Virus record (IMG/VR): IMGVR_UViG_3300025141_013870 | Span: 54,249-118,248 of that record | DNA length: 64,000 nt | Source of the DNA: a virus | Direction: 5' to 3' (one strand) | In this document: piece after piece, positions 1 to 64,000 of the stretch | How the letters are laid out: every line of letters starts with the position of its first letter | Position numbering within the stretch: the stretch's first letter is position 1 | The notes under the pieces: model-generated | What the model saw: only the letters and a program-made list of their open reading frames with translations | Told to the model about the DNA's origin: nothing | Databases searched by the model: none | Made by a program: the position numbers and the translations under genes

Positions 1-345
1 GTTGGATTTAAAACTTTATCAAAAAGATTTCCAGATTTTTCAAAAAGAACGCCACTCATGATACAGGACATAGTAGATTTGTGCGATGACATGATCAAAG
101 AGGGCGTAAAGCTAAAAGCCATCACTAACATATCAGAGTCAAAAGATCTAATTAAGAGAAATTGGAAATTGATCTATCTAGATACAATAAGCTTATCATC
201 AGATCAAATTTCTAAAATAAACTATTTGATTGATAATTTATGTGTCTCTAGAGATAAAGTTACTATGATGAGAATTTTCATAAGAGAAGGAATTCAAACA
301 TTCAATGTGGATAGATTTTTTCTATCTTTAAATCATATTAGGTAG
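1..345 (+). CDS. Unknown protein, 5'-truncated by the window edge
   Basis: The reading frame is open from base 1 to the stop at 343-345, giving at least 114 residues. An internal ATG at 58 has no ribosome binding site in front of it, so the true start probably lies upstream of the window. The visible part is charged, with no motif or membrane segment I recognise. It ends 3 bases before the DnaB-like helicase gene, so it is probably in the same replication operon. A helicase loader or partner is possible from position alone, but the sequence does not show it. Confidence 0.6.
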   Translation, partial: VGFKTLSKRFPDFSKRTPLMIQDIVDLCDDMIKEGVKLKAITNISESKDLIKRNWKLIYLDTISLSSDQISKINYLIDNLCVSRDKVTMMRIFIREGIQTFNVDRFFLSLNHIR

Positions 346-348
346 GGT

Positions 349-1737
349 ATGAGCGAGACAACATCACATTTCAGTAGATATGGAAAGTCCTTTCAGGAAA
401 AGATTTTCCAAGCATTTATCACAGATCAAAACTGGGCAGCACAAATGACAGAGGTGATGGACTCTTCATTTTTTGAACAGAAATATTTACAATATTTATC
501 TAAAAAATATTTTGATTATTACTGTAAATACAAGTCATTTCCAACTCTTCCGCTATTGATAACAATAATAAGAGATGACCTTAGAGAGGGAAGTGACATT
601 ATCTTAAGAGATCAAATTATTGAGTTTCTTCATAGAATTAAGGTAAATCCTGATGTGGGAGATCTTGAATTTGTTAAAGAGAAGTCACTTGATTTTTGTA
701 AAAAACAAGCTCTTAAAAATGCCCTTGAGGTATCTGTTGATTTGATAGCAACAGAGAAATATGAGTCAGTCATAGAAGTTATGAAAGATGCCATATGCAA
801 AGGGATGCCTTCATCTATTGGTCATAACTTTTTTGAGGATTATGAATCACGATTTACGAGATTTAGTCGTGTCACTTGCCCAACTGGGATACCAGAAATA
901 GATAAAAAAGATATATTAAATGGCGGTCTCGGAAGAGGCGAGATAGGTGTCATAACTGCTCCCACAGGTGTCGGGAAATCTCATTTTTTGGTTCATGTTG
1001 GATCTGAGGCACTAAGAGTTGGTAAAAATGTCATACATTATACGTTTGAACTATCAGAGAGAGCTGCAGGATTAAGATATGATAGTAATCTTTGCGACAT
1101 ACCCAGCAATGAAGTGATAGATAGAAAGGATGAGGTCTTAAAAAAGTATGATGATTCAGATTTTGGAAGGCTTATTATCAAGGAGTACCCTACTGGATCT
1201 GCTACAGTTACAACTATTAGAAATCACATTGAAAAACTTTTACTCAAGTCTTTTGTTCCCAGCTTGATAATTATTGATTATGCAGATATCATGCGATCAT
1301 CAAGAAAATATGACTCTCTTCGTCACGAGCTAAAGTTAATTTATGAGGAATTGAGGAATCTCTCTATGGATATGAATATACCAATCTGGACAGCAAGTCA
1401 GGCGAATAGAGATGCAGCAAATGCGTCAGTTGTCGGATTAGAAAATATGGCAGAGGCGTACGGGAAAGCAATGGTGGCAGATGTAGTTTTATCGTTATCT
1501 AGAAAACCTATGGAAAAAGCATCTGGCTGCGGAAGGTTGTTTGTTGCCAAGAATAGAGCAGGAAGAGATGGAATACTTTTTCCTATTCACCTAGATACAG
1601 CAAGGTCAAAAATCTATGTTGTAGAAAATGGTGATGAGATGTCATTAAGCGATGTTGTCAAAACTGACGCTAATGCCATGAAAAATCTTTTAAAGCAGAA
1701 GTGGAAAGAAGTTAACGGTGACAGCCGCACGCAGTAA
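349..1737 (+). CDS. Replicative DNA helicase, DnaB-like (RecA fold)
   Basis: This should be the hexameric helicase that unwinds DNA at the phage fork. The 462-residue protein has an all-helical N-terminal part (about 1-160), then a RecA-type motor. The Walker A motif APTGVGKS sits near residues 204-211, the Walker B strand IIIDYAD near 307-313, and TASQANRD near 347-354 fits the DnaB H3/sensor region. The length matches the DnaB family (450-470). It lies between an unknown gene and the ribonucleotide reductase, a normal phage replication setting. It is divergent in the N-terminal domain, so it could be closer to T4 gp41-type than to bacterial DnaB. No primase is visible in this window. Confidence 0.9.
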   Translation: MSETTSHFSRYGKSFQEKIFQAFITDQNWAAQMTEVMDSSFFEQKYLQYLSKKYFDYYCKYKSFPTLPLLITIIRDDLREGSDIILRDQIIEFLHRIKVNPDVGDLEFVKEKSLDFCKKQALKNALEVSVDLIATEKYESVIEVMKDAICKGMPSSIGHNFFEDYESRFTRFSRVTCPTGIPEIDKKDILNGGLGRGEIGVITAPTGVGKSHFLVHVGSEALRVGKNVIHYTFELSERAAGLRYDSNLCDIPSNEVIDRKDEVLKKYDDSDFGRLIIKEYPTGSATVTTIRNHIEKLLLKSFVPSLIIIDYADIMRSSRKYDSLRHELKLIYEELRNLSMDMNIPIWTASQANRDAANASVVGLENMAEAYGKAMVADVVLSLSRKPMEKASGCGRLFVAKNRAGRDGILFPIHLDTARSKIYVVENGDEMSLSDVVKTDANAMKNLLKQKWKEVNGDSRTQ

Positions 1738-1758
1738 AAATTATTATCGGAGAATTTT

Positions 1759-4218
1759 ATGAAAGTGTCTTTTAATAAAGCTCTGTCAGAAAGTATTGAA
1801 TATTTTGGTGGTGATGAACTTGCTGCTAATATTTTTGTAACAAAATACGCACTTTGTGATGAAGCTGGAAATTTTTATGAAAAGACGCCTGATGATATGC
1901 ATAAAAGACTTGCATCTGAGTTTCATAGAATTGAAAAAAATTATCCCAATCCGATGACAGAGGATGAAATATATCATCTTTTTAAAGATTTTAAATATGT
2001 TATTCCACAAGGAAGCCCGATGGCTGGAATTGGAAATAACTTTAGAATTCAGTCTTTGTCAAATTGTTTCGTCATAGAGTCTCCACATGACTCATATGGT
2101 GGAATTCTTAAGTCAGATCAAGAGCTAGTACAAATAGCAAAAAGAAGAGGAGGAGTAGGCTTTGACATTTCGACAATACGACCAAAAGGGTGCACGACAT
2201 CAAATGCTGCCAGAACTACTGACGGCATCGAAGTATTTATGGATAGATTTTCAAATTCGTGCAGAGAAGTGGCTCAGGGTGGACGCCGCGGAGCCCTTAT
2301 GCTTACTATCTCTATTCATCATCCTCAAGTTAGAGATTTTATAAGAATTAAAAGAGATCTTTCTCGAGTGACAGGTGCCAACATATCAGTAAGACTAACA
2401 GATGAATTTATGAATGCTGTAGAAAATAAATCTGAAGTTGAGCTAAGATTTCCAGTTGATAGTGAATTTCCTGAAATGTCAGAGTCTGTAGACGCATCCG
2501 AGCTTTGGGATGAGATAATAGAGTCAGCACATGAATCTGCTGAACCAGGAATTCTTTTTTGGGACACGGCGAAAAGATTAACACCTTCCGACATCTATGA
2601 AAAAGAAGGGTTTGGGTCAACATCTACAAATCCTTGCGGCGAGATAATTTTAAGCCCTGGAGATTCGTGTCGACTGATGCTAATAAATCTACTTTCATTT
2701 GTTGTCAATCCATTTAAAGATGATGCATTTTTTAATTTTAACAAGCTATCAGATATCACCACAAAGGCGCAGAGGCTCATGGATGATATGGTCGATCTTG
2801 AAATAGAACAGGTTGATAAGATACTTGAAAAAATATTTGCTGATCCCGAACCTGAAAAAGTAAAAAAGATAGAAAAAGATCTATGGAAAAACATCAAAGA
2901 GCAGGCAATTAGAGGCAGAAGAACAGGATTGGGAATAACAGCTGTAGGTGATACACTCGCAGCGCTTAATGTAAGATATGGTTCAGATGAGTCAATTGAT
3001 ATAATTGAAAACATATACAAGACTCTTTGTGTCAATGCATATAGATCATCATGTGTGATGGCAAAAGAGAGAGGGGCATTTCCAGTTCATGATTTTGCAA
3101 AAGAGACATATCATCCATTTTTAAGAAGAGTGTGGGAAGAAGATCCAGAACTCTTACAAATGAATGAAAAGTGGGGAAGAAGAAATATATCTCTTACAAC
3201 TACCGCACCTGCAGGATCTGTGTCTACATTAACGCAAACAACATCCGGAATAGAGCCTGCCTATCTTCTTAAGTACACTAGAAGGAAGAAGATAAACCAA
3301 TCTGATGAATCTGCATCTGTTGATTTTGTCGATGCTGTGGGAGATTCATGGCAAGAATATGATGTTTATCATCACGGATTCAAAAAGTGGATGGACATAA
3401 CAGGAAAAACATCAGTTAAAAAATCACCATATTGGAAATCTACATCAAATGATATTGACTGGGTCTCTAAAATAAAAGTTCAAGCTGCAGCACAGAAATG
3501 GGTATGCCATGCAATATCAAATACAACAAATGTTCCAGCAGACATAGACGTTGACACTGTTAAAAAAATCTATATTGATGGATGGAAGCTAGGTTGCAAA
3601 GGCGTAACAGTATATAGAGAAGGATGTAGATCGGGCGTTCTTGTTCCTACGGTTAGAGAAGATAAAAGTTTTGAATCTCATGATGCTCCATCTAGACCCG
3701 ATGAGCTAGATTGTTCTATTCACCACGCGACAATTAAAGACGAGGCATGGACAATTCTTGTAGGATTACTAGATGGAAGGCCATATGAGGTAATGGGAGG
3801 TCTCCAGAAGTATATTGAAATTCCGCGCAAGTACAAAGATGGAACAATTATCAAGCATCACTATAAGACAAAAAATTCTAGATATGATCTTCGTATTGGA
3901 AAAAACGGAGATGAAATTTTGATAAAGGATATTGTTTCAGTTTTTGATAATCCTAATCATGCTGGGTATACTAGGACGATATCCCTTGCACTTCGTCATG
4001 GAGCAAACATACATTATGTTGTTGAACAGCTGCAAAAAGACAGAGAGATGGACATGTTCTCATTCTCAAAGGTTATTGCTAGAGTTCTTAAGAATTACAT
4101 CAAGGATGGAACAGTACCAGGAAAGACGACATGTCAAAATTGTGGCGCTGAAGATACGCTGAGATATCAAGAAGGGTGTGTCATGTGCACAGCATGCGGA
4201 TCATCCAAGTGTGGATAA
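1759..4218 (+). CDS. nrdJ: Class II ribonucleotide reductase, adenosylcobalamin-dependent
   Basis: Reduces ribonucleotides to deoxyribonucleotides with a B12 radical, supplying dNTPs for phage replication independently of oxygen. The 819 residues carry the three active-site cysteines in order: SNCFVI (C103), the thiyl-radical loop NPCGE (N291, C293, E295) and DSCRLM (C304). A TSCPD-type region follows at about 640-790, and the C-terminal tail has a zinc-ribbon-like set of cysteines (CQNC ... CVMC ... C ... C) that would shuttle reducing equivalents. No ATP cone is evident at the N terminus, so overall allosteric control may be missing. The start is set by GGAG about 8 bases upstream of the ATG. 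Dependence on B12 means the host must make or import cobalamin. Confidence 0.93.
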   Translation: MKVSFNKALSESIEYFGGDELAANIFVTKYALCDEAGNFYEKTPDDMHKRLASEFHRIEKNYPNPMTEDEIYHLFKDFKYVIPQGSPMAGIGNNFRIQSLSNCFVIESPHDSYGGILKSDQELVQIAKRRGGVGFDISTIRPKGCTTSNAARTTDGIEVFMDRFSNSCREVAQGGRRGALMLTISIHHPQVRDFIRIKRDLSRVTGANISVRLTDEFMNAVENKSEVELRFPVDSEFPEMSESVDASELWDEIIESAHESAEPGILFWDTAKRLTPSDIYEKEGFGSTSTNPCGEIILSPGDSCRLMLINLLSFVVNPFKDDAFFNFNKLSDITTKAQRLMDDMVDLEIEQVDKILEKIFADPEPEKVKKIEKDLWKNIKEQAIRGRRTGLGITAVGDTLAALNVRYGSDESIDIIENIYKTLCVNAYRSSCVMAKERGAFPVHDFAKETYHPFLRRVWEEDPELLQMNEKWGRRNISLTTTAPAGSVSTLTQTTSGIEPAYLLKYTRRKKINQSDESASVDFVDAVGDSWQEYDVYHHGFKKWMDITGKTSVKKSPYWKSTSNDIDWVSKIKVQAAAQKWVCHAISNTTNVPADIDVDTVKKIYIDGWKLGCKGVTVYREGCRSGVLVPTVREDKSFESHDAPSRPDELDCSIHHATIKDEAWTILVGLLDGRPYEVMGGLQKYIEIPRKYKDGTIIKHHYKTKNSRYDLRIGKNGDEILIKDIVSVFDNPNHAGYTRTISLALRHGANIHYVVEQLQKDREMDMFSFSKVIARVLKNYIKDGTVPGKTTCQNCGAEDTLRYQEGCVMCTACGSSKCG

Positions 4219-4257
4219 ATTTTCAAAAAATAATACATAGTGCTAGGGGGAAAATTT

Positions 4258-4644
4258 ATGTCGTATTCAGATAAGGTATTAGATCATTTTAGCAACCCCC
4301 GTAATGTCGGAGCGATGGATAAAGATGATATCAATGTAGGCACAGGTATGGTCGGTGCTCCAGCGTGCGGCGATGTGATGAAGCTTCAGCTCAAGATCAA
4401 TGACAGCGGCATCATCGAGGATGCCAAGTTCAAGACATTCGGCTGCGGTTCTGCTGTTGCATCAAGCTCTTTAATAACAACATGGGTAAAAGGATTGAAT
4501 ATAGCAGAGGCTGAGAAGATAAAAAATTCATCAATTGCAGAGGAGCTTTGCTTGCCGCCTGTGAAGATTCACTGTTCAGTTCTTGCTGAAGATGCTATAA
4601 AGGCTGCGATTAAAGATTACCGGATCAAGAATGACAAGAAGTGA
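4258..4644 (+). CDS. iscU: Fe-S cluster scaffold protein, IscU-like
   Basis: Scaffold on which [2Fe-2S] clusters are built and passed to carriers. All ligands are present in the 128-residue product: C37 and D39 (PACGD), C63 (FGCGS) and C106 (KIHCS). The LPPVK motif (99-103), the known docking site for the HscA chaperone in IscU proteins, is intact. A GTG at 4240 is in frame, but AGGGGG at 4245-4250 sits 7 bases before the ATG at 4258, and the protein then begins exactly like bacterial IscU. The first 250 bases are richer in GC and in host-like codons than the neighbours, suggesting recent transfer. No cysteine desulfurase (IscS) is in the window, so sulfur must come from the host enzyme. Confidence 0.93.
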   Translation: MSYSDKVLDHFSNPRNVGAMDKDDINVGTGMVGAPACGDVMKLQLKINDSGIIEDAKFKTFGCGSAVASSSLITTWVKGLNIAEAEKIKNSSIAEELCLPPVKIHCSVLAEDAIKAAIKDYRIKNDKK

Positions 4645-4897
4645 TATACAAAAGCTCATTGATGAAGAAATCAACTCTGCCTTATCAATGCACGGAGGCC
4701 ATGTTTCAATTCATGAATTTGACGAAGAGAGCAAATCTTTGAAATTAAAAATGGGCGGTGGGTGTCATGGATGCTCATCATCAAGAATGACTATGAAAGT
4801 GGGAGTTGAAAATCTTCTCAGGGAGGTGTTTCCTGATATTGGAGAAATTGAGGATGTCACTGATCATTCAACAGGTGAAAATCCATACTATGACTAA
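4631..4897 (+). CDS. NifU C-terminal domain/NfuA-like Fe-S carrier
   Basis: An 88-residue stand-alone Nfu domain. The signature GGGCHGCSSS holds the two cysteines (C45, C48) that bridge a [4Fe-4S] cluster in Nfu proteins. It overlaps the end of the IscU gene by 14 bases, which implies coupled translation, and ends 9 bases before the A-type carrier gene. It lacks the degenerate A-type domain found in E. coli NfuA, so it resembles the stand-alone Nfu of other bacteria. Its expected job is to pass clusters to client enzymes such as aconitase; this is inferred from family and context. Confidence 0.88.
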   Translation: MTRSDIQKLIDEEINSALSMHGGHVSIHEFDEESKSLKLKMGGGCHGCSSSRMTMKVGVENLLREVFPDIGEIEDVTDHSTGENPYYD

Positions 4898-4906
4898 GGA
4901 ACAAAT

Positions 4907-5233
4907 ATGGCAATAACAGTTACAGAGAAAGCAAGAATCAAAATAAAATCTCTGCTTAATCAGCGTCAAACTCCTGATCATTTTCTAAGGATAGGGTTAA
5001 GAGGAGGTGGCTGCTCTGGGTTTATGTATAAATATGAATTCATCGACAAGACAGATGAGAAAGATAAGATATTTGAATTTGATGACATTAAAATTTGCAT
5101 CGATATAAAATCCTATTTATTTCTTAATGGAATAGAGATAGATTATCAAGAAGACTTACTAAAGTCAGGCCTTGTGTTTAATGCTCCGGGAGCATCGCGA
5201 ACGTGTGGCTGTGGTGAGTCAGTAACATTTTGA
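4907..5233 (+). CDS. A-type Fe-S carrier, IscA/ErpA-like
   Basis: 108 residues, normal for HesB/IscA/ErpA. The three invariant cysteines are present: C36 in GGGCSG, and C100 and C102 in the C-terminal TCGCGES. It completes a scaffold, Nfu and A-type carrier trio. The start is supported by an AGGA-type ribosome site just upstream (AAGGAAC). A-type proteins hand clusters to apoenzymes and are known in a few phages. I cannot separate IscA, ErpA and SufA by sequence alone. Confidence 0.9.
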   Translation: MAITVTEKARIKIKSLLNQRQTPDHFLRIGLRGGGCSGFMYKYEFIDKTDEKDKIFEFDDIKICIDIKSYLFLNGIEIDYQEDLLKSGLVFNAPGASRTCGCGESVTF

Positions 5234-5240
5234 GGTATTG

Positions 5241-5843
5241 ATGAAGTGGATTACAAAAGTATCTCCATTAATTAAGGAAATTGAATTAAGAAAAAATCCA
5301 GTAGTCATACGTGTTAATAAGTTTGATGAAAAATCATCAAAAGAATTTGATAATCAAGTTGCTTTAGCGCATAATACTGGGCAAAAGGTTATTCCTATTG
5401 TCATTGACTCTTACGGCGGACAGGTTTATAGCTTGATGTCAATGATAAGTGCCATTAATCATTGTGAGATTCCAGTTGCTACAATAGTAGAAGGGAAGGC
5501 AATGTCATGTGGAGCTATACTTTTTTCATGCGGTGAGCAAGGCTTAAGGTTTATGGATCCTGATGCGACAGTCATGATTCATGATGTTTCATCTATGGAG
5601 TATGGAAAAGTTGAAGAGATAAAAGCGTCAGCTGAAGAAACAGAGAGGCTTAATCAAAAAGTCTATACAATTATGGCTAGAAACTGTGGAAAAAAAGACG
5701 ATTATTTTTTAAAGCTCGTTCATAAAAAAGGACACGCAGATTGGTTTTTAGATTCAACAGCTTGCAAAAAACACGGACTGGCTAATCAGATTCGTGTACC
5801 AAAGTTTAATATCAGCATTTCTGTTGATATAGATTTCGAATAA
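5241..5843 (+). CDS. ClpP-like serine peptidase
   Basis: About 200 residues with the ClpP/crotonase fold. The catalytic triad is readable: S89 in GKAMSCGA (bacterial ClpP has GxAxSMGA), H114 in VMIHD, and D167 in HADWFL, which aligns with the RDRFL aspartate of ClpP. The glycine-rich DSYGG at 56-60 matches the oxyanion-hole loop. The ATG at 5241 is preferred over the in-frame TTG at 5238 because GAGG sits 5 bases upstream. No ClpX/ClpA unfoldase is in the window, so it may pair with a host ATPase, act alone, or serve as a prohead-type protease. It lies between the Fe-S genes and the glyoxylate genes with gaps of about 10 bases. Confidence 0.85.
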   Translation: MKWITKVSPLIKEIELRKNPVVIRVNKFDEKSSKEFDNQVALAHNTGQKVIPIVIDSYGGQVYSLMSMISAINHCEIPVATIVEGKAMSCGAILFSCGEQGLRFMDPDATVMIHDVSSMEYGKVEEIKASAEETERLNQKVYTIMARNCGKKDDYFLKLVHKKGHADWFLDSTACKKHGLANQIRVPKFNISISVDIDFE

Positions 5844-5853
5844 GGTAATATAA

Positions 5854-7401
5854 ATGTTATTTCAAGATTTGAATATAGAAAAACAAGATACAGATATTTT
5901 AAGCGACGACGCTGTAAAATTTTTATCTGATCTAACAAGAATGTTTAGACAAAGTCTGATATCACTTCTTCAAAGAAGAAACCTGCGTCAGGCATTTTAT
6001 GATGAGAATCACTTTCCTAATTTTTTATCTGAGACAGTAGCTGTTAGACAGGGTGACTGGTCTGTTTGTGACATTCCAAATAGCATAAAAGATCGTCGAG
6101 TTGAGATAACGGGCCCTCCCGATAGAAAGATGATAATCAACGCTTTAAACTCTGGAGCAAAAGTGTATATGGCGGACTTTGAAGATTCAATGTCACCAAC
6201 ATGGGAAAATGTCGTCGATGGTCATGTAAACTTAATAGATGCAACAAGAAAGACCATAACATACGAACACCCAAAAAAAGGAATGTATGAACTTAATGAC
6301 GACGTAGCAGTGCTCTTTGTAAGGCCAAGGGGTCTTCACTTAAATGAATCTAATTTTATAGTTGACAATAAGCCGATTCCAGCATCATTATTTGATTTTG
6401 GATTATTTTTATTTTACAATGGGAAGCTTCTAGCTGATAAAGATGAAGGACCATATTTTTACATACCAAAATTAGAACACTATCTTGAAGCTAGATGGTG
6501 GAATGAGGTATTCACATGGTCACAAGAGGCTTTGGGCATACCGCATGGATCGATAAAGGCAACAGTTCTAATAGAGACTCTACCGGCAGCATTTCAGATG
6601 GATGAGATACTATATGAGCTAAGAGACCATTCAGCTGGCTTAAACTGCGGAAGGTGGGATTATATCTTTAGCTATATAAAGACATTGAGAAATCATGATA
6701 ACAGAATTCTACCAGATAGAAATACTGTCACGATGAATACACATTTTATGAACTCATATGCAAAATTGTTGGTAAAGACATGCCACAAGCGCGGTGCACA
6801 TGCTATGGGTGGAATGGCTGCACAAATTCCCATAAGAGGAGATCAGGAAAAGAATATTAAGGCATTGAACAAAGTCCGCGGAGATAAGATAAGAGAGGTT
6901 AATCTTGGACACGATGGAACGTGGGTCGCTCATCCAGGACTTGTAAAAATTGCAAAAGATGTATTTGATGAATATATGCCAGATGAAAACAATATTGAAA
7001 AGAAGATAGATTTTGTATGCTCAAGAGAAGACCTTCTTGATACACCCCAGGGTGAGATAACAGAGGAATGTTTAAGAAGCAATATCAATATCGGTATTCA
7101 CTATATAGCAGCGTGGCTATCTGGCCAGGGATGCGTTCCTCTTTATAATCTAATGGAGGATGCAGCAACTGCAGAGATATCTCGGGCTCAAACTTGGCAG
7201 TGGCTAAAACATGACAAGATTAGTATTGATAGATTTGAAGAAATTTTTATTGAAGAAATTAATAAAATAAGACATGAAGTTGGTGATTTAACATTTAAAA
7301 ATTCTAATTATGAAAGCGCTTCACAGCTATTCGAACGCTTATCTGTATCTGATGAGCTTGATAATTTTTTAACCTTAAAGGCCTATGAGCTAATATCCTA
7401 A
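5854..7401 (+). CDS. aceB: Malate synthase (glyoxylate shunt)
   Basis: Condenses glyoxylate with acetyl-CoA to malate. The 515 residues match the full length of malate synthase A (E. coli 533). Visible signatures are [11 protein letters not shown], the LFVRPRG arginine region, the magnesium-binding stretch [15 protein letters not shown] followed by LNCGRWDY (E and D ligands), and the catalytic-base region [11 protein letters not shown] near residues 430-440. Nothing looks truncated. It is followed 11 bases later by isocitrate lyase, the same order as the bacterial aceBA operon. Codon use (many AGA codons) is like that of the surrounding phage genes, so the transfer is not very recent. Confidence 0.97.
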
Positions 7402-7412
7402 GGATCGTCTAT

Positions 7413-8651
7413 ATGACAACAGTCAAAAGAGATTTACCCCCCATTAAGAGAACCTGGAACCAGGAAGATGTCAACAACCTCAGGGGTAATGTTAAAATTG
7501 AATATTCACTAGCCAGGTCAGGAGCTAACAAGCTATGGAATCTACTTCTAGAAGATGATCCCGTTACTGCGCTAGGAGCGTTAACTGGAAACCAGGCAAT
7601 TCAACAAGTCAGAGGCGGCTTAAAGTCAATATATCTTAGCGGATGGCAGGTAGCAGCTGATGCAAATCTTTCTGGTAACATGTATCCAGATCAAAGCCTA
7701 TATCCGGCAAATAGCGTGCCATCAGTCGTGAAGAGAATAAATCAAGCTCTGCAAAGAACAGATCAGGTTGAGAGCGTTGAAGGGAATATAACTAGAGACT
7801 GGATGGTTCCCATAGTTGCAGATGCTGAAGCTGGATTCGGAGGGCCTCTAAACGCGCATGAGCTTATGAAAGGAATGATCGAAGCCGGCGCAGCAGGTGT
7901 ACACTTTGAGGATCAATTATCTTCAGAAAAGAAATGTGGGCACCTGGGCGGAAAGGTTCTAGTTCCAACATCACAGTTTGTAACAACGTTAAAGGCTGCT
8001 CGTCTAGCTGCTGATGTTATGGACGTACCGACCGTTTTAATTGCAAGAACAGATGCAAATAGCGCAAGATTAATGACATCTGACATAGATCCATATGATC
8101 ACCAGTTTATGACAGGAGAAAGAACGCAGGAAGGATTTTATCGAATCACAGGCGGAATCAATCAGGCAATATCCAGAGGGCTGGCATACGCACCATACGC
8201 AGACTTGCTTTGGTGTGAGACATCTACTCCTGATCTTCACGAAGCTAAACTGTTTGCAGATGCAATTCATGAGAAATTTCCAGGAAAGATTCTAGCATAC
8301 AATTGTTCACCATCGTTTAATTGGAAGAAAAATCTTGATGATGAGACAATAGAGATATTTCAAAGAGAGCTAAACGGTATGGGATATAAGTTTCAATTTG
8401 TAACTCTTGCTGGATTCCACTCACTTAACTACTCAATGTTTGATTTGGCTGATAGATATCGAGATGGCGGAATGACAGCGTACGTTCAGCTTCAGGAGAG
8501 AGAATTTTCAGCAGAGGAAAGAGGATACACGGCGACAAAGCACCAGAGAGAGGTAGGGACTGGATATTTTGATGCAGTTAAGAATGCTCTGTCTGGGGGA
8601 GACTCTTCAACTCTTGCTATGACTGAATCTACAGAGTCTGATCAGTTTTAA
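7413..8651 (+). CDS. aceA: Isocitrate lyase (glyoxylate shunt)
   Basis: Splits isocitrate into succinate and glyoxylate, bypassing the two CO2-releasing steps of the TCA cycle. The family signature KKCGHLGG, holding the catalytic cysteine, is present near residues 172-179. IARTDANS and the active-site segment [12 protein letters not shown] are also intact. 412 residues is close to the E. coli enzyme (434). The start is set by AAGGA about 8 bases upstream, overlapping the end of aceB. With malate synthase directly upstream the complete shunt is encoded. No aceK or IclR-type regulator accompanies it. Confidence 0.97.
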
Positions 8652-8653
8652 TT

Positions 8654-9586
8654 ATGGATAAGGACTTTTACAACAAGTCGAGCTCAGACAGCCTTGGGTG
8701 GAAACCTGAGTGGTTCGGGTGTAAATATTTCGATGAGGATCTTGTTAAAGCTGTAAGAAAGTGGCAGCGGGAGAACGGATTAACAGGCGACGGTCTTGTT
8801 GGTCCGATGACATATAGAAGAATATGGACAGAGAGAGAATCTCAAATTGATGAATTTAGACCCTATATCTATAGCCCCAAAGACAGTGCTTTCATAGTTC
8901 ATAATGGAAAATTTATTCCTATAGACTGGGGAAAGGTGATTCTATGGTCTGATACGGGTGGTCTCAAAGCTGCACCAGGAGCCTACTATAGCTATGGGGG
9001 ATCAGAAGATAGAAATCCAACAATGTTTGTAAACCACTGGGATGTCTGTCTATCAGCTGAGAGCTGTGCGAAGGTTCTTGCTAGAAGGGGCGTCTCAGTT
9101 CATTTCTGCATAGACAATGATGGAACGATCTATCAACTTCTTGATACACAGCATGCAGCGTGGCATGCTGGAAATTCAAAGGTAAACAGAGCTAGTGTAG
9201 GTGTGGAAATCTCAAATGCATATTACACAAAATATCAGGACTGGTATGAGAGACACGGGTTTGGAGAGCGACCACTATGGACAGACGCAGAGGTCCACGG
9301 AAAGACGCAGAAACCATTTTTAGGATTCTATGACGTTCAAATAGAGGCAGCTAAAGCTCTATGGAGAGCTATTCATGACGGGCTAGGCATTCCGCTAGAG
9401 TGCCCAGTAGATTCTTCTGGAGATATGGTTACAACAACAGTGAGCGAAGTGGCTTCTGGTAAGTTTAAAGGATTTATTCATCACTTTCATGTAACAAGAG
9501 GAAAGATCGACTGCGCAGGATTCGATCTAAAGAATCCTCTTGATGAAGTTAGAACAAGTAGAAAATATTGTATTGATAAGGAATAG
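8654..9586 (+). CDS. N-acetylmuramoyl-L-alanine amidase (endolysin) with peptidoglycan-binding domain
   Basis: Predicted to cleave the amide bond between muramic acid and the stem peptide at lysis. Residues about 27-58 form a PG_binding_1 domain (LVKAVRKWQRENGLTGDG ... GPMTYR). Residues about 110-300 are an Amidase_2 (PGRP-type) domain: FVNHWD gives the first zinc histidine, and GFIHHFHVTRGKIDCAGFD gives the C-terminal histidine/cysteine-aspartate set. There is no signal peptide, so export would need a holin. It starts 2 bases after isocitrate lyase and abuts glutamine synthetase, so it is embedded in the metabolic operon. No strong ribosome site is visible, which suggests coupled translation. 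Confidence 0.85.
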   Translation: MDKDFYNKSSSDSLGWKPEWFGCKYFDEDLVKAVRKWQRENGLTGDGLVGPMTYRRIWTERESQIDEFRPYIYSPKDSAFIVHNGKFIPIDWGKVILWSDTGGLKAAPGAYYSYGGSEDRNPTMFVNHWDVCLSAESCAKVLARRGVSVHFCIDNDGTIYQLLDTQHAAWHAGNSKVNRASVGVEISNAYYTKYQDWYERHGFGERPLWTDAEVHGKTQKPFLGFYDVQIEAAKALWRAIHDGLGIPLECPVDSSGDMVTTTVSEVASGKFKGFIHHFHVTRGKIDCAGFDLKNPLDEVRTSRKYCIDKE

Positions 9587-10636
9587 ATGAAAATGAGACA
9601 TATGAAGATAGAATATGTGTGGATCGATGGTTGCAACCCATGGGGATTAAGATCAAAGGTGAAGGTTTTAAAATTGTCAGATGCCAACTTTAATGACACA
9701 ATAGAAGGGAGCATTGATAACATTCCTGAGTGGGGGTTTGATGGATCGTCAACTGAGCAGGCGTCTGGCGGCGACTCTGATTGTCTTCTACGGCCTGTCA
9801 GGTGTGTCGTAGACTCAATAAGAAACGACTACACCTCAGCAATAGTCTTATGTGACGTTCTTATGGGAGATGGATTTCCCCACCCAACAAACAATAGGTC
9901 GTCACTACTAGAGACATCAAGGCTGTGTGAAAGTCACAAGCCTTTCTTTGGTATCGAGCAGGAGTATACAATAATGAAAGATGAGAGGCCTCTCGGATTT
10001 CCTCCGTCTGGATACCCGGCTCCCCAAGGAAAGTATTATTGCTCAGCGGGCGGAGATAGATCATATGGAAGGAACATATCAGATGAGCATCTAGATGCGT
10101 GCATAGCATCTGGTCTCAATATTACAGGAACAAATGCCGAGGTCATGCCAGGACAGTGGGAATATCAGATAGGGGGACCAGGCGTAGGGCCCGTGGAAGC
10201 GAGTGACGAGCTCTGGATATCTAGATGGATTCTATTAAAGGTAGCAGAGAGAAATGGAATGACTGTCACGTTTGAGCCAAAGCCCATGCTTGGTGACTGG
10301 AATGGCGCAGGATGTCACACAAATTTTAGCACAGAGAAGATGAGAGAGGAAGGCGGCATGAGACACATTGAGCAGGCATGCAAGAAGATGTCAAATAACA
10401 TCCAGCCTCATCTTGACGCGTATGGTGACGGCATAGAGTTTAGACTGACAGGAATGCACGAGACCTGCTCATATAGTGAGTTTAAGTGGGGCGTGGCTGA
10501 TAGAACAGCGTCAATAAGAATACCAAGGGGTGTATCAAATGATGGTCGAGGATATCTCGAGGATAGAAGACCCAATGCCAATTGTGATCCATATCAGGTC
10601 TGTAAGGTGATATTAGAATCGACGTGTATAGATTAA
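9587..10636 (+). CDS. Glutamine synthetase, eukaryote-type (GSII)
   Basis: Makes glutamine from glutamate, ammonia and ATP. The 349-residue length and the motifs YVWIDG, WGFDGSSTEQ, FGIEQEYTI, GTNAEVMPGQWEYQIG, KPMLGDWNGAGCHTN and RIPRG are those of the short decameric GSII family of eukaryotes and some bacteria, not the 470-residue bacterial GSI. It therefore lacks the adenylylation loop used by GlnE to switch GSI off. An insensitive enzyme would be useful to a phage (inference). The start codon directly follows the endolysin stop, with AAGGA at 9578-9582. Its product can feed the asparagine synthetase encoded at 56 kb. Confidence 0.95.
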   Translation: MKMRHMKIEYVWIDGCNPWGLRSKVKVLKLSDANFNDTIEGSIDNIPEWGFDGSSTEQASGGDSDCLLRPVRCVVDSIRNDYTSAIVLCDVLMGDGFPHPTNNRSSLLETSRLCESHKPFFGIEQEYTIMKDERPLGFPPSGYPAPQGKYYCSAGGDRSYGRNISDEHLDACIASGLNITGTNAEVMPGQWEYQIGGPGVGPVEASDELWISRWILLKVAERNGMTVTFEPKPMLGDWNGAGCHTNFSTEKMREEGGMRHIEQACKKMSNNIQPHLDAYGDGIEFRLTGMHETCSYSEFKWGVADRTASIRIPRGVSNDGRGYLEDRRPNANCDPYQVCKVILESTCID

Positions 10637-10643
10637 ACGACTT

Positions 10644-10666
10644 GGATAAGATACATCATCTTATCC
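10644..10666. repeat. Perfect 9-bp inverted repeat after glutamine synthetase
   Basis: GGATAAGAT at 10644-10652 and ATCTTATCC at 10658-10666 form a perfect stem with a 5-base loop. It starts 8 bases after the glutamine synthetase stop and ends 15 bases before the next ATG. No U-tract follows, so it may be an mRNA-stabilising or processing hairpin, a weak terminator, or an operator for a dimeric repressor. Confidence 0.6.
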
Positions 10667-10681
10667 CATATACTTATTAAC

Positions 10682-10909
10682 ATGAAAACGTATATCACCT
10701 CTGATCTGCCCGTAGCAGCTTTTCTCATGATGAGAGGCCTGGCATTAGTCCGCGCTGATAGGCAGTCTGGTAGGTTTGTATTCGAGCTAGAGGATCCTGA
10801 CGGAAAGGCTGCAAAGTTTGCAATAGAGTATCTAAACAGCGACTTTTGTAAGTTTGATAACTACATAAGAAATTTAAAAAGTGTGCTGTATCAGAATAAA
10901 AAACCTTGA
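10682..10909 (+). CDS. Small conserved phage protein (DUF5659-like)
   Basis: 75 residues with the pattern SDLPVAAFLMMRGLALV, then FVFELEDPDG, then a short helix ending in a YIRNLKSVLY-type tail. This resembles the small DUF5659 phage family, of unknown function; I assign it by pattern memory only. The gene is preceded by TATACTTATTAAC directly before the ATG instead of a Shine-Dalgarno sequence. A very similar ATACTTATTA precedes the ATG at 16124. It lies alone between the metabolic operon and the fibre gene. Confidence 0.65.
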   Translation: MKTYITSDLPVAAFLMMRGLALVRADRQSGRFVFELEDPDGKAAKFAIEYLNSDFCKFDNYIRNLKSVLYQNKKP

Positions 10910-11084
10910 GTAGATTCTCGGCTCACGAATATATAATACTAAATCAGTCAGTATTGTAGGTATTCCTTAGAAAGTTAAAAAATGTTAATGATGGTTTGAT
11001 CTGTTTATCTTGCGTGTGTGATAGAAAGAAACGGTCAGTAAAAAAACTTAAACCATTTTTTTAATAACAAAAAGGAGATAAATA
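10910..11084 (+). promoter_or_regulatory. 175-base intergenic region with probable promoter and strong RBS for the fibre gene
   Basis: This is the longest gene-free stretch in the window. It holds TATAAT at 10932-10937, a weak TTGAGT at 10906-10911 (a 20-base spacer, longer than ideal), and a 6-bp inverted repeat AATACT/AGTATT at 10935-10955. AAGGAG at 11072-11077 stands 7 bases before the ATG. ATGGTTT near 10992 and AAACCAT near 11050, followed by seven T residues, could form a long-range terminator-like hairpin, hinting at a small leader RNA. I find no tRNA or ORF here. Confidence 0.45.
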
Positions 11085-13529
11085 ATGGCTATAAAATCAC
11101 AAATTAGAGTACAGCAGGTAACAGGATCTATTATAGATATTGCATACTCTGGCTCACAAACATCGGCTACAAGCCTCACATCCGTCGATGATGGGGATCT
11201 TGGTAGTCTTTTAGGTCAGTTTGCTGGCGCAATCGGTAGAATATCCGGTTACAACGGTTCGGCGGCGACTGGGTTCACAAACGCAGCAGCCGGTACATTT
11301 GCTCAGGATATTATTCCGGAAGCAGACGGAACACGTGACTTAGGTTCCTCTACGAGAGAATGGGCAGAGGTTCACGCTAATGCGATTAACTCTGCTGCTA
11401 CACTTGTCATCAGCGGCACTACTGGTCTTACACTTGATGCAACAACAGTGTCAATCGATGGTATTGACGATTCTAACATCACTGTAACAGCATCTGGAAA
11501 GGACTTAAATATCGGCGTTGCTGGCGGCGGAGCTCAAGTACTCAAGCTAGATTCAGCTGGTACAGGTACTGACGCTATTGACGTTAATGCTTCTGCTGGC
11601 GGAATTGACATCGACGCATCCGGTGCAATCAGTTTAGACTCTTCAGCTGGATCAATCGACATCAATGTAGTGGACGGCCAGACGGTGAGCGTCGGCCTAA
11701 ACGGGGCAGTCGAGACAATATGGACGCCACATGCCACTGCAGGTAACGAGAAGTGGTCAACGACCAACACTGCTGGTACCGCGACTGATGCAATTGCGCT
11801 CACTGCGACTGCTGGCGGTGTTACAGTTGATGGCGGAGGTGGTGTCAATATTGTTGGTAACACTGCTGAGGTTGATATTACGACGACAGGTGCACTTGAC
11901 CTAAATTCAGGCGCTTTTACCTTGAATGGATCTACTGTTGGAATTGATGGTACAAGTGTCTTGACTCTGGGTGCAGCTTCAATGAATATTGATTCTGATG
12001 GTGGAGCAATTGATATGGATGCATCAACCACAGTTACCATTGGTGGCTCCAACGCAACCGGCGTTACAATCGGTCGAGCAGATAAGAACGTTACAATTCC
12101 TGGAAACCTGATAGTTAACGGTACTGCAACTTACATTAATACAAGCGAGTTGATGGTAGAAGATAAGCAGGTGGTCATCGGTATTCCTGGTGGCATGACA
12201 GACCCCGGAACTGCTACATACGCTCTAACTTCAGATGTTGTCACGGTAACAAGCGAAGCCCACGGGTTGACGAACGGACAGTATGTTCTCATATCTGATC
12301 CAGCCGCAACGCCACTTATCCCTGAGGGAGTCTATCTGATTACCTCTGTTGCTGATGCTGATACATTCACATTTGCATATGTCAGGGCTAATGTTCCCGC
12401 TGGTACTGCTATCGATCACTCAGTGAACGATGTAACAGACGCTACTGCTAGTGGATCTGGAATAATGCTTGCACCTGCATCAGCTGTACCGACCTTGCTT
12501 AAGTGGGATTCGACGACTGGTTGGCTCTTAGGCGGACCTGCTTCGTCAACTGCTGGCCTTTCACCAAATGTCGACGGCTCAGGAGCTCTTGGTGCTCCAG
12601 CTAAACGATGGGCAGATCTCTTCCTCGCGGAAGGTGGTGTTATCAACTGGGATAATGGTGATATGACCATGACTCAGGCTAGCGATGTTCTTACTGTTGC
12701 TGGCGGCGATATCCTTATGGATACCACTCAGAAGATTACTTTTGGTAACGCTAATAACGCTATCAATCTTAATACTGATCTCGTCATTGATGCTGCTGCT
12801 GACATCACTCTTGATGCCGCTGGTGGAAATGTTAAACCTGCTTCGAATGATCAGGCTGCTCTCGGTGTTAGTGGAACGGGTTGGTCAGACCTATTCCTTG
12901 CTGATGGTGCTGTGATTGACGTTAATGCTGGTAACTCCACTCTCACGGGTGGAAGTGCTGCTTGGGTTTCAAACGTTAAGTTCCAGGCTACAAGACTACA
13001 AGTTGATGGTGCTAATGACTATCTTGATGTCAACACTGATTTCACTATGACTGCTGCTGCAGATATTCGCCTTGCGGCGGGTGGTGCAGATGTTCAGCTT
13101 CGAGGCAGTGGAACCAATGACTTCATCTCCTTACAGAGAGCTAGTACAACAATTCAATACATGAACTTTGCAGCTGATGATTCTTCTGCAGCTCCTGGTG
13201 TTGCTGCAGCCGGTTTCGGTTTCCGCAACAATGCTGGGACCATGCAGTTCAAGAATAGCGCTGGATCATGGCAGAACATCGCTGCTGGAACAGGTGAAGC
13301 TCGTGTTAAGGATGTCGTAACAGTTGCAGCGACAGCGACAGCAGTTACATCCACATCTAGTGGATTCCTAGCATTGGCTCCAAATGATCTTGATGTCTAC
13401 CTAAACGGACAGCTGATGGCATCTGGATCTGGAGGTACTGGTAATGACTATAACGTCACAGCAACAAGTGTGGTTACATTCACATTTAATGTTGAGCCAG
13501 ATGACACCGTAACGTTTGTCAAGCCCTAA
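11085..13529 (+). CDS. Large fibre-like virion structural protein
   Basis: 814 residues, rich in glycine, alanine, serine, threonine and aspartate, and almost free of cysteine. It is built of short repeating beta-strand units such as TLDATTVSIDG, ITLDAAGGNV and similar. Three copies of a phage-fibre motif LGxxxxxWxxLFLA(E/D)G-like are seen near residues 85-100, 495-520 and 590-615. The block PGNLIVNGTATYINTS at about 345-360 is common in fibres of marine phages. GC content and CGN codon use are higher than in neighbours, typical of highly expressed virion genes. It has its own promoter region and strong RBS and is closed by a strong terminator. The role as tail fibre or head fibre is inferred. 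Confidence 0.8.
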   Translation: MAIKSQIRVQQVTGSIIDIAYSGSQTSATSLTSVDDGDLGSLLGQFAGAIGRISGYNGSAATGFTNAAAGTFAQDIIPEADGTRDLGSSTREWAEVHANAINSAATLVISGTTGLTLDATTVSIDGIDDSNITVTASGKDLNIGVAGGGAQVLKLDSAGTGTDAIDVNASAGGIDIDASGAISLDSSAGSIDINVVDGQTVSVGLNGAVETIWTPHATAGNEKWSTTNTAGTATDAIALTATAGGVTVDGGGGVNIVGNTAEVDITTTGALDLNSGAFTLNGSTVGIDGTSVLTLGAASMNIDSDGGAIDMDASTTVTIGGSNATGVTIGRADKNVTIPGNLIVNGTATYINTSELMVEDKQVVIGIPGGMTDPGTATYALTSDVVTVTSEAHGLTNGQYVLISDPAATPLIPEGVYLITSVADADTFTFAYVRANVPAGTAIDHSVNDVTDATASGSGIMLAPASAVPTLLKWDSTTGWLLGGPASSTAGLSPNVDGSGALGAPAKRWADLFLAEGGVINWDNGDMTMTQASDVLTVAGGDILMDTTQKITFGNANNAINLNTDLVIDAAADITLDAAGGNVKPASNDQAALGVSGTGWSDLFLADGAVIDVNAGNSTLTGGSAAWVSNVKFQATRLQVDGANDYLDVNTDFTMTAAADIRLAAGGADVQLRGSGTNDFISLQRASTTIQYMNFAADDSSAAPGVAAAGFGFRNNAGTMQFKNSAGSWQNIAAGTGEARVKDVVTVAATATAVTSTSSGFLALAPNDLDVYLNGQLMASGSGGTGNDYNVTATSVVTFTFNVEPDDTVTFVKP

Positions 13530-13566
13530 TAAGATCTCTTCTAATTAGATTAGATTTTAGTTTCCT

Positions 13567-13600
13567 GGCGGGGTCCTTTTTATAAGGACCCCGCCTTTTT
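13567..13600 (+). terminator. Rho-independent terminator of the fibre gene
   Basis: Perfect 12-bp GC-rich stem: GGCGGGGTCCTT at 13567-13578 pairs with AAGGACCCCGCC at 13584-13595 across a 5-base loop. A T-tract follows at 13596-13600, continuing as ATTTTTT. It lies 38 bases after the fibre stop. Confidence 0.95.
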
Positions 13601-13617
13601 ATTTTTTCTATCGTTAG

Positions 13618-13626
13618 TGTTATTAT
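13618..13626 (+). promoter_or_regulatory. Candidate extended -10 promoter after the terminator
   Basis: TG-T-TATTAT at 13618-13626 has the TGn extension of an extended -10 element. The predicted start near 13633 leaves the GGAG at 13649-13652 and the ATG at 13658 intact. Its position just after a strong terminator supports a new transcription unit. Confidence 0.4.
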
Positions 13627-13657
13627 ATGCCTGTTGTTATAAATGCCTGGAGTAAAC

Positions 13658-14167
13658 ATGACTTTTGAATTGGATGAGATAGGATTATTAATAGAAAAGC
13701 TTAGTAATGAAAGAAATGAGCTAGATGATAACGTGGTTACATTGTCTTCATCTGTTATTCAATTAAGTAACCTGGCCTCTGCGGCGGGAAATATTTCTAA
13801 TAACTTGCAGGTCTCACTTAGTGAATCAGATAATGAATCTGAGACATTAAATATACTGTTAGCTGGATTTAACAATCTTTCATCTCTAGTGAGTTCTCAT
13901 CCTAACGTAATATCACAATCGATAATTAGGATGCAAGCACAGCGCGAGAAGATAGAATCTGTGATAGAAAGTTTAAAAGAATCTCAAGAAAAAATTAACG
14001 TAAGAAATGCTGCACAAGATAAATTAATTAAAAAGCTCAAAGATGAGGGTACCTCATCTGGTGATAGAGAAGTAGGAACACACCCAGATGGTCTTTCAAA
14101 GATAAGAAAAGCTAAGTCAAAAATGAACAAAAAAGACGAGAAGGCCAATACACAGCTTGATACATAA
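13658..14167 (+). CDS. Unknown coiled-coil protein
   Basis: 169 residues, helical throughout. There are coiled-coil heptads near 5-35 and 90-130, a serine-rich middle and a lysine-rich C-terminal tail (after GTHPDG). No signal peptide or membrane span is seen. The ATG at 13658 is preferred over an in-frame ATG at 13643 because GGAG at 13649-13652 is correctly placed for it. It is the first gene of a new unit after the terminator. The function is unknown. Confidence 0.7.
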   Translation: MTFELDEIGLLIEKLSNERNELDDNVVTLSSSVIQLSNLASAAGNISNNLQVSLSESDNESETLNILLAGFNNLSSLVSSHPNVISQSIIRMQAQREKIESVIESLKESQEKINVRNAAQDKLIKKLKDEGTSSGDREVGTHPDGLSKIRKAKSKMNKKDEKANTQLDT

Positions 14168-14185
14168 TATTAGGAGATATCTATC

Positions 14186-14407
14186 ATGTGTGAACTTTTA
14201 TTTGTCTACATAGTCTCTTCTATTCTATTTCTCTCTCTTTGTGTAGGAAGAATATCTGATTTAAAAACTATAGAGGCAACCACAAGAAATAGGGATACAA
14301 AGCTTTTCTGCAAGAGACTGCATGAAAAAGAAGTTGCTAGGTGTAAGACTTTTATTTTTTGGCCAGCTGCTATGTTCTACGAGGTCTGGAAGATTTTTAA
14401 AAAATAA
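14186..14407 (+). CDS. Small membrane-anchored protein, unknown
   Basis: 73 residues. Residues 4-21 (LLFVYIVSSILFLSLCVG) form a membrane span, and a short basic region follows. A second, weaker hydrophobic patch FIFWPAAMFYEVW lies near the C terminus. TAGGAGATAT upstream gives a good ribosome site. Its stop overlaps the ATG of the J-domain gene. Confidence 0.7.
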   Translation: MCELLFVYIVSSILFLSLCVGRISDLKTIEATTRNRDTKLFCKRLHEKEVARCKTFIFWPAAMFYEVWKIFKK

Positions 14408-15096
14408 TGTCTCAAATAAAAAATCTTCTTTTAAAGTTCAGATATCTTAAAAGTGAGCTTGAGAGAGTTGACACAATAGTTTCTGAATCAAAGAAGCAAT
14501 TTTTAGACAGATCAAGAAAAATTCAGAAGGATCTAAACGTTTATGACTCTGATTTTGATAGACCTTTTGAGAAAAGATCCGATGAATCTGATTATAAAAA
14601 AGACGATTCACCAGAGATAAATTGCGATCTCAATGATGATGTGGTTAAATCTGAAAAGCCAGCGTGGTCGAAAAAGCTTTTTAGAAAGATAGCCACTATA
14701 ACACATCCAGATAAGATACCAGAAAATCTAAGCGATGTAGTTAAGGATAAATTTTTAAATTTTTATAAATCTGCCACTGAATCATATGAATCTAATTCAT
14801 TTTTAGATCTCATAGATATTGGCGAGAATCTGGGAATAAAGATAGAAGACATGGGCAACATCGATATCTCAAGTTTAAACTCTAAAATTAAAACAATCGA
14901 AGATAGGATATTTGAATTAAAAAGCACAATTTTCTGGGAGTGGTGGCACATGAGCAAAGAACAAAAAAGGGAAGTCATCAAAAAATTTGTGAAAGATAGA
15001 GGGTGGGAAAGCGCTAGAGCACAATCTAAAAAATCTCGCCCCGGGCATCCGGGAACATCTATATCCCAGAGTAGGAAAAAGATGCAAAAAGATTAA
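14407..15096 (+). CDS. J-domain protein (DnaJ-like co-chaperone)
   Basis: 229 residues with an N-terminal coiled coil (about 1-50), an acidic linker, and a J domain near 85-135. The HPD tripeptide that activates DnaK is at 100-102 within TITHPDKIPE, and WSKKLFRKIA provides the basic helix II. The C-terminal 60 residues are basic and tryptophan-containing, without a zinc finger, so this is a type III J protein. It could recruit the phage DnaK (61820) or the host DnaK to a specific client. It is separate from the full DnaJ at 23729. Confidence 0.8.
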   Translation: MSQIKNLLLKFRYLKSELERVDTIVSESKKQFLDRSRKIQKDLNVYDSDFDRPFEKRSDESDYKKDDSPEINCDLNDDVVKSEKPAWSKKLFRKIATITHPDKIPENLSDVVKDKFLNFYKSATESYESNSFLDLIDIGENLGIKIEDMGNIDISSLNSKIKTIEDRIFELKSTIFWEWWHMSKEQKREVIKKFVKDRGWESARAQSKKSRPGHPGTSISQSRKKMQKD

Positions 15097-15180
15097 TTTA
15101 CGTTCTGGCGGATAGGTATTAATATCCGGGGCTGAATTATTGATTTTTGTTCTCTAGCTTCTATTAAGTCGTTTAGATTC

Positions 15181-15498
15181 ATGTTAAAGATGATTTTGAT
15201 TATGAATCTTATAGACGCTCTTGCCACCTTGGTGTGGATTAGGCTAGGGCTCGCTGAGGAAGAAAATCCAATGATGGCATTTGTTTTAGAAAATAATGAA
15301 TCAGCATTCATCATCATTAAGACAGCCTTGGTGATATTATCAATATTACTATTGTGGAGAATAAGAACAGAGATGCTGGCAAGAATTTTAATCATTCCTG
15401 TTTTTTTATCTTATGTGTATGTCATGATTTTGCATACATCTGCCACGATTAACGTTATTACCGGAGGTGCGTTATGGAATCTTTTAATATTGCACTAG
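15181..15498 (+). CDS. DUF5658-like three-span membrane protein
   Basis: 105 residues with three hydrophobic segments (about 3-18, 42-60, 65-85). The opening MNLIDALATLVWIRLG followed by EENPMM is characteristic of the DUF5658 membrane family, often found near phage and plasmid genes, with no known function. An 84-base gap before it contains a small hairpin (CGGATA/TATCCG at 15109-15128). The end overlaps the next gene by 25 bases. Confidence 0.7.
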   Translation: MLKMILIMNLIDALATLVWIRLGLAEEENPMMAFVLENNESAFIIIKTALVILSILLLWRIRTEMLARILIIPVFLSYVYVMILHTSATINVITGGALWNLLILH

Positions 15499-15866
15499 CA
15501 TTTTTAGTGGGCTGCATTGTATCATGCATATTTTTTACGATTGGAAGATTCATAGGAAAAATAGAAAAAGAATCTAAAGATAGAGATGACAGGGTACAGG
15601 ATCTATTTGACGGAATCATTCATAATAATGAAGATGAATATGAACAAAGTTTTAAAAATTCATTTTCTGATGAGATGATAATTGACGCAGAGTATGAAGA
15701 TGTGGTTTTAGATCTTCAGGAATATAGAAAGAGAAAAATATCACAAGAAGAAAATTTTGATAGTCTTCTTGGCTATGAAATCATGTACCATAAGAAAAAT
15801 AATGAGTATATTAAAGTACCACGTGAGATTGCAGATCTCATAAAGTATCTTAAAAAGCACACATAA
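15474..15866 (+). CDS. Unknown membrane-anchored protein
   Basis: 130 residues: an N-terminal span at about 5-25 (ALAFLVGCIVSCIFFTIG), then a charged cytoplasmic or periplasmic tail rich in acidic residues. CCGGAGGTGC just upstream is a near-ideal Shine-Dalgarno, so the start inside the preceding gene is well supported. No family is recognised. Confidence 0.7.
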   Translation: MESFNIALAFLVGCIVSCIFFTIGRFIGKIEKESKDRDDRVQDLFDGIIHNNEDEYEQSFKNSFSDEMIIDAEYEDVVLDLQEYRKRKISQEENFDSLLGYEIMYHKKNNEYIKVPREIADLIKYLKKHT

Positions 15867-15868
15867 TT

Positions 15869-16114
15869 ATGAATGAGAAAAATGTAGGAGAAATAGCAAG
15901 GGCTACATCTAAGGTTCTTGTCATAATCACATTGTGTATATTTTGTGGCTGGTGGATAAAGGAGAGGACTCTAACTCCAGATATCATGAAAGAGTGTAAG
16001 CTAACATGCGGAAACTTTTCAGGTTATGTCGAAGAGGTAACTGTGACAAGATGTGAATGCTCTCAAGAAAGAGCTAAAATTATTGAAAGTCCATGGGTTT
16101 TGCCAAAAAAGTAA
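15869..16114 (+). CDS. Small single-span protein with cysteine pairs
   Basis: 81 residues. It has a membrane span near 17-30 (VLVIITLCIFCGWW), then an outside or periplasmic part with four cysteines (ECKLTCG and RCECS) that could form disulfides or bind a metal. It follows the previous stop by 2 bases. The function is unknown. Confidence 0.65.
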   Translation: MNEKNVGEIARATSKVLVIITLCIFCGWWIKERTLTPDIMKECKLTCGNFSGYVEEVTVTRCECSQERAKIIESPWVLPKK

Positions 16115-16123
16115 TACTTATTA

Positions 16124-16489
16124 ATGATGCGCATCTCTAGAAAAATACTCAGATCACTAATATTAAGAGAAGTTAAGCTGTCTTTAAATAATCTAGACAG
16201 ACTTATGGAGTCTGCGCTGGTATCTAAGATGATATCTGGGAAGGACCCTGCGGAAATAGCTAGCGGAATATCTAAGATAAAGGATCTTGATGGAATGATT
16301 TTGAATGCGCTAAAAGATAAAAGCGGGTTCAAGTCTGCTATATCAAAACTAGACGATGAACAATCTAACCTGCTTGTTAGTGTGCTTGGACAACTACGAG
16401 GTTCGCTGGCCCCAAGCACATTTACTAAATTAAAGAAAGAAATAATTGCATCTAAACCAGATTTAAAAGATAAGCTGTCTGCCATGTAA
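16124..16489 (+). CDS. Unknown small helical protein with the N-terminal RxLRxLI tag
   Basis: 121 residues, all helical, no membrane segment. The N terminus ISRKILRSLILREV is one of a set of similar basic-amphipathic leaders shared with unrelated proteins at 16987, 17145, 20353 and 34682. The ATG at 16124 or 16127 is the start. There is no Shine-Dalgarno; ATACTTATTA stands directly in front, as before the gene at 10682. Confidence 0.6.
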   Translation: MMRISRKILRSLILREVKLSLNNLDRLMESALVSKMISGKDPAEIASGISKIKDLDGMILNALKDKSGFKSAISKLDDEQSNLLVSVLGQLRGSLAPSTFTKLKKEIIASKPDLKDKLSAM

Positions 16490-16511
16490 ATTAGATCTTA
16501 TACTTGTATTA

Positions 16512-16521
16512 TTGTATAATG
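16512..16521 (+). promoter_or_regulatory. -10-like element ATTGTATAAT overlapping the glycosylase start
   Basis: The ten bases ATTGTATAAT recur exactly at 49396-49405, where they sit 7 bases before an ATG. Here they overlap the first ATG, so transcription from this element would begin about 8 bases inside the glycosylase gene. It is either a chance match, a promoter for downstream genes, or a hint that translation starts further in. Confidence 0.3.
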
Positions 16522-16959
16522 ATGAATTGGCGTCCTCCTAAATCACCGTACAATCTTATTCAGGAACATCTTTGGGAAGATCCCTGGAAGATATTTGTCG
16601 CGTGTATATTTTGCAATCTAACAAGAAGAGTCGACGCTGAACCGTATATGTGGAAATTCTTTGAGAGATATCCCACGCCAGACTCTGCATCAGAGGCTGA
16701 TGTCGATGACATAGCAGATATGATAGGCCCGCTCGGACTCTCTCAGAGACGATCTAAGACCCTGGTTAAGATGTCCTATGATTATATCAACGAGGACTGG
16801 AGAAGCGATCCTGCAGTTCTCTATGGGATCGGAAAGTATGCATCTGATGCGTATCGAATCTTTTGCCTCGGTGAATGGAGAGATGTTCGACCAAAGGATC
16901 ACGCATTAAATGATTATCATAACTGGTTAAAAAAAGAGAATCATAATACGTTGTTATAG
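16519..16959 (+). CDS. MBD4-like mismatch-specific DNA glycosylase (HhH-GPD)
   Basis: Predicted to remove thymine or uracil (deaminated bases) opposite guanine. The 146-residue product is colinear with the glycosylase domain of vertebrate MBD4: SPYNLIQE, DPWKIFVACIF, the helix-hairpin-helix HGIGKY-equivalent LYGIGKYASD (101-110), then DHALNDYHNWL. The aspartate D127 in RPKDHALN corresponds to the catalytic aspartate of MBD4 (PEDHKLN). No Fe-S cluster cysteines of the Nth type are present. The real start is ATG 16519 or 16522; the in-frame TTG at 16504 is less likely. It lies next to an exonuclease, so a repair role fits. Confidence 0.82.
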   Translation: MMNWRPPKSPYNLIQEHLWEDPWKIFVACIFCNLTRRVDAEPYMWKFFERYPTPDSASEADVDDIADMIGPLGLSQRRSKTLVKMSYDYINEDWRSDPAVLYGIGKYASDAYRIFCLGEWRDVRPKDHALNDYHNWLKKENHNTLL

Positions 16960-16986
16960 ATCAGTATTGATAGTATATTTAATATC

Positions 16987-17148
16987 ATGCTGATAACAGA
17001 AAGAAGTCTAAGAGCTCTCATTAGAAACGAGCTACGCCTATATTCAAATAAAATACTTGAGGCGAGATTTAAGGGCTGGAGTCCAAGGGGAGATATTGGG
17101 GATTTGATTGACCAGAATCTTGAAGCTAAAGAAGATGACATAGCATGA
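16987..17148 (+). CDS. 53-residue protein with the RxLRxLI tag
   Basis: A short gene of 53 residues: the first 15 (LITERSLRALIRNEL) repeat the tag seen on neighbouring genes, followed by a charged tail (GWSPRGDIGDLID). The stop TGA at 17146-17148 overlaps the ATG of the exonuclease gene at 17145 (ATGA), a sign of coupled translation. TGATAGTAT at 16968-16976 resembles the extended -10 elements found elsewhere in the window. The function is unknown; it could be a free copy of the tag domain. Confidence 0.6.
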   Translation: MLITERSLRALIRNELRLYSNKILEARFKGWSPRGDIGDLIDQNLEAKEDDIA

Positions 17149-18002
17149 TTCTTTCAAGAAAAAATCTTAGGATGCTCATACACGATGTCATGCTTAAGGA
17201 GTCAAAGTATTTTGGCATGTCTGTGGAAGAGGTTCTTTCATTTTTTGATAAGTTTAGTCAAAATACGTGGATATTTTTTGATACAGAGACCACTGGTCTT
17301 CCACGGGATGTACAAAAGGGACAGATAACAGAGATAGGTGCGGTTGCTGTAAATCCTAAAAACTGGAATGACGATGCTGAAATTCTTGGTGAATTCAACG
17401 AGAAGATCACGTTAAATCCGGACACACTTGCAACAATTGAAAGACAGAGGCCTGATACAGAAAGTACACATACTAGTAGCAGGGTGTGGACAGTGGAAAA
17501 GGCACTTGAGATGACACGATATCATGAGTGGGATAGAGAATATAAAGATGAGCAGGATGTTATCAAAGGGTTTATAGAGTTTGTACAGTCATTTTCCAAT
17601 CCGGTTCTTGTAGCGCAGAACGCATCATTTGACATGAAGTGGATCTTCGCACGGTCAGAGACAAAGATGAATAGATACCCTGTTATAGACACAATGAAGA
17701 TAATGCAGCTATTTTTAATTCCGCTTCTTAAGACTTTGCGTGATAAGCATGGAGACGTTGAGGCTAGAGAATTTTTACAGCTGATTAGAAAAGGTAGAAT
17801 GTATTCGTCGTCTCAGGGCGTTGTTTCAGCTGCATATGGAATATCTACGGATAACTGGCATAGTGCAATTGGAGATGTTGAGATGCTCATGGATCTCTTT
17901 CAGCACGTAGTTGACACCCTTAGAGAGGGAGAAGGTGTGGACATAAGCGGAGAGCATGGAAAGACAGCTGCGTATGCGATGAAGAGAAAGAGAAGAAGAT
18001 AA
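17145..18002 (+). CDS. DEDDh 3'-5' exonuclease (DnaQ-like) with N-terminal tag
   Basis: 285 residues. Exo I is FFDTETTGL (D46, E48), Exo II is VLVAQNASFDMKWIF near 152-166, and Exo III is WHSAIGDVEML near 237-247, giving the D-E-D-h-D set. It could serve as the proofreading subunit for the phage DnaE polymerase at 24.8 kb, which has no exonuclease domain of its own. Residues 3-20 (LSRKNLRMLIHDVMLKES) carry the shared tag, unusual for a cytoplasmic exonuclease. It starts by ATGA overlap with the 53-residue gene. The C terminus is very basic. Confidence 0.88.
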   Translation: MILSRKNLRMLIHDVMLKESKYFGMSVEEVLSFFDKFSQNTWIFFDTETTGLPRDVQKGQITEIGAVAVNPKNWNDDAEILGEFNEKITLNPDTLATIERQRPDTESTHTSSRVWTVEKALEMTRYHEWDREYKDEQDVIKGFIEFVQSFSNPVLVAQNASFDMKWIFARSETKMNRYPVIDTMKIMQLFLIPLLKTLRDKHGDVEAREFLQLIRKGRMYSSSQGVVSAAYGISTDNWHSAIGDVEMLMDLFQHVVDTLREGEGVDISGEHGKTAAYAMKRKRRR

Positions 18003-18003
18003 C

Positions 18004-18660
18004 TTATTCGTGTTTCTTTAGTCTAGCAACTCCATCTACTATCGTCACATATGTCTGATGTGTGACCCAGTCTCCAGCATTTATATATGTTTTAATATCT
18101 TCGTCTGAATTAATCCACACGAGAGCTTCAGGAATATGCGTATGACCCATGATAAATACATCAACATCAGGATTATGTCTTAGTATATGAATCACGCTTC
18201 TAAGCTTGTGCTTTTTGATTTGCTTTTCTGTCCACCATGTAGTAAAGTCAAAATTAAAAGTAAATTCTAGTATATTTTGAATTACCGAAAGAATTATAAC
18301 AAATATTTTGTTGTGAAGGACACCCTTATCATATTCGTCACCATGCTCAATTCTAAAATTTCTACCGTGAGATTCAAAGTCATATCTCTTTACAAACTCT
18401 ACATTGTGAACATTTTTTCCTACAAGATTTAAAAGGCTCTGATCATGATTGCCTACAACATATATTATTTTTTTATTGTAATTGACTGCGCTTATAATCT
18501 CTAGACACCTTTCAGTGAATATAGGAATTTTAATAAAGTCTATGATATCACCTGCAAGTATTAATTCATCATAGCTTTCTGACTTTAAAAATGACAGAAG
18601 CTGCTCTGATTTGTAGAATTTACTTCCAATGTGTGTATCAGAGACGACAATTCTTTTCAT
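18004..18660 (-). CDS. Calcineurin-like metallophosphoesterase (LpxH/YfcE-type)
   Basis: The only gene on the minus strand. 218 residues with all metallophosphoesterase motifs: SDTHIGS (D8, H10), LAGDIIDF (D38), VGNHDQ (N, H), and MGHTHIP near 171-177. The layout resembles UDP-2,3-diacylglucosamine hydrolase-type enzymes, but the substrate cannot be read from sequence. The hydrophobic VIILSVIQNILEF in the middle may form a cap. It converges on the exonuclease gene with a 1-base gap and has its own promoter at its 5' side. Confidence 0.85.
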   Translation of the reverse strand: MKRIVVSDTHIGSKFYKSEQLLSFLKSESYDELILAGDIIDFIKIPIFTERCLEIISAVNYNKKIIYVVGNHDQSLLNLVGKNVHNVEFVKRYDFESHGRNFRIEHGDEYDKGVLHNKIFVIILSVIQNILEFTFNFDFTTWWTEKQIKKHKLRSVIHILRHNPDVDVFIMGHTHIPEALVWINSDEDIKTYINAGDWVTHQTYVTIVDGVARLKKHE

Positions 18661-18682
18661 TGAATAAGCGCCTTTATAATAT

Positions 18683-18694
18683 GATTATAATCAA
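18683..18694 (-). promoter_or_regulatory. Promoter-like TGATTATAAT for the minus-strand gene
   Basis: On the minus strand, TTTTGATTATAAT reads toward the phosphoesterase gene, with -10 TATAAT at 18684-18689. The same 13 bases occur on the plus strand at 22767-22779. GATTATAATC is its own reverse complement, so activity in both directions is possible. Confidence 0.45.
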
Positions 18695-18746
18695 AATTTT
18701 GCCCTTGTTTTTCTATAAAAACAGAGAGATACACTTATAGTTTCAG

Positions 18747-18756
18747 TGTTTATAAT
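18747..18756 (+). promoter_or_regulatory. Promoter-like TGTTTATAAT for the 18.8 kb operon
   Basis: TGTTTATAAT fits the pattern TG-W-T-TATAAT also seen at 22770, 61420 and on the minus strand at 18694. Transcription would start near 18763, ahead of the AGGAG at about 18780 and the ATG at 18792. It forms a divergent promoter region with the minus-strand element. Confidence 0.45.
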
Positions 18757-18791
18757 AATGAATATCCGAAAGGAATTAACAGGAGAAAAAA

Positions 18792-19037
18792 ATGTATAGA
18801 ATGTCAGACGAAGTTATTTCACAAATTGCAAAGCTTGTTCAGCTTGCAATTATCACTGGAACAGATGTCGTAGATAATCTTAGAATGATAAGAGTTGAAC
18901 CGTCTGAGGAAGATGGCGCATGTCTTTCACTGACACAAGAGTACAGAGAGATTGGTGAAAATCAGATTAATAGTTTGCTGTCTGAGCTTGACAATGTCAA
19001 TACTTCAGATGAGGAAGTAGATGTCGAAATCGAGTGA
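18792..19037 (+). CDS. Small acidic protein, unknown
   Basis: 81 residues: a helical first half (VISQIAKLVQLAIITGTDVV) and a strongly acidic tail ending DEEVDVEIE. ACAGGAGAAAAAA upstream gives a strong ribosome site. It overlaps the dUTPase-like gene by 17 bases. No family is assigned; it is the first gene of an operon of nucleotide enzymes. Confidence 0.7.
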   Translation: MYRMSDEVISQIAKLVQLAIITGTDVVDNLRMIRVEPSEEDGACLSLTQEYREIGENQINSLLSELDNVNTSDEEVDVEIE

Positions 19038-19404
19038 TAATCTAAAACACATGTTTGATCTAAGAGAGTCATTTATGGTATCTCTTAGAAAGAAGTTTTC
19101 TACTGAAAATCCTGAATGGCCACTAGATCTTTCTACAAAAGAACATCAACAATATTGCAGAGACATAGCACTGAGAGGTGTTGAAGAGATGTTTGAAGCT
19201 CTGCAGCATTTAAAAAACTGGAAGCCACATCGGACAACTGAGATAACTGAATTTGACAGAGATGAGTTTTTAGAAGAGGTAGTAGATGCTTTTAATTACT
19301 TTTTATCTTTGTTAGTTTTGACAGGCTTTTCATCAGAAGATTTTTACAAGATGTATGTCAAGAAGGATAAGATTATACATGAAAGACTCAAAGGCGACTA
19401 TTAG
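19021..19404 (+). CDS. All-alpha dUTPase/MazG-like nucleotide pyrophosphatase
   Basis: 127 residues of the dimeric all-alpha dUTPase/MazG superfamily, which converts dUTP (or related dNTPs) to the monophosphate. The metal-binding motif ExxE is EMFE in GVEEMFEAL, and the later ExxD is EVVD in LEEVVDAFNYF, followed by the typical YVKKDKIIHERLKGDY tail. GAGGAAG upstream sets the start. It is followed by a related domain in the next gene. With dCMP deaminase and ThyX this supplies dUMP for dTMP synthesis. Confidence 0.82.
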   Translation: MSKSSDNLKHMFDLRESFMVSLRKKFSTENPEWPLDLSTKEHQQYCRDIALRGVEEMFEALQHLKNWKPHRTTEITEFDRDEFLEEVVDAFNYFLSLLVLTGFSSEDFYKMYVKKDKIIHERLKGDY

Positions 19405-20332
19405 AGATTTATTTGAATTACAAAAAAGATTTAATGATATTTTCTATGATATGGATGATATCGGATCAAGAGAACGAGAAGAGATCACAAAATCTTTAGC
19501 GCTAGCATTACACACTGAGGTTAGCTCTCTTATATCTGCAATAAACTTTAAAGATCACAGGCAGAATAAAAAAGATGCTGATGAATACAAGATCTTGTTT
19601 GAAAGTGTAGATATATTTCGATATCTTATTTCTATTCTAAACATCTGGGATATCACGCCAGAAAGATTTACAGAGGCATTTCTTGATAAGGATTTGTTTC
19701 TTCATGCAAGATACAAGATCAATTCTAGCAAGTGGTCGGGACAGGATGTAATCATAGTAGATCTTGATGATGTAGTAATAGAATTTAGGAATGGTTTTCT
19801 AGAGTGGCTTAGTGATACATATAAAATATTTGTTGACCCTGATAGCAAAGAATACTATACAACTGCTGAATTAAAAAATGCTGGTGTTAATCCTGAAAAG
19901 GTATTTTCTAATTTTATTAAGAGTAGAGGATTAAGATCTTTAGAAAAAAATCAAGATATGATTGATGTAATTAACAAGCTGAGTGCAGACGGATATTGGA
20001 TTCAGCTTTTAACAGCTAGACCGCAAGATAATCTTGTGTGCCATTACGATACGTTTAGATGGATAGAAAGCTCTAATTTAAAATATGATAGATTAGATTT
20101 CAGCAATGAAAAATATAGATGGTGTACCCAGTCTGATTATTTTGATAGCAACAGTATCGTGTGTGCTATAGATGACTCAGCTAAGCATAGTGCTGAATAT
20201 GCAAAACACGGAATTCCAGTTTTTCTTCCTTCAAAAAGTTACAACACTGAAGTACACAATATGACCAATGTAACAGTGTTTGATGATCCGAGAGACGTGT
20301 GGGAAAAAGTTAAATCTCTTAAGAATAAGTAG
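19379..20332 (+). CDS. Fusion of a degenerate dUTPase-like domain and a HAD 5'-nucleotidase-like phosphatase
   Basis: About 317 residues. Residues 1-115 repeat the all-alpha dUTPase fold of the preceding gene (LHTEVSSLISAINFKDHR ... FESVDIFRYLISIL). The first metal motif is EVSS rather than ExxE, so this half may be inactive. Residues about 120-317 are a HAD phosphatase: motif I VDLDDVV, motif II LLTARP, and a late acidic motif AIDDSAKHSAEY, as in NT5C-type deoxynucleotidases. I take ATG 19379 (AAGGA 11 bases upstream) rather than the in-frame ATG 19355; this is uncertain. A two-step dNTP-to-nucleoside device is possible. Confidence 0.75.
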   Translation: MKDSKATIRDLFELQKRFNDIFYDMDDIGSREREEITKSLALALHTEVSSLISAINFKDHRQNKKDADEYKILFESVDIFRYLISILNIWDITPERFTEAFLDKDLFLHARYKINSSKWSGQDVIIVDLDDVVIEFRNGFLEWLSDTYKIFVDPDSKEYYTTAELKNAGVNPEKVFSNFIKSRGLRSLEKNQDMIDVINKLSADGYWIQLLTARPQDNLVCHYDTFRWIESSNLKYDRLDFSNEKYRWCTQSDYFDSNSIVCAIDDSAKHSAEYAKHGIPVFLPSKSYNTEVHNMTNVTVFDDPRDVWEKVKSLKNK

Positions 20333-20352
20333 AATAGGATGGCTTACCTCAA

Positions 20353-21414
20353 ATGATAGATAGAAAATCACTAAGAGATATGATACATGAGATGTCTAAA
20401 TCATCACTATTTGAACAGGATGATACAAATGAAAGAATATCAGCAAGTGATTATGAAAAGATATATTCAGATTCACAGCAATACTTTAGAATCACGCTTA
20501 ACAAGTATGTGGAGAGAATTTCTTCAGAACAATATAAGAAAAAAATAAAAAATCAACTAAGGAAAGATGGATTTAAAGATAGCGAAATAGATGAATTTTT
20601 AGATGATAGTGACTTTCTAGACAGGGTTTCATCTGCAATAGAAAATGCTTCTATTGTTGTTGTCACAAACTCATCTTTTAATTATGACAGACTTGACAGG
20701 TGGTACGGGGCCGTACTTTCAGAAAGAAGCGAAAAATCATGGGCGCCAGATTTTAATAAGCTAAAGGATTCAATTAAAGATTCTGGAAGGATAGCGCAAC
20801 TACTTTTAAAGGTAAAAACATCTATAGGTGATTTTGTAAATCAGACTAGATCATTTGATAGTCCGATTATTCTTATAAGTTTTGAAAATTTTAAAGATGG
20901 AAAAGGAGATCTGAAAGGAACAGTTGAACATGAGGTAGACCATATTCAAGGCTTAATGGTTTCGAAAGCTAGAAAGATTATTAAAAAATCTCCTGATGAG
21001 CCAGAGACATTTTCATCTGCAGTGATATCTCTCGTAAGAGACCCGAGGATTGGAGGATGGGACGAGTGGGTGATTGATAGATTCCAAGGAGATAAAAGAG
21101 AAGCGTTTAATTTTTTAAAAGATTCATTTCAAGGAAATTTAGATCCTTCAAATCCTAGAGGAGTAGAGGAGTCCAGAAATAGATTTCGCGAGCTAAATGA
21201 TAAGCTCGGTGAATCTGAAGCTGCATTAAAAAAATTTCTTAGCAATGAAATTTCTAACCCTACGCCGCACATCCAGCTTGTCTCTAAGTACGGTAGAAGA
21301 ATTGCTCAGATAGTTCCGTTAATAAATTATGACTTGGGTGTGGATGAACTTGCGTCTATGATTTATGGAATAGCTTCTGCAGAAATGCCAGAAAAAAAAT
21401 CTAAAATAGTTTGA
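20353..21414 (+). CDS. Putative zinc metallopeptidase (HEVDH) with the N-terminal tag
   Basis: 353 residues. The tag IDRKSLRDMIHEMSKSS occupies residues 2-18. Near the middle TVEHEVDHIQG places H193-E194-x-x-H197, the HExxH zinc-binding pattern of metallopeptidases. The third ligand is not obvious; glutamates or histidines downstream could serve. No signal peptide is present. The rest matches no family I know. If the tag directs packaging into the virion, this could be an injected protease (inference). HExxH can arise by chance, so the enzymatic call is moderate. Confidence 0.55.
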   Translation: MIDRKSLRDMIHEMSKSSLFEQDDTNERISASDYEKIYSDSQQYFRITLNKYVERISSEQYKKKIKNQLRKDGFKDSEIDEFLDDSDFLDRVSSAIENASIVVVTNSSFNYDRLDRWYGAVLSERSEKSWAPDFNKLKDSIKDSGRIAQLLLKVKTSIGDFVNQTRSFDSPIILISFENFKDGKGDLKGTVEHEVDHIQGLMVSKARKIIKKSPDEPETFSSAVISLVRDPRIGGWDEWVIDRFQGDKREAFNFLKDSFQGNLDPSNPRGVEESRNRFRELNDKLGESEAALKKFLSNEISNPTPHIQLVSKYGRRIAQIVPLINYDLGVDELASMIYGIASAEMPEKKSKIV

Positions 21415-21475
21415 TATTTTAATGTAATTCAGTCGGTTATGAGGTATATTTGTTATGCATATAAAAGGAGGCTTT

Positions 21476-21733
21476 ATGCGCTATCTTCTCGTTTCTATTT
21501 TTCTAACTTTTACCTCAACTGCGCATGCAGACGACAAGATCAAGGAGGATCCCAAGGTTGTTTACAAGCAGCGTACTGAGATCGACTTTGAAGGTGTTGA
21601 AATCGCAGGCGAGCTTGTTCGGCCGCAAGGATCTCTCATCCACGAGCGGCGCCATGCAACTTTTAACCCTTTAATCAAGCTTCGTACTGACTTTGACGCA
21701 GAAATGTCACAGTCTGTAGACGAGATCAAGTAA
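21476..21733 (+). CDS. Secreted 85-residue protein of bacterial (host-like) type
   Basis: A clear signal peptide (MRYLLVSIFLTFTSTAHA, cleavage after AHA) precedes a 67-residue mature part with KVVYKQRTEIDF, IAGELVRPQGS and IHERR. This looks like small exported proteins near gliding or TonB-type systems of Myxococcota and relatives, recalled by pattern only. AAGGAGG at about 21464-21470 fixes the start at 21476 rather than the upstream ATG at 21455. GC content and codons (CGC, CGG, CTT) differ sharply from the AGA-rich neighbours, a sign of recent capture from a host. Confidence 0.7.
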   Translation: MRYLLVSIFLTFTSTAHADDKIKEDPKVVYKQRTEIDFEGVEIAGELVRPQGSLIHERRHATFNPLIKLRTDFDAEMSQSVDEIK

Positions 21734-21751
21734 AATATAAAGGATAAAGGC

Positions 21752-22732
21752 ATGCCGCAAAATTTTGACTTAGATCCTATTGTACTACCAATGGATTTAA
21801 AGTTTGATCAAGATCCTACTACAGAGTTTTATAATAATCTACAAGCACTAAAGGTAGAGCTGATTGATTATCCAACCAGAACTCAGGCTTTAAAGGTTGC
21901 ATGGCAATATGTCAAGGCTACGTGGGCTGATCATCATGATGAAACAACCACTGCTGGAATTGATCCAGCAGAGCTATCAAAAAATCTTGAAGATGTTATG
22001 TGCTTTAGAGCTCTTCCCACTCCAATGGAGTGTCTTGGGTTCACGTTTAAATTGAGCGGGCTTTCATTTCAAGAGGTCACGCATATTATTCGTCACAGAG
22101 CAGGATCTTTTGCTGCTCAATGCACGGGAGATAGAGATCTTAGAAGTGATCCGGCTGTAATTCCCGAGGCTGTTCAAAATTCTCCTGAGTTTCTTGAGAG
22201 ATGGAAGAATCTTGTCTTAGAGTCTAAACAGTTATATGCAGACATGACTGATAGTAAAGATGTTTCAATGATGGATGCCAGGATGGTTCTTCCAAAGTGT
22301 ATGACTTCTTTTTATCTTATGAGAATGAATTTAAAAGATTTGCTTGGATTTATTCGACAGAGGCAGGATAAGCAGATTCAGCCAGCTGCTGACAACATTC
22401 TCGCCGCATATATGGCTAGAGAACTAATTAATGTGCTACCAGAAGCATCTGTAGCTATTAGATTCGACTCACCTGACATGCACTATATCAAGACATTTAG
22501 AGTTAAAGAAGCAGGAAGATGGACAAGTAAGGGGACAAATCTATACTGGCCTGAGCCAAAGAATGATACATTTGAGTATCATCCAGACGACACCATATAT
22601 CAGGCTCGAAGAGAATCAATTAACGGAACAAAGAAGCCAGACGGTCCTACAGTTTTTGAAAGATTATGGGACGATGTTATGAATGATATTAGTTTCATGA
22701 AGACAGAATATAATAAAAACAAATTAGAATAA
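21752..22732 (+). CDS. thyX: Flavin-dependent thymidylate synthase
   Basis: Makes dTMP from dUMP using FAD/NADPH and methylene-tetrahydrofolate. The 326 residues include the ThyX core HIIRHRAGSFAAQCTGDRD near 111-129, equivalent to RHRxxSxxxxSxR with some substitutions. LMRMNLKDLLGFIRQRQD ... AADNILAAYMARELINVLPE fits the dimer and nucleotide-binding helices. It is longer than typical ThyX (220-250), with an extra C-terminal segment (YWPEPKND onward). AAAGGATAAAGGC upstream serves as the ribosome site. Confidence 0.88.
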   Translation: MPQNFDLDPIVLPMDLKFDQDPTTEFYNNLQALKVELIDYPTRTQALKVAWQYVKATWADHHDETTTAGIDPAELSKNLEDVMCFRALPTPMECLGFTFKLSGLSFQEVTHIIRHRAGSFAAQCTGDRDLRSDPAVIPEAVQNSPEFLERWKNLVLESKQLYADMTDSKDVSMMDARMVLPKCMTSFYLMRMNLKDLLGFIRQRQDKQIQPAADNILAAYMARELINVLPEASVAIRFDSPDMHYIKTFRVKEAGRWTSKGTNLYWPEPKNDTFEYHPDDTIYQARRESINGTKKPDGPTVFERLWDDVMNDISFMKTEYNKNKLE

Positions 22733-22766
22733 TAAATTTTAAAACAATCATAAAAATCTTATCAAG

Positions 22767-22779
22767 TTTTGATTATAAT
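22767..22779 (+). promoter_or_regulatory. Promoter-like TTTTGATTATAAT
   Basis: The -10 hexamer TATAAT is at 22774-22779, in the same 13-base string found on the minus strand at 18.69 kb. A start near 22786 leaves GGAGG (about 22795-22799) intact for the gene at 22803. It sits in a 70-base gap after thyX. Confidence 0.5.
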
Positions 22780-22802
22780 AATAGGCCAGATTTGGAGGAA
22801 AT

Positions 22803-23243
22803 ATGAAGGCATATATAGCAAGTTCGTGGTTTAATCCTGTAGCTAATCAGGAGGTAAACGATATTATTAGCTCTCTAGCAGAAAATAATTTTGAATTTTT
22901 TTCACCTAGAGATTTTTTTGTGTGTCCACCAGGCGCTGACCTAGAGACTCAAAAATCAACATATGAAGGAAATCTTGAACATCTTCACAATTGTGATTTC
23001 ATGATATGTAATACGCACGGAAAAGACATGGGATCAATTTTTGAGGCAGGATACTTTAAGGCACTAGATAAGCCTATTGTTTACTTTTGTGCAGGGTTGC
23101 CAGAGGGAGCATCATTTAATCTTATGCTAGCTCAAAGCGGTGTGACTGTGTGCACGTCAAAAGATCAACTAAGTGACTATCTATCTAGGTGTAGTGATCA
23201 AGAGCAGCTTCTTTTTGAGCCATATTACGGCAGTATTGAATGA
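22803..23243 (+). CDS. Nucleoside 2-deoxyribosyltransferase-like protein
   Basis: 146 residues of the NDT/PF05014 fold: the N-terminal strand MKAYIASSWFNP, then CDFMICNTHGKDMGSIFEAGY near residues 59-79. There the glutamate of SIFEAGY corresponds to the catalytic nucleophile of deoxyribosyltransferases. It could move deoxyribose between bases or hydrolyse deoxynucleotides (salvage or DNA modification). Its stop overlaps the next ATG (ATGA). Confidence 0.78.
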   Translation: MKAYIASSWFNPVANQEVNDIISSLAENNFEFFSPRDFFVCPPGADLETQKSTYEGNLEHLHNCDFMICNTHGKDMGSIFEAGYFKALDKPIVYFCAGLPEGASFNLMLAQSGVTVCTSKDQLSDYLSRCSDQEQLLFEPYYGSIE

Positions 23244-23713
23244 TATTTGCTTTTTTGCAAATTATCTCTACATGGATTTATGGCCACGTACTAGAGTACT
23301 CAATTCATAGATGGCTTTTGCATAAGCTTGGAACTAAAAAAGGTAGAATTTTTTCATTTCACTTCTATGGTCATCATAGCTTTGCAAGACTAAATGAATT
23401 TTTTGATAAATCATATTCTGGTTTTCCACTTAGGTGGGATCCCGCTGGAAAAGAATTGCTATCACTTTTATTCTTGATGGCAATTCATATTCCTGTTATG
23501 ATTTATTTACCATGGTCTGCACCCGTTATAGTATTTTCACTAGCACAATATTATTATGTTCACAGGAAATCTCATAACAACCCACATTGGGCAAGATCTA
23601 GTCTTATATGGCATTATGAACATCACATGGGATTAAATCAAAATAAAAACTATGGAGTCAGAACAGATATTATAGATAGGATTGTTGGAACTAGAGTAAG
23701 GTACTATAGATAA
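23240..23713 (+). CDS. Fatty-acid-hydroxylase-superfamily membrane enzyme
   Basis: 157 residues with several membrane segments and the histidine clusters of the di-iron hydroxylase/desaturase superfamily: HRWLLHK near 22-28, HFYGHH near 41-46, HRKSHNNPHW near 108-117 and HYEHHM near 125-130. Related enzymes hydroxylate fatty acids, sterols or carotenoids at the membrane. The substrate cannot be told; lipid tailoring of the host membrane is the simplest guess. It starts by ATGA overlap with the NDT-like gene. Confidence 0.8.
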   Translation: MIFAFLQIISTWIYGHVLEYSIHRWLLHKLGTKKGRIFSFHFYGHHSFARLNEFFDKSYSGFPLRWDPAGKELLSLLFLMAIHIPVMIYLPWSAPVIVFSLAQYYYVHRKSHNNPHWARSSLIWHYEHHMGLNQNKNYGVRTDIIDRIVGTRVRYYR

Positions 23714-23728
23714 TAGCTAGGTTTGTTT

Positions 23729-24772
23729 ATGAAAAAAGATTATTATGAAATATTAGGAGTTAATAAAGATTCTACGCCAGATGAGATCAAAAAGGTGTAT
23801 AGAGGACTTGCTTTAAAATATCATCCTGATAAAAATCCAGATGATAAGGATGCAGAGCAGATGTTTAAAAATATCTCTGAGGCATATGCAGTTTTATCAG
23901 ATAAAGAAAAACGATATAACTATGATAATTTCGGGCATCATGGGGACCAACAGTTTCCAGGAGGCTTTGAAGATATATTTGATCACTTTTCTGGAATGTT
24001 TGGAGGTACATTTGGATCTGAATTTTTCAATAGACAAAGAAGATCTGCACCTGTTGGGAACCCTGTTGCGATAAAAGTTCCTATTACTCTTGAAGAAGTT
24101 CTTTCCGGAACAGTAAGAGATATAAATTTTTCTAGAATAGATTCATGCGAAGAGTGTAGCGGGCGTGGATTCATCAACGATCATGATGTTGGAATTTGTG
24201 AAGGGTGTAGCGGAAGCGGTCAATCTCATCACAGTGTCGGGTTTGTCAAGGTCCAGATGACATGTGGTCAATGCGGCGGCACAGGAAAGAAAATAACTAA
24301 TCCATGTTCATCTTGTAATGGAAAAGGATTAAATCATAAGAAAGATAATGTGACTATAACAATTCCCCCTGGCGTCTTAGAGGGTGACCAGCTATGTATC
24401 TCTGGAAAAGGAAACAGGCCATCTAACAATCACGCACCTGGAGATCTTGTTTTAATCATGTCAATAGTAGGTGACAATAGATTTGAAAGAGATGGACCTC
24501 ATCTTTATAGCAGAGAGTCTATATCGTTCCCGCAAGCAGCACTCGGCACGTCTATTATAGTAGATTTAATAGACGGAAAGATAAACCTCGCGATACCGCC
24601 TGGTACACAACCAAACTCTATGATGAGCATTCCAAAAAGAGGGTTGCCCATCGATACGCAAAATTCCGAAAGGGGTCACCACTATGTCAGAATTTCAGTA
24701 GAAGTTCCAAAGTCATTAAGCGCCAGAGAGAGAGAAATAATAGAGAAACTTAGAGACATTGAAAGCGTGTAA
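23729..24772 (+). CDS. dnaJ: Chaperone DnaJ, full type I
   Basis: About 347 residues with all DnaJ parts: J domain ([25 protein letters not shown]), a glycine/phenylalanine linker (about 80-105), and a zinc-binding domain with four CxxCxGxG repeats ([32 protein letters not shown]). The C-terminal substrate domain carries [10 protein letters not shown] and NLAIPPGTQ. It partners DnaK, which is encoded at 61.8 kb. The ATG at 23729 is chosen over an in-frame TTG at 23723. A complete DnaJ is rare in phages. Confidence 0.95.
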
Positions 24773-24818
24773 AATTCTTTATTTAAGCCTATAATAAAAT
24801 AACAAACTAAGGTTTTAA

Positions 24819-27800
24819 ATGTCAGAGAAAAAGAATTTTATACTTCCTAAGAGATTTGTCGGCTTACACGCTCACAGCGGAACTGGATCTCCGTATGACG
24901 GTCTGGGATATCCAGATCAGCATATAGATTTTGTTCTATCTAATGATATGGATGCATGGGCATTAACTGATCACGGAAACGGAAATGGTCTTGCACATGC
25001 TCATGCGTATGCCAAGAAGTTAAAAAACAAGGGACAAAAATATAAACAGCTGTATGGTGTAGAATTTTATTTTGTTCCTTCTCTTTTTGACTGGAGAATA
25101 CAATATGAGAATCATAGAGAGGAAGTTCGTCAAGCTAGAACAGAAAAAAAGTCAAAAGAGAGAACAGATATCGATTCTGAAGACGAGGTGTCAGGCGGAC
25201 TTATTATAGAAAACGAAGAAGAGACAAAAGGTGATTTTGATAAAAATGTGTGGAAAAGACGATATCATCTCGTTGTCTTAGCTAAAAACAGCCAGGGTCT
25301 AGAGAATTTATTTACTCTTGTAAAAAGATCATACACAGATGGTTTTTATAGATTTCCAAGAATTGATTTTGATCTTCTTAATAAGTATGGTGATGGCCTT
25401 ATAGTAAGCACAGCATGCATTGGCGGATACCCATCATCGTTAATAGCAAGAGGTGAATCACATGGAAAGTCAAGCAAAGATATCATTCTTGATTTAGAAA
25501 ACATGTCTGATAGATTTATTGACGCAGTAGGAAGAGAAAATTTTAATCTCGAGATTCAATTCAATTCATTGTCTATGCAACATAAGACAAACAAATATCT
25601 TATAAAGCTTCATGAAAAAACAGGAATTCCTCTAGTTGCAACTGCTGATAGTCACTACTATAGCAGAAACATGTGGGAAGCAAGAGAGCTTTACAGAAAG
25701 CTTGGCAGAATGGGAGCTAGAGGAGATTCAATGCCTACACTTCCTTCTTTTGAAGATCTTAAATGTGAGCTTTATCCTAAGAATGCTAACCAGATGTGGG
25801 ATGAATTTAACGTTCACCTTCCTGAATATGAGTTTTATAAAGGAAAAGAACAGATTATTTCCGATGCAATTGAGAGAACATATGACATTGCATGGGAACA
25901 ATGTGAAGAAATATGGTTTGACGAAGATGCAAAATTACCAAATTTTGACTTGCCTGACAATCCTGCTATTACTCAGCTAGTATTTAGAGTCAAAAAAGCA
26001 CTTATTGATGAAGGTCTTCACGAAAAGAAAGAGTATGTAGAAAGAGCAACGATGGAGCTGAGCGACATCAAGCACCTTGGTTTTGAAAATTATTTTCTCA
26101 CAATGACAAAGGTTTTTGATCTAGCTTCAAAGAAAACTATTATTGGACCAGGAAGAGGTTCTGGAGCAGGATCTCTTGTAAATTATCTCTTAGGAATCAC
26201 TACGACAGATCCCATCAAGTATGGTCTTCTATGGGAGAGGTTTTTGCATAGAGCAAAAGCAGGATGGCCAGATATTGATACAGACGCTGGTGATAGAGAT
26301 GTCTTGATAAATGCGTCTAGAGAATTATTTGGAGATGAATCAGTTGTACCTGTTTCAAATTTTAATACTTTAAAATTAAAATCTCTAATAAAAGATGTTT
26401 CAAAATTTTATGGCATTGATTTTGGTGAGGTCAATGCAATGACAAATAAGCTTGAAAAAGAAGTCATGCATAAGGCAATGGGAGACCATGAAGAAAAATC
26501 GACTTATGTTCTAACTCATGAAGACTGTTTGAAATATTCTGATAACTATGTTGACTTCATGTCAAAATATCCAAAGGTATCCGAACAGGTTCAAAAGCTT
26601 TTTATGGAATCAAGATCTATTGGAAGACATGCAGGCGGAGTCCTGATATGCCCAAATCTAGAAAAATATATGCCACTTATTAAGGTAAGAGGAGAGCTCC
26701 AGACGCCATGGTCAGAAGGCATGAACTTTAGGCACTTAGAGCCTAATGGCTTTCTTAAGTTTGATTTTCTAGGTCTAACAACTTTAAAAATGGTTGAAGA
26801 TTGTATTCGACTTGTCTTGAGAAAACAGGGAAACACATCACCTTCATTTGATGACATTAGTAAATTTTTTGATGATAATATAAACTGTAGATATAATGAC
26901 TTAACTGATGATAAAGTTTGGGAACATGTTTATCACAAGGGAAGATTTGTACAGGTGTTTCAATTTACGCAGCAGGGCGCAAGAAATTTTTGCAGAAGAG
27001 CAAAGCCAAGAACCATAGAAGAGCTAGCAACAATTACGGCAATATATAGGCCGGGCCCGCTGGCAGCAAATGTTGATAAGAAATATGTCAAGACGAAAAG
27101 GGAGGCAGAAAATGGAAGCCCTATTCGCTATGATCATCCAGTGATTGAAGAGATACTGAGTGAAACATATGGTTTTATATCATTCCAAGAGCAATTCATG
27201 CTCTTAGCACAGAGGCTATCAGGATTTGACAAGGGGGAATCAGACAAGATGAGAAAGACACTTGTCAAGAAGTCTCTTGATTCAAATGCAGCAAAGGTGC
27301 AGGAAAGAATTGACTTAAGAAAGAAGTTTGTTGATGGAGCAGTTGAGCTATCTGGAATGAAAAGAGATATAGCAGAGACTCTTTACGAGACAATTGAGTA
27401 TTTTTCTGGATATGGATTTAATAAATCACATGCGATTTCGTATGCGATCGATTCGTATTATTCTGCGTGGCTGCATACTCATTATGAAAAAGAATGGCTA
27501 GCCACATGTCTTCAGACTCAAAACGGAACAAATAAGTTTGGAAAGGTTATCAATGAGATCAAGTCTTTGGGATACAAAATACTTCCTCCTGACATTAATA
27601 TTTCTTCTGATGTCTGGGTGTATAGTGATGAAAGAAACGGTTTTGTTCCGCCTTTAACTGCGATCAAAGGTGTTGGATCAGCTGCAGTTGAAGAGATCAT
27701 TGATCGCAGACCGTTTTCTAATATAGATGAAATGCTTTTTACAGAGGACGGAAAATGGAAGCCTTCTAAGATGAATAAAACATGCTTTGATTCATTGTGC

Positions 27801-28385
27801 AAGGTAGAAGCTTTTGGATCACTTGATGAGATGAAAAATAGAGCAATTAAGAATCATAGACAGCTATATGAAACAATTGTTGGAAATTATGATCTTTTAA
27901 AAAAAGGTCGATACGGAATAACAAAAACTGCGTATAAAAAGACTATTAAAGAAAGAGGTGATATTCCAAGATTTATAGATGAAAAAACAATAGAGAATTA
28001 TGATCTTCAAGATTGGACTCGTGAATCTAAAATATTATTTAGTGTTGACTTGATGGCAGGAGCAGATGAAACTCTTATCTTTCCTCCAAAGATAATGGAG
28101 AAGATTGAAAATGCCAATGTGAGACCTGCCTCTAGCCTGATGGGAAAGGAGAAAGATATAGTCTGGTTCTGTATTCAAACACTAGAGGAGAGAACAACGA
28201 AAAATGGAAAAATTTTCTACAGGATGAAAGTTATAGATAATAACTTCGAAAGTACGTGGATTCGTGTTTGGGGTGCATTTAGAGATATTCCAGATCTTTA
28301 CACCATGTGGATCGCTGAGGTTGCATCTACAGATTCATGGGGCTGTTCTACATCGTCATATAAAATGAAAAGGATTGATGTATAG
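24819..28385 (+). CDS. dnaE: DNA polymerase III alpha subunit (C-family replicase)
   Basis: 1188 residues, the size of bacterial DnaE. The N-terminal PHP domain shows VGLHAHSGTGSPYDG and LTDHGNG. The palm has GPGRGSGAGSLVNYLLG and the aspartates of PDIDTDAGDRD (near 475-485) and FLKFDFLGL (near 645-653). FNKSHAISYA and the helix-hairpin-helix TAIKGVGSAAVEEI lie toward the C terminus. A charged insertion sits at about 105-150. With the DnaB-like helicase and the DEDDh exonuclease it forms a bacterial-style replisome, unusual since most phages use A- or B-family polymerases. Confidence 0.96.
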   Translation: MSEKKNFILPKRFVGLHAHSGTGSPYDGLGYPDQHIDFVLSNDMDAWALTDHGNGNGLAHAHAYAKKLKNKGQKYKQLYGVEFYFVPSLFDWRIQYENHREEVRQARTEKKSKERTDIDSEDEVSGGLIIENEEETKGDFDKNVWKRRYHLVVLAKNSQGLENLFTLVKRSYTDGFYRFPRIDFDLLNKYGDGLIVSTACIGGYPSSLIARGESHGKSSKDIILDLENMSDRFIDAVGRENFNLEIQFNSLSMQHKTNKYLIKLHEKTGIPLVATADSHYYSRNMWEARELYRKLGRMGARGDSMPTLPSFEDLKCELYPKNANQMWDEFNVHLPEYEFYKGKEQIISDAIERTYDIAWEQCEEIWFDEDAKLPNFDLPDNPAITQLVFRVKKALIDEGLHEKKEYVERATMELSDIKHLGFENYFLTMTKVFDLASKKTIIGPGRGSGAGSLVNYLLGITTTDPIKYGLLWERFLHRAKAGWPDIDTDAGDRDVLINASRELFGDESVVPVSNFNTLKLKSLIKDVSKFYGIDFGEVNAMTNKLEKEVMHKAMGDHEEKSTYVLTHEDCLKYSDNYVDFMSKYPKVSEQVQKLFMESRSIGRHAGGVLICPNLEKYMPLIKVRGELQTPWSEGMNFRHLEPNGFLKFDFLGLTTLKMVEDCIRLVLRKQGNTSPSFDDISKFFDDNINCRYNDLTDDKVWEHVYHKGRFVQVFQFTQQGARNFCRRAKPRTIEELATITAIYRPGPLAANVDKKYVKTKREAENGSPIRYDHPVIEEILSETYGFISFQEQFMLLAQRLSGFDKGESDKMRKTLVKKSLDSNAAKVQERIDLRKKFVDGAVELSGMKRDIAETLYETIEYFSGYGFNKSHAISYAIDSYYSAWLHTHYEKEWLATCLQTQNGTNKFGKVINEIKSLGYKILPPDINISSDVWVYSDERNGFVPPLTAIKGVGSAAVEEIIDRRPFSNIDEMLFTEDGKWKPSKMNKTCFDSLCKVEAFGSLDEMKNRAIKNHRQLYETIVGNYDLLKKGRYGITKTAYKKTIKERGDIPRFIDEKTIENYDLQDWTRESKILFSVDLMAGADETLIFPPKIMEKIENANVRPASSLMGKEKDIVWFCIQTLEERTTKNGKIFYRMKVIDNNFESTWIRVWGAFRDIPDLYTMWIAEVASTDSWGCSTSSYKMKRIDV

Positions 28386-29290
28386 TGTTATTGTTTCCTA
28401 CAAATACTCTTTTTATAGAAGGTCCTGACTGTTCTGGAAAGACAACTTTAATAAAGAACATTCACAATCTATCAAATTATTTGTGGCATATTCACGATAG
28501 ATCTCAAATATCAAGAAGCATATTTAATGAGCTTTATAATAGAGAAAATGATAACATAGAGTCAGATTTACATCTTGAAATTTCAAATCTCAATAATAGA
28601 TTCGTCTTGTTACTACCTGATATAAGGGTTGTTAGTGAAAGATTTATTAAAAGAGGAGATGACTTTCATAAAGACATGAAATCAATAGAAAGTGTTTATA
28701 ATATCTTTGAGAGAAAATTTAAATACCTAAGAGATTTTCCAAATACTATGATATATTCAAAAAGTCATCCAGATGAAATAGCATCAATTGTGCTCGCCAG
28801 GCTTCATCTTGTTGAACGATGCATGATTAGAGAGGTATCAGATCAGGTATTAAGATTTGTAGAGTGTAATAATAATGAGGCTTATCCCGTTAAGTTTACA
28901 TTATATGATGATGGTGAATTTGAAGAGGCTAGTGAATCAGTACTTGACTATAAGCCAGAAAGCGATTATTACAATTCCATATTTAATAAACTGCACACAA
29001 AAATAAGTGATGAGCTAGCGGGAAATAATGAATATAGCAGGGTTGAAGATACAACCTCTAGAAGATTTATTTATACAGATAATACATGTATATCGCTTAT
29101 TCATGTCGCAATTAGAGACAGAGTTATGGATTTTCATACAGTGATTAGATCATCTGATGTCGAAAACATTTTTCCTCACGATCTAAGATTTTTGTATTAT
29201 CTAGCTGCCACTTGTTATAATAGATTTTCAGATGAATGTGATAAGGTTAGAATGAGATTTAATTTAAACTCTGCTCACATAATATGTTAA
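28385..29290 (+). CDS. P-loop nucleotide kinase-like protein with ThyA-like C-terminal segment
   Basis: 301 residues from a GTG that overlaps the dnaE stop. The N terminus LFIEGPDCSGKTTLI is the P-loop of thymidylate/deoxynucleoside kinases. The last 70 residues (LIHVAIRDRVMDF, VIRSSDVENIFPHDLRFL, NLNSAHI) resemble the nucleotide-binding part of thymidylate synthase ThyA (RSxDxxxGxPxN, then HiY), without the catalytic PCH cysteine loop. It may thus be a kinase with a dUMP/dCMP-binding domain, or a remnant. The kinase part is well supported; the ThyA link is an inference. Confidence 0.62.
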   Translation: MLLFPTNTLFIEGPDCSGKTTLIKNIHNLSNYLWHIHDRSQISRSIFNELYNRENDNIESDLHLEISNLNNRFVLLLPDIRVVSERFIKRGDDFHKDMKSIESVYNIFERKFKYLRDFPNTMIYSKSHPDEIASIVLARLHLVERCMIREVSDQVLRFVECNNNEAYPVKFTLYDDGEFEEASESVLDYKPESDYYNSIFNKLHTKISDELAGNNEYSRVEDTTSRRFIYTDNTCISLIHVAIRDRVMDFHTVIRSSDVENIFPHDLRFLYYLAATCYNRFSDECDKVRMRFNLNSAHIIC

Positions 29291-29316
29291 AATTTTGAAG
29301 TTAAAACGGAGAGACT

Positions 29317-30324
29317 ATGAAAAGAGCACTAGTAACAGGAGGATGCGGATTTATCGGATCCAATCTTTCAAAGAGACTTGTAAAAGACGGATGGGTTGTT
29401 GACATTGTAGATGATCTATCAAGTGGACATTTAGAGCTAGTTCAAGAATTAAAGATTAGAGTTATACCGGTAGACTTGTTATCACAATTTTATGATAATT
29501 TTGATAGAGATGAAGGAACAGTTCACATTTTGCAAGGTGATTTTTCACATGACAATGTGTTAAAAAATATCATTGATCAAAAATATGATTATGTTTTTCA
29601 TCAGGCTGCGATACCAAGGGTCCTTTTTTCTGTTGAAAACCCATCTTTAACAACAGAAGTGAATATAGCAGAAACGGTTAGGTTGTTTGAGGCATGCATA
29701 GGAAGTGTCAAGAGAGTCATATTTGCATCATCATCATCTGTTTACGGAGGCGCGGATGTTCTTCCCACACGTGAAAGTATGTCAAAAAATCCTAAGTCAC
29801 CATATGCGTGGCAAAAGAGCGCAGTTGAAGATATAGCGGAATTATTTTGTCAATTATACGATATTGATATCGTATGCTTAAGATACTTTAACGTCTTTGG
29901 ACCAGGCCAGTATGGCGACTCTCCGTACTCCACAGCAGTTTCTGCCTGGTGTCACGCACTTAAAAATGGATCGCCTATGAGAAGTGACGGTGATGGATCA
30001 CAAACAAGAGATATGTGCTATATTGACAATGTTATCCACGCTAACGTACTAGCTGCTGAATCTGATCGAACGAGATTTGATGGATTTAATGGAAGATGCT
30101 ATAATATTTCATGCGGAGATAGAACATCTAATTCTGAAATATTAGAATACTTTACAAAGAGATATTCTCACGCAGCTGTTGTCAATGCTCCCTGGAGACC
30201 TGGTGATGTAATGCACACCCAGGCAGATATATCAAGAGCAAGCGAAGAGATTGGATATGAACCTCTTGTGAGATTCTGGGACGGACTAGAAAAGACTATT
30301 GAATGGTGGGGTATAGATTCTTGA
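29317..30324 (+). CDS. NAD-dependent sugar-nucleotide epimerase/dehydratase
   Basis: 335 residues of the extended SDR family (GalE/WcaG-like). The Rossmann motif TGGCGFIGSN is at 7-16, SSSSVYGG supplies the catalytic serine, and YAWQK is the YxxxK pair near 166-170. RYFNVFGPGQ and the late NISCGDRTSNSEIL fit nucleotide-sugar binding. It acts on UDP- or GDP-sugars; the product is unknown. It is followed without a gap by a cupin gene and may modify a glycan or surface sugar. Confidence 0.85.
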   Translation: MKRALVTGGCGFIGSNLSKRLVKDGWVVDIVDDLSSGHLELVQELKIRVIPVDLLSQFYDNFDRDEGTVHILQGDFSHDNVLKNIIDQKYDYVFHQAAIPRVLFSVENPSLTTEVNIAETVRLFEACIGSVKRVIFASSSSVYGGADVLPTRESMSKNPKSPYAWQKSAVEDIAELFCQLYDIDIVCLRYFNVFGPGQYGDSPYSTAVSAWCHALKNGSPMRSDGDGSQTRDMCYIDNVIHANVLAAESDRTRFDGFNGRCYNISCGDRTSNSEILEYFTKRYSHAAVVNAPWRPGDVMHTQADISRASEEIGYEPLVRFWDGLEKTIEWWGIDS

Positions 30325-30755
30325 TGCTTTCTAAAAAACACGTAAAATCTTCCTGGGTTGTTAGAAAAAAAACAAACAGTGTTATAAACAAACCTTGGGG
30401 AACTGAAACAATATGGTCAGGATTTTTTGGAATTCATGGAAAAACATGTTTTATTAAAGCCGGTGCCAGATCAAGTTTTAAATATTTTCCAATAAAATCT
30501 GAAGTTTTATTTTTAAGATCTGGAAAGGCAGAGGTGACGTTTGGGGCTGAGGAGACACTATTGGATCCCATAGGCTATCCGTTAAAGAGTGAGATACTTT
30601 GCGAGGGAGACGTGCTAATGGTTCAATCTGGCTGCCCGTATAGGGTTAAAGCCATAACTGATTGTGAGATAATTGAGATAGGAAATAATTCTACAGATAA
30701 GCCAGTTAGAATAGAGGATGACTATGGAAGAGCTACAGCTAAAAAGAAATCCTGA
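30324..30755 (+). CDS. Cupin protein, mannose-6-phosphate isomerase/ManC-C-like
   Basis: About 143 residues with one cupin barrel. NKPWGTETIW resembles the start of the ManC/type II PMI C-terminal domain (RPWG), followed by FIKAGARSSFKYF and a second barrel motif GDVLMVQSGCPYRV. The ATG overlaps the epimerase stop (TGATG), and its end overlaps thymidine kinase by 32 bases. It may isomerise a sugar or bind one; metal histidines are partly missing, so activity is unsure. Confidence 0.6.
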   Translation: MLSKKHVKSSWVVRKKTNSVINKPWGTETIWSGFFGIHGKTCFIKAGARSSFKYFPIKSEVLFLRSGKAEVTFGAEETLLDPIGYPLKSEILCEGDVLMVQSGCPYRVKAITDCEIIEIGNNSTDKPVRIEDDYGRATAKKKS

Positions 30756-31305
30756 GTTTATAATTTTTACAGGGCCGATGTTTAGCTCTAAAACAACTAG
30801 ACTTCTTGCTACAATAGATCGATTCAGATATCAAAATAGAAATGTCGTCGCATTCAAGCCTTCTCTTGATGAACGATACTCGCAATCTAAAATTTGTACA
30901 CACAACGGAGGAGAAATAGAAGCACATGTAGTTAAGTCAGGTGACGATATAATTAAGTTAGTGAAAAACTACGATAAAAATATAGATGTCATCGCAGTTG
31001 ATGAAGCGTTTATGATAGAAGGAGTAGCTGTGTCGCTACTCGATCTTTTTAGATCTGGAAAAACAATAGTCATATCTTCTTTACAGCTTTCTGCAACTGG
31101 CAATGTATTTGAAGAGATTAGAGATATGATGCCGTGGGCAACAAAAATAGAAGTTTGCCCAGCAGTATGTACTATTACTGGTCTTGACGCATATTACACT
31201 CATAGAAAATTTAACAATATGGAAGAGATAACAGTCGGAGGTTCTGATTTATATGAACCTAGATGCTGGTTTTACCATAGTTTTATGAACCAGTCAGACA
31301 TTTAG
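30724..31305 (+). CDS. tdk: Thymidine kinase
   Basis: About 193 residues of the type II thymidine kinase family. The P-loop GPMFSSKTT is near 15-23, the Walker B/catalytic glutamate is in AVDEAFM, and a loop with ITGLDAYYTHRKF fits the nucleoside lasso. The cysteines of the zinc ribbon are only partly present (one pair, CPAVC). ATG 30724 is chosen because AGAGG at 30713-30717 lies 6 bases before it; ATG 30718 would abut the ribosome site. It salvages thymidine to dTMP. Confidence 0.9.
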   Translation: MEELQLKRNPEFIIFTGPMFSSKTTRLLATIDRFRYQNRNVVAFKPSLDERYSQSKICTHNGGEIEAHVVKSGDDIIKLVKNYDKNIDVIAVDEAFMIEGVAVSLLDLFRSGKTIVISSLQLSATGNVFEEIRDMMPWATKIEVCPAVCTITGLDAYYTHRKFNNMEEITVGGSDLYEPRCWFYHSFMNQSDI

Positions 31306-31314
31306 GAGATTATG

Positions 31315-32394
31315 ATGCTAGAGCCAACAAGTGTCGATTACGTTATTTATCACGCTAACTGTTCTGATGGATTTGGTGCAGCATATGCTGCATGGAAATG
31401 TCTAGGCAATAAGGCAACTTATCTCGCTGCAAAGCATGGTTCAACGCCTCCAGACATCACAGATAAGAATGTAGCTATTCTTGATTTTTCTTATGATAAC
31501 ACGACTATAAAAGGAATGATCGAAGAGGCAAATGATCTAATAGTTATAGATCATCATAAATCTGCGGTGGTAGAGCTTCATGATATTTCTAATACTCGCT
31601 TCGATATGACAAAGAGCGGTGCAATGTTATCTTGGGAGTATTTTCACCCTGGAAAAGAACCCCCGAAGTTCATACGATATATTCAGGATCGCGATCTCTG
31701 GAAGTGGGAATTAGATTATTCCAAGGAATTTAGTGCAGCATTTGATATGGTTCCGTTTGAATTTGAAGAATTTGTGAAATTTGAAGATGATTCAGTTTTT
31801 GATGACGCTGTAAAGCGTGGCTCATTTATTCTTGCGTATAGCAAAACAGTTGTAAAGAAAGTTTGTGAAAAGGCACGGCCCAGAAAGTATGGTGGTCTTG
31901 ATGTACTAGTCGTAAATTCATCTCACTGGATGTCTGAGATTGGTGCAAGATTATCCGCAGAGTGTGACTTTGCTGTAATATGGTATTATGATCATGAGGA
32001 AAGAAATATTCGAGTAAGCCTCAGATCATTTCATGATAATGTAGATGTATCAGAAATAGCTAAAAAATTTGGCGGCGGCGGCCACAAGAAGGCAGCTGGC
32101 TTTACACTGTCTGGTGAGACGATTGTAGATGATCTATTTGATAGAATCGAAGAACCTTTAGTTGATACTACTCCTGCCAGAGAGGAGCTTAAGAAAATTC
32201 GAGAAGTTCTTGAGGAAAAAGGCGATATTGACAAAGAGGAGGCGGTTGATCAAATGGAAGCTCTTTTAGATGGGCTTGAGGTTAAGGAAACAGATGAATC
32301 AGAAAAATTGCAAGAAGATAAGGGAGACGATACAGGAGTCAGCGAAGAAGCTAGAGGGAAAATTACCCTCATCCAGTCGTCATCCCAAGGGTAG
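31315..32394 (+). CDS. DHH/DHHA1 phosphoesterase
   Basis: About 359 residues. DHH motifs: YHANCSDGFGAAYA (first aspartate), ILDFSYD, VIDHHKS (D-H-H), and the DHHA1 signature FGGGGHKKAAGF near 250-261. This family includes nanoRNases, exopolyphosphatases and cyclic-dinucleotide hydrolases. The substrate here could be short oligonucleotides or a cyclic-dinucleotide signal, which would be of interest for anti-defence. A charged coiled-coil tail of about 90 residues follows, and its last 101 bases are overlapped by another gene. Confidence 0.85.
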   Translation: MLEPTSVDYVIYHANCSDGFGAAYAAWKCLGNKATYLAAKHGSTPPDITDKNVAILDFSYDNTTIKGMIEEANDLIVIDHHKSAVVELHDISNTRFDMTKSGAMLSWEYFHPGKEPPKFIRYIQDRDLWKWELDYSKEFSAAFDMVPFEFEEFVKFEDDSVFDDAVKRGSFILAYSKTVVKKVCEKARPRKYGGLDVLVVNSSHWMSEIGARLSAECDFAVIWYYDHEERNIRVSLRSFHDNVDVSEIAKKFGGGGHKKAAGFTLSGETIVDDLFDRIEEPLVDTTPAREELKKIREVLEEKGDIDKEEAVDQMEALLDGLEVKETDESEKLQEDKGDDTGVSEEARGKITLIQSSSQG

Positions 32395-32521
32395 AAACCC
32401 ATACGCACACCTACCAAAAGTTATAAAGTCATTTTTTGGAAAGTCATATAAAGATTTATCAGATGATAAAATAGATGAAGTGATGTATATAATTGAATAT
32501 TGCACGGAGAATCCATTTTAA
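32294..32521 (+). CDS. Small basic protein overlapping the DHH gene out of frame
   Basis: 75 residues in a different frame from the DHH gene, overlapping its last 101 bases. AAGGA at 32284-32288 is 5 bases before the ATG, a good site. The non-overlapping part encodes GRNPYAHLPKVIKSFFGKSY and an acidic helix ending YCTENPF. It looks like a real conserved small phage protein, of unknown function. The overlapped part encodes lysine-rich sequence, as expected when the other frame encodes acidic sequence. Confidence 0.6.
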   Translation: MNQKNCKKIRETIQESAKKLEGKLPSSSRHPKGRNPYAHLPKVIKSFFGKSYKDLSDDKIDEVMYIIEYCTENPF

Positions 32522-32522
32522 T

Positions 32523-33272
32523 ATGTCATATCTTGGTTATATAAAATGCTTATCAAAGCTAATGTCACATATTAATGATCCTGTTATATTAGAGATAGGC
32601 GTTGACTATGGGCAATCTACTCTTCCTCTTGTTCATAACCTTATCTCATCTTGCGATCGTTTTTTATATACAGGTGTCGATATAAAGTTACGACAAGAGG
32701 TAATTGAACAAGCTGTTCAGATGAACGATGTTTTACTTTTAGGAAAGCCGGGCGTGCCTAAAGATTCTGCAAATGTTGTATTTTATACAGCTAACAGTCT
32801 TGAATTATTACCAAAGCTTAAAAGTCACGGTGCAAAATATGATTTAATTCTTATCGATGGAGATCACAATTACTTCACTGTTAAAAATGAACTTGATCAC
32901 ATAAAGGATATCGTGTATCCAAGCACAATAATTATGTGTGATGACTATAACGGTAGATGCGCTGAGTCAGACATGTTTTATTCTGATAGAAAAGAATATG
33001 AATCTATTGAAATCGCCACACCAAGAAAGCATACTGAGAAACAAGGAGTGCGCACGGCTGTCTCTGACTTTCTAAGTGAAAACCCTACGTGGGCAATTCT
33101 TGATCATGGTCTGGATCCTTGTTTTTTATTCCAGAAAGACTACGTTGATTTTAATATTTTTTCTCCTGAAGGCTCAACATCTCTTAGCGATTGTATTTTA
33201 GAGTTTAATCTCAAGTCACCTTCAGCATTGGCAAGGTTCAAGGAGAGCACAATTGCGTCCATCATGGAATAA
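32523..33272 (+). CDS. Class I SAM-dependent methyltransferase-like protein
   Basis: About 249 residues of the Methyltransf_24 type. Motif I is ILEIGVDYGQST near 23-34, and the acidic/aspartate motif YDLILIDGDHNY near 105-116 continues with the typical VKNELDHIKD. Such enzymes often modify sugars or small molecules. The start is ATG 32523; an in-frame TTG at 32493 lies inside the preceding gene. It overlaps the dCMP deaminase by 20 bases. Confidence 0.78.
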   Translation: MSYLGYIKCLSKLMSHINDPVILEIGVDYGQSTLPLVHNLISSCDRFLYTGVDIKLRQEVIEQAVQMNDVLLLGKPGVPKDSANVVFYTANSLELLPKLKSHGAKYDLILIDGDHNYFTVKNELDHIKDIVYPSTIIMCDDYNGRCAESDMFYSDRKEYESIEIATPRKHTEKQGVRTAVSDFLSENPTWAILDHGLDPCFLFQKDYVDFNIFSPEGSTSLSDCILEFNLKSPSALARFKESTIASIME

Positions 33273-33666
33273 AGTATGGATGGAGTTTGCGTATATAATA
33301 TCCAAAAGATCATATGATCTACGACATCAGGTGGGTGCTGTGATTGTGACTGATGATAACACTCAGGTTCTTGCAGTGGGATATAATGGAAACTATGCAG
33401 GAGGGCCAAATGAATCTGAATCACTTGAGCCAGGTCAGTCTGGAATGATACACGCAGAGATAAATGCTCTTTTAAAATGTGATTATAATTGCCCAAAAAG
33501 AAAAATAATGTATATCACTTTGTCTCCTTGCAGGATGTGTGCAAAGGCAATAATCAATGCGGGAATAAGTGCTGTAATTTATGATCAAGAATATAGAGAT
33601 TCATCAGGAATAGACTTGCTTCATAATGCAGGCATCTCTGTTGTTTCATTCAAAAATATTAGATAA
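33253..33666 (+). CDS. Deoxycytidylate (dCMP) deaminase
   Basis: Converts dCMP to dUMP, the substrate of ThyX. 137 residues with the zinc site HAEINAL (H, E) and SPCRMCAK (PCxxC). The N terminus RPSWNKVWMEFAYIISKRS matches dCMP deaminases only if translation starts at the TTG at 33253. AGGAG at 33241-33245, 7 bases upstream, supports that rare start. The next ATG (33283) would remove conserved residues. Confidence 0.92.
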   Translation: MRPSWNKVWMEFAYIISKRSYDLRHQVGAVIVTDDNTQVLAVGYNGNYAGGPNESESLEPGQSGMIHAEINALLKCDYNCPKRKIMYITLSPCRMCAKAIINAGISAVIYDQEYRDSSGIDLLHNAGISVVSFKNIR

Positions 33667-33697
33667 TCTACATCATATTTAAATATGAGGTGTATCT

Positions 33698-33970
33698 ATG
33701 AAGACCTTTTCCTCAAAAGATATCTTAGAGATCGTAAAAAAAATACATAATCAAAATGAAAATATTGATGTATTTGCAGGAAAAGGATCAGATAGAAAAA
33801 TAATAGTTAAAAAGGGCCTGAAGATACGTCACAAGCCATCAGGCCTAGTTTATACTGTTTTAAAGGTAATAATTCCAGATGGTAGCTCTGAACCTAAAAT
33901 TTTATGCAGAAGGCCTGGAAAGGAATTACTTATTACGAGAAATGAGTTTAAAGACTACGAGAGGCACTAA
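33698..33970 (+). CDS. Small conserved phage protein, unknown
   Basis: 90 residues: an N-terminal helix, then a beta-rich SH3-like part (GLKIRHKPSGLVYTVLKV, ILCRRPG, LITRNEFKDYE). The stop overlaps the ATG of the superoxide dismutase gene. No function is known to me. Confidence 0.65.
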   Translation: MKTFSSKDILEIVKKIHNQNENIDVFAGKGSDRKIIVKKGLKIRHKPSGLVYTVLKVIIPDGSSEPKILCRRPGKELLITRNEFKDYERH

Positions 33971-34680
33971 TGTCAGATAATAAGGATAAAGGATTGTTCA
34001 CACATAAAGATTTGAGAAAAAACATCAGAAAAAGCTTGAATCTTTGTGATGAGAGGCTAGATGAATCCTATGTTGCACAAGTGAAACAATTTAATCTACC
34101 AACAGAATTACTTAGCAAGTCAAGTAAAAAAAATCATATAGTGCTCTACGACAATTATGTAGCTGTATTTAATAGAATTAGCGCTGAGCTTGATACCGCA
34201 GATAGAGCTAGTTCAAATTCTGATCATTCTCAATTTAGAGATCTTAAAGTTGATGAGACATATAATATGAATTCATCTTACTTACATGAATTATACTTTT
34301 CTAACATTAGTGATCTTCATAGCGAGATATCGATGGATTCACTGTCTTATATGCGTCTCGCTAGAGACTTTGGCTCTTTTGATGATTGGCAAAAAGATTT
34401 TGTCGCTTGCTGCTTGGCTTCTAGGTGCGGCTGGGCGATTACATATTTTAATACTTTCATGCAAAGATACATGAATTGCTCTATTGATCTGCATAGTCTT
34501 AATGTTCCCGTGGGTGCTTATCCCGTCATAGTGATGGATGTGTGGCAACATGCTTATTATAGAGACTATCTTAAGGATGTAAAGACATATGTATATGGCA
34601 TGATGAAGCAGCTAAATTGGAAAGTTATAGAAAAACGATTTGAGAAAGCTGATGAAATTCAAAAAATACTAAGGGCATAA
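33970..34680 (+). CDS. Divergent Fe/Mn superoxide dismutase with N-terminal extension
   Basis: 236 residues aligning along their length with Fe/Mn SOD. All four metal ligands can be placed: H56 (KKNHIVLY), H106 (YLHELYFSN), D190 and H194 in DVWQHAYYRDY (bacterial DVWEHAYYxDY). FGSFDDWQKDF (134-144) and LNWKVIEKRF (215-224) are also SOD hallmarks. The second-sphere E of DVWEHAY is Q here. The first 35 residues are an extra, tag-like region (HKDLRKNIRKSLN). It should detoxify superoxide; whether it acts in the cell or is packaged is unknown. It sits directly after a small gene by TAATG overlap. Confidence 0.78.
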   Translation: MSDNKDKGLFTHKDLRKNIRKSLNLCDERLDESYVAQVKQFNLPTELLSKSSKKNHIVLYDNYVAVFNRISAELDTADRASSNSDHSQFRDLKVDETYNMNSSYLHELYFSNISDLHSEISMDSLSYMRLARDFGSFDDWQKDFVACCLASRCGWAITYFNTFMQRYMNCSIDLHSLNVPVGAYPVIVMDVWQHAYYRDYLKDVKTYVYGMMKQLNWKVIEKRFEKADEIQKILRA

Positions 34681-34681
34681 T

Positions 34682-35338
34682 ATGAAAAATTCAGTTACTA
34701 GAACTATTAGATCTTTGATACTGGAACAGGTAGAAGATCTGTTTGTCAACCCTGCAGCTGCTGAGGAAACAACTCGACTCGAGGTAGATTCAGCAGATGA
34801 TCAAATTGATTCATTTATTTTGAAATTTGAAAAAGATTCAATATCAGAGGATGACAATGAGATCAATAGTCTAAATGAGTCATTATATAATCTGTCTTTA
34901 AAAGCTCTCCTAGAGCAGGAAGAGGACGAAGAAGCTGTTGAAGTAGATGAGGAAGAACCTGTCGAGGATGAGGGTGAAGAGTCTCCGGCTGGTGATGACG
35001 CTGCACCAGAAGATCCTGAACCTGCAGGAAGCGAAGATACAGATGTTGAACCTGCTGAATCTCTTCCAAGACCGCCACTAGACGTTGATTCCTTTACTAA
35101 GCGAGTCGCAAGACTGGCAATGAATCATGAAAACCTTTTAGATATAAAAACAGTTATCATAAACAGAGCTATGAATTTTCTTAAGGAGAATTATGATGAC
35201 GCACACGCCCTTGAGATGAAAGACATTCTTGATTCACAGTTTGATTTTGATCTAGACGGAGGGAAGGAAATACCTTCTGCACCATTTGCTGTAGGCGCCA
35301 ATCCTGCGGGTGCTGGAACTATGGGCGGCGGGGCGTGA
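34682..35338 (+). CDS. Acidic protein with N-terminal RxIRxLI tag
   Basis: 218 residues. Residues 5-20 (VTRTIRSLILEQVEDL) are the shared tag. Residues about 78-120 are almost only glutamate, aspartate, proline and glycine. A helical domain (130-185) follows, then a glycine/alanine-rich end. Such composition suits an internal head, scaffold or disordered virion protein. No enzyme motif is seen. It begins 1 base after the superoxide dismutase stop. Confidence 0.65.
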   Translation: MKNSVTRTIRSLILEQVEDLFVNPAAAEETTRLEVDSADDQIDSFILKFEKDSISEDDNEINSLNESLYNLSLKALLEQEEDEEAVEVDEEEPVEDEGEESPAGDDAAPEDPEPAGSEDTDVEPAESLPRPPLDVDSFTKRVARLAMNHENLLDIKTVIINRAMNFLKENYDDAHALEMKDILDSQFDFDLDGGKEIPSAPFAVGANPAGAGTMGGGA

Positions 35339-35628
35339 TGGCTAAGAAGACGTACATAGATTTCGAAACAAAGAAGACTATTCACTTTAACATAACAAGA
35401 GAAACCCATAGCAAAATTAGAATTATGTGTTTTAAAAATAGGCTTTCTTTACAAGAGGTATATGAAGAAATCTCACAAAGAATAGCATCAGAATCTCCTG
35501 AAATGATTTCTTTTTTAGAAGATCTTTCTCAAAAGAAAAGAGACAAGATTGTTAAAAAATTATCAGAAACGGATGCAGAATCACTATTTAATATTATAGA
35601 AAAAGAAAACCCGTTACGTGATGAGTGA
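35338..35628 (+). CDS. Ribbon-helix-helix-like small protein
   Basis: 96 residues from ATG 35338, which overlaps the preceding stop. TIHFNITRETHSKIRIMCFK followed by NRLSLQEVYEEISQRIA looks like a beta-strand plus two helices of RHH DNA-binding proteins. The C-terminal half is a charged helix. It could be a small transcriptional regulator. Confidence 0.55.
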   Translation: MAKKTYIDFETKKTIHFNITRETHSKIRIMCFKNRLSLQEVYEEISQRIASESPEMISFLEDLSQKKRDKIVKKLSETDAESLFNIIEKENPLRDE

Positions 35629-35908
35629 GATGATTAAATATATTAAAAATTTATTTCGTAGAAGGAGAAGGCATCTCGATCATATCGAGACGCTAGAGGA
35701 GAGAATAATCTCTCTTGAAAAACATCTTTTAGAATCACAGCATATGCTTGCAAAACAGTCAGAGCTTCTATCAGTTGTAGCAAGCATTCAGTGTGATATT
35801 ATCGGAGTAATGTTTAAAGAATCTCCCAAGGCTATAAAGAAAGATAAAAAATCTTCGCAGAAAAGAACGCTTATAGTCATACCATCTGATGATGACTTTA
35901 TAAATTAA
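35621..35908 (+). CDS. Small basic coiled-coil protein, unknown
   Basis: 95 residues: a basic arginine patch (LFRRRRRHLDH) near 10-20, then a coiled coil (ETLEERIISLEKHLLESQHML) and a lysine-rich end. It starts at ATG 35621, overlapping the previous stop. No family is known. Confidence 0.6.
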   Translation: MSEMIKYIKNLFRRRRRHLDHIETLEERIISLEKHLLESQHMLAKQSELLSVVASIQCDIIGVMFKESPKAIKKDKKSSQKRTLIVIPSDDDFIN

Positions 35909-35932
35909 TCCTCCTATTTATATTAGGAGGAT
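35908..35932 (+). promoter_or_regulatory. Hairpin that buries a ribosome binding site
   Basis: ATCCTCCTA at 35908-35916 pairs perfectly with TAGGAGGAT at 35924-35932 across a 7-base loop. The right arm contains the whole AGGAGG Shine-Dalgarno, which lies 5 bases before the ATG at 35936. The helix would block translation until opened, so it may time expression of the membrane protein that follows, or act as a thermosensor-like switch. Confidence 0.65.
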
Positions 35933-35935
35933 CAA

Positions 35936-36130
35936 ATGCGAACTGGACTTGTAGATAGAATTCTAGGTAAAATCATTTCTAGAAAATTTACTGTCTTTGT
36001 AACAGCTACAGCATTAATGCTTTGGGCCGATCTCACTTCAGATACGTGGGGAATGATTGCGATAGTTTATATCGGGGGCCAAAGTGTTATTGATGCAGCG
36101 CTTTCTTGGAAGCACGGTAAAGATGACTAG
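35936..36130 (+). CDS. Small membrane protein, possibly holin-like
   Basis: 64 residues with two hydrophobic segments (about 18-32, FTVFVTATALMLWADL, and 38-55, WGMIAIVYIGGQSVIDAAL), and charged ends. Length and topology would suit a holin. The gene is followed by two further membrane proteins with coiled coils, resembling a lysis cassette, but the endolysin is far away at 8.65 kb. Its ribosome site is inside a perfect hairpin. Confidence 0.5.
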   Translation: MRTGLVDRILGKIISRKFTVFVTATALMLWADLTSDTWGMIAIVYIGGQSVIDAALSWKHGKDD

Positions 36131-36539
36131 TAGTTTAATATGGCTATCGATTAAAGCTCGATTAAGAAAAACATACGCGTGGTGCAAGAAGTACTGGCAG
36201 ATACTTGTTGGTGCTGCGATTCCGATTATTCTGATGATAATATTTAAAAAAAATAACGAAGCTGGAAAAATCTTAGACAGAGCAAGAGATGATTATAAAA
36301 AAGAGATAGACGTTATTAATAAGTCTCATAATAAGGAAATAGAAGATATAGAGGTCGCAAGAAAAATATATTTAAAATCATTAAAAGAAATAGAAGAAAA
36401 ATATATTGATGCCAAAGAGAGCCTCGACGATAAAAAGAAAAAAGAGATAGAGAAAGTCATACTAGAAAATGTTAATAATCCTGATGAGATAACAAGAAGA
36501 ATTTCAGAGATTACAGGATTTGAAATTCATGTATCATAA
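36123..36539 (+). CDS. Membrane-anchored coiled-coil protein (possible inner spanin)
   Basis: 138 residues from ATG 36123, which overlaps the preceding stop. One transmembrane segment (QILVGAAIPIILMIIF, about 23-40) is followed by a long charged coiled coil (about 45-115). This N-in, single-span, coiled-coil layout is that of i-spanins. No overlapping outer-membrane lipoprotein is seen, so the call is tentative. Confidence 0.5.
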   Translation: MTSSLIWLSIKARLRKTYAWCKKYWQILVGAAIPIILMIIFKKNNEAGKILDRARDDYKKEIDVINKSHNKEIEDIEVARKIYLKSLKEIEEKYIDAKESLDDKKKKEIEKVILENVNNPDEITRRISEITGFEIHVS

Positions 36540-36580
36540 ACGATATTTTTTTAAAATGATATTATCTTTAAGGGAAAGCT

Positions 36581-37045
36581 ATGAATAAAAAAATTAATAT
36601 TATAACGGGACACTTCTCATTACTGTTTTTTATTTTCAATATATTATTTTTTCCATCTTTATCATACGCTGATGAAAAAGTTGTTACTGTTACAAAAGGT
36701 GAATCAGCTCCATTTTCCGGCACTCTTTTTAACACTGAGGCTGCAGCAAGGCTTTTAATAGATCTCGAATCAAATACCGAGCTTTGTGATATTGAATGTG
36801 GCAAGAAGATAGAGAAAAAAGAAGCAGAGTTAAAATTTGATTATGATATTTTAAAAGCGTCTCATGATGCATTGCAAATAAAATATGACGAGACACTTAT
36901 AATAAAAAATAATCAAATAGAATTTTTAGAAAAGCAGGCAACAAAGCCCAAGCTAGGTGGAGAATTAGTTTTTATTTTAGGTGTTCTGGGAGGCGTAGGA
37001 ATAACAATGGCGTCAGCGTATACTTTAAATCAAATTTCTAATTAG
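36581..37045 (+). CDS. Exported coiled-coil protein with C-terminal membrane anchor
   Basis: 154 residues: signal peptide (about 1-30, ending SLSYA), the segment VVTVTKGESAPFSGTLFN common in small phage membrane proteins, two cysteines (CDIEC), a coiled coil (about 80-120), and a C-terminal span (LVFILGVLGGVGITMASAY). AAGGGA upstream is the ribosome site. The position suggests a lysis or envelope role together with the two previous genes. Confidence 0.6.
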   Translation: MNKKINIITGHFSLLFFIFNILFFPSLSYADEKVVTVTKGESAPFSGTLFNTEAAARLLIDLESNTELCDIECGKKIEKKEAELKFDYDILKASHDALQIKYDETLIIKNNQIEFLEKQATKPKLGGELVFILGVLGGVGITMASAYTLNQISN

Positions 37046-37088
37046 AATACTTTGGGTAGATGAGATATTTATTTGTGTGGAGCGATTC

Positions 37089-38975
37089 ATGAAAGTCATC
37101 GTTAATAGAAATGCATTAGAAACAGCTATCAAAAGCATGGTCGAGTCTCGAAGCATACAGTCAACAAGTATAGACACTATAGCTGGAGACATAGATGCCG
37201 ACGAAACTGATGAGCCAATACAGGCATCTGACATGATGTCTGTTCAGCTCGCAGTTGATAAGCCCCCTGTTGAAGATCCAGAGTTTGTTCCAACAACCCG
37301 ACAAGCGCTAGGAAGATCAGCATCAGCGATATCTCAAGAGGTTCCAGATGATCAGATAGATTTTTTCTATAGGAAGCTACATGATCTTTTAGATCAATCC
37401 CTAGATAGGCATGATGCTTCTAAATGGGAGGAGCCCACAGTTGAACAGGAAGATGAAGAAGCCGTGGAGGCACAAGATGAAGCCATACCAGAGGAAGAGG
37501 ATTCTATAAGAGAAGCTAAGTTTAGAAAAGCTGTGTCATTAATGCTTGAGGAAGATGATTCTTTTACAGAAGACGAACATGACAAGATAGTTGTTGCCAC
37601 AGAAGAGATAGTAGAATTTCTTGAGTCAATTAAATTTGGATATTCTACTAGAGAAAGAGTTTTAACTGCTGGAGAAATTCAGACATATTTTGCTGATGGT
37701 CTTATGAGACGAGCATTAGACGACATTCTTGATACAAATGATATGCTTCCAGAGATATCGTCAGCTATAGCTGACTTGTCAGATATCGAAAAAGACCGTG
37801 TGCTATCAAATGTAAGGGATCACTACATGAAGCTTTCAAGGTCAATTCCAACTCAGCAAGATGTTGACCAGATAGATGCGAATAAAGAAGTTGACATGGT
37901 TGCAAATTCAATGTTAAAATCTATGTCATCTGACGATGTTGCAAAATTCCTATTAAACAAGGCTAAATCTGAAAAAGATCCCTTAAAGAAAAATGCTTAT
38001 AATAATATAGCAACATTACTCTTGAAGAAGGGCGAGACAGCATTTGTTGATCCTGGGTACTATGGTGAAAAAGAAGAAGAGGAAGCACAATTATCTCCAG
38101 AAGATGCAGCACAAGTTGCACAAGAGAAGCTCGAGAGAGATTTAAAGAAGCTAGATGCTCTTGCAGCTGTCTTCGGTTTCAGCGCAGCAAGCGGGTTTAG
38201 ACAGTGGAGGATGAAATTTCCCGAACCTATTTTTAAAGCTGTCCTTGGATCAGAAGGTGGGATCTCTGAGTATAGAGGATTTTCTAATGAAGTCTATAAA
38301 TCTATGATACTTGCAATGAAAAAGGTGTCTGAGATGGTCGGTCTTCTCGTCGAAGAGGTTGAGGATGATTTAGAAGAAAACCCTGGAGACAAAGATCTTG
38401 AACAGATGGTAGAGGTGCTTCAGAAGATTGATATAGAGTTACTTGAAATTGGAGAGACAGTAACAGAGGATGGCGACTTTGACAGTGAAATGATTCACAA
38501 TACTCTTGGAGGAAAAGTTTTAAAACAGATATTTAGCACTCATTTTTATAAGCCTCCGTTTACTGAGTATGCTAGAACAATTAAAAAACACATGATATCG
38601 TTTCTTACCGGCCAGGGAATAGATCAGAAAACTGCATCAACGTTTGCCAAGATGTTCAACGGAGAGGTTGATCTGCTTCCTTATAATTCTCCAAAAATGC
38701 AAATGAATAAGGTTCGGCTGGGCGGTGTGACGATTCAAATTTATAGAGCTTCGCTAGCAGAGGCACAAAAATTTAATAGAGTATTTTTTGGAAAAGAAAA
38801 TAGAGAAAAAATTAGTGCTAATTTTGAAAAGATGCTAAGAGATCCACAAAAAATCACTCGAGCAATATTTGATTCAATTCCTGATGTATTAGAATGGTCA
38901 TCTACTGAGAGTGAAAATCCCCAATTACAGGTAACTGAAACTCGCATAAGAGATCTTATCTCAGGAATGATTTGA
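37089..38975 (+). CDS. Large unknown protein with acidic and helical domains
   Basis: About 628 residues. The start is ATG 37089, since GGAG at 37079-37082 is 6 bases away; a GTG at 37077 is less likely. The N terminus NRNALETAIKSMVESRS is tag-like. A strongly acidic stretch covers about 115-155, followed by helical domains (about 260-330) and a domain with RQWRMKFPEPIFKAV. The last residues TRIRDLISGMI resemble the tag at the C terminus. It is probably virion-associated or a head protein, by composition and by the neighbouring acidic genes. Confidence 0.6.
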   Translation: MKVIVNRNALETAIKSMVESRSIQSTSIDTIAGDIDADETDEPIQASDMMSVQLAVDKPPVEDPEFVPTTRQALGRSASAISQEVPDDQIDFFYRKLHDLLDQSLDRHDASKWEEPTVEQEDEEAVEAQDEAIPEEEDSIREAKFRKAVSLMLEEDDSFTEDEHDKIVVATEEIVEFLESIKFGYSTRERVLTAGEIQTYFADGLMRRALDDILDTNDMLPEISSAIADLSDIEKDRVLSNVRDHYMKLSRSIPTQQDVDQIDANKEVDMVANSMLKSMSSDDVAKFLLNKAKSEKDPLKKNAYNNIATLLLKKGETAFVDPGYYGEKEEEEAQLSPEDAAQVAQEKLERDLKKLDALAAVFGFSAASGFRQWRMKFPEPIFKAVLGSEGGISEYRGFSNEVYKSMILAMKKVSEMVGLLVEEVEDDLEENPGDKDLEQMVEVLQKIDIELLEIGETVTEDGDFDSEMIHNTLGGKVLKQIFSTHFYKPPFTEYARTIKKHMISFLTGQGIDQKTASTFAKMFNGEVDLLPYNSPKMQMNKVRLGGVTIQIYRASLAEAQKFNRVFFGKENREKISANFEKMLRDPQKITRAIFDSIPDVLEWSSTESENPQLQVTETRIRDLISGMI

Positions 38976-39370
38976 TGAAACTAGTAGAGCTACTAGAGAA
39001 ATCACAAGGCACTCAGTTGCCCACGACATCTGTTGGAATGGCTCTAGGAAATTTGCAAACAACGATTCCGGATACTGAACCTCCAATCAAAGCTGAGAGC
39101 TCTGACTGGACCACATTCACAGACCCTGAGAGGATATCTAGAACTTTTAATTTTGATAAATCTAATCATTTGAAATATTTTATCACAGAATTATTATCAT
39201 ACCAGGAAAAAGTTCAGCACCATGCAAAGATTACAATAGAACACGGAAGCGTTAGCGTAGAGACTTATACACATGATATTAACTCTGTTACACAACAAGA
39301 TATATCACTTGCAAAGTTTTGTGACGAGATATATGATGATGTAACTTTTCTTGACTGGTCTAGAAGATGA
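38975..39370 (+). CDS. Pterin-4a-carbinolamine dehydratase-like protein
   Basis: 131 residues. The C-terminal 85 residues have the PCD/DCoH pattern: a strand with ISRTFNFD, a helix KYFITELLSYQEKV, HH at 82-83, then VSVETYTHD (T99-H100-D101) and TQQDISLAKFCDEI. These histidines form the active site of PCD, where the third residue is usually proline (HHP) but is alanine here. A 40-residue N-terminal extension is extra. PCDs recycle tetrahydropterin or act as binding partners; no pterin hydroxylase is in the window. The start overlaps the previous stop. Confidence 0.72.
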   Translation: MKLVELLEKSQGTQLPTTSVGMALGNLQTTIPDTEPPIKAESSDWTTFTDPERISRTFNFDKSNHLKYFITELLSYQEKVQHHAKITIEHGSVSVETYTHDINSVTQQDISLAKFCDEIYDDVTFLDWSRR

Positions 39371-39750
39371 AAGAGATAGAATACGAAAATTCTAAAGTAA
39401 TGATTAGCGACTCTCTGGTAGACAAGATAGATCCCAGACAGTTCTATGATGACCCTGACAAGATAAGCGACTTAACAGTTATTGTCTATTTTGACTCTAC
39501 GTCGCTATCTGCATCAGTTAATAAAATAAAAATATCAAAAAATTTAATTCGTTTAAATTTTGTGTGTGAGTCTAAAGATGTGTGGCCTATAGTCTCTGGA
39601 GAAAAAATTAATAATTTTTCAATTTTAATGAACGATAATGATATAATTTTAAAGGATTATGAAGCGTTTGATATCTTGACAAGATCTGTAGCTGCGACAC
39701 AAGATAGTGTGTATGAATGTGATTTAGTTGTAAAGATGCATAATACATAA
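39367..39750 (+). CDS. Unknown protein
   Basis: 127 residues with mixed alpha/beta composition and several aspartates; no membrane span or signal. It starts by ATGA overlap with the PCD-like gene and is followed by a 59-residue gene. Nothing recognisable. Confidence 0.6.
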   Translation: MKEIEYENSKVMISDSLVDKIDPRQFYDDPDKISDLTVIVYFDSTSLSASVNKIKISKNLIRLNFVCESKDVWPIVSGEKINNFSILMNDNDIILKDYEAFDILTRSVAATQDSVYECDLVVKMHNT

Positions 39751-39765
39751 TAATAGAGGTTTAAG

Positions 39766-39945
39766 ATGAAAAATCCCAAGTTTAAGTTTGATAAATTTAT
39801 TGAAGATATTGATAAAAAAGAAAACGAAGGAAGGCAGAGGGTAAAGGACCACGCCGACAGAGATGAATTTCTCCCACAGCGAAGATACAATAGGCTTTAT
39901 AGGGAACATTGGCAAAATTCAACAAGATTTAGAAGTAAAAAATGA
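39766..39945 (+). CDS. 59-residue highly charged protein
   Basis: A short gene filling an otherwise empty 190-base gap. AGAGG lies about 8 bases before the ATG, and the stop TGA overlaps the next ATG (39942). The product begins KNPKFKFDKFIEDIDKK and ends in a basic stretch with RRYNRLYREHWQ. The basic, aromatic tail suggests nucleic-acid or protein binding; unknown. Confidence 0.6.
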   Translation: MKNPKFKFDKFIEDIDKKENEGRQRVKDHADRDEFLPQRRYNRLYREHWQNSTRFRSKK

Positions 39946-40619
39946 GTACAATAAAACTAGATACGTCAGATGATATCGTAACCTTTTTAAGGTTGCTGGC
40001 TGAGGAAAGCGTAAAAGATGCAAAAAAAACGATAGAGTCAGATCCAAAACAAGAATATTTTACTAGCAACATGAACAAAGACAACAAATTTTTTCATTCT
40101 CTTTCTGAACAGCCAGAGGCTGAGGAAGAGACTGAAGGGGAGCCTACAGAGGAAACAGAGGAGGAAGTTGAAGTTGAGGAACCGGAAGGTCCCCCAACAC
40201 TTGAAGTTTCTCTTGACAGTATATCAGATACAATCAAACAACTTAGAAGCGGTCGATCTGTAGATGATAGTAAGGTTAGAGATCAGCTTCGTACTTATTT
40301 TGATAGACTTGACGAGACTGAAAGACAGGCACTTCTTATATTTTTAAGGGCATTTTCTGGAATTTTAACTGGATCTCTACAAGGGGATGATGCTCCTGAT
40401 CCTGGAGATCCTCCATCGAGTATAACTATGGGTTCTGGCTCTGATGAAGTAGAAGAAGTCGAAGAAGAGGTTGAGGAAGAGTCTGGTGAGGAGACAGAAG
40501 AGGAAGGATTCGAAGAAGAGGAAGAAGAGGAAGAAGATACAACGCCGCCGATAAAAGCTGGTGAACCAGCTGAGCTTGCAGAAATAAGAAAGCGAGTCCG
40601 AGCGTTAATGATAAAATAG
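39942..40619 (+). CDS. Very acidic unknown protein with C-terminal tag-like helix
   Basis: 225 residues. Two long glutamate-rich tracts (about 48-75 and 165-205) flank a helical middle (VRDQLRTYFDRLDETERQALLIFL). The end EIRKRVRALMIK resembles the tag, here at the C terminus. The composition resembles phage scaffold or internal proteins. It is similar in plan to the gene at 34682. Confidence 0.6.
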   Translation: MSTIKLDTSDDIVTFLRLLAEESVKDAKKTIESDPKQEYFTSNMNKDNKFFHSLSEQPEAEEETEGEPTEETEEEVEVEEPEGPPTLEVSLDSISDTIKQLRSGRSVDDSKVRDQLRTYFDRLDETERQALLIFLRAFSGILTGSLQGDDAPDPGDPPSSITMGSGSDEVEEVEEEVEEESGEETEEEGFEEEEEEEEDTTPPIKAGEPAELAEIRKRVRALMIK

Positions 40620-40641
40620 ACGTGTATTTTTAGTTATTTTT

Positions 40642-40650
40642 TGATAGAAT
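40642..40650 (+). promoter_or_regulatory. Extended -10 element placed for a leaderless transcript
   Basis: TG-A-TAGAAT at 40642-40650 has the TGn extension. The downstream ATG begins at 40657, about 7 bases after the element, where transcription would normally start. No Shine-Dalgarno is present, so the mRNA may be leaderless. Confidence 0.45.
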
Positions 40651-40656
40651 ATATAC

Positions 40657-40917
40657 ATGGAAAAAAGAATAATAAAGCTACCAAAGGGTGGAGATCTTGA
40701 GGTCGATATGACTCCAAGGTTTTTAGATATTATCAAAGAGTATTTTGATCTCGATAGTACTGAGTCTATTACAGATGATCAAATTAGGATGTTTGTATAT
40801 GGAAGCACAAAGTCTGCTTTAGATACTGTTCCAGAGCATGGGTATGTTCCCGTACCAGGCCCTCTAGACGGTTTGGATGAGGACATAGATGCTGTTTCAG
40901 ATGAGCCTTTGAAATAG
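40657..40917 (+). CDS. Small acidic unknown protein, possibly leaderless
   Basis: 86 residues with a basic start (EKRIIKLPKGGDLEVDMTP) and an acidic, proline-containing tail (HGYVPVPGPLDGLDEDID). It has no ribosome site; a promoter-like TGATAGAAT lies directly ahead. No family is known. Confidence 0.6.
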   Translation: MEKRIIKLPKGGDLEVDMTPRFLDIIKEYFDLDSTESITDDQIRMFVYGSTKSALDTVPEHGYVPVPGPLDGLDEDIDAVSDEPLK

Positions 40918-40974
40918 AGATATCCTTTGTCATCATTTAGATTTTAAAATGATATTTATAATCAAGGATTTTAA

Positions 40975-42030
40975 ATGTTCGCCATGTCTTTATCTGAATT
41001 TCTTTTTGACAAGGATGCAGCTGTCCTTTTTGAGGGAGGGCTTAAGCTACCCGTCAACCAGAGGCATAGGCTAGCAGAGCTTACTCCTGACGTTGCAGAT
41101 CAAGCTATAAAGATATATGAGGATTTAATTAATAGGTGGAATGGATATCTTATCTCTATTGGAGAAGAACCCGTTAAAGCGCTTAGACCAACAGGTTCAG
41201 TTAGCTATTACCAGCTTGATATCTCGCAGAGCAAAGATAACGTGTATGGCGACATAGATTATCTTGTTGAGTTTCCTTTGGCAGTAGAAGGAAATGAATC
41301 TGAGATAAGGCAAGCAGATAGAAGAGCAGACAAAAAATACACAGAACTATTTATTAATTTTTTAAATACAAAGATGCCTGATATTGTAGATGTAGAAGCA
41401 ACCTTGGAGGGCAGGACACCCATGATGGTGATGATACGTCTGCCAGATAACAAGCTAGTTCAAGTTGATACTGTAAAAACATTTCCTAGATATTCATCTT
41501 GGATGGAGGGGCGCTATACGCCAGAGAGAGGATTAAAAGGATATACAACAGGAAATCTCTATAAGGCACTAGGGGACTACCTAGTAATGTCAATTGGAAC
41601 AGAAGGTGTAATAGTTAGATCAAAGATGGGTCAAAGAGTCCAGTCTAAGTTTTCACGAAGTAAAGGAGTCGAAACATCAAGCATTAGTCTTGATATAAGA
41701 AACTTTCTAAGAGATATAGCTAGATATATCATAGGATCCGATGACATAGAAGAAGACCCGCTTTTGACAAAAAATCCAGGAGTAGATCCTGTAAACGTGA
41801 AAATATCTGGAATTGCACGTGGAATCAAGGGTCTTGCAAGAACACTAGGGAAGTACGGTGTGTACGATACAGATGATATGCTAAGAGAGATTCACTCCAG
41901 CTATGTGGAAAATGTAAGAAAAAACATAGAAAATAAATTGAACAAGGGATTAGACGAGACAGCTTATCAAAAACTGTTACAGCTAAATGATCATGTGGCA
42001 GCTATAGTAAAGAAAGAGTTTGGTATTTAA
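40975..42030 (+). CDS. Putative nucleotidyltransferase (Pol-beta-like fold)
   Basis: 351 residues. The pattern RPTGSVSYYQLD near 70-82, then VYGDIDYLVEF with two aspartates near 92-94, and a third in KLVQVDTV near 163 fits the GS...DxD...D layout of minimal nucleotidyltransferases. AAGGA at 40964-40968 sets the start. The same GDxD ... VQVD arrangement recurs in the 1141-residue protein at 43484, so the two may be related. The substrate is unknown: tRNA ends, nucleotides or a protein are all possible. Confidence 0.55.
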   Translation: MFAMSLSEFLFDKDAAVLFEGGLKLPVNQRHRLAELTPDVADQAIKIYEDLINRWNGYLISIGEEPVKALRPTGSVSYYQLDISQSKDNVYGDIDYLVEFPLAVEGNESEIRQADRRADKKYTELFINFLNTKMPDIVDVEATLEGRTPMMVMIRLPDNKLVQVDTVKTFPRYSSWMEGRYTPERGLKGYTTGNLYKALGDYLVMSIGTEGVIVRSKMGQRVQSKFSRSKGVETSSISLDIRNFLRDIARYIIGSDDIEEDPLLTKNPGVDPVNVKISGIARGIKGLARTLGKYGVYDTDDMLREIHSSYVENVRKNIENKLNKGLDETAYQKLLQLNDHVAAIVKKEFGI

Positions 42031-42031
42031 C

Positions 42032-42682
42032 GTGGATTATTTTATTTCAGATATACATTTTGGTCATAAGAACATTATAAGACTTTGTGACAGGCCGTTT
42101 AGTTCTGTTTCAGAGATGAATAGCGAGATTATTAAAAAATGGAATTCAATAGTCACAGATGCAGATAGGGTTTTTGTTGTAGGAGATGTTTTTTTGTGCC
42201 CTCTATTAGAGGTAAAGTCGTATATGAAAGAACTGAACGGGTACAAGATTCTCATAAAAGGTAACCATGATTTATCAAAATCAATGATGCTAGAGGCGGG
42301 ATTTGATGAATACCATAGGAGCTATGATTATACGATGCCAGATGGAAGAGTTGCACTTCTAAAGCATTATCCTGTTCCTGACTGCCTACTAGATATGTAT
42401 GATTTAATGATACACGGACACATACATATATCAAAGAGGCTACGAGGCAAGAAGATTAATGTGAGCTGTGATATATGGGATTTTACGCCTATAGGTGTAG
42501 ATGTTTTAAACGAGATGGATACGCGATCTATTTGCAAGGATGATTCAGAATTTGTTGAGGTATCTTTAGATGATGATAAAATGTTAACAATGAATGTAAA
42601 AATACCGATGCTTGATGTCTCAGGATTCATTGATCATATGTATAGACAAATGAATGGGAAGTGGCCGCGGAGTAGAGAATGA
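42032..42682 (+). CDS. Calcineurin-like metallophosphoesterase
   Basis: About 216 residues from GTG 42032, 1 base after the previous stop (an in-frame TTG at 42020 is the alternative). Motifs: FISDIHFGHKN, VVGDVF, IKGNHD, LLKHYP and IHGHIH, a complete metallophosphoesterase set with the FGHKN form typical of YfcE-like phage enzymes. It is located among nucleotidyltransferases, so it may process phosphate ends or a nucleotide product (inference). Confidence 0.85.
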   Translation: MDYFISDIHFGHKNIIRLCDRPFSSVSEMNSEIIKKWNSIVTDADRVFVVGDVFLCPLLEVKSYMKELNGYKILIKGNHDLSKSMMLEAGFDEYHRSYDYTMPDGRVALLKHYPVPDCLLDMYDLMIHGHIHISKRLRGKKINVSCDIWDFTPIGVDVLNEMDTRSICKDDSEFVEVSLDDDKMLTMNVKIPMLDVSGFIDHMYRQMNGKWPRSRE

Positions 42683-43482
42683 AATTAGGATTATTTGGCG
42701 GAGGATTCAAACCATTCACAACTGGTCACTTTGCTAAATTAGCAAATGCAATAAGAGATAATGATAAGGTTTATCTATTCTACGGAATTCAGGAAAGGAA
42801 GCCTCCAAAAATTGGAAAAAGAGGAAAGCCCCTAAAGTCCCAGCAAAAATTTAGACCCATAGGAGATAGTGGAAGATTCTATACGCCAGAGATATCTAGA
42901 GAAATTTTCGCCATATATGAGAGAGCAATTGAAAGAGAGCTTCCAATGGTAGAGGTTGAATCTACAATAGGCAGCACGCCTATGAGAAGAGTGTTTGAAA
43001 TTATTGAAGAGTTTGTAGAAAATCCAGAGATGTATGAGAAGGTTACAATCTACGGAGCTGGAGACACTATTAGAGAGTATCTTAGAAAGCTACCATACTT
43101 TGGAGATCTTATAGAGACTGGAAAGGTACAGCTAGGATCGATATCTCCGGAATCTGCAAATGATTATCTTGATGAAGAGAGGCTCGTGGATATAATAGGT
43201 CAAAGTGAAGAAAGTGCATTGTCATCTTTAGGTTCGTATTATCCAGACGCTTCACAAGAGGACATAGAAAGAATGCAGAGAATAAGGGGCACAGAGGTTA
43301 GGGATATTGCATCAACAAAATCAGGAATCGAAGAGGCAAAGAGATTCCTACCGCCATTTTTAAATAATGATGAGAAGCAGCAGGTGATAAATCTATTACT
43401 AGGAGAAATTTCACCTCCACAGGATCAAGCGCTATCTGAGCTTTATTTGAGAAGTTTTATAAGAGGGATTATAAGAGGTTGA
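42679..43482 (+). CDS. Cytidylyltransferase/NMN adenylyltransferase-like protein
   Basis: 267 residues. LFGGGFKPFTTGHFAKL holds the TxGH nucleotidyltransferase motif (T18-x-G-H region), and RIRGTEVRDIAS near 208-219 corresponds to the ISSTxxR motif. The insert KKFRPIGDSGRFYTPE is family-specific. It could make NAD precursors, CDP-compounds or CoA intermediates. The C terminus YLRSFIRGIIRG is a tag-like helix. It overlaps the phosphoesterase gene by ATGA. Confidence 0.72.
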   Translation: MKLGLFGGGFKPFTTGHFAKLANAIRDNDKVYLFYGIQERKPPKIGKRGKPLKSQQKFRPIGDSGRFYTPEISREIFAIYERAIERELPMVEVESTIGSTPMRRVFEIIEEFVENPEMYEKVTIYGAGDTIREYLRKLPYFGDLIETGKVQLGSISPESANDYLDEERLVDIIGQSEESALSSLGSYYPDASQEDIERMQRIRGTEVRDIASTKSGIEEAKRFLPPFLNNDEKQQVINLLLGEISPPQDQALSELYLRSFIRGIIRG

Positions 43483-43483
43483 T

Positions 43484-46400
43484 GTGGCTATAATTTTAAC
43501 ACCAGATATGATTGCGAGAGCATCTCATAAGTTTACTGCAAAGAAGTTTATAACAGAACAGGATGAGCCAGATCTTACAAAACATATCTGGCATTTTTAT
43601 GAAGATTTTGAGATGCCTCTCTCTGAGCTATTTGAATTAATTGATGCAGCAAAGGCGGGTGAGCTGCAAGACGTAGAGGAAAAACTAGATGGACAAAACA
43701 TAACCTTTACAGTTAGAGACGGAACTCTTCTCTTCTTTAATAAGGGCGGCAGTGGCCAGGGAAAAGATAGATCGGGAGTAATGTCTCACCCAGTCGAGAG
43801 CGTGAGAAATGCTTTTATTAAAGCATATGACGCAATTGAAGAGATAGCAATTCCTAGTGACGACCCTAGCAGGTGGCAGAACCTTTTTCAAAATGGTGCT
43901 GTGATGATTGAGAGTGCGATTCTCACGCCTGAAAATCCTAATACAATAGTATATGACACTCCTTCGATAAGATTTATCAAGACGTCTACGAGCAGTCCAG
44001 ATGTAAATTTAGCATTTTCTGAGTTTAAGTCTGTTGCAGACTCAACTGTTAATGAAGAGTTTTATATGGGACCAGTTCCCTATCTTAATCTAAAGGCATC
44101 TCTCGAAGCAACTGATCAGGAAGCGGATGACATCAAAGGAAATCTTTCACAATTAGTCTTTAGTTACGGAGTCTCTACGCAAGGGACAGTTGGAAATCTT
44201 ATTCACGCCATGGTTAGAATAAGATTAGAGAAGAGTGGCTTAGTTCCAGATTCTTTATTAGATCTAGCAGCTACACGAGTTTCGACTGGAAGAGGACCAA
44301 TAGGAAGAATGTTTCCAAAAATTGCTGGAAAAGATGCATGGGTAACATTTCAAACAGAGGTACTTAATAATAGGCAATCCTACCTTGCGGAATCTATAAT
44401 CCCTCTAGAGAGAATAATTCAAAGAGTTGGGTCCTTAGCATTTAGAAATCTTGAATTTACTCTTGAGGCAGGAAATAGAGATGATCTGATTCAGCAGGTA
44501 GCTGATACTAAAAGAGCATTTGAAGGTGGACACATACTCGCTAGCCCAAAGCAACTGGAAGGAATCAGAGTAGCTCTAGATAGGATAGGCATGTCATCAG
44601 CTGATGACATGGACAATAGATTTAGTAGAGCGACTGAAGGGATAGTCTTCCAGTGGAAGGGAAAGACAAGAAAGCTAACTGGTCTCTTTACACCTATTAA
44701 TAAGCTTAGGGGATTCTTCGCTTACGGAGAAAACAAGGCAACAATACAAGAGCCTGTCACTCCTAATGCACTACAAGAAGCTATTAGAAAAAATTTAAAT
44801 ATGCTTTTATTCGAAGGCGGTAATGCATTTAAATATCCAGACGGAACGAATGTAACAAGGCAAGAGAGAATACCACGTTCAGAGGTTGAACCAATCGTCT
44901 CAAATTTTGTGAAAGACATTCTTGAACCACTAGGAATGGATCATATAGGAGTAGGAACAACTGTGACTGATACCCCTGATGTCGGAGATGTTGATGTAGT
45001 AGTTAGTGCAAATAATTCTAGAAGCCTCTATTCTCAGTTGTCAGCTCATCCTGAATTACAGAGAGAGCTTTCTGAAGCCCCGGGTATAAATAGACTTTAT
45101 TCACTCCCCGGCGGTGCGGGAATCGCAGTATTATATAAAGTTCCATCTACAGGTGATCTGGTTCAGGTAGATGTAATGCCAAGCAAAGGTGTCGATCTTG
45201 AACATATTTCGTGGATGCTAGCAGGAGCTTCTGCAGGCGGTGCAAAGTCACGATATAAAAACATACTTCTATCATGGATAGCAAAAAACAAGAGTGAAAA
45301 AGAGTCAGCAGAGACTGGCCAGAATATTAAATACACATACGCGCGAGGGCTTTTGAAAAAGATAGACGGTATTCCAGAGCAAGGCGGTAGAGTTACTGAT
45401 CCTGATGTCTTTTTACCTATGTTAGGTATCACTGCATCAAAGGGTGCAGTAAGATCATTTGAAGGACTTGTTGATGAGATGAGAAAAGATACCTTCCTCA
45501 GTTCAATATTACCAAAATATAGAGAGTATCTTAATAATACAAGTCATCTATTAAGTCCAGACCCTAGGAGAGCAGCTGAGGCTGAGGAAGCTATGAGATA
45601 TATAGAAGGAGGATCTATGGATGAAGTATTTAGAAATATAATAAAACATCTTTTAGAAGAGGGAGAACAAATAAATTTATTTCCAGATACCGGCACACCT
45701 GATGGATCAGGAAAAGAAAGAATTGACTACAGGTGGCTTAATGACAACTCTGTAGAAGATCCATTATATGACCACGCTTCTAAAAAGCTTTATCCCGCTG
45801 GGTATGCTGCACTTCTTAAGGGCATGACAAGCGAGAGTGCTGGAAAGGAAAGGGTCGAAGGAGAGAAATTCGAGCATGGAATAATCGAATACGCCAAAGA
45901 GATCGGCGCAGGAAATATGAAACGAGTCGGAGGTCAAGGAGAGGATCTGCAAGGTGTCTCAGGCGCAGTGCAAGGTAGGTCATATGAGCTTAAAAAGACA
46001 AAGGCGTCAACGCCTAATTTAAAACTTAACTCATCATTTCCAAAACCAAAGGAAAAACACTATTATATGTTTGTGACAAATCTTCCAATGATTGATGAGA
46101 TGAAAGTTGGGATGGGGAATTTATCGCAGACAGGAAAAGATTTTGAAACATTTGAGGGAGAGCTTGATGAGTTAAATAGCTTCATTCAGGAAATAAATTA
46201 CTTTTCTAAAGCTTTAAGCGCAACTGAAAGAGAGTCTATAGTTAGACGTACTAAAGATAGACTAGAGATGTCTACAAGACAACAGACGTTGCCTCTTCCT
46301 GATCGTGAAACAAACGTTGTTACAGAGGCAGAAGCCCCTCAGCATAGTGACACAGTCGATAGATTTATTAATCTTATAGATAAAATTGGAAAGAAAAACT

Positions 46401-46909
46401 ATGATGACTACAATGAAAGTGATTCTGAAAGACTTGAAGTAATCAACAGCCTTGAGCATAATGGGAAGGTGTCTTCTGCTGCACTAAAAAGACAAATCAC
46501 AACTAAACTTGACGGATCTAAAAGTCAAACACAGCTTCAAAAAGAACTTACAAAAGTCTTTAGAAATATACTGGGCGATCTTAGATGTTGGGTAGTTCCT
46601 AGCACCGCACTAAGAGTTTCTCTTCTTGCATCTGCATTTAAGGGAGGTGACGGAAAGATATTTGACAAATCCACGGGAAACTTGTTACCCGGAGGAAAGA
46701 AACATATTGAAGAGGAGCTCAGAAATAAATTTGGAGATTTAGATTTAGCAGGCAAGCTAGCTGAGAAAATTTCTCCAGAAATTGTAAACCAAGCGCAGGG
46801 AACAGCGGTAAAGAAAAAGGAGTCTGAGTGGGACATACGATTGGGTCTGTTAAAGGTTAGGGTTAGCTTAAAAATAGAACCCCCTACTGTAAAAGGTGAT
46901 GATGATTAA
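43484..46909 (+). CDS. Giant ligase-like plus nucleotidyltransferase protein
   Basis: 1141 residues from a GTG (GAGG 5 bases upstream). The N-terminal half has covalent nucleotidyltransferase/ligase motifs: motif I EEKLDGQN (K67, D69, G70), a motif III-like AVMIESAIL, motif IV EGIVFQW (E385) and motif V GKTRKLTG (about 391-399). The middle carries a Pol-beta-type site: GDVDVVV (D502, D504) and LVQVDVM (D563). The last 400 residues are helical and basic, without a known motif. It may seal RNA or DNA and add nucleotides, or transfer AMP to a target. The size and the fusion are unusual. Confidence 0.65.
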   Translation: MAIILTPDMIARASHKFTAKKFITEQDEPDLTKHIWHFYEDFEMPLSELFELIDAAKAGELQDVEEKLDGQNITFTVRDGTLLFFNKGGSGQGKDRSGVMSHPVESVRNAFIKAYDAIEEIAIPSDDPSRWQNLFQNGAVMIESAILTPENPNTIVYDTPSIRFIKTSTSSPDVNLAFSEFKSVADSTVNEEFYMGPVPYLNLKASLEATDQEADDIKGNLSQLVFSYGVSTQGTVGNLIHAMVRIRLEKSGLVPDSLLDLAATRVSTGRGPIGRMFPKIAGKDAWVTFQTEVLNNRQSYLAESIIPLERIIQRVGSLAFRNLEFTLEAGNRDDLIQQVADTKRAFEGGHILASPKQLEGIRVALDRIGMSSADDMDNRFSRATEGIVFQWKGKTRKLTGLFTPINKLRGFFAYGENKATIQEPVTPNALQEAIRKNLNMLLFEGGNAFKYPDGTNVTRQERIPRSEVEPIVSNFVKDILEPLGMDHIGVGTTVTDTPDVGDVDVVVSANNSRSLYSQLSAHPELQRELSEAPGINRLYSLPGGAGIAVLYKVPSTGDLVQVDVMPSKGVDLEHISWMLAGASAGGAKSRYKNILLSWIAKNKSEKESAETGQNIKYTYARGLLKKIDGIPEQGGRVTDPDVFLPMLGITASKGAVRSFEGLVDEMRKDTFLSSILPKYREYLNNTSHLLSPDPRRAAEAEEAMRYIEGGSMDEVFRNIIKHLLEEGEQINLFPDTGTPDGSGKERIDYRWLNDNSVEDPLYDHASKKLYPAGYAALLKGMTSESAGKERVEGEKFEHGIIEYAKEIGAGNMKRVGGQGEDLQGVSGAVQGRSYELKKTKASTPNLKLNSSFPKPKEKHYYMFVTNLPMIDEMKVGMGNLSQTGKDFETFEGELDELNSFIQEINYFSKALSATERESIVRRTKDRLEMSTRQQTLPLPDRETNVVTEAEAPQHSDTVDRFINLIDKIGKKNYDDYNESDSERLEVINSLEHNGKVSSAALKRQITTKLDGSKSQTQLQKELTKVFRNILGDLRCWVVPSTALRVSLLASAFKGGDGKIFDKSTGNLLPGGKKHIEEELRNKFGDLDLAGKLAEKISPEIVNQAQGTAVKKKESEWDIRLGLLKVRVSLKIEPPTVKGDDD

Positions 46910-46930
46910 TCTGCTTTCTCTTTTGTGACA

Positions 46931-47197
46931 ATGTCAACTGAAAAAATATTTGAACAGGTTAGGTTTGTCTCCTCTTATGTGGGTGACTGTGATGACTGGG
47001 TGACAGTTAAGAAACAGGTTATGTTAAATCTGCCGTCAGTGCTAAGAAAGAACTTCTCTACTAGAGATCCTAAAACTAAAGAGCAGTGGTTGAATGATTT
47101 TGAGAAGGAGCTGATTAATTACTATAGGGAGCTAACCGGAGTGACGCTAGTGTTAAGAACCCTTGCTCAGCGGAGAGAGATATTCGATGTCTTATAA
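46931..47197 (+). CDS. Small helical unknown protein
   Basis: 88 residues from ATG 46931 (GTG 46925 is the alternative). It has mixed charges and two tryptophans (DDWVTVKKQV, KEQWLNDFEKELINYY). Its end overlaps the next gene by 11 bases. No function is known. Confidence 0.6.
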   Translation: MSTEKIFEQVRFVSSYVGDCDDWVTVKKQVMLNLPSVLRKNFSTRDPKTKEQWLNDFEKELINYYRELTGVTLVLRTLAQRREIFDVL

Positions 47198-48098
47198 TGA
47201 AGAACTTCTAAAAGAATTTATTCGAAGATCTATTGACAACAGAGTTGATGAGAGAATTAGATCTGATGCTGGAAAGGCTGCCGGAGATGTGCACATAGGT
47301 GCACCAAAGCACACAGCGTTTGGAGATAGGTGGGGATGGCACGGTACTGTTGAGAGATGTCCTGAGCGTGAGTGTGGAATACTTCACACCCTTGGTATGA
47401 CAAAAAGCACGTGGGAGTGGCCTGGAAAGATGAAGAATTTTTTCACAGCGTGGTGGGATCTTGCAACAAGCACAGGCCAAAAGTTTCTTGAAATTTTGGA
47501 GAGCACTGTGAATCCGAGCCCGGGATCTCAAAAGAACTGGGCGTTTCCACGAGTTCAAAAATTCGTAGATAAAGCAACTGGAAAAGGACCGAAAGGAAGA
47601 GCATCGTGGGGATCTTCATATGCCACTGCAAAGCCTAGATCTGGCGGAGATATTACCGGCGGGTCACTCTTTACAGGCGGCGAAGCTGGCATAAAAGAAT
47701 CTCTCAATAAACTCGATCCTCTTCTGGTGAGGTCTTTATTGTCAGAAGCTGCAGGTGACACTGAGTTTATATCGGCATTGACTGGAGATCTTGGTGACAT
47801 CGCTGCATTTGTTAATAATGTGAAAACAGGTCTGGATGTTATAGATACTGTCTCAACATGGAAGGAAAAAGTTGATACTAATGGATCTGTGACAGATCTT
47901 TCGGTTTCTAAAGAGGATCTTAAAGCTGATGATTTAGATGAGGGGCGGCTGATGCAGGAATTAATTGACGATGTTTTGTTGCCTTACATAAGAGAGATGC
48001 TAGATGAGATGCCTGCTGTTCTTTCAAAGATGGGCGTGCCAGATGATATGATGCCTGAGGTAGAACAAATGATAAGCGCTACATCTCAAAAGATTTAA
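47187..48098 (+). CDS. Unknown protein with tag-like N terminus, possibly virion
   Basis: 303 residues. The N terminus EELLKEFIRRSIDNRVDERI resembles the shared tag. A tryptophan- and cysteine-containing region (GDRWGWHGTVERCPERECG) follows, then a glycine-rich linker and a helical acidic C-terminal domain. ATG 47187 has GGAG 11 bases upstream. The histidine and cysteines could bind a metal. No family is recognised. Confidence 0.55.
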   Translation: MSYNEELLKEFIRRSIDNRVDERIRSDAGKAAGDVHIGAPKHTAFGDRWGWHGTVERCPERECGILHTLGMTKSTWEWPGKMKNFFTAWWDLATSTGQKFLEILESTVNPSPGSQKNWAFPRVQKFVDKATGKGPKGRASWGSSYATAKPRSGGDITGGSLFTGGEAGIKESLNKLDPLLVRSLLSEAAGDTEFISALTGDLGDIAAFVNNVKTGLDVIDTVSTWKEKVDTNGSVTDLSVSKEDLKADDLDEGRLMQELIDDVLLPYIREMLDEMPAVLSKMGVPDDMMPEVEQMISATSQKI

Positions 48099-48154
48099 AT
48101 GATAAACTTATCTTGAGTATTGTGTTATCATTAAATGATTCTAGGGAGATGCAC

Positions 48155-48502
48155 ATGTCAGATAACTGGATACCAGAAATACTATACGAAGAGGATGAAA
48201 CTGGTGGTTCATCAGCAATTCCTTTTATAATGGTGCCAGACAACGAGACAATGCCACGCTTGTTATATATTTTTGAGAGCCGAGATACTGGTGAATTTGA
48301 ACCTGGAAATGAAGGGGAAGAGCTCCCAGTCGTTCAGTGGGATCTTCATCAATATGCAGATATGGCTATTTTAAAGAGCTCTTTAGAGCCTACTGTATAT
48401 GATATTGTTCGAGACGTTCTTGGATTAGAACCACTAGTGTCAGCAGCTAAAAAGGGTAAAGAAATAACTGATTCAGTCAATAGAAGCGTAAACTCTAATT
48501 AA
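48155..48502 (+). CDS. Small acidic unknown protein
   Basis: 115 residues from ATG 48155, set by AGGGAG at 48143-48148. It is acidic with a hydrophobic centre (IPFIMVPDNETMPRLLYIF) and ends in a short basic/serine tail. No membrane span. Unknown. Confidence 0.6.
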   Translation: MSDNWIPEILYEEDETGGSSAIPFIMVPDNETMPRLLYIFESRDTGEFEPGNEGEELPVVQWDLHQYADMAILKSSLEPTVYDIVRDVLGLEPLVSAAKKGKEITDSVNRSVNSN

Positions 48503-48570
48503 TAACACTAAAACGTAAGCAGTTTCTTAATCTTGTTAATAATTAAATTATGTGCGGAGGTTTTTAAACC

Positions 48571-49320
48571 ATGAAATTTAATGCAGATAGATTAGGTAAA
48601 TTAGCTGGTTTTCCTGTTACATCGAGAAGATCTCTCAATGAGGCTGGAAACAGAAGTCAGCGAGAAGATCCAGGTGAGCCAGATGATGTGGATTACCGCT
48701 GGGGAAAGAATCAGCTCAACGAAGAAGAAGATTTCCTTACCCTAGACACACCCATCCAGGAAGAAGACGGGTCAGAAGAGGGCGATGAGTCTGATACAGA
48801 TCCTGGCGAAGAGGACTATACCACTAAGAAGGGTAAAAAGAAGAAGACATCTGGGCAAGAACGCGGCACAAAGAAGGGTGATGAAGCAGATGTCAATGAG
48901 ACTTATGGAGAAGATTATCTCTCTCAATCACGCAGAGGCGGATCAGGCGAGATGGCAGATCCTTCTCTAGATTACACTGAGCTTGAAGAGCTTGGAACGA
49001 TGGATTGGAAAGGTGAAGGAGTTGAGGATGAAGTTGACGATGAGGAAAAAGACGAAGCTCCTGTAGAACCGCTGGATGAGATCATGCTGGAGCTTGACGA
49101 GAACATGCTCAGACGTGAGATAGTCAAGATGCGAAGACAGCGTCAGTCACGACTACAGGAATCTCGTCTTCGATCTGCTATTAGAAACGAAATACAAGGT
49201 ATTTTCTCAGAACTCGATCTTTATAAAACTGATAACAAGTGGGTATATGGAGATAAACAGCCTCGAAACAGCAGAGACGGATACGTGAGTCGGGGTTTTC
49301 CAGGTGTTGGATTTAGATAA
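48571..49320 (+). CDS. Disordered charged virion-like protein containing a tag helix
   Basis: 249 residues. The first 170 are low-complexity and very acidic, with a lysine cluster (KKGKKKKTS). Near the end, LRREIVKMRRQRQSRLQESR and SRLRSAIRNEIQGIF form basic helices like the tag. The C terminus GFPGVGFR is glycine/phenylalanine-rich. GGAGG at about 48555 is the ribosome site. GC content is higher than average, and it has its own terminator. A structural or scaffold role is likely but not shown. Confidence 0.6.
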   Translation: MKFNADRLGKLAGFPVTSRRSLNEAGNRSQREDPGEPDDVDYRWGKNQLNEEEDFLTLDTPIQEEDGSEEGDESDTDPGEEDYTTKKGKKKKTSGQERGTKKGDEADVNETYGEDYLSQSRRGGSGEMADPSLDYTELEELGTMDWKGEGVEDEVDDEEKDEAPVEPLDEIMLELDENMLRREIVKMRRQRQSRLQESRLRSAIRNEIQGIFSELDLYKTDNKWVYGDKQPRNSRDGYVSRGFPGVGFR

Positions 49321-49345
49321 ACCGCCGCATTATATGCTAAATTAT

Positions 49346-49374
49346 GTGGGTCGCTTAGTCGACCCACTTTTTTT
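49346..49374 (+). terminator. Rho-independent terminator
   Basis: GTGGGTCG at 49346-49353 and CGACCCAC at 49360-49367 form an 8-bp stem with a 6-base loop, followed by seven T residues at 49368-49374. It closes the unit ending at 49320. Confidence 0.92.
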
Positions 49375-49399
49375 ATAAACTTTTATCTAGTTCATATTG

Positions 49400-49405
49400 T
49401 ATAAT
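49400..49405 (+). promoter_or_regulatory. -10 element TATAAT 7 bases before an ATG
   Basis: TATAAT within ATTGTATAATCATC lies 7 bases before the ATG at 49413, so a transcript would start at or within 1-2 bases of the start codon. It stands 25 bases after a terminator, supporting a new unit and a leaderless mRNA. Confidence 0.5.
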
Positions 49406-49412
49406 CATCTGT

Positions 49413-49868
49413 ATGAAGGTGAGCACTGTGAATTATAAAGTTGGTCAAATTGTCTATCTCCTGTCTAGAAAAGACATAAAAATATTCCCGGCACAGGTAA
49501 TAGAGGAGATAAGAAGAAAGACACTAGATAAAGAGATTATCTCTTACATACTTCGTCTTCCCAATAAAGATAGATCTGAGGTTCTTTTAGATGAAATAAA
49601 CGCTGATGTTTTTACTTCTCTTGAAGACGTTGACAGTAAAATGAAAAAGAACGCGCATGAGCAAATAAATGGATTTTTAAAGAGAGCAAAAGATATGGAA
49701 TCAATTTTTAATCCACCGGATCTTGATACAGAAGATAAAGAAAAAGAACGTTCTAGCACAGAAGATCATCAGCTTGTTTCACATGAAAACAATGATAAAT
49801 CGCTCGCTGAGGTTGATCTAGGAAATGGCATGAAAGGAAAAATTAATCTTAGTGAGCTTCCCGTATAG
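49413..49868 (+). CDS. Unknown protein with SH3-like N terminus
   Basis: 151 residues. The first 65 (YKVGQIVYLLSRKDIKIFPAQ ... IISYILRLP) look like a small beta-barrel. The rest is charged and disordered, ending in a short motif VDLGNGMKGKINLSELP. It opens the groEL operon. No family is known; it is possibly a regulator of the unit. No Shine-Dalgarno is visible. Confidence 0.6.
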   Translation: MKVSTVNYKVGQIVYLLSRKDIKIFPAQVIEEIRRKTLDKEIISYILRLPNKDRSEVLLDEINADVFTSLEDVDSKMKKNAHEQINGFLKRAKDMESIFNPPDLDTEDKEKERSSTEDHQLVSHENNDKSLAEVDLGNGMKGKINLSELPV

Positions 49869-49876
49869 GAAAAAAC

Positions 49877-51665
<1,789 letters not shown>

Positions 51666-51668
51666 AAT

Positions 51669-51702
51669 CACCACCGATATTGAATAGTTATATCTGATGG
51701 TG
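51669..51702. repeat. Imperfect hairpin after groEL
   Basis: CACCA (51669-51673) and TGGTG (51698-51702) enclose GATAT (51676-51680) and ATATC (51690-51694), giving a two-part stem with a small internal loop. No T-tract follows. It sits 3 bases after the groEL stop and 5 before the next ATG, and may slow or regulate translation of the next gene. Confidence 0.4.
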
Positions 51703-51707
51703 TTAAT

Positions 51708-52085
51708 ATGAACTCTAAGTCTATTTTAAAAGAATATGTGAATCTTCTTTTAGAAGTTGATGAAACTAGATTGAAACATGAACAGATGAAGATTGGTTGT
51801 CATCTTATCATGAATCCCGATGCACATGTGCCAGATACGCTTACGCGAATAAGAGCTCTTGCAACAGTCACTGTTGTAGGACAGCAACAGCCTGTCAATA
51901 GAACGTCTATGGGAAACACTATTCTTGATGTCTACGTGAAATTTCTTCCTTCGTCTGGGAGCACATATAAGAATCTCGTATCTATAGCAAAGCTTATTAA
52001 GTCATTGCCAGGAATTAGAATAGTCAAGGTAGTTTCTGTCGGTGGAAAACCAATTCTGTATAAGGGTGAACATATAGTTTTATGA
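51708..52085 (+). CDS. Unknown ferredoxin-like small protein with tag-like N terminus
   Basis: 125 residues. The start NSKSILKEYVNLLLEV resembles the tag. The rest alternates strands and helices (TRIRALATVTVVGQQ, GNTILDVYVKFLP, LIKSLPGIRIVKVVSVGGK), which suits a ferredoxin-like fold. I recall similar proteins in other large marine phages, without function. It overlaps the next ATG. Confidence 0.6.
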   Translation: MNSKSILKEYVNLLLEVDETRLKHEQMKIGCHLIMNPDAHVPDTLTRIRALATVTVVGQQQPVNRTSMGNTILDVYVKFLPSSGSTYKNLVSIAKLIKSLPGIRIVKVVSVGGKPILYKGEHIVL

Positions 52086-52309
52086 CTATAAAAAAACAAA
52101 ACAGTAAAAAAGCTACGATTATAGCTGGGTATAGTGAAGATCTTTCGCTAGTCTTAAACTGGCTACGGCTTAATAAGGCGATTACGCAGGTGGGTAATAG
52201 AAGAGAACTAGAGAGAGGATTTGCAGTCAGCGTGAAAAGCAAACTAAGCAAAAAAGATCTTAATACCATGGTCAAAGATAGGTTTGGAATTTTTGCAAAA
52301 GTGATATAG
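52082..52309 (+). CDS. Small basic protein, unknown
   Basis: 75 residues, lysine-rich at the start (TIKKQNSKKATIIAG), and beta/alpha in the rest. It starts by ATGA overlap. No family is known. Confidence 0.55.
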   Translation: MTIKKQNSKKATIIAGYSEDLSLVLNWLRLNKAITQVGNRRELERGFAVSVKSKLSKKDLNTMVKDRFGIFAKVI

Positions 52310-52333
52310 TTTCATGTAAATTTAAGCCATACG

Positions 52334-52342
52334 TGGTAGAAT
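52334..52342 (+). promoter_or_regulatory. Extended -10 element TGGTAGAAT
   Basis: TG-G-TAGAAT matches the extended -10 pattern and is nearly identical to CGTGGTATAAT at 52.73 kb. It precedes the gene at 52385, giving a leader of about 35 bases. Confidence 0.45.
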
Positions 52343-52384
52343 ATGTTTATGATTTCAAATCATAGATTCACAGGGCTTAATAAA

Positions 52385-52642
52385 ATGAACAAGATAAATA
52401 CTGATGATCTAGAAACCATGTCTGATCACGATGTTGACTACCTTTATAGACAAATTAAATCAAAAATATATCGTCTTCGAGAAATGATGAAAAAAATTAA
52501 TGATGCCTCGATGATAAGTGATATGATGTTTTTTCAGGTTGAGTATTGTTATGTGAAAAGAGAACACAATACAAGAATCGAAAGAAAGAAATCACATGAA
52601 ATTTATATGAAAAATTTACATAAGAATGAGAAACGTTTTTAA
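52385..52642 (+). CDS. Small helical protein, unknown
   Basis: 85 residues from ATG 52385. Alternative starts at 52343 and 52349 are too near the promoter-like element to be transcribed in full. The helical core SDHDVDYLYRQIKSKIYRLREMM is followed by FFQVEYCYVKREH and a basic end. It resembles small conserved phage proteins without function. Confidence 0.55.
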   Translation: MNKINTDDLETMSDHDVDYLYRQIKSKIYRLREMMKKINDASMISDMMFFQVEYCYVKREHNTRIERKKSHEIYMKNLHKNEKRF

Positions 52643-52730
52643 AATTTTCCTTTTCTTATAAAAAAATGTGATTAAATATAGATTACCAACTTAATACCAA
52701 TCAAAAGCTCATGCATTTATGCCTTTTGCG

Positions 52731-52739
52731 TGGTATAAT
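52731..52739 (+). promoter_or_regulatory. Extended -10 promoter for the sigma-factor gene
   Basis: TGGTATAAT is a perfect TGn-TATAAT. The start near 52746 leaves GGAG at 52748-52751 ahead of the TTG start at 52761. The 118-base gap otherwise holds only AT-rich sequence. Confidence 0.6.
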
Positions 52740-52760
52740 TTATTCAATGGAGATTAAATT

Positions 52761-53516
52761 TTGAATAATTCCTTAGATCCTTATTTTAAAAACGTCGGTA
52801 GAAGAAAGCTTCTTACAAGAGAAGAAGAGGTATATCTATCACAGAAAATAGAAAAAGGAGACGAGCTAGCAAGAGCTCATATGATTGAAGCGAATCTAAG
52901 ATTAGCAATAAGTATAGCCAAAAAATATTATTATAGTGGCTGTAATATGGATGATCTTATTCAGGAATCTAATATCGGCTTGATGAAAGCAGTTGAAAAG
53001 TTTGACTGGAGGAAAGGATTCAAGTTTAGCACGTATGCAAGCTGGTGGATTAGACAATCAGTATGCAGGTACATTAGCTCTCACAAAAACACAATTAAAA
53101 TTCCTGCTCACGCTAGCAGTCTTTCATATAAAATAAAAAATCTTATTAGTGAATATGAAGATGAGTTTTCCCAAAAGCCAACAATAGAAGAGATTTCTGA
53201 AATATTGGGAGTAACTCAGAGCATGGTTAAGGATAGCTTTGACTCTATAAAATTACAATATATGGTCCAGTATGATGCTAAGATTGGAAATGATGATACC
53301 GGTAGACGTATCTTTGAGACGATTCCAGATGAGCATATCACTCTCCCAGACGATGAGCTAGATAAGAAAAAGCTATCTAATATTGTCGCATCATCTCTTT
53401 CTCGTTTAACAAAGAGAGAAGAACAGGTGATGAGATTAAGGTTTGGGCTATTCGAACTTGATGATGATAACTTTGCTGTAACTGAAGAACAGCTAAATAA
53501 TATAAAGGAGCAATAA
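52761..53516 (+). CDS. Sigma-70-family factor lacking a normal region 4.2
   Basis: 251 residues from a TTG start. Region 1.2 (LLTREEEVYLSQKIEKGDELA), region 2 (NLRLAISIAKKYY, DLIQESNIGLMKAVEKFD, KFSTYASWWIRQSV) and region 3 (a bundle near 130-175) are typical of RpoD/RpoH-type factors. Region 4.1 (SSLSRLTKREEQVMRLRFGL) is present. The -35-reading helix-turn-helix is missing: the chain stops after FAVTEEQLNNIKEQ, a degenerate trace of region 4.2. The next gene encodes a separate helix-turn-helix that could replace it. It should redirect RNA polymerase to phage promoters. Confidence 0.88.
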   Translation: MNNSLDPYFKNVGRRKLLTREEEVYLSQKIEKGDELARAHMIEANLRLAISIAKKYYYSGCNMDDLIQESNIGLMKAVEKFDWRKGFKFSTYASWWIRQSVCRYISSHKNTIKIPAHASSLSYKIKNLISEYEDEFSQKPTIEEISEILGVTQSMVKDSFDSIKLQYMVQYDAKIGNDDTGRRIFETIPDEHITLPDDELDKKKLSNIVASSLSRLTKREEQVMRLRFGLFELDDDNFAVTEEQLNNIKEQ

Positions 53517-53519
53517 AAC

Positions 53520-53804
53520 ATGTCAATGCCAAAGGGCCACAAATCGAAGCACGGCTACGCAACTGTCTCTTCTATGGACGGGGGACTCGGGTATAGAGAA
53601 ATAGCTGAGAAGATGACTGATCTAGGTGATAAGATGAATCATTCCACTGCGAGAAATGTATTCCTAGCAGGTATGAGAAAGATAGCTAGAGACTCTTGTG
53701 TTTTTAGCGGAGTCTCACCTAATGATGAAAATCTTAAAAGGATATCTTCTGATCCCAGATTTCAATCAGGCATAATAGATATTCTTAGAGGTATTGATGT
53801 TTGA
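53520..53804 (+). CDS. Small helix-turn-helix protein, sigma region-4-like
   Basis: 94 residues. The segment GLGYREIAEKMTDLGDKMNHSTARNVFLAGMRKIA reads as helix, turn, recognition helix, like sigma region 4.2 (equivalent to LEEVGxxxxVTRERIRQIExxALRKL). It follows the truncated sigma factor by 3 bases, with AAGGAG 9 bases before its ATG. The simplest idea is that the two proteins form a split sigma factor. Alternatively it is a separate transcription regulator. Confidence 0.65.
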   Translation: MSMPKGHKSKHGYATVSSMDGGLGYREIAEKMTDLGDKMNHSTARNVFLAGMRKIARDSCVFSGVSPNDENLKRISSDPRFQSGIIDILRGIDV

Positions 53805-54090
53805 CAATGTCATGTCTTTATTTTTTGGTCTCTCATATGAGACAGCCATACTTGAAGCGTGCGACTGGGATGAGGAAAGAGCCGAAGACGTAGCTAAGAT
53901 CTTTAGTCACACGCTCGCCAAATGTATCACATCAGGCCTGACTAATAAAGAAGATGCACTAGAAAGAGTTCGTGAAAATCTTTATGACTCAACAAACGAG
54001 ACAGAGAGAGAAGCTTTAATAGAATTATTAAAAGAGTCATTCAGCAATATATCTTTACTTATAAATTCGAGCGATGGGTATGAAAATTGA
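53797..54090 (+). CDS. Small helical unknown protein
   Basis: 97 residues from ATG 53797 (AGAGG 5 bases upstream), acidic and helical throughout (DWDEERAEDVAKIFSHTLAK). It overlaps both neighbours, so it belongs to the sigma-factor operon. No family is known. Confidence 0.6.
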   Translation: MFDNVMSLFFGLSYETAILEACDWDEERAEDVAKIFSHTLAKCITSGLTNKEDALERVRENLYDSTNETEREALIELLKESFSNISLLINSSDGYEN

Positions 54091-54292
54091 CATTAAGAAA
54101 GGCAGTCTTGTCAAAAATATTAGAAGTGATGAGATAGGAATGATTGTTGAGGAGAATATGGAAATTAACGATTCACAGTATTACAAAGTATTGCTAGACG
54201 GTAAGATTGTAAGCTGGTTTAAACCAAATATTGAAACAGTTGAGAAATCTGATGAACGAACCTACAGAGATAGCAGAAGGAATCTGGCTTGA
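54080..54292 (+). CDS. Small SH3-like protein, unknown
   Basis: 70 residues from ATG 54080 (ATG 54074 is the alternative), overlapping the previous gene. IKKGSLVKNIRSDEIGMIVEE and YYKVLLDGKIVSWF suggest a small beta-barrel, a common form of tiny phage proteins. Unknown role. Confidence 0.55.
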   Translation: MKIDIKKGSLVKNIRSDEIGMIVEENMEINDSQYYKVLLDGKIVSWFKPNIETVEKSDERTYRDSRRNLA

Positions 54293-54500
54293 TATCGTAA
54301 CAAATACGGTTATAGTTGGAATAAATGAGAAGATAACTATTTCATTTGAAGTGCCAGAGTTTTGGGACTTTTGTGAGATGATATCTGATGCACAGACAGA
54401 GATTAAAAATAATAAGGATTTTGTCATAGGGACGTATGACGATGAAGGTATCACAAAGACTCAGCTGTTTTTAAAGTCTGATACAGGTGATGTTAATTAA
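54252..54500 (+). CDS. Small unknown protein
   Basis: 82 residues from ATG 54252, out of frame with the end of the preceding gene, which it overlaps by 41 bases. Beta-rich start (GIWLDIVTNTVIVGIN), then helix and strand (FVIGTYDDEGI). No membrane span. Unknown. Confidence 0.5.
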   Translation: MNEPTEIAEGIWLDIVTNTVIVGINEKITISFEVPEFWDFCEMISDAQTEIKNNKDFVIGTYDDEGITKTQLFLKSDTGDVN

Positions 54501-54513
54501 TAAAGGCATGTGA

Positions 54514-55011
54514 ATGGAAATTGTAAAGTGGCCCAGCAATATATTGATGAAAAAGTCTGACATCGTTAGTGATGTCAAAGATGTTCATGATGTATTTGAC
54601 GAGATGAAGATTCTTATGAGATCTAATAACGGTATAGGATTAGCTGCTCCTCAGGTGGGCATCTCAAAAAGATTCTTTATTCTTGATGAATCTATTCTAG
54701 CAGATGTTGACAAAAGAGATAAGACATGTGATGTCTTGGTCATGGTCAATCCTGAGATAGTTGACGGTTTAGGAGAGATTGTTGTTGAAGAGGGGTGTCT
54801 ATCTATTCTGGGAGAGACGTTTAGTGTTCAACGAGCTCCCTGGATTTTAGTGAGATTTACAGATGAGAACGGAGATAATCACGAGAAAGGGTTTTCTGGA
54901 TTGACAGCGATAGCAATTCAGCATGAGTGTGATCATCTAGATGGTAGGATTCTCGTTGAGAGAGCTACACTTGAAAGAAGAAATGAAATTAGAGAGAGGT
55001 TAACAGCTTAA
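54514..55011 (+). CDS. def: Peptide deformylase
   Basis: Removes the formyl group from new proteins. All three motifs are present in the 165-residue product: GIGLAAPQ (40-47), EEGCLS (C95) and QHECDH (H137, E138, H141). Deformylases are known in marine phages, where they may favour turnover or stability of phage or photosystem proteins. This one has the bacterial type core with a short C-terminal tail, typical of phage forms. Confidence 0.94.
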   Translation: MEIVKWPSNILMKKSDIVSDVKDVHDVFDEMKILMRSNNGIGLAAPQVGISKRFFILDESILADVDKRDKTCDVLVMVNPEIVDGLGEIVVEEGCLSILGETFSVQRAPWILVRFTDENGDNHEKGFSGLTAIAIQHECDHLDGRILVERATLERRNEIRERLTA

Positions 55012-55076
55012 TTCGTGAGAATTAGAATGGACTTAATCTATTTTATTTAATAGTTATTGCTGTATAGGAGATACCA

Positions 55077-55535
55077 GTGGGACTTAAGCAACAGATTGGA
55101 CCAGGTGTTAATTTCACACCAGCATACCAGGCGTCAGGAACGCCATGGGTAAGAACATACCAGGGTTCTGGAGCAAACCCAGCTATAGATGATAACGCAA
55201 TCAGAGTCACATTTCCATATGTGACAAGATGGATAATGATATCAGCTAAAGATAATGCCTTTGGACAGATTCGAATAGGGTTTTCAGAAAACGGCGTAGA
55301 CGGCACACCGAATGCTGACTATTTTCTTTTAAATCTCGCAGAGGGTACAGGGCTTGATGACGCTTCTTTTTATATGGGTCAGACTCCAAGGCTAGAGCTC
55401 AGATGTAAAGAGATATGGATTCGCGCTGAGAGCACTGGGATTCAATTTGTATCTGTCATGGCAGGTCTCACTGGAATCACAGAGGGAGCATTCCCGACTC
55501 TATCAGGTTCAGCTGGATTTGAAGGAATCGGATAG
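55077..55535 (+). CDS. Beta-rich virion-type protein
   Basis: 152 residues from a GTG, with AGGAG at 55066-55070 6 bases upstream. Glycine-rich, beta-strand rich, no cysteine cluster (one cysteine), with repeating motifs such as IRVTFPYVTRWIMIS and LELRCKEIWIRAES. The composition and higher GC resemble head decoration or fibre proteins. No enzyme motif is found. Structural role inferred. Confidence 0.6.
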   Translation: MGLKQQIGPGVNFTPAYQASGTPWVRTYQGSGANPAIDDNAIRVTFPYVTRWIMISAKDNAFGQIRIGFSENGVDGTPNADYFLLNLAEGTGLDDASFYMGQTPRLELRCKEIWIRAESTGIQFVSVMAGLTGITEGAFPTLSGSAGFEGIG

Positions 55536-55590
55536 GCATTAACGAAACTGAGCGTTGCATTATACTTGACATATAGATTCGAGATAAGGT

Positions 55591-55806
55591 ATGTCACGAG
55601 GCTCTTTAGTTAAATTATCAGAAACAGCTAAGATATCAATTTGTATTGATTCACCTAATGATGTTTGCGGGCTTGTTCTAGGTCTTGTAGATTTTTATGA
55701 TGTTACGGGCATACGTGATCCTAAGCCCGTGTGCTATTCTGTGTTTTTAGAGTCTGGATTGACTGAAACATTTTATGAAGAAGATTTGGAGGTGATCTGT
55801 GAGTAG
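55591..55806 (+). CDS. Small SH3-like unknown protein
   Basis: 71 residues with beta-strands (GSLVKLSETAKISICID, GLVLGLVDFYDVTG) and an acidic end. ATAAGG lies just before the ATG. It overlaps the next gene by 8 bases. Unknown. Confidence 0.55.
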   Translation: MSRGSLVKLSETAKISICIDSPNDVCGLVLGLVDFYDVTGIRDPKPVCYSVFLESGLTETFYEEDLEVICE

Positions 55807-56269
55807 AAAGATAATAGCTGTTAGCGGCGGATTTGATCCTATTCACGTAGGACATGTGAGAATGATACTAGATGCTGGTACTCATGGAGACGTTATCATT
55901 ATTTTGAATACCGATGAGTGGCTTATGAGAAAGAAAGGATATACATTCATGAACTGGGAGGAGAGGGCTGAGATCCTTCGAAGCATACGTGGAGTTATGA
56001 ATGTCGTTGCTGCAAAAGATGATGATAACACTGTGTGTGAAACTTTGCGAAATCTTAAGGTTGATATTGATCTTAATACATTTGCAAATGGCGGTGATAG
56101 AGTCACGTCAAATACACCTGAGATGGATACATGCAAAGATCTAGGGATCTCATTGTTGTGGAATTGCGGAGGCGGAAAGATTCAGAGCAGTTCATCTCTT
56201 GTTGACACAAGGGTCTGGAGTAAGGATGGCATATGGAACAGATCTACAAAGAAAAAGGACAAAGAGTAG
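55799..56269 (+). CDS. Cytidylyltransferase-like nucleotidyltransferase (HldE-C/RfaE-like)
   Basis: 156 residues from a GTG (GGAGG 8 bases upstream). GGFDPIHVGHVRM contains the HxGH motif, FANGGDR is the conserved late strand and IQSSSSLVDTR matches ISSTxxR. This is the fold of ADP-heptose synthase and glycerol-3-phosphate cytidylyltransferase. It may activate a sugar or alcohol for a surface glycan. It lies just upstream of asparagine synthetase. Confidence 0.82.
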   Translation: MSRKIIAVSGGFDPIHVGHVRMILDAGTHGDVIIILNTDEWLMRKKGYTFMNWEERAEILRSIRGVMNVVAAKDDDNTVCETLRNLKVDIDLNTFANGGDRVTSNTPEMDTCKDLGISLLWNCGGGKIQSSSSLVDTRVWSKDGIWNRSTKKKDKE

Positions 56270-56272
56270 AGA

Positions 56273-57871
56273 ATGTGCGGCTTTTTAACTTACTTTGGTT
56301 ATGACTATGATCTTTTTCAATTGGAAGAGTCGTCTAAGAAAATAAGCTATAGAGGTCCTGATACATCATCATACAAGACAATATCGCCTAATGTTGTGAT
56401 GACATTTCACCGGCTTGCCATAATGGACACATCATCTTTAGGTGATCAGCCTTTGTTTCACCCTGAGGATGCTAGCCTATCCTTGGTGTGCAATGGTGAG
56501 ATCTATAATTATAAAACTTTAATAGATGAGCTTGGGTTTCAAATGAAATCTAATTCTGATTGTGAAGTCATTTTGCATCTTTATAAAAAATACGGTATAG
56601 AAAAAACAGTTGAGATGCTTGATGGAGTTTTTGCATTTACACTATACGATGGAAAAAAGAATATCTTATTTGCATCTAGAGATTCATTTGGTGTGAGGCC
56701 TTCGTTTATAGGATGGGATAACCGCGGTGGCGTTGCGATTGCTAGCGAGATAAAAGCTTTAGTTGATATTTGTGATAAGAGTATAATTCCCTTCCCGCCA
56801 GGATCATGGTGGGCTTCTGACGTTCCTTATGCATTTACAGGGTTTAATGTACATTTTGATAATAAATTTCAAAAGGGCGATGAAAAAGAATTTTGTAAAA
56901 ATATAAAAAATCTTCTAACTAATTCTGTTAAAAAGAGAATGATGTCTGATAGGGAGGTAGGATGCTTGTTATCTGGTGGACTAGATTCCAGCCTGATATC
57001 AGCATTAGTTGCCTCGATGACAGACGACAGAAAAAAATTAAAAACATTTTCAATTGGCATGGAAGGAAGTCCAGACTTAGATCATGCAAAAATAGTTGCA
57101 GATCACATAGGATCTGATCATCACTCAATTCAATTATCTCAACAGGAATTTCTTGATGCTATAGATGTTGTTATTTATAACATCGAATCATATGATACAA
57201 CGACAGTTAGAGCATCAGTGGGAAATTATCTAGTTTCAAAATACATTAGAGAGAACACAGATGTTAAAGTTGTATTTAATGGTGACGGAGCAGATGAGGT
57301 ATGTATGGGATATGTTTATAATAAGCATGCTCCCTCTGTAGATGATTTTTACAATGAGAACATTAAGCTAATTGATGAAATTTATATGTTTGATGTATTA
57401 CGATCAGATAGATGCGTGAGCTCTAATGGACTTGAAGCCCGCACACCATTTCTTGATAAAAAATTTGTAGAATATTATATGTCAATTCCGCCTGAGATGA
57501 AGATGTTCGGTAGCAACAAAAGACCTGAAAAATATCTTTTACGCAAGGCATTTGAAAAATCTAATCTTCTTCCTGATGAAGTTTTGTGGCGTCGCAAGTG
57601 TGCTTTTTCAGATGGTGTGAGCAGTATTGAAAATTCATGGCACAAAACGTTGCAAAAGTTTATAAATTCTCAGGTCACAGATAAAGAGTTTGAGAGAGAA
57701 AGGGCAAAGATCGAGCACTGTTCTCCTATTTTAAAAGAAAGTTACTATTATAGGAAGGTTTTTAAGACGTTTTTTGGAGATAATTCTCATATTATTCCTC
57801 ACTTTTGGATGCCAAATTGGTCAGATACAGTTGATCCTTCTGCTAGAGAGTTATCTGGATATAAAGAATAG
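56273..57871 (+). CDS. asnB: Asparagine synthetase, glutamine-hydrolysing
   Basis: 532 residues. The N-terminal glutaminase has the nucleophile C2 (MCGF) and CNGEIYNY; the synthetase domain has the PP-loop LLSGGLDSS near 234-242 and SIGMEGSPDLDHAKIVADHI. The full length and both active sites suggest it works, turning aspartate plus glutamine into asparagine. Alternatively it may amidate another acceptor such as a sugar, since AsnB-like proteins often occur in surface-sugar clusters and a cytidylyltransferase-like gene is adjacent. Confidence 0.93.
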   Translation: MCGFLTYFGYDYDLFQLEESSKKISYRGPDTSSYKTISPNVVMTFHRLAIMDTSSLGDQPLFHPEDASLSLVCNGEIYNYKTLIDELGFQMKSNSDCEVILHLYKKYGIEKTVEMLDGVFAFTLYDGKKNILFASRDSFGVRPSFIGWDNRGGVAIASEIKALVDICDKSIIPFPPGSWWASDVPYAFTGFNVHFDNKFQKGDEKEFCKNIKNLLTNSVKKRMMSDREVGCLLSGGLDSSLISALVASMTDDRKKLKTFSIGMEGSPDLDHAKIVADHIGSDHHSIQLSQQEFLDAIDVVIYNIESYDTTTVRASVGNYLVSKYIRENTDVKVVFNGDGADEVCMGYVYNKHAPSVDDFYNENIKLIDEIYMFDVLRSDRCVSSNGLEARTPFLDKKFVEYYMSIPPEMKMFGSNKRPEKYLLRKAFEKSNLLPDEVLWRRKCAFSDGVSSIENSWHKTLQKFINSQVTDKEFERERAKIEHCSPILKESYYYRKVFKTFFGDNSHIIPHFWMPNWSDTVDPSARELSGYKE

Positions 57872-57874
57872 ATT

Positions 57875-58168
57875 ATGATAAAAGCAGTGCGGAATAATAT
57901 AAAGCACAAGATATTATTTTGGAAGATTCCTAATCTAAAAGATCTATTCATTAAATACGGATTACCCTTTTTTATAATTTTAATAGTGTGGGAGATAGTT
58001 GAAGACGTTATATTTCCAATAATATTTTTATTTTTAGGAAAAAATTACGATCCTATCTTTTATACATTTATACCAGCTTCGTGGATTATATGCCTTCATC
58101 CAATAGCTGTTCCGCTATTGTGGTCTGTATGGTGTTACTTTAGAAATAGAAAAGATAAACAAAAATGA
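57875..58168 (+). CDS. Two-span membrane protein, unknown
   Basis: 97 residues with hydrophobic segments at about 29-55 (PFFIILIVWEIVEDVIFPIIF) and 66-88 (ASWIICLHPIAVPLLWSVW), and a basic end. It starts 3 bases after asnB and overlaps the next gene by ATGA. No family is known. Confidence 0.65.
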   Translation: MIKAVRNNIKHKILFWKIPNLKDLFIKYGLPFFIILIVWEIVEDVIFPIIFLFLGKNYDPIFYTFIPASWIICLHPIAVPLLWSVWCYFRNRKDKQK

Positions 58169-58365
58169 GCTTAACTCTTTACAAGGTGATAGCGTGGAGA
58201 ATGGTATCTACTATAATTGGAACTTTTGTTACAATTCTATACACAGGAAACGTTAACAAAGCAGTTACTTTAGTTTTATTATTAACAGTTATTTTAACTG
58301 GAGTACACTACATTTTTGAAAGATTGTGGGAAACTCTTATCATAGGAACAAATAATGGAAAGTAA
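58165..58365 (+). CDS. DUF2061-like membrane protein
   Basis: 66 residues: KVIAWRMVSTIIGTFVTILYTGN and a second span, then YIFERLWETL. The pattern WRxxxTxxT ... TG ... Y..ERxW is that of the DUF2061 family (two spans). The function of the family is unknown to me. It overlaps both neighbours. Confidence 0.7.
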   Translation: MSLTLYKVIAWRMVSTIIGTFVTILYTGNVNKAVTLVLLLTVILTGVHYIFERLWETLIIGTNNGK

Positions 58366-58537
58366 TGAAGTAGAAAAGATGGTCATGCTTAGGCAATTTG
58401 TGATAGATGCATTTAATTCACTGGACGGAAAGAGTGAGCCTCTTTCAATGATTAAGCAGCAAGACGTAGCTTATACGCTATCGAGTGTGATTAAAAGCAT
58501 TGATGAACTACTTGTCGATTATGTAAAATTTGATTAA
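58355..58537 (+). CDS. Small helical protein, unknown
   Basis: 60 residues, helical (NEVEKMVMLRQFVIDAFN), no membrane span. It overlaps the previous gene by 11 bases and is followed by a hairpin. Unknown. Confidence 0.55.
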   Translation: MESNEVEKMVMLRQFVIDAFNSLDGKSEPLSMIKQQDVAYTLSSVIKSIDELLVDYVKFD

Positions 58538-58554
58538 TCTAGAATAAAAAACTT

Positions 58555-58579
58555 AACCCCTATATTTAATATAGGGGTT
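58555..58579 (+). terminator. 11-bp hairpin, probable terminator
   Basis: AACCCCTATAT (58555-58565) and ATATAGGGGTT (58569-58579) pair perfectly across a 3-base loop. A-rich sequence precedes and TACATTT follows, a weak T-tract. It may end the upstream unit. The right arm carries GGGG just 10 bases before the ATG at 58587, so it could also hide a ribosome site. Confidence 0.6.
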
Positions 58580-58586
58580 TACATTT

Positions 58587-59570
58587 ATGATCAGCTGGAT
58601 CAAATCTCTCCTATATGATAGGAAAGATATGAAGCATAGAGAATTTAGTTCTCATGCTAATGTAAACTTACACAGCATGATGAACAAGGGAAGATATTTG
58701 ATAATATCTTCCTTTTTTATTTTTCTAGGCTGCCAAAGCGATATAACTGTCACAAGTCAACAAGAGACAGCCGTGATTATAGATTCTGTTTTTCAGTCTG
58801 ATCAGATTGGAGAGCTTGATGTTTTAGTTGCACTAGATACATCTGGCTCAATGAGAGACAACGATGAGGCTGTGGGAACAGGTATAGAATTATTTAGAGC
58901 AGACGTGGAATCTTTAACAAATCAATATCAATTTGGATTCATCACTATGGATTCTAATTATTTGAACTATGTAGGGCCTTACGATCGTTCTTCGTCATCA
59001 ATTGATCTTATGCTTGCGCCAAGCTTGCTTCCTTCTACGTCTGGAGAGGCTGGCTTTGAAGCATCTTATATATTTTTAATGAGCGAAGATGGGCTTGATT
59101 TCCGACGCCCAGAAGCTGATTTTTTGTTATTTCTAGTATCAGATGAAGAAGAGCAAAGCTCTATAAGTGCACAGATATTTTATGAGTGGTTGCAAGAGTT
59201 TTTTCAAGATGTCAGACATGATGTAACTGTCATCACAACAACTCCTGAAGGAGACTGTAGTGATGACTGGGGCCAGGGAACGGGAATAGGATACAAATAT
59301 ATTGAGCTTTGTGATCTGTACACAAAGGATACAATTGATATTTGTGATGAAGATTGGGAGGTATGGCTTGCAGATAGCTCTTTTTTAACACAGATGATTA
59401 GCTCTGTTCATCTGAGTCAAACTCCAATCCAGGAGTCAATTATAGTATATGTTGATAGTGAGTCAATATACGGGTGGTCATATGATGAAGAATCCAATAT
59501 AGTTCATCTAGATCATACACCAAATTATGGATCTCTAATTGAGGTTGGATACAAAGTACTACTAGAGTGA
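58587..59570 (+). CDS. von Willebrand A-domain lipoprotein
   Basis: 327 residues from 58587, or about 297 from ATG 58677/58680, which places the lipoprotein signal (YLIISSFFIFLGC) correctly at the N terminus. The lipobox LGC is followed by a VWA domain with the metal site DTSGSM near residue 87. A C-terminal beta domain contains TPIQESIIVYVDSE and IYGWSYDEESN. It is anchored outside the membrane and probably binds another protein or surface. The next gene is a paralogue. Such proteins are typical of bacteria, not phages. Confidence 0.8.
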   Translation: MISWIKSLLYDRKDMKHREFSSHANVNLHSMMNKGRYLIISSFFIFLGCQSDITVTSQQETAVIIDSVFQSDQIGELDVLVALDTSGSMRDNDEAVGTGIELFRADVESLTNQYQFGFITMDSNYLNYVGPYDRSSSSIDLMLAPSLLPSTSGEAGFEASYIFLMSEDGLDFRRPEADFLLFLVSDEEEQSSISAQIFYEWLQEFFQDVRHDVTVITTTPEGDCSDDWGQGTGIGYKYIELCDLYTKDTIDICDEDWEVWLADSSFLTQMISSVHLSQTPIQESIIVYVDSESIYGWSYDEESNIVHLDHTPNYGSLIEVGYKVLLE

Positions 59571-59579
59571 GGTGAGATT

Positions 59580-61229
59580 ATGAGATTATTGTTTATTTTG
59601 ATAGCTATGATAACATCATGCAGTGACTATAATCTCACAAAATATACAGAGGAAATAGAGCCTGGAATATTAGAGCCTGAAATAGAGGTGACGCCTGAAG
59701 AACACGACTTTGGGAATCTTAATGCTGATGGTGAAACTGACAATCTTATCATTAGAATATCTAATGAAGGATCTGATACGCTTTCTCTTGACGCAGCGTA
59801 TCTAATTGATGGAAATGAAAATTTCACCATGACATCTTTACAGGCGGGAGCGCTAGAACCTAATGATTCAACTGAGCTAATCATCACGTATGACCCAGGT
59901 ACATATGAATCTAATAGTGACATTGTAAGCATATGGTCCAATGACTCTGATGAAACAGAGGTTCAGATACCAATTGGTGGCGCCGGTGACGCTCCGGTTA
60001 TTAGAGTCACACCTGAGACTTATGATTTTGGTGCGGTGTTTGTGGGATGTGATGACTCTTTAGGGATCCTTATTGAAAATGTGGGAAATGTTGATTTAGA
60101 AATTTCTGATCTTGAATATTTTGCAAGCCTACCTGTTGACTTCTCTATCGAGGATTATAATTCATCAGAGGGTCCACTGCCGTGGACACTTTCGCCCTCA
60201 GATTGGATTCACCTAAGAGTTGAATACACTCCTCTTGACGATCTAGATGATGGAGCATGGGTGGAAATAACTTCAAATGACCCTGTAAATTCTTTATCTA
60301 CTTCAATGCACGAAGGCATTGGAGACTATGAGGCTTGGGTACAAGATAGCTTTACGCAAGATGGCGATGCAACAGTTGATATACTTTTTGTTGTCGACAA
60401 TTCAGGTTCAATGTCAGCCAATCAGTCGAATCTTAAAAATAACTTTGATGATTTTATGGCAGTTTTTGTGAGTGCTGGCGTTGATTATCAAGTCGCAATT
60501 ATCACAACAGATCAATCAGAGTTTATAGGAGATATAATAACACCTCTAACATTTGACCCTGTTACAGAGTTCGGAAATCAAATAGATCTCGTAGGATACG
60601 GCGGCTCAGCTATTGAAAAGGGTCTTTGGTATGCATATGAATCAACAACAACTGGAGATGCTTCATCATCATCTTCAGTAGGGTTTTTAAGAGAATCAGC
60701 GAGGCTCGTACTAGTTTATATTTCTGATGAGCCAGATGCTTCTACAAGCTTAGCTTACGGCGGAGGCTCTTCGACAATGACGCCTTCAGATTACTCTGCA
60801 AGCCTTTTATCACTCAAGACTTCTTCTAGTCTAGTAGTGGCTCATGCAGTTGCAGGTGATTACCCGTCTGGCTGCTCTGGCAATGGACACGCTACATTTG
60901 GAGATGGATATTATGATGTGGTTAATGATTTAGGTGGTACGTTCATGTCAATTTGTGCCGAGGACTGGAGTGTGACAATGGATACTCTAGCTAGAGAATC
61001 TATGGCTCAACACTTGTTTAATCTTACAGACAATCCAATCGAAGATACAATTTCAGCTACAGTTGATGGCTATGCGTCTACTGACTGGTCTTACGATAGT
61101 TCATTGAATGCAGTTATATTTAGCGTAGCACCTTCTGACGGAAGTGTGATTGAAATAGAATATGCAATATTATCTGATTGTGAATCAGAGAGCGGTGATA
61201 CAGGCAGTGCTGACACGAGTGGCGAGTAA
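59580..61229 (+). CDS. Lipoprotein with two HYDIN/ASH-like domains and a VWA domain
   Basis: 549 residues. The signal LLFILIAMITSCS ends in a lipobox cysteine near 15. Two Ig-like domains of the ASH/HYDIN 'choice-of-anchor' type follow (VTPEEHDFGNLNADGETDN and VTPETYDFGAVFVG). Next is a VWA domain with DNSGSMSAN near 275. The C-terminal beta domain (NPIEDTISATVDG, TDWSYDSSLNAV) matches the previous protein. The end GDTGSADTSGE is common in Myxococcota and related lipoproteins. GAGGTGAG upstream is the ribosome site. Confidence 0.85.
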   Translation: MRLLFILIAMITSCSDYNLTKYTEEIEPGILEPEIEVTPEEHDFGNLNADGETDNLIIRISNEGSDTLSLDAAYLIDGNENFTMTSLQAGALEPNDSTELIITYDPGTYESNSDIVSIWSNDSDETEVQIPIGGAGDAPVIRVTPETYDFGAVFVGCDDSLGILIENVGNVDLEISDLEYFASLPVDFSIEDYNSSEGPLPWTLSPSDWIHLRVEYTPLDDLDDGAWVEITSNDPVNSLSTSMHEGIGDYEAWVQDSFTQDGDATVDILFVVDNSGSMSANQSNLKNNFDDFMAVFVSAGVDYQVAIITTDQSEFIGDIITPLTFDPVTEFGNQIDLVGYGGSAIEKGLWYAYESTTTGDASSSSSVGFLRESARLVLVYISDEPDASTSLAYGGGSSTMTPSDYSASLLSLKTSSSLVVAHAVAGDYPSGCSGNGHATFGDGYYDVVNDLGGTFMSICAEDWSVTMDTLARESMAQHLFNLTDNPIEDTISATVDGYASTDWSYDSSLNAVIFSVAPSDGSVIEIEYAILSDCESESGDTGSADTSGE

Positions 61230-61230
61230 A

Positions 61231-61398
61231 ATGTTTGGACTTAAAAGAAAGACATTTTGGACAATATTAGTAGGAATCAATATGACATCTGCTATGATTT
61301 GTATATTTTCAAGAAACTCTGTGGGCGGAATGTTTAGCTTGATATCTGTTGTAGCTTGTTATTATATGTTGACACTTTGTGAAAAAGAAGACAATTAA
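61231..61398 (+). CDS. Small two-span membrane protein
   Basis: 55 residues from ATG 61231, 1 base after the VWA gene stop, with two hydrophobic segments (FWTILVGINMTSAMICIF and FSLISVVACYYMLTL). Unknown role, possibly linked to the lipoproteins. Confidence 0.55.
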   Translation: MFGLKRKTFWTILVGINMTSAMICIFSRNSVGGMFSLISVVACYYMLTLCEKEDN

Positions 61399-61419
61399 TA
61401 TATAAATCTTTGCCTGTTA

Positions 61420-61429
61420 TGATTATAAT
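61420..61429 (+). promoter_or_regulatory. Promoter-like TGATTATAAT
   Basis: TGATTATAAT at 61420-61429 repeats the element at 22.77 kb and 18.69 kb. Transcription near 61436 would start at the ribosome site AGGAAG (61436-61441) for the GTG at 61448, slightly too close, so the exact start is uncertain. Confidence 0.4.
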
Positions 61430-61447
61430 CTAATAGGAAGCTAAACA

Positions 61448-61723
61448 GTGAATAGAAAGCAAAGAAGAGAGATTCAGTCTCTCGCTAGAAAGTCAGGAAA
61501 CAAAGACATAGAAGAAAAGATGAAAATCTTCTCTAAGCTATCTGATAAATGCAGGGCGTGTGAATCTCCATTTGATAAAACAAATATAGATCACCTCTCA
61601 GATTGGATGGTAATTGTAAGAGAAAGCGAAAGAAAGATTAATCTTTATTGTCCATCATGTTGGGATAAAGCAAAAAATGCTGTTGAAGATTTAAAAAATA
61701 TGACAACAACAGAAGAAAAATAA
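61448..61723 (+). CDS. Small zinc-ribbon-like protein
   Basis: 91 residues from a GTG with AGGAAG 6 bases upstream. Two cysteine pairs, CRAC and CPSC, about 32 residues apart, suggest a zinc site. The start NRKQRREIQSLARK is basic. Phage proteins of this kind often bind nucleic acid; no family is assigned. Confidence 0.65.
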   Translation: MNRKQRREIQSLARKSGNKDIEEKMKIFSKLSDKCRACESPFDKTNIDHLSDWMVIVRESERKINLYCPSCWDKAKNAVEDLKNMTTTEEK

Positions 61724-61819
61724 AAAAGAGGGTGTACACTATTAAGATGGTGTTTATCTTTTACGTACAACAAATTCTTAATTGGATTTTTATTTGCACT
61801 AAAAATAACAGGAGTATAT

Positions 61820-63715
61820 ATGAGCAAAGTAATAGGGATCGATTTAGGCACAACAAATTCTTGTGTCGCTGTAATTGAAGGAAATCAACCAAAAGTCATT
61901 ACAAATGAAGAAGGGAATCGTACGACGCCTTCTGTAGTTGCTTTTGACAAAGAGGGAGACAGACTTGTTGGAGTTGCTGCACGTCGCCAAGCAGTTACAA
62001 ATCCTGATTCTACGATTTATTCTGTAAAGAGATTTATGGGAATGCGCTTCAAAGAGGCGAAGAAAGAAATCAAAAATGTTCCATACAAAGTGACGCAGTC
62101 AAGCGATGGTGATTGTAGAATTTCAGTAAATGGTAAGAATCTTGCTGCAGCAGAGATTTCTGCACATGTCTTATCAAAGCTCAAGCGTAGTGCTGAATCT
62201 TATCTTGGTCACAAAGTGACTGAAGCTGTTATCACGGTTCCCGCTTACTTTAATGATTCTCAGCGTCAGGCTACAAAGGATGCTGGAAAGATAGCTGGCC
62301 TGGATGTAAAGCGTATTATTAATGAACCTACAGCTGCAGCGCTTGCATATGGTTTTGATAAAAAAGGTGAGCAGAAGATAGCTGTATTTGACTTAGGCGG
62401 AGGAACTTTTGATATCTCTATTTTAGAAATTTCTGAAAATGTTGTTGAAGTTTTAAGTACAAACGGTAATACACATCTTGGCGGTGATGACATTGATCAA
62501 ATTTTAATTACGTGGCTTATTGATACATTTAAATCAGACACTGGTCTTGACATAAGCGACGATAGTATGGTAATTCAAAGGTTGAAAGATGCAGCGGAAA
62601 AAGCTAAGATAGAGTTATCTAGTGCGCCGACAACTGAAATTAACTTGCCTTTTTTAACAGCTGACTCTACAGGGCCCAAGCACATAGCAGTTAATCTATC
62701 TAGATCTGAATTTGAAAAGATGATTGATAAATTTTCAAAGAAGACGCTTGTTCCTGTTCGAGCTGCTTTGAAAGATGCAGGATTGTCAAAGAAGTCTATT
62801 GATGAAGTTATAATGGTAGGAGGATCAACAAGAATCCCTCTGATAAGAAACACTGTAGAAAAATTCTTTGGAAAGAAGTCTAACAACTCTGTAAACCCCG
62901 ATGAGGTCGTTGCTCTTGGTGCAGCTGTTCAAGGCGGCGTATTCTCCGGAGAGGTCAACGATGTGCTTCTTTTAGACGTAACTCCGCTATCTCTGGGAAT
63001 AGAAACGCTGGGAGGAGTAATGACACGACTAATAGATAGAAACACTACAATCCCATGTCAAAAGAGCGAGATATTCAGCACGGCTGCAGACAATCAGCCA
63101 ACAGTAGATATACATGTCTTGCAGGGTGAACGTAGATTTTCAGATGACAATAGAACCTTAGGAAGATTTCAACTTGATGGAATTCCCCCAGCGCCAAGAG
63201 GGATACCTCAAATTGAGGTGACATTTGATATTGATGCAAACGGTATCGTAAGTGTTGCTGCAGCAGATAAGGCGACTCAAAAAGAGCAATCCATTACAAT
63301 TACTTCTGGAAACTCTCTATCTGAAGATGAAATACAGGAAATGGTAGCTGAAGCAAAGGAAAATGAAGAGAGAGACAAAGAGAAGCAAAGAACAATCGAA
63401 GCTCGTAATAAGCTAGATAGCCTCACTTATCAAAGTGAAAAGACAATCAATGAGAATGGTGAAAAGATCCCAGAAGAAACTATTCAGTTGATCAAAGATG
63501 AGCTATCTTCAGCAAAAGAAGCACTTGATTCTGATGATGTCGATGCTATGGAGGCAGCCTTTAAATCTCTTGAAACGGTGTTTCATGAAACAGTAAAGTC
63601 TCTATACGCAGATTCTGTGAAGGAGTCCATAGAAAATACGTCTGACATAGATTTTTCTAATATTGGAAATGATACGAAAGCATCTACGGAGGCCGCTACT
63701 GAGCCTAATGCCTAG
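61820..63715 (+). CDS. dnaK: Chaperone DnaK (Hsp70)
   Basis: 631 residues, full length. Nucleotide-binding domain signatures are all present: [13 protein letters not shown] (1-20 region), [14 protein letters not shown] (near 190-203) and [12 protein letters not shown] (near 332-343). The substrate domain has [16 protein letters not shown] (near 382-397), and a helical lid follows. The C-terminal tail ends TEAATEPNA and lacks the usual bacterial EEVKD-type ending. ACAGGAG lies 8 bases before the ATG. With DnaJ, GroEL, ClpP and a J-domain protein it makes up a proteostasis kit. The 96-base gap upstream shows no other feature. Confidence 0.97.
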
Positions 63716-63724
63716 CAATGTAGA

Positions 63725-63901
63725 ATGTTAAAATTTCGCAAGATAATAGACCAGATAGCTTCTATTATCTTGCGTCATTTAATTACAGCCAAATCTTTTA
63801 TGATAAGATTTTTAGAAGTTAAAAATCCATTTTTTCTTTTAATTTCTACTATCTTGGCATATGGTATATGGCGGTATGTTAAAAATAATGGCATTTTATA
63901 G
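63725..63901 (+). CDS. Possible 58-residue membrane protein after dnaK
   Basis: An ORF of 58 residues with a basic N-terminal half and a C-terminal hydrophobic segment (PFFLLISTILAYGIWRYV). No ribosome site is seen. The first 50 bases contain a 14-bp perfect hairpin that could instead be the dnaK terminator, so the ORF may be spurious. Confidence 0.35.
   Translation: MLKFRKIIDQIASIILRHLITAKSFMIRFLEVKNPFFLLISTILAYGIWRYVKNNGIL
63737..63774. repeat. 14-bp perfect inverted repeat downstream of dnaK
   Basis: CGCAAGATAATAGA at 63737-63750 pairs with TCTATTATCTTGCG at 63761-63774 across a 10-base loop. It begins 22 bases after the dnaK stop. The T-tract is weak (TCATTTAATT), so it is a possible terminator or mRNA-stabilising hairpin. 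Confidence 0.65.
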
Positions 63902-63931
63902 TGAATATTTATTGATAGCACCGGAGAGGAC

Positions 63932-64000
63932 ATGCCAACAGAAATTAGAGGCGGACAAATAAAAGATGAATCGATTGATTCTGTTGATATAGCGTCCGGA
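63932..64000 (+). CDS. N terminus of a fibre-like structural protein, cut by the window end
   Basis: The first 23 residues (TEIRGGQIKDESIDSVDIAS) match the opening typical of phage fibre and tail proteins (GxQIKDxSI.S.DI.SG). GGAGAGGA lies about 3-9 bases before the ATG at 63932. The frame continues past base 64000. Confidence 0.6.
   Translation, partial: MPTEIRGGQIKDESIDSVDIASG

Follow-up and report, generated by a model that had tools for sequence, protein, structure and literature searches.

In phage T4, the prohead protease gp21 is described as cutting after L/I-X-E and taking 7 to 65 residues off virion proteins, and the propeptides of the internal proteins (IPs), 10-19 residues in length, are described as capsid targeting sequences (PMC9026906). 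In vaccinia virus, A45R is reported to be a non-functional virion protein resembling superoxide dismutase (SOD) (PMC9282662). In the open-access literature searched, we found no account of a phage Fe/Mn-SOD that is packaged in the head or lacks its metal. The stretch of DNA analyzed here (the window; 64,000 nucleotides, positions 54249-118248 of a 118,248-base virus record) carries a gene for a 236-aa SOD-like protein of the Fe/Mn-SOD family (33970..34680; this gene and its features lie on the plus strand). We read the protein, with a probability of roughly 0.6, as a homologue of Fe/Mn-SOD that has become an internal head protein in a T4-like lineage, an enzyme in most members of its family and a pseudo-enzyme in others.

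The SOD open reading frame was intact; it begins with ATG where the preceding gene stops, and one base separates its stop from the next ORF. Membership of the Fe/Mn-SOD protein family is certain. Pfam Sod_Fe_C matched the protein at 7.1e-18, over the Pfam cut-off, and among solved structures the Aquifex pyrophilus SOD 1coj came first (E=1.9e-29), ahead of SODs from archaea and actinobacteria; both matches bear out the first-pass annotation, in which the gene had been called a divergent phage SOD homologue. Sod_Fe_N matched weakly (E=0.092, 13.7 bits against a cut-off of 27), and the corresponding region of the protein aligns with 1coj and shares its fold. The top NCBIfam model was a haloarchaeal SOD (91 bits against a cut-off of 300), a PHROGs search with the protein gave nothing above noise (best E 0.44), and the only two BFVD matches at E <= 0.001 were both named superoxide dismutase of uncultured phages. 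Structure prediction, which the annotation had named as a check, returned the SOD fold: the AlphaFold model built from 62 family members had a mean pLDDT of 91.6 and a pTM of 0.81, and it superposed on 1coj over 202 residues at 1.4 A (Z 27.0), with model residues 33-236 corresponding to chain residues 2-209.

Four metal ligands had been proposed at first reading, H56 (34135..34137), H106 (34285..34287), D190 (34537..34539), and H194 (34549..34551), and the alignment, the cellular SODs, and the joint loss of these residues within the phage family all place them there. H106, D190, and H194 align directly with the ligand positions of solved SODs. H56 lies outside that alignment, 7 rather than 8 residues before the Tyr-Val of the first core helix, the Tyr of which is Y63, at the gateway-tyrosine position. 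In the H56 column, His was present in 13/13 cellular SODs, a sample from a genome scan listing 80 loci, and three of the 13 (L178, L179, and L181) had the same 7-residue spacing. The assignment of H56 as a ligand is supported by this His of the cellular SODs and by its loss together with the other ligands in the phage family. The possibility that H56 was the wrong ligand, one residue short in helix 1, was dropped because cellular SODs share the spacing.

The second shell of the window protein comprises Y63, W155, H175, W192, and Y196, and H175 stands where the Mycobacterium tuberculosis SOD has His145. This outer shell was kept in nearly all of the 85 members with intact ligands (W155 in 85/85, Y196 in 84/85, H175 and W192 each in 83/85, and Y63 in 79/85). 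The His30 position is occupied by Leu59 in the window protein and by Leu, Ile, or Lys in ligand-intact members; Leu was also found there in 3/13 cellular SODs. The dimer-bridge Glu, part of the ExxH of the neighboring subunit, is missing from the window protein, which has Q193 (34546..34548) in place of Glu170 of E. coli MnSOD and Glu162 of the human enzyme. This replacement had been remarked upon in the first-pass annotation and is real: Gln was found in 41 of the 85 ligand-intact members (window included) and therefore is not a sequencing error, with Glu in the other 44 and in 13/13 cellular SODs. The E170A form of E. coli MnSOD is described as an inactive, iron-only protein, and changes at human E162 as leaving 5-25% of the activity (PMC9208312). 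The bridge Glu is not an absolute requirement in this family, but it bears on activity. Judged by its residues, the window protein is likely an active SOD, a prediction made less certain by Gln193.

Single-sequence and profile scans of IMG/VR returned 12, 142, and 91 confirmed relatives, and the earlier statement that phage SODs are very rare was wrong for this family, with 142 relatives in one scan. The sequences taken (the 12, the best 80 of the 142, and the best 80 of the 91) came to 173 with the window and were reduced to 106 after merging those identical over the last 200 residues; since only the best 80 were taken from each of the two larger scans, distant relatives are under-sampled in this set. 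The survey patterns lie in residues 126-143, so that invariance in that stretch is partly by construction. A tree of the 106 phage and 13 cellular sequences was calculated by a quick method, with no bootstrap and with the ligand and second-shell columns masked. A starred branch (99) split the phage sequences from the cellular SODs, and most of the Gln193 forms belonged to a single starred clade of 42, the window among them. Four of 14 capsid-bearing contigs had the SOD gene, most of these contigs being fragments and the two loci tens of kilobases apart; the phages nearest by capsid (Flavobacterium phage immuto, Rhodothermus phage RM378, XacN1, and others) were absent from the 17 SOD-query records.

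Upstream of the SOD gene in the window are a nucleotide-sugar epimerase-like gene and genes for a thymidine kinase, a DHH-type protein, and a dCMP deaminase, the last three of which precede the SOD gene in most loci. Directly downstream is an acidic ORF (34682..35338, plus strand; 218 aa, 26% Asp+Glu), a conserved neighbor kept in most loci. Among 105 loci or windows, the next ORF of at least 140 aa contained 15-33% Asp+Glu in 104, and in the exception (L004) a different gene had been picked. This acidic neighbor possibly resembles head-core proteins; many of its relatives have short N-termini ending in LxEQ, as if they too were cut by a prohead protease. Elsewhere, the window holds several apparent phage chaperones (23723-24772, 50064-51665, and 61820-63715), among which are GroEL (phrog_5725, 4.7e-154) and two ORFs that presumably begin like a DnaJ J-domain protein and DnaK, respectively, the DnaK-like ORF matching the unnamed family phrog_22485. 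The 1188-aa product of ORF 24819-28385 is presumably a bacterial-type DNA polymerase III alpha subunit, and a match to a family A type polymerase also occurs in the record (L016, 8618-9844). ORFs 52761-53516 and 54514-55011 look to us like a sigma-70-type factor and a peptide deformylase, and ORF 56273-57871, with weak PHROG matches of the glutamine amidotransferase type, is presumably an asparagine synthase or amidotransferase.

Ahead of the SOD fold, the protein has an extra N-terminal segment (residues 1-32, 33970..34065), in which the first-pass annotation had seen a tag that might send the protein to the virion. The segment is real: in the model, residues 12-22 form an amphipathic helix, followed by L30-D31-E32. 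Conservation across the segment was generally low, the mean major-residue fraction being 0.31 for residues 1-31 versus 0.67 for residues 33-236, and was concentrated at I19 (0.81), L23 (0.85), and L30 (0.74). The length varied from 9 to 60 residues with a median of 28, values that depend on start codons set by rule and possibly off; the nine-residue form (L008) is preceded by a plausible ribosome site. E32 was Glu in 106/106 members. The sequence [LIVM]-x-E followed by [AGS] was present in 103/106, including 21/21 of the members that have lost metal ligands, and the three exceptions had Asn after the Glu (L067 and L104) or Lys at P3 (L109); P3 was L or I in 96/106. None of the 13 cellular SODs compared had the L-x-E site. 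Within the phage family, the active site is less well conserved than this tag. With a conserved site of the T4 prohead-protease type now found in it, a virion-directing role for the tag is plausible.

The frequency of the motif was compared between the first 70 residues of ORFs and elsewhere, and in the window's own record (115 ORFs) no L-x-E enrichment was detected at N-termini (0.0051 versus 0.0044 per residue). The motif is therefore common by chance in this record, and the case for a tag rests on conservation. As a control, 15 other gene families around the locus were inspected, a comparison informative only for those with enough orthologues. Two of these families had a motif column in at least half of their rows, neither of them as strict as that of the SOD: the thymidine kinase (62/69, at residue 96, far from the N-terminus, with chance or catalysis as the probable cause) and the acidic neighbor, with an L-x-E-[AGS] column at residue 66 in 39/68 orthologues. 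In addition, the N-terminus of the ORF at 40975-42030 ends in LFE/GG before a nucleotidyltransferase-like motif, and its product is possibly another head-packaged enzyme; relatives of this ORF were found in 2/27 records, too few for testing its LFE/G site.

A gp21-type prohead protease (Peptidase_S77, PF03420; 2.6e-26) is encoded in the same record, outside the window (G000:19545-19988). PF03420 was present in 29/43 SOD-bearing records, corresponding to 29/31 of those of at least 114 kb and 0/12 of those below 85 kb. Also in the first part of the record are a terminase, a portal protein, a T4-type major capsid protein, a neck protein, a baseplate hub, and sheath domains. The tail-sheath domain matches (G000:32833-33126 and 35662-36207; L015) lie in two adjacent ORFs of >1000 aa each. 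Near residue 63, all of the capsid proteins from this and related records (31/31) had L[RK]E with A, Q, S, V, or T as the next residue, and most of these 31 proteins had LTE/G or LAE/G near residue 12. From the conservation of E32, the structural alignment with 1coj, and the protease gene, a cut is proposed between E32 and S33 (34063..34068) that would release a mature SOD-fold domain of 204 aa (residues 33-236, 34066..34677). The SOD domain starts one residue after the Glu in both of the models obtained, at residue 33 in the window protein and at residue 30, after E29, in a member without ligands (L130). A cleavable head-targeting propeptide is quite probably what the extension is, this being the best account of an invariant Glu and of its retention in proteins that have lost their ligands.

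Several points count against a location in the head. E32 might be kept for another reason, and 3/106 members depart from the strict site. The capsid site has Gln, Val, or Thr after the Glu in some copies. L-x-E sites are common by chance, and some 60 kb separate the capsid module from the SOD gene, whose neighbors are unassigned or belong to nucleotide metabolism.

The H/H/D/H ligand set was kept in 85/106 members, the window among them, and lost in 21. The ligand-lost patterns were RQDG and NSSR (four members each), QFSE (three), RRDG and NTSR (two each), and the single cases HHDT, MSNR, HNDN, LREG, QRDG, and NTCS. Six ligand changes were needed on the masked tree, and the starred branches force at least three; the six are read as losses because all of the cellular outgroup rows are intact. 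Two records (L120 and L168), both belonging to the QFSE clade, have two adjacent full-length major capsid protein genes (G014:176269-180147 and G017:139110-142962, respectively). A total of 49 window columns showed a conservation of 95% or more among the 85 intact members and were scored in the 21 ligand-lost ones. The least retained were W192, H194, H106, H175, H56, D190, D95, and W155 (0 to 52%), a set made up of all four ligands, the Asp D95, and three residues of the second shell. The other 41 columns were retained in 67 to 100% of the ligand-lost members, 28 of them in 21/21. That the metal-site columns relax together gives independent support for the four residues forming one site in the intact members, and by these column counts it appears to be the metal site alone that was given up in the others.

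The fold appears to have outlasted the ligands. The model of L130 (NSSR, with no ligand left), built from 44 members, had a pLDDT of 85.5 and a pTM of 0.77 and matched 1coj over 205 residues at 1.8 A (Z 26.0), with the SOD fold kept. Among ligand-lost pairs, dN/dS was 0.018, 0.042, and 0.053 in the three of 18 without synonymous saturation; among intact pairs it was 0.09-0.17 in the seven measurable of 12. Pfam Sod_Fe_C still matched 21/21 ligand-lost proteins, so that neither an SOD fold nor a Pfam match alone is proof of an enzyme. Each of 33/33 records, ligand-lost ones included, had one Sod_Fe_C match, and a search with this model found no second SOD in the ligand-lost records, which may be incomplete. 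The metal site is dispensable in this phage family, a conclusion that goes beyond the first-pass annotation. Retention of the tag, the fold, and strong purifying selection without the metal site points to a further role within the virion.

The reading we prefer places these genes in a lineage of T4-like, contractile-tailed phages with large genomes. The extension would act like a T4 capsid targeting sequence and take the SOD-like protein into the prohead core, where the S77 protease would cut after E32 and free the SOD domain of 204 residues within the head. Where the site is intact, as in the window's lineage, the protein probably works as a superoxide-removing enzyme with Fe (or Mn) bound; it may either shield the packaged genome and virion or be ejected with the DNA and act early in the host. 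In at least several lineages, catalysis would have become dispensable and the protein would have been kept as a structural or binding component of the head. For the window protein itself, both the head location and the SOD activity are predictions.

It is unlikely, in comparison, that the protein is a cytosolic auxiliary metabolic SOD that protects the infected cell and carries its extension incidentally. Such a role would fit the four ligands and second shell held in 85/106 members, the position of the gene, which in most loci comes after those for thymidine kinase, a DHH-type protein, and dCMP deaminase, and the proposal of SODs as ROS-defense genes of freshwater phages (PMC6802176); it does not explain why the extension Glu is invariant (106/106) while the rest of the extension varies, or why 21 members keep the gene, the tag, and purifying selection without ligands and with no other SOD in the record. 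Still more doubtful is a structural or binding protein throughout, with a structural or vestigial metal site and no SOD activity in any lineage. The losses on the tree (at least six), the replacement of the bridge Glu by Gln in 41/85 intact members at a position where the E170A and E162 changes are described as harmful (PMC9208312), and Leu, Ile, or Lys at the His30 position in intact members all agree with it. Intact members, however, keep the outer catalytic shell, for which there is no obvious need around a metal of purely structural use, an E-to-Q change is milder than E-to-A, and cellular SODs (3/13) also have Leu at the His30 position. That the members without ligands are pseudogenes in decay or products of misassembly, uninformative about a second role, is very improbable and already largely refuted by the counts: they come mostly from short metagenome contigs, and single records can hold errors, but there are 21 different sequences, spread over several supported clades and having replacements in common (RQDG in 4, NSSR in 4, QFSE in 3), with open reading frames, dN/dS of 0.018-0.053 where measurable, and all other conserved columns kept.

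A wider formulation is offered tentatively, at somewhat below even odds: an SOD with an added capsid targeting sequence would have become an ejection-type head protein delivered with the genome, at least several lineages would independently have shed the metal site and turned it into a pure head or host-interaction protein, and many SODs listed as viral auxiliary metabolic genes would be virion proteins, some of them non-enzymes. A Sod_Fe_C match in a viral contig is no proof of an antioxidant gene, and this affects counts of viral ROS-defense genes. If the internal head protein reading is true, a processed N-terminus is predicted at Ser33, the family would be a prokaryotic counterpart to the virion-packaged SOD-like proteins of poxviruses, and live and metal-less forms side by side would let the change from enzyme to head protein be traced.

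Compared with known systems, the window protein shares with the Aquifex pyrophilus Fe-SOD (1coj) the whole-domain fold and the four ligand positions, and its second-shell His175 is as in Mycobacterium tuberculosis and archaeal SODs. It differs from 1coj and other Fe/Mn-SODs in its low identity (~32%), in the N-terminal extension with an L-x-E site, in Gln for the bridge Glu, in having no His30, and, at the level of its family, in the loss of ligands in 21/106 relatives. Fe/Mn-SOD genes likewise occur in other large phages, the Pseudomonas phages PA5oct, MIJ3, and the Callisto group, with 24.6% identity over 55% of the query. With T4 IPI, IPII, IPIII, and Alt, the window protein shares a short extension ending in L/I-x-E before a functional domain and, as with these internal head proteins and gp21, an S77 prohead protease encoded in the same record; the likeness lies in the extension and the protease gene. 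Vaccinia A45R would be the closest functional parallel. A45R and the leporipoxvirus SOD-like proteins are described as meeting the same fate, that of a virion-packaged SOD homologue without activity (PMC9282662), but they belong to the Cu/Zn-SOD family, with an unrelated fold, in viruses of eukaryotes, and, unlike them, the phage family holds intact and ligand-lost members side by side.

Follow-up and report, generated by a model that had tools for sequence, protein, structure and literature searches.

We propose, at about even confidence, that a block of four genes in an uncultured virus encodes a set of nucleic-acid end-processing enzymes, which is packaged into the phage head as polyprotein, released by the head protease and active early in infection. 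The window analysed here, i.e. the whole stretch of 64,000 nt, is part of the 118,248-base uncultured virus record IMGVR_UViG_3300025141_013870 (G000 in the following). Beyond the window, this record carries T4-type head genes for terminase, portal, a gp21-family head maturation protease (8e-53) and a gp23-type major head protein. The four ORFs are all located on the + strand at 40975-46909, tightly packed so that two junctions overlap by 11 and 4 nt and the third leaves a gap of 1 nt, and are followed by a small gene:

40975..42030, + strand: orfA, 351 aa, putative Pol-beta-superfamily nucleotidyltransferase with the motif GS..YGDIDYLV..LVQVDT; optional partner
42020..42682, + strand: orfB, 220 aa, calcineurin-like metallophosphoesterase; optional partner of orfA
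42679..43482, + strand: orfC, 267 aa, TxGH (NadM-like) nucleotidyltransferase; fused to the ligase in the relatives L001, L013 and L014
43484..46909, + strand: orfD, 1141 aa, polyprotein-like, composed of ligase, Pol X-like domain and C-terminal module
46925..47197, + strand: small gene after orfD, 90 aa, kept directly downstream in 8 of 8 relatives

Single-sequence searches of Pfam, PHROGs and the PDB left orfA, orfC and orfD nearly without annotation, and for orfD they gave no significant match. An earlier note on this DNA had nevertheless described four packed ORFs with motifs of nucleotidyltransferases, a phosphoesterase and a ligase, and this description is borne out by the ORF coordinates, the overlaps and the conservation of the motifs in relatives. 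The assignment of orfB as metallophosphoesterase was confirmed by Pfam (4e-5) and by phrog_547 (2e-43).

Several other genes of the window deserve mention. Three adjoining Fe-S cluster assembly genes, which are unusual for a phage, are found at 4240-5233 (NifU_N 2e-52, NifU 1e-19, Fe-S_biosyn 9e-19); behind them lies a Clp protease-like gene (5238-5843). Furthermore, the window encodes a glutamine synthetase-like protein (9587-10636), an asparagine synthase (56273-57871), a GroEL-like protein (50064-51665; phrog 5e-154), Hsp70 (61820-63715; 1e-251), a DnaJ-like protein as judged by its N-terminal sequence (23723-24772), a sigma-70-type factor (52761-53516) and a peptide deformylase (54514-55011).

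The conserved core of the locus is orfC plus orfD, whereas orfA and orfB are optional. A ligase profile search found relatives of the orfD ligase on at least 559 stretches in IMG/VR, of which 80 were retrieved; the ligase clusters analysed below number 35 at 80% identity. Among 50,697 INPHARED records only three carry the ligase, namely Microcystis phage Mel-JY01 and two uncultured huge phages, and the Mel-JY01 gene, annotated as 'cytidylyltransferase like protein', is a TxGH-ligase fusion. In the family libraries searched, the ligase family has no PHROG of its own and stays below the Pfam cut-off. A TxGH domain occurs in the same or the adjoining ORF in 32 of the 35 clusters (five of these pairs were missed by the regex and recovered by HMM), and the other three clusters are cut by contig ends. 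The fusions exist in both orders, with the TxGH domain N-terminal or C-terminal of the ligase. No other observation argues as strongly as this pairing for a joint action of the two enzymes. All eight nearest relatives possess orfC and orfD, adjoining or fused. Of the optional genes, L013, L014 and L018 have both, L001 has only orfA, and L015, L016, L017 and L019 have neither. Hence, the four-gene cassette of the earlier note stands as far as functional linkage is concerned, which is indicated by the repeated fusion, but a fixed set of four genes was rejected, given that both orfA and orfB are missing in four of eight relatives and orfB also in L001.

Searches of the genome collection returned seven ligase matches, all on MAG contigs and mostly short; four fully covered matches on bacterial or archaeal MAG contigs also show the pairing with TxGH, and a bacterial origin was therefore rejected. 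One of the contigs, the WOR-3 MAG chromosome L098, bears a ligase+TxGH gene starting M-GG, followed by a gene with the motif LRNLIRTLLNE; this locus inside a bacterial MAG is either a provirus or a misbinned phage contig. Two further arrangements were observed. Stand-alone ligases adjoin a protein in which a degenerate second KxDG-like region (SENLDGS or SEKIQAS) is fused to TxGH (L004 7229-9190, L023 7182-9029, L061 7241-10546), possibly an inactive ligase paralogue. The fused chains of L035 (235-3426), L055 and L058 hold other domains, recognised by eye only: a HAD-like stretch (FDFDDTLA) that sits between the TxGH and ligase parts, and zincin-like stretches with HExxH.

The N-terminal part of orfD is supported as a ligase-type covalent nucleotidyltransferase, for which structure modelling points to T4 Rnl1 and other RNA ligases as nearest folds. 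It comprises the following features:

43586..44785, + strand: KxDG ligase domain with a helical insertion (about aa 175-380) between motifs III and IV; pLDDT 85.5, pTM 0.81
43679..43693, + strand: ligase motif I, E66-K67-L-D-G70, near-invariant in relatives
44636..44650, + strand: ligase motif IV, E385-GIVF, near-invariant in relatives
44663..44683, + strand: ligase motif V, K394-TRKLTG, near-invariant in relatives

The ligase motifs I (KxDG), III, IV (EGxV) and V (K) are present and near-invariant across 27 diverse relatives, which argues against chance and upholds the earlier reading of KLDG, EGIVF and KTRKLTG. For a structure model covering aa 34-430, the top matches in the PDB were almost all RNA ligases (T4 Rnl1 5e-3, archaeal Rnl, Naegleria Rnl), with marginal E-values, low TM and a large insertion, and DNA ligases ranked lower in the same Foldseek search. 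K67, which according to the earlier note should lie at a nucleotide site, is part of motif I, where the ligase core of the predicted structure begins, and is aligned with the K of the T4 Rnl1 KEDG motif, with the motif III region in register, though at a weak score; this check thus did not refute the reading of the note. The Pfam RNA_ligase cut-off is not reached (window 0.025-0.067, 15 bits compared to a cut-off of 27; best member 2e-4), and 3 of the 27 members weakly match the adenylation model of NAD-dependent ligases (0.017). An assignment as DNA ligase was rejected on the basis of the fold ranking and of a profile comparison with T4 DNA ligase, which aligned a short stretch only.

The second core protein, orfC, shows both sequence hallmarks of TxGH enzymes and a terminal helix:

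42697..42729, + strand: motif GGGFKPFTTGH, with G8, F10, P12 and H17 invariant
43285..43302, + strand: motif RGTEVR (SxTxxR-type), with R208 invariant and G204 nearly so
43447..43479, + strand: C-terminal LRSFIRGIIRG, an LRxxIRxx helix as found at linkers and leaders

A profile built from 28 relatives matches NadM (2qjt) at 5.9e-11 and also PPAT, and 16 of the 28 members match CTP_transf_like, in agreement with the TxGH nucleotidyltransferase recognised before. The window harbors a second TxGH cytidylyltransferase-like gene at 55799-56269, which is unrelated to orfC. Generally, TxGH enzymes and ligase step 2 both form a 5'-5' pyrophosphate between AMP and a phosphate monoester. We hypothesise that this common chemistry, by which both could make the same App-type pyrophosphate link, would explain the TxGH-ligase pairing. 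A more far-reaching version, which we consider rather doubtful, is a new two-enzyme 5'-end pathway in hundreds of uncultured T4-like and jumbo phages, in which TxGH would add a nucleotide on a 5'-phosphate, giving an App- or NAD-like cap, and the KxDG ligase would seal or transfer it; the pair would reach the host from the phage head, in the form of a polyprotein that the head protease cuts.

The remaining part of orfD consists of two modules:

44816..45613, + strand: DNA polymerase X-like nucleotidyltransferase domain (Foldseek: Pol lambda/beta, 2.4e-5; viral Pol X)
45662..46906, + strand: C-terminal module, aa ~727-1141, poorly modelled; found otherwise only in L018, an unrelated module takes its place in L013-L017 and L019

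The second Pol-beta-like site that had been noticed in orfD (GTT...GDVD...VQVD, aa ~491-563) is corroborated by sequence and fold. In Foldseek, aa 445-710 match DNA polymerase lambda/beta (2.4e-5) and viral Pol X (2e-4), the catalytic GS..GDxD and the third Asp are present, and among the family HMMs none matched significantly (best DNA_pol_B_palm, 0.0048). Matches of the Pol profile to PPR proteins were treated as artefact; no single stretch passes alone. The Pol-beta-like nature of orfA holds at the level of the motifs GS..YGDIDYLV..VQVDT, which are invariant in five relatives, but its kinship to the orfD domain is only modest. It was first assumed from a joint alignment that orfA is a clear homologue; this view was weakened by a plain HMM of the orfD-type Pol domain, which fails to find orfA above shuffles. 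A profile-profile comparison with hhalign aligned the catalytic motifs (E 7e-4, probability 26%), hence membership of both in one Pol family appears only modestly supported. Membership in RlaP was rejected, as there was no match to the RlaP family HMM in Pfam. The C-terminal module may be a PD-(D/E)xK nuclease, as tentatively hinted by the ExK-type motif SYELKK.

The proposed packaging is mainly based on a recurrent head-protease signature. The predicted sites of the locus are as follows (a slash marks the predicted cut):

41026..41034, + strand: predicted head-protease site LFE20/GG of orfA; relatives have a leader MRSEELLRLLIRE/S plus IAE/GG
43484..43558, + strand: predicted leader of orfD ending ITE25/Q; low pLDDT at aa 17-33
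44807..44815, + strand: predicted head-protease site LFE444/GG, separating ligase and Pol X-like domain; full-length relatives all keep E-G-G; disordered at aa 436-443
45617..45667, + strand: linker VFRNIIKHLLE/E/GEQ with predicted cleavage; low pLDDT at aa 730-750

At a fixed slot before the ligase, [LIVMF]xE followed by GG or similar is found in 28 of the 35 clusters compared to approximately 5% expected from the flank composition; the clusters are related to each other, which makes the p-value only indicative. The orfD of the window is among the seven exceptions, its ITE25/Q sits further upstream. The Pol X-like domain begins E/GG in every full-length relative, and stand-alone ligases have leaders such as MKLFTYQEFLNE..LVLE/GG. 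For comparison, T4 IPII and IPIII start MKTYQEFIAE/A according to the T4 record, and this leader represents the T4 capsid-targeting sequence (PMC9026906). All predicted cuts of orfD fall in low-confidence linkers (aa 17-33, 436-443, 730-750) between confident domains. Thus, the single 'giant ligase' initially suggested is probably not one giant enzyme, since orfD appears as a chain of modules with predicted head-protease sites between them. Moreover, LRxxI[RKH]E is enriched near protein N-termini, with 6 cases in G000 versus 0.54 by shuffles and 4 in L001 versus 0.13. A gp21-family protease is encoded in 15 of 20 ligase-bearing records, and four of the five records without it are fragments <93 kb. 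Some family members (L010-L012, L098) start directly at M-GG without N-terminal leader, which as a sequence feature would be consistent with a required Gly-Gly N-terminus; the GG could also be merely the structural start of each domain.

Additional evidence for packaging comes from Pseudomonas phage PA5oct, whose homologues are remotely related (hhalign E ~1e-5, probability 81-84%). Its protein EST35_0231, a Pol X-like homologue (MSGNAF..LGSTGKFPVTGDIDLAID..YYQVDF; hhalign 7e-6), is annotated as 'structural protein, ESI-MS/MS'. The ligase-like neighbour EST35_0228 (hhalign 1.2e-5) is situated among MS-detected genes but is itself not flagged as MS-detected, and its annotation records no virion status. 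Pol X-like and ligase-like homologues both occur in the PA5oct-like phages examined, including Paride, which has been reported to replicate on dormant cells (PMC10761892).

Our analysis directly shows the sequence, the motifs, the predicted folds, the co-occurrence, the conservation of the sites and the protease gene in the genome. Packaging in this phage is fairly well supported by inference, and we infer the protease cleavage, the substrate and the order of steps. The core proteins orfC and orfD, optionally with orfA and orfB, would be made as enzymes for the virion and would enter the prohead via LRxxIRxx-type targeting helices. There, the gp21-type head protease would cut at the [LI]xE/GG sites and release separate domains, which would be ejected together with the phage DNA into the host and act on broken ends of nucleic acids as infection begins. 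orfB or the C-terminal module may trim or dephosphorylate these ends, the Pol X-like domains may add nucleotides, the TxGH domain, the ligase domain or both may activate the 5' end, and the ligase domain would finally seal the ends. The idea of a heal-and-seal system is partly supported by the predicted domains, i.e. ligase-type covalent nucleotidyltransferase, Pol X-like, TxGH and phosphoesterase, but the cassette showed no polynucleotide kinase. The fold cues are in conflict, the Pol X-like fold argues for DNA and the ligase for RNA. As the modelled ligase fold lies closest to RNA ligases, the balance tips slightly towards RNA as substrate, for instance tRNA cleaved by host defence.

The best surviving alternative is the DNA-specific version of this explanation, in which the packaged enzymes would repair the incoming phage genome by gap filling and ligation. 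Some large eukaryotic DNA viruses carry Pol X and ligase in the virion and thus provide a counterpart. The Pol X-like fold and the possible nuclease module fit well, and packaging would make sense for an early repair; however, the ranking of DNA ligases below RNA ligases speaks against it, and we regard this reading as possible, if doubtful. Alternatively, the locus may encode ordinary RNA or DNA repair enzymes that are made in the infected cell and stay unpackaged, whereby E/GG and the leaders would be structural features of domain starts. Pairs of ligase and Pol-beta proteins have their precedent in RNA repair with RlaP, and phages commonly encode RNA ligases with RlaP-type partners (PMC7824862). 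The genes that start at M-GG without leader also fit. Nevertheless, the resemblance of the leaders to the T4 capsid-targeting sequence, the [LI]xE at a fixed slot, the gp21 protease in the same genome and the virion detection of the PA5oct homologue, which starts likewise with MSGNAF, make this explanation unlikely.

Two further readings are live but less supported. Injected host-takeover effectors could attach nucleotides to proteins or RNA of the host (AMPylation or NMPylation) in a T4 Alt-like manner; protein-modifying domains, among them Pol-beta nucleotidyltransferases, are frequent in packaged polyvalent proteins of phages (PMC5512222), and the C-terminal module is swapped between relatives. 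However, the ligase core retains all ligase motifs and its pairing with a Pol X-like domain fits better to nucleic acids, so that this role is distinctly improbable. Least likely is a function centred on NAD, in which TxGH would make NAD from NMN and ATP, either countering an NAD-depleting defence or recycling NMN from an NAD-using ligase: the NAD remaking considered in the earlier note (NMN adenylyltransferase-like protein plus ligase) fits the NadM/PPAT profile match and the weak matches to the NAD-dependent adenylation model but has no other specific support, the ligase is closest in fold to ATP-using RNA ligases, the cassette showed neither an NAD-ligase Ia domain nor NadV or NadR, and TIR/SIR2-type NADases release ADP-ribose and do not yield NMN.

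Each of the folds, packaged effectors and RNA-repair sets are already known. Our searches of the open-access literature turned up no account of a ligase coupled to TxGH in this way, nor of head-protease sites that separate domains of this kind. Our analysis points to an unannotated phage ligase family, which is common in environmental phages and tied to TxGH in nearly every locus. A second suggestion is that enzymes are packaged by T4-like phages as polyproteins cleavable by the head protease. If true, the [LI]xE/GG signature would allow injected effectors to be recognised from the sequence alone. Laboratory phages that already exist permit a test of the idea, because the cultured PA5oct-like phages, including Paride, which kills dormant Pseudomonas, carry distant ligase and Pol X-like genes.

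Compared to known systems, the ligase domain shares the KxDG, EGxVF and K motifs with T4 Rnl1 and the Rnl families of ATP-dependent RNA ligases, which are also its nearest PDB folds at marginal E-values. It differs by scores below the Pfam cut-offs and by the insertion of about 200 helical residues between motifs III and IV, and compared to T4 Rnl1 it lacks the Rnl1 C-terminal domain and is fused to TxGH. Similarly, orfC resembles NadM-type NMN adenylyltransferases in the GRFQPFxxGH and SGTxxR motifs (profile E 6e-11), but enzymes of its type are paired with a ligase in nearly all loci. The Pol X-like domain has the GST..GDxD..QVD and SGxGE regions and the fold (match 2e-5) of DNA polymerase X (Pol beta/lambda), whereas a significant sequence match and a helix-hairpin-helix or lyase domain were not seen, and it is embedded in a head-protein chain. 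RlaP repair systems likewise combine a Pol-beta-type nucleotidyltransferase with an adjoining ligase; in contrast, the locus has another ligase family, no RlaP match in Pfam, and adds TxGH and virion features. Like the polyvalent proteins of phages, the locus would combine several effector domains in one injected chain, but here each domain is set apart by predicted head-protease sites, and such a domain set was not found described in the open-access literature. Finally, the leader form, the [LI]xE/ site and the gp21-type protease in the same genome are shared with the internal head proteins of T4 (IPI-III, Alt), from which the locus, whose products would be packaged likewise, differs by multidomain enzymes of nucleic-acid type with predicted sites between the domains.

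What the first reader, a model, noticed from the sequence alone, without database searches (positions are those of the whole stretch)
58587..61229. Two paralogous VWA lipoproteins, one with HYDIN-like domains, in a phage
Both have lipobox cysteines, an intact DxSGS metal site and a similar C-terminal domain (TPIQESI.../NPIEDTI..., GWSYDEES/DWSYDSSL). Such proteins are normal in predatory or gliding bacteria but strange in a phage. They may change the host surface, block superinfection or help adhesion. They also hint at the host group.
Basis: partly seen in the sequence, partly recalled or inferred. Interest (0 to 1): 0.75.

Follow-up and report, generated by a model that had tools for sequence, protein, structure and literature searches.

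The report
Phage surface adhesins linked to proteases
Two genes in this uncultured aquatic phage encode lipid-anchored, integrin-like adhesion proteins of a kind known from predatory and gliding bacteria, and across hundreds of related viral contigs genes like them often sit next to genes for exported proteases, which suggests that large unstudied phages re-equip or cut the surface of the cells they infect.

Summary
P1 (58677-59570) and P2 (59580-61229) are genuine phage genes, both with a lipobox, a VWA/MIDAS head and a small beta domain; P2 adds two HYDIN-like Ig domains. They are not recent duplicates: P1 belongs to a phage-only clade, P2 to a phage clade placed among Myxococcota HYDIN-VWA lipoproteins. 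Relatives occur in at least 142 (P1-led query) and 78 (P2-led query) IMG/VR contigs, partly overlapping, but in none of 50,697 phage records. The architecture matches the Bdellovibrio MIDAS adhesins Bd0875/Bd1483. A trypsin-like exported protease, or a metzincin beside some P2-type genes, is often encoded next door (81 of 327 neighbouring positions, against 34 of 3145 further away), in either gene order. Conversely, 28 of 33 distinct protease loci have a VWA gene adjacent. The window's contig ends just before the place where its syntenic relative carries the protease. DnaK also points to Myxococcota. Best reading: a phage-encoded surface-adhesin plus protease module that alters the infected cell's envelope, most likely to stop re-adsorption. 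The function is inferred, not shown.

The parts
58355..58537 (+). small conserved gene (60 aa, no known family), often next to the VWA genes in related phages
   Evidence: homologue L116_19 (39%) in the same place; cluster c20 in 11 loci, often beside VWA genes
58555..58579 (.). hairpin AACCCCTATATTTAATATAGGGGTT, terminator-like (T-run on the minus strand), just before the cassette
58677..59570 (+). P1, SHORT MIDAS lipoprotein (297 aa); ORF listed from 58587 but the lipoprotein start is probably 58677
58731..58733 (+). P1 lipobox Cys19 (FLGC)
   Evidence: Cys19 invariant in 45 sequences
58812..59384 (+). P1 VWA/MIDAS domain, residues about 46-236; DTSGS at 58836-58850
59400..59567 (+). P1 C-terminal part of the small beta domain (WSYD...IEVGY)
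59580..61229 (+). P2, LONG HYDIN-HYDIN-VWA lipoprotein (549 aa)
59619..59621 (+). P2 lipobox Cys14 (ITSC-SDY)
   Evidence: Cys invariant
59676..60326 (+). P2 two HYDIN-like Ig domains (residues about 33-132 and 141-249), predicted stalk
60369..61010 (+). P2 VWA/MIDAS domain, residues about 264-477
61014..61169 (+). P2 C-terminal beta domain, residues about 479-530
61820..63715 (+). context only: DnaK gene, same place in the syntenic locus L116, where the trypsin-like protease follows 3.5 kb later; the window's contig ends 285 bases after this gene

Best explanation
P1 and P2 are phage-encoded envelope adhesins: a lipid anchor, a stalk (a linker, often Val/Glu-rich, in SHORT proteins; Ig-like domains in LONG ones) and a metal-dependent VWA/MIDAS head carried on a small beta domain, as in the Bdellovibrio adhesins Bd0875/Bd1483. 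They work with a co-encoded, exported protease (trypsin-like, or a metzincin next to some LONG genes). Made in the infected cell and exported to its envelope, the adhesin binds a surface protein of the host and the protease cuts it or matures the adhesin. The likeliest purpose is to disable or mask receptors, so that siblings and competing phages do not re-adsorb to the infected cell or its debris. Shown: sequence, lipobox, predicted fold, phage location, conserved linkage to exported-type proteases. Inferred: display on the outer surface, physical cooperation with the protease, the target, and the purpose.
For: Lipobox and exported-type N termini throughout the family; DxSxS and SDE motifs never lost in 139 distinct proteins, so the binding site is under selection; adjacency to proteases 81/327 at distance 1 against 34/3145 further away, always on the same strand in the dereplicated set and in both orders; reverse test 28/33 protease loci with adjacent VWA; protease His, Asp, Ser invariant; three-gene PROT-SHORT-LONG cassette flanked by opposite-strand genes in 235-293 kb contigs; no such protease beside the sampled bacterial VWA genes, so the pairing looks phage-specific. 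Precedent for the purpose: T5 Llp, an outer-membrane lipoprotein that inactivates the receptor FhuA (PMC9586334). Precedent for the adhesin: Bd0875, where MIDAS mutants lose function (PMC11003981).
Against: No expression, localisation or phenotype data. In one phage group (L011, L024, L034, L046, L061) the SHORT gene sits between tail sheath/tube genes and a very long (1146-1660 aa) gene, which could mean late expression or a virion role. No protease gene was found in the window's 118 kb contig; this is explained only by an inferred position past the contig end. Many distinct loci (30 of 48 LONG, 36 of 63 SHORT) have no protease directly adjacent. Nothing identifies a target.
Confidence: 0.42

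Rival explanations
1. Release/escape module: expressed late, the MIDAS lipoprotein docks the exported protease on a face of the outer membrane, and together they break a protein coat or cell-cell adhesion complexes so that progeny can get out.
For: Position inside the tail gene block in one phage group fits late expression; the partners are proteases, trypsin-like or metzincin.
Against: In most contexts seen the cassette is not beside recognisable lysis genes; the window's endolysin-like gene is at 8654-9586, 49 kb away.
Confidence: 0.2
2. Behaviour-changing module: the phage gives the infected cell adhesins like those its predatory or gliding host uses, making it stick to neighbours or particles, or acting as a decoy that disturbs the host's own adhesion or motility apparatus.
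For: P2 hits NCBIfam models for the Bdellovibrio MIDAS adhesin and for CglD; LONG proteins are placed among Myxococcota proteins; DnaK points to the same bacterial genomes.
Against: SHORT proteins are phage-specific and far from host copies; the protease linkage is absent in the bacterial loci sampled.
Confidence: 0.2
3. Virion component: the VWA proteins are tail or capsid decorations that bind the host during adsorption, and the protease matures them.
For: Gene between tail sheath/tube genes and a very long gene in L034/L046/L061-like contigs; other phage VWA proteins include one annotated as a virion structural protein.
Against: Lipobox Cys invariant in the aligned SHORT set and followed by a stalk; in most loci the gene lies outside recognisable structural blocks.
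Confidence: 0.1
4. Bacterial DNA in a misassembled or misbinned viral contig.
For: Bacterial relatives exist, and P2 is 36% identical to a Myxococcota protein with the same layout.
Against: Same gene order with sigma factor, cytidylyltransferase, the small gene and DnaK in an independent viral contig; at least 142 viral contigs carry relatives; phage replication genes in the window.
Confidence: 0.02

Closest known systems
Bdellovibrio MIDAS adhesins Bd0875 / Bd1483 (PMC11003981; NCBIfam NF052240)
   Same: Lipobox, small beta domain formed by the N- and C-terminal parts with the VWA/MIDAS domain inserted; DxSxS; conserved acidic residue near the site; conserved Trp/Tyr in the small domain
   Different: Score far below the equivalog cut-off (39.9 against 700 bits); phage-encoded; LONG type has an Ig-like stalk; protease partner
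Myxococcus gliding lipoproteins CglB/CglD (PMC4488436; NCBIfam NF033765)
   Same: Outer-membrane lipoproteins with VWA; P2 hits the CglD model at 2.9e-8; bacterial relatives in Myxococcota
   Different: Much shorter than the CglD model (1124 positions), below cut-off (32 against 400 bits), not next to gliding genes
Myxococcota HYDIN (choice-of-anchor D)-VWA lipoproteins such as L089
   Same: Same domain order as P2 over the full length, 36% identity, lipobox Cys followed by (E)SDY
   Different: No protease of this family found in the DNA held around them (up to 5 kb each side)
Phage superinfection-exclusion lipoproteins (T5 Llp, PMC9586334)
   Same: Phage lipoprotein sent to the outer membrane of the infected cell; proposed purpose
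   Different: Llp is small and periplasmic; no VWA and no protease partner are described; no homology claimed
Integrin beta headpiece (I-like domain inserted in hybrid domain)
   Same: Predicted fold of VWA plus small beta domain aligns over about 250 residues (P2: Z 14-15, rmsd 5-6.5)
   Different: 8-14% identity; the hybrid part fits only loosely

Membership tests
VWA / MIDAS domain proteins | Rossmann-like VWA fold | tested here: met
   P1 model Z 16.3 to integrin I domain 1ck4 (rmsd 3.1, 179 aligned); P2 Z 16.8 to bacterial VWA 4fx5 (rmsd 2.8, 174 aligned)
VWA / MIDAS domain proteins | MIDAS metal-site residues: DxSxS, Thr, Asp | tested here: inconclusive
   DxSxS and SDE in 139/139; the Thr position is not Thr in the alignments; metal binding not testable
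Bd0875/Bd1483-type MIDAS adhesin lipoproteins | Lipobox followed by small beta domain from N and C parts with VWA inserted | tested here: met
   published description
Bd0875/Bd1483-type MIDAS adhesin lipoproteins | Passes NCBIfam NF052240 equivalog cut-off | tested here: not met
   39.9 bits against 700: related, but not the same protein
CglD | Passes NF033765 cut-off | tested here: not met
   32.0 bits against 400
Myxococcota HYDIN-VWA lipoproteins | Lipobox, HYDIN-like Ig repeats, VWA, C-terminal domain, grouping in a tree | tested here: met
   P2 only: (LONG phage clade among Myxococcota rows); P1 lacks the Ig repeats and groups elsewhere
Phage superinfection-exclusion systems | Expression blocks adsorption or DNA entry of related phage | not testable with these tools
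   needs an experiment
Trypsin-like proteases (partner, seen in related phages only) | His, Asp, Ser triad and Trypsin_2 profile | tested here: met
   Invariant H81, D112, S184; PF13365 at 2.1e-17
Metzincin (partner of LONG in some phages) | HExxHxxGxxH | tested here: inconclusive
   HExGHxxG in 24/24 distinct members and a conserved later His, but Matrixin at 1.4e-4 is just under its cut-off and a second member has no hit

The most novel reading that the evidence does not exclude
A widespread, so far undescribed virus-host interface module: large uncultured phages, perhaps of predatory or gliding bacteria, carry integrin-like MIDAS adhesins coupled to dedicated exported proteases, so that adhesin binding directs or gates surface proteolysis of the infected cell (a prokaryotic viral parallel to VWA-protease pairs such as complement factor B; that parallel is from general knowledge, not tested).
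Probability: 0.3. Interest if true: 0.85.

Novelty: new variant of a known kind. Interest (0 to 1): 0.68.

Why it matters
The adhesin kind is known from predatory and gliding bacteria, but here it is a conserved part of phage genomes that no record in a 50,697-record phage collection represents, and it is tied by gene order to exported proteases. If it works as proposed, it would be a superinfection-exclusion or surface-remodelling strategy based on binding and cutting, unlike the small blocking lipoproteins known so far. It also ties a group of uncultured large phages to Myxococcota-like hosts, a testable host assignment.

Tried and rejected
Recent duplication of P1 to P2 in this phage: rejected, since they fall in different, well-supported clades. 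Bacterial contamination: rejected. The metzincin as a general VWA partner: rejected, because 0 of 54 distinct metzincin loci found independently had a VWA within three genes; its link holds only within part of the LONG group. Known defence system: PADLOC gives nothing for P1/P2; the protease resembles trypsin-like domains of LmuA, RT-Protease and Avs1b only generally. Host from GroEL: uninformative, 45-49% to nearly all genomes tried. L103, L107 and L111 as host evidence: rejected, since they read as phage stretches in MAGs and L111 follows a run of N. Searching phage records for P1, P2, a typical SHORT and the protease: nothing, apart from one weak protease hit. Literature search for phage VWA lipoproteins with proteases found nothing, but the library is partial.

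Full report
WHAT IS THERE. The window is the last 64 kb of a 118,248-base linear IMG/VR virus record. P1's listed start at 58587 lies right after a hairpin and does not lead into a signal peptide; 58677 does, and fits its homologues. P2 has two HYDIN-like Ig domains (Pfam 1.3e-13; choice-of-anchor D 2e-20). Both have a VWA domain and a shared C-terminal domain. Sequence profiles see P1's VWA only weakly (E 0.1), but a model built from 45 relatives (pLDDT 88) matches integrin I domains with Z 16. P2's model (pLDDT 81, only six sequences, pTM 0.52) matches VWA proteins and, with the small beta domain included, integrin beta headpieces (Z 14-15, about 250 residues, rmsd 5-6.5). The small domain is formed by a strand before the VWA and strands after it, as in integrin beta chains and in Bd0875.

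HOW COMMON. Scans of 2.9 million viral contigs confirmed 142 relatives with an alignment led by P1 and 78 with one led by P2; the sets overlap in part and only the best 80 of the first were fetched. In nearly all complete SHORT proteins a lipobox-like stretch is followed by a linker of 28-75 residues, often runs of Val/Glu. None was found in 50,697 phage records. The contigs come from many metagenomes and several are over 200 kb, so the window's phage may be a fragment of a large phage.

TWO LINEAGES. The genome scan found 29 relatives in GTDB representatives, nearly all in Myxococcota, Bdellovibrionota or unresolved Deltaproteobacteria; three (L103, L107, L111) read as phage stretches in MAGs. 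In trees of the VWA region SHORT proteins form a phage-only group (99/91), while 47 of 48 LONG phage proteins form one clade (100/98) placed among Myxococcota HYDIN-VWA lipoproteins (rooted for drawing only, some long branches). P2 and the Myxococcota protein L089 share the whole layout and 36% identity. So LONG genes were probably taken from a Myxococcota-like bacterium early on, and SHORT genes are an older or separate branch; the direction is inferred, since the root is not. Tandem SHORT-LONG pairs like the window's occur in at least seven further contigs (L116, L117, L118, L120, L121, L122, L134; L144 looks like a near copy of L121).

THE PROTEASE LINK. A trypsin-like protease with invariant His, Asp and Ser (Trypsin_2 2e-17) and, by eye, a signal peptide or lipobox, lies directly beside VWA genes in many loci, on the same strand, either before or after. 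Over all loci a protease (trypsin-like or metzincin) fills 81 of 327 positions next to a VWA gene, against 34 of 3145 further away (not dereplicated). After dereplication at 80% identity 27 of 63 SHORT and 18 of 48 LONG genes have a protease directly adjacent. Turning the test round, with the protease as bait, 28 of 33 distinct protease loci have a VWA gene adjacent (the best 80 hits lean towards the query's group). In L117, L118 and L120 the order is PROT-SHORT-LONG, a compact cassette bordered by genes of the other strand on the upstream side and soon after. Of 26 large contigs without an adjacent trypsin-like gene, 21 carry one elsewhere, 18 of them at E below 1e-14; contigs lacking VWA were not tested as a control. 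A metzincin follows many LONG genes directly (14 of 48), but metzincins of this type also occur widely without VWA, so that link is weaker evidence. A thioredoxin-like lipoprotein is another frequent neighbour (adjacent to 8 of 48 LONG and 5 of 63 SHORT). No protease of this family lies beside the bacterial relatives in the DNA held.

THE WINDOW'S MISSING PROTEASE. Neither protease model finds anything in the 118 kb record. The nearest relative, L116, is syntenic from the sigma factor through cytidylyltransferase, small gene, SHORT, LONG and DnaK, and has its protease 3.5 kb after DnaK. The window's contig ends 285 bases after DnaK. The simplest reading is that the gene lies past the end. This is a prediction, not an observation.

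HOST. The phage DnaK is most similar to Myxococcota (66% identity at best; the genomes of L087, L088 and L089, which also hold the nearest bacterial LONG relatives in the first tree, are the top three of the first 25 tested), against 56-59% for Bdellovibrionota and none of 249 Pseudomonadota at E below 1e-245. Two kinds of evidence thus agree on Myxococcota as gene source and perhaps host. Other phyla, Bacteroidota above all, were not compared, and GroEL is uninformative.

HOW IT PROBABLY WORKS. Bd0875, the nearest characterised protein by layout, is a lipobox MIDAS adhesin at the predator-prey junction; its metal-site mutants fail (PMC11003981). CglB/CglD of Myxococcus are (CglD: predicted) VWA outer-membrane lipoproteins of the gliding machinery (PMC4488436, PMC13104615). 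A phage that makes such adhesins together with an exported protease is probably changing the infected cell's surface. Superinfection exclusion by receptor inactivation is the most economical purpose, with T5 Llp as a precedent for a phage outer-membrane lipoprotein (PMC9586334), though Llp is unrelated. Release at lysis and changing host adhesion are serious rivals; the tail-block position in one group keeps a virion role alive. Nothing here shows the target.

VERDICT. Observation confirmed, interpretation partly supported. The proteins belong to a known kind (MIDAS adhesin lipoproteins); their place in phages and their protease partners make them a new variant.

Noticed in passing
window 61820-63715 and 50064-51665: The phage encodes both DnaK (closest to Myxococcota, 66%) and a divergent GroEL (45-49% to nearly all bacteria tried).
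   Followed up: partly
window 55799-57871: Cytidylyltransferase-like gene, conserved in many VWA loci, followed by an asparagine synthase (glutamine-hydrolysing) gene.
   Followed up: no
window 10001-14000, ORF 11085-13529: GC rises to 0.45 (0.33-0.42 elsewhere) over an 814-aa ORF without any PHROGs match.
   Followed up: no
L150-L170 (for example L156:9267-9791): Small exported or membrane-anchored metzincin-like protein (HExGHxxGxxH) directly after LONG genes; the same family occurs widely in other phages next to unrelated genes of about 655, 310 and 1143 aa.
   Followed up: partly
L111:1-5837 (CP070664.1): A 'chromosome' of a WOR-3 MAG carries a phage stretch with a protease-VWA pair after a run of N: probably a scaffolding artefact.
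   Followed up: partly
L093 (CAMAWH010000002.1): Contig titled Klebsiella pneumoniae whose VWA protein groups with Myxococcota-type rows and whose GC is 0.64: the title is probably wrong.
   Followed up: no
L011, L024, L034, L046, L061, L062, L066: SHORT VWA gene sits inside the tail block, between sheath/tube genes and a very long gene.
   Followed up: partly
L146, L147 and L015:3251-5902: LONG protein of about 890 aa with several more HYDIN-like repeats, as if the stalk were lengthened.
   Followed up: no
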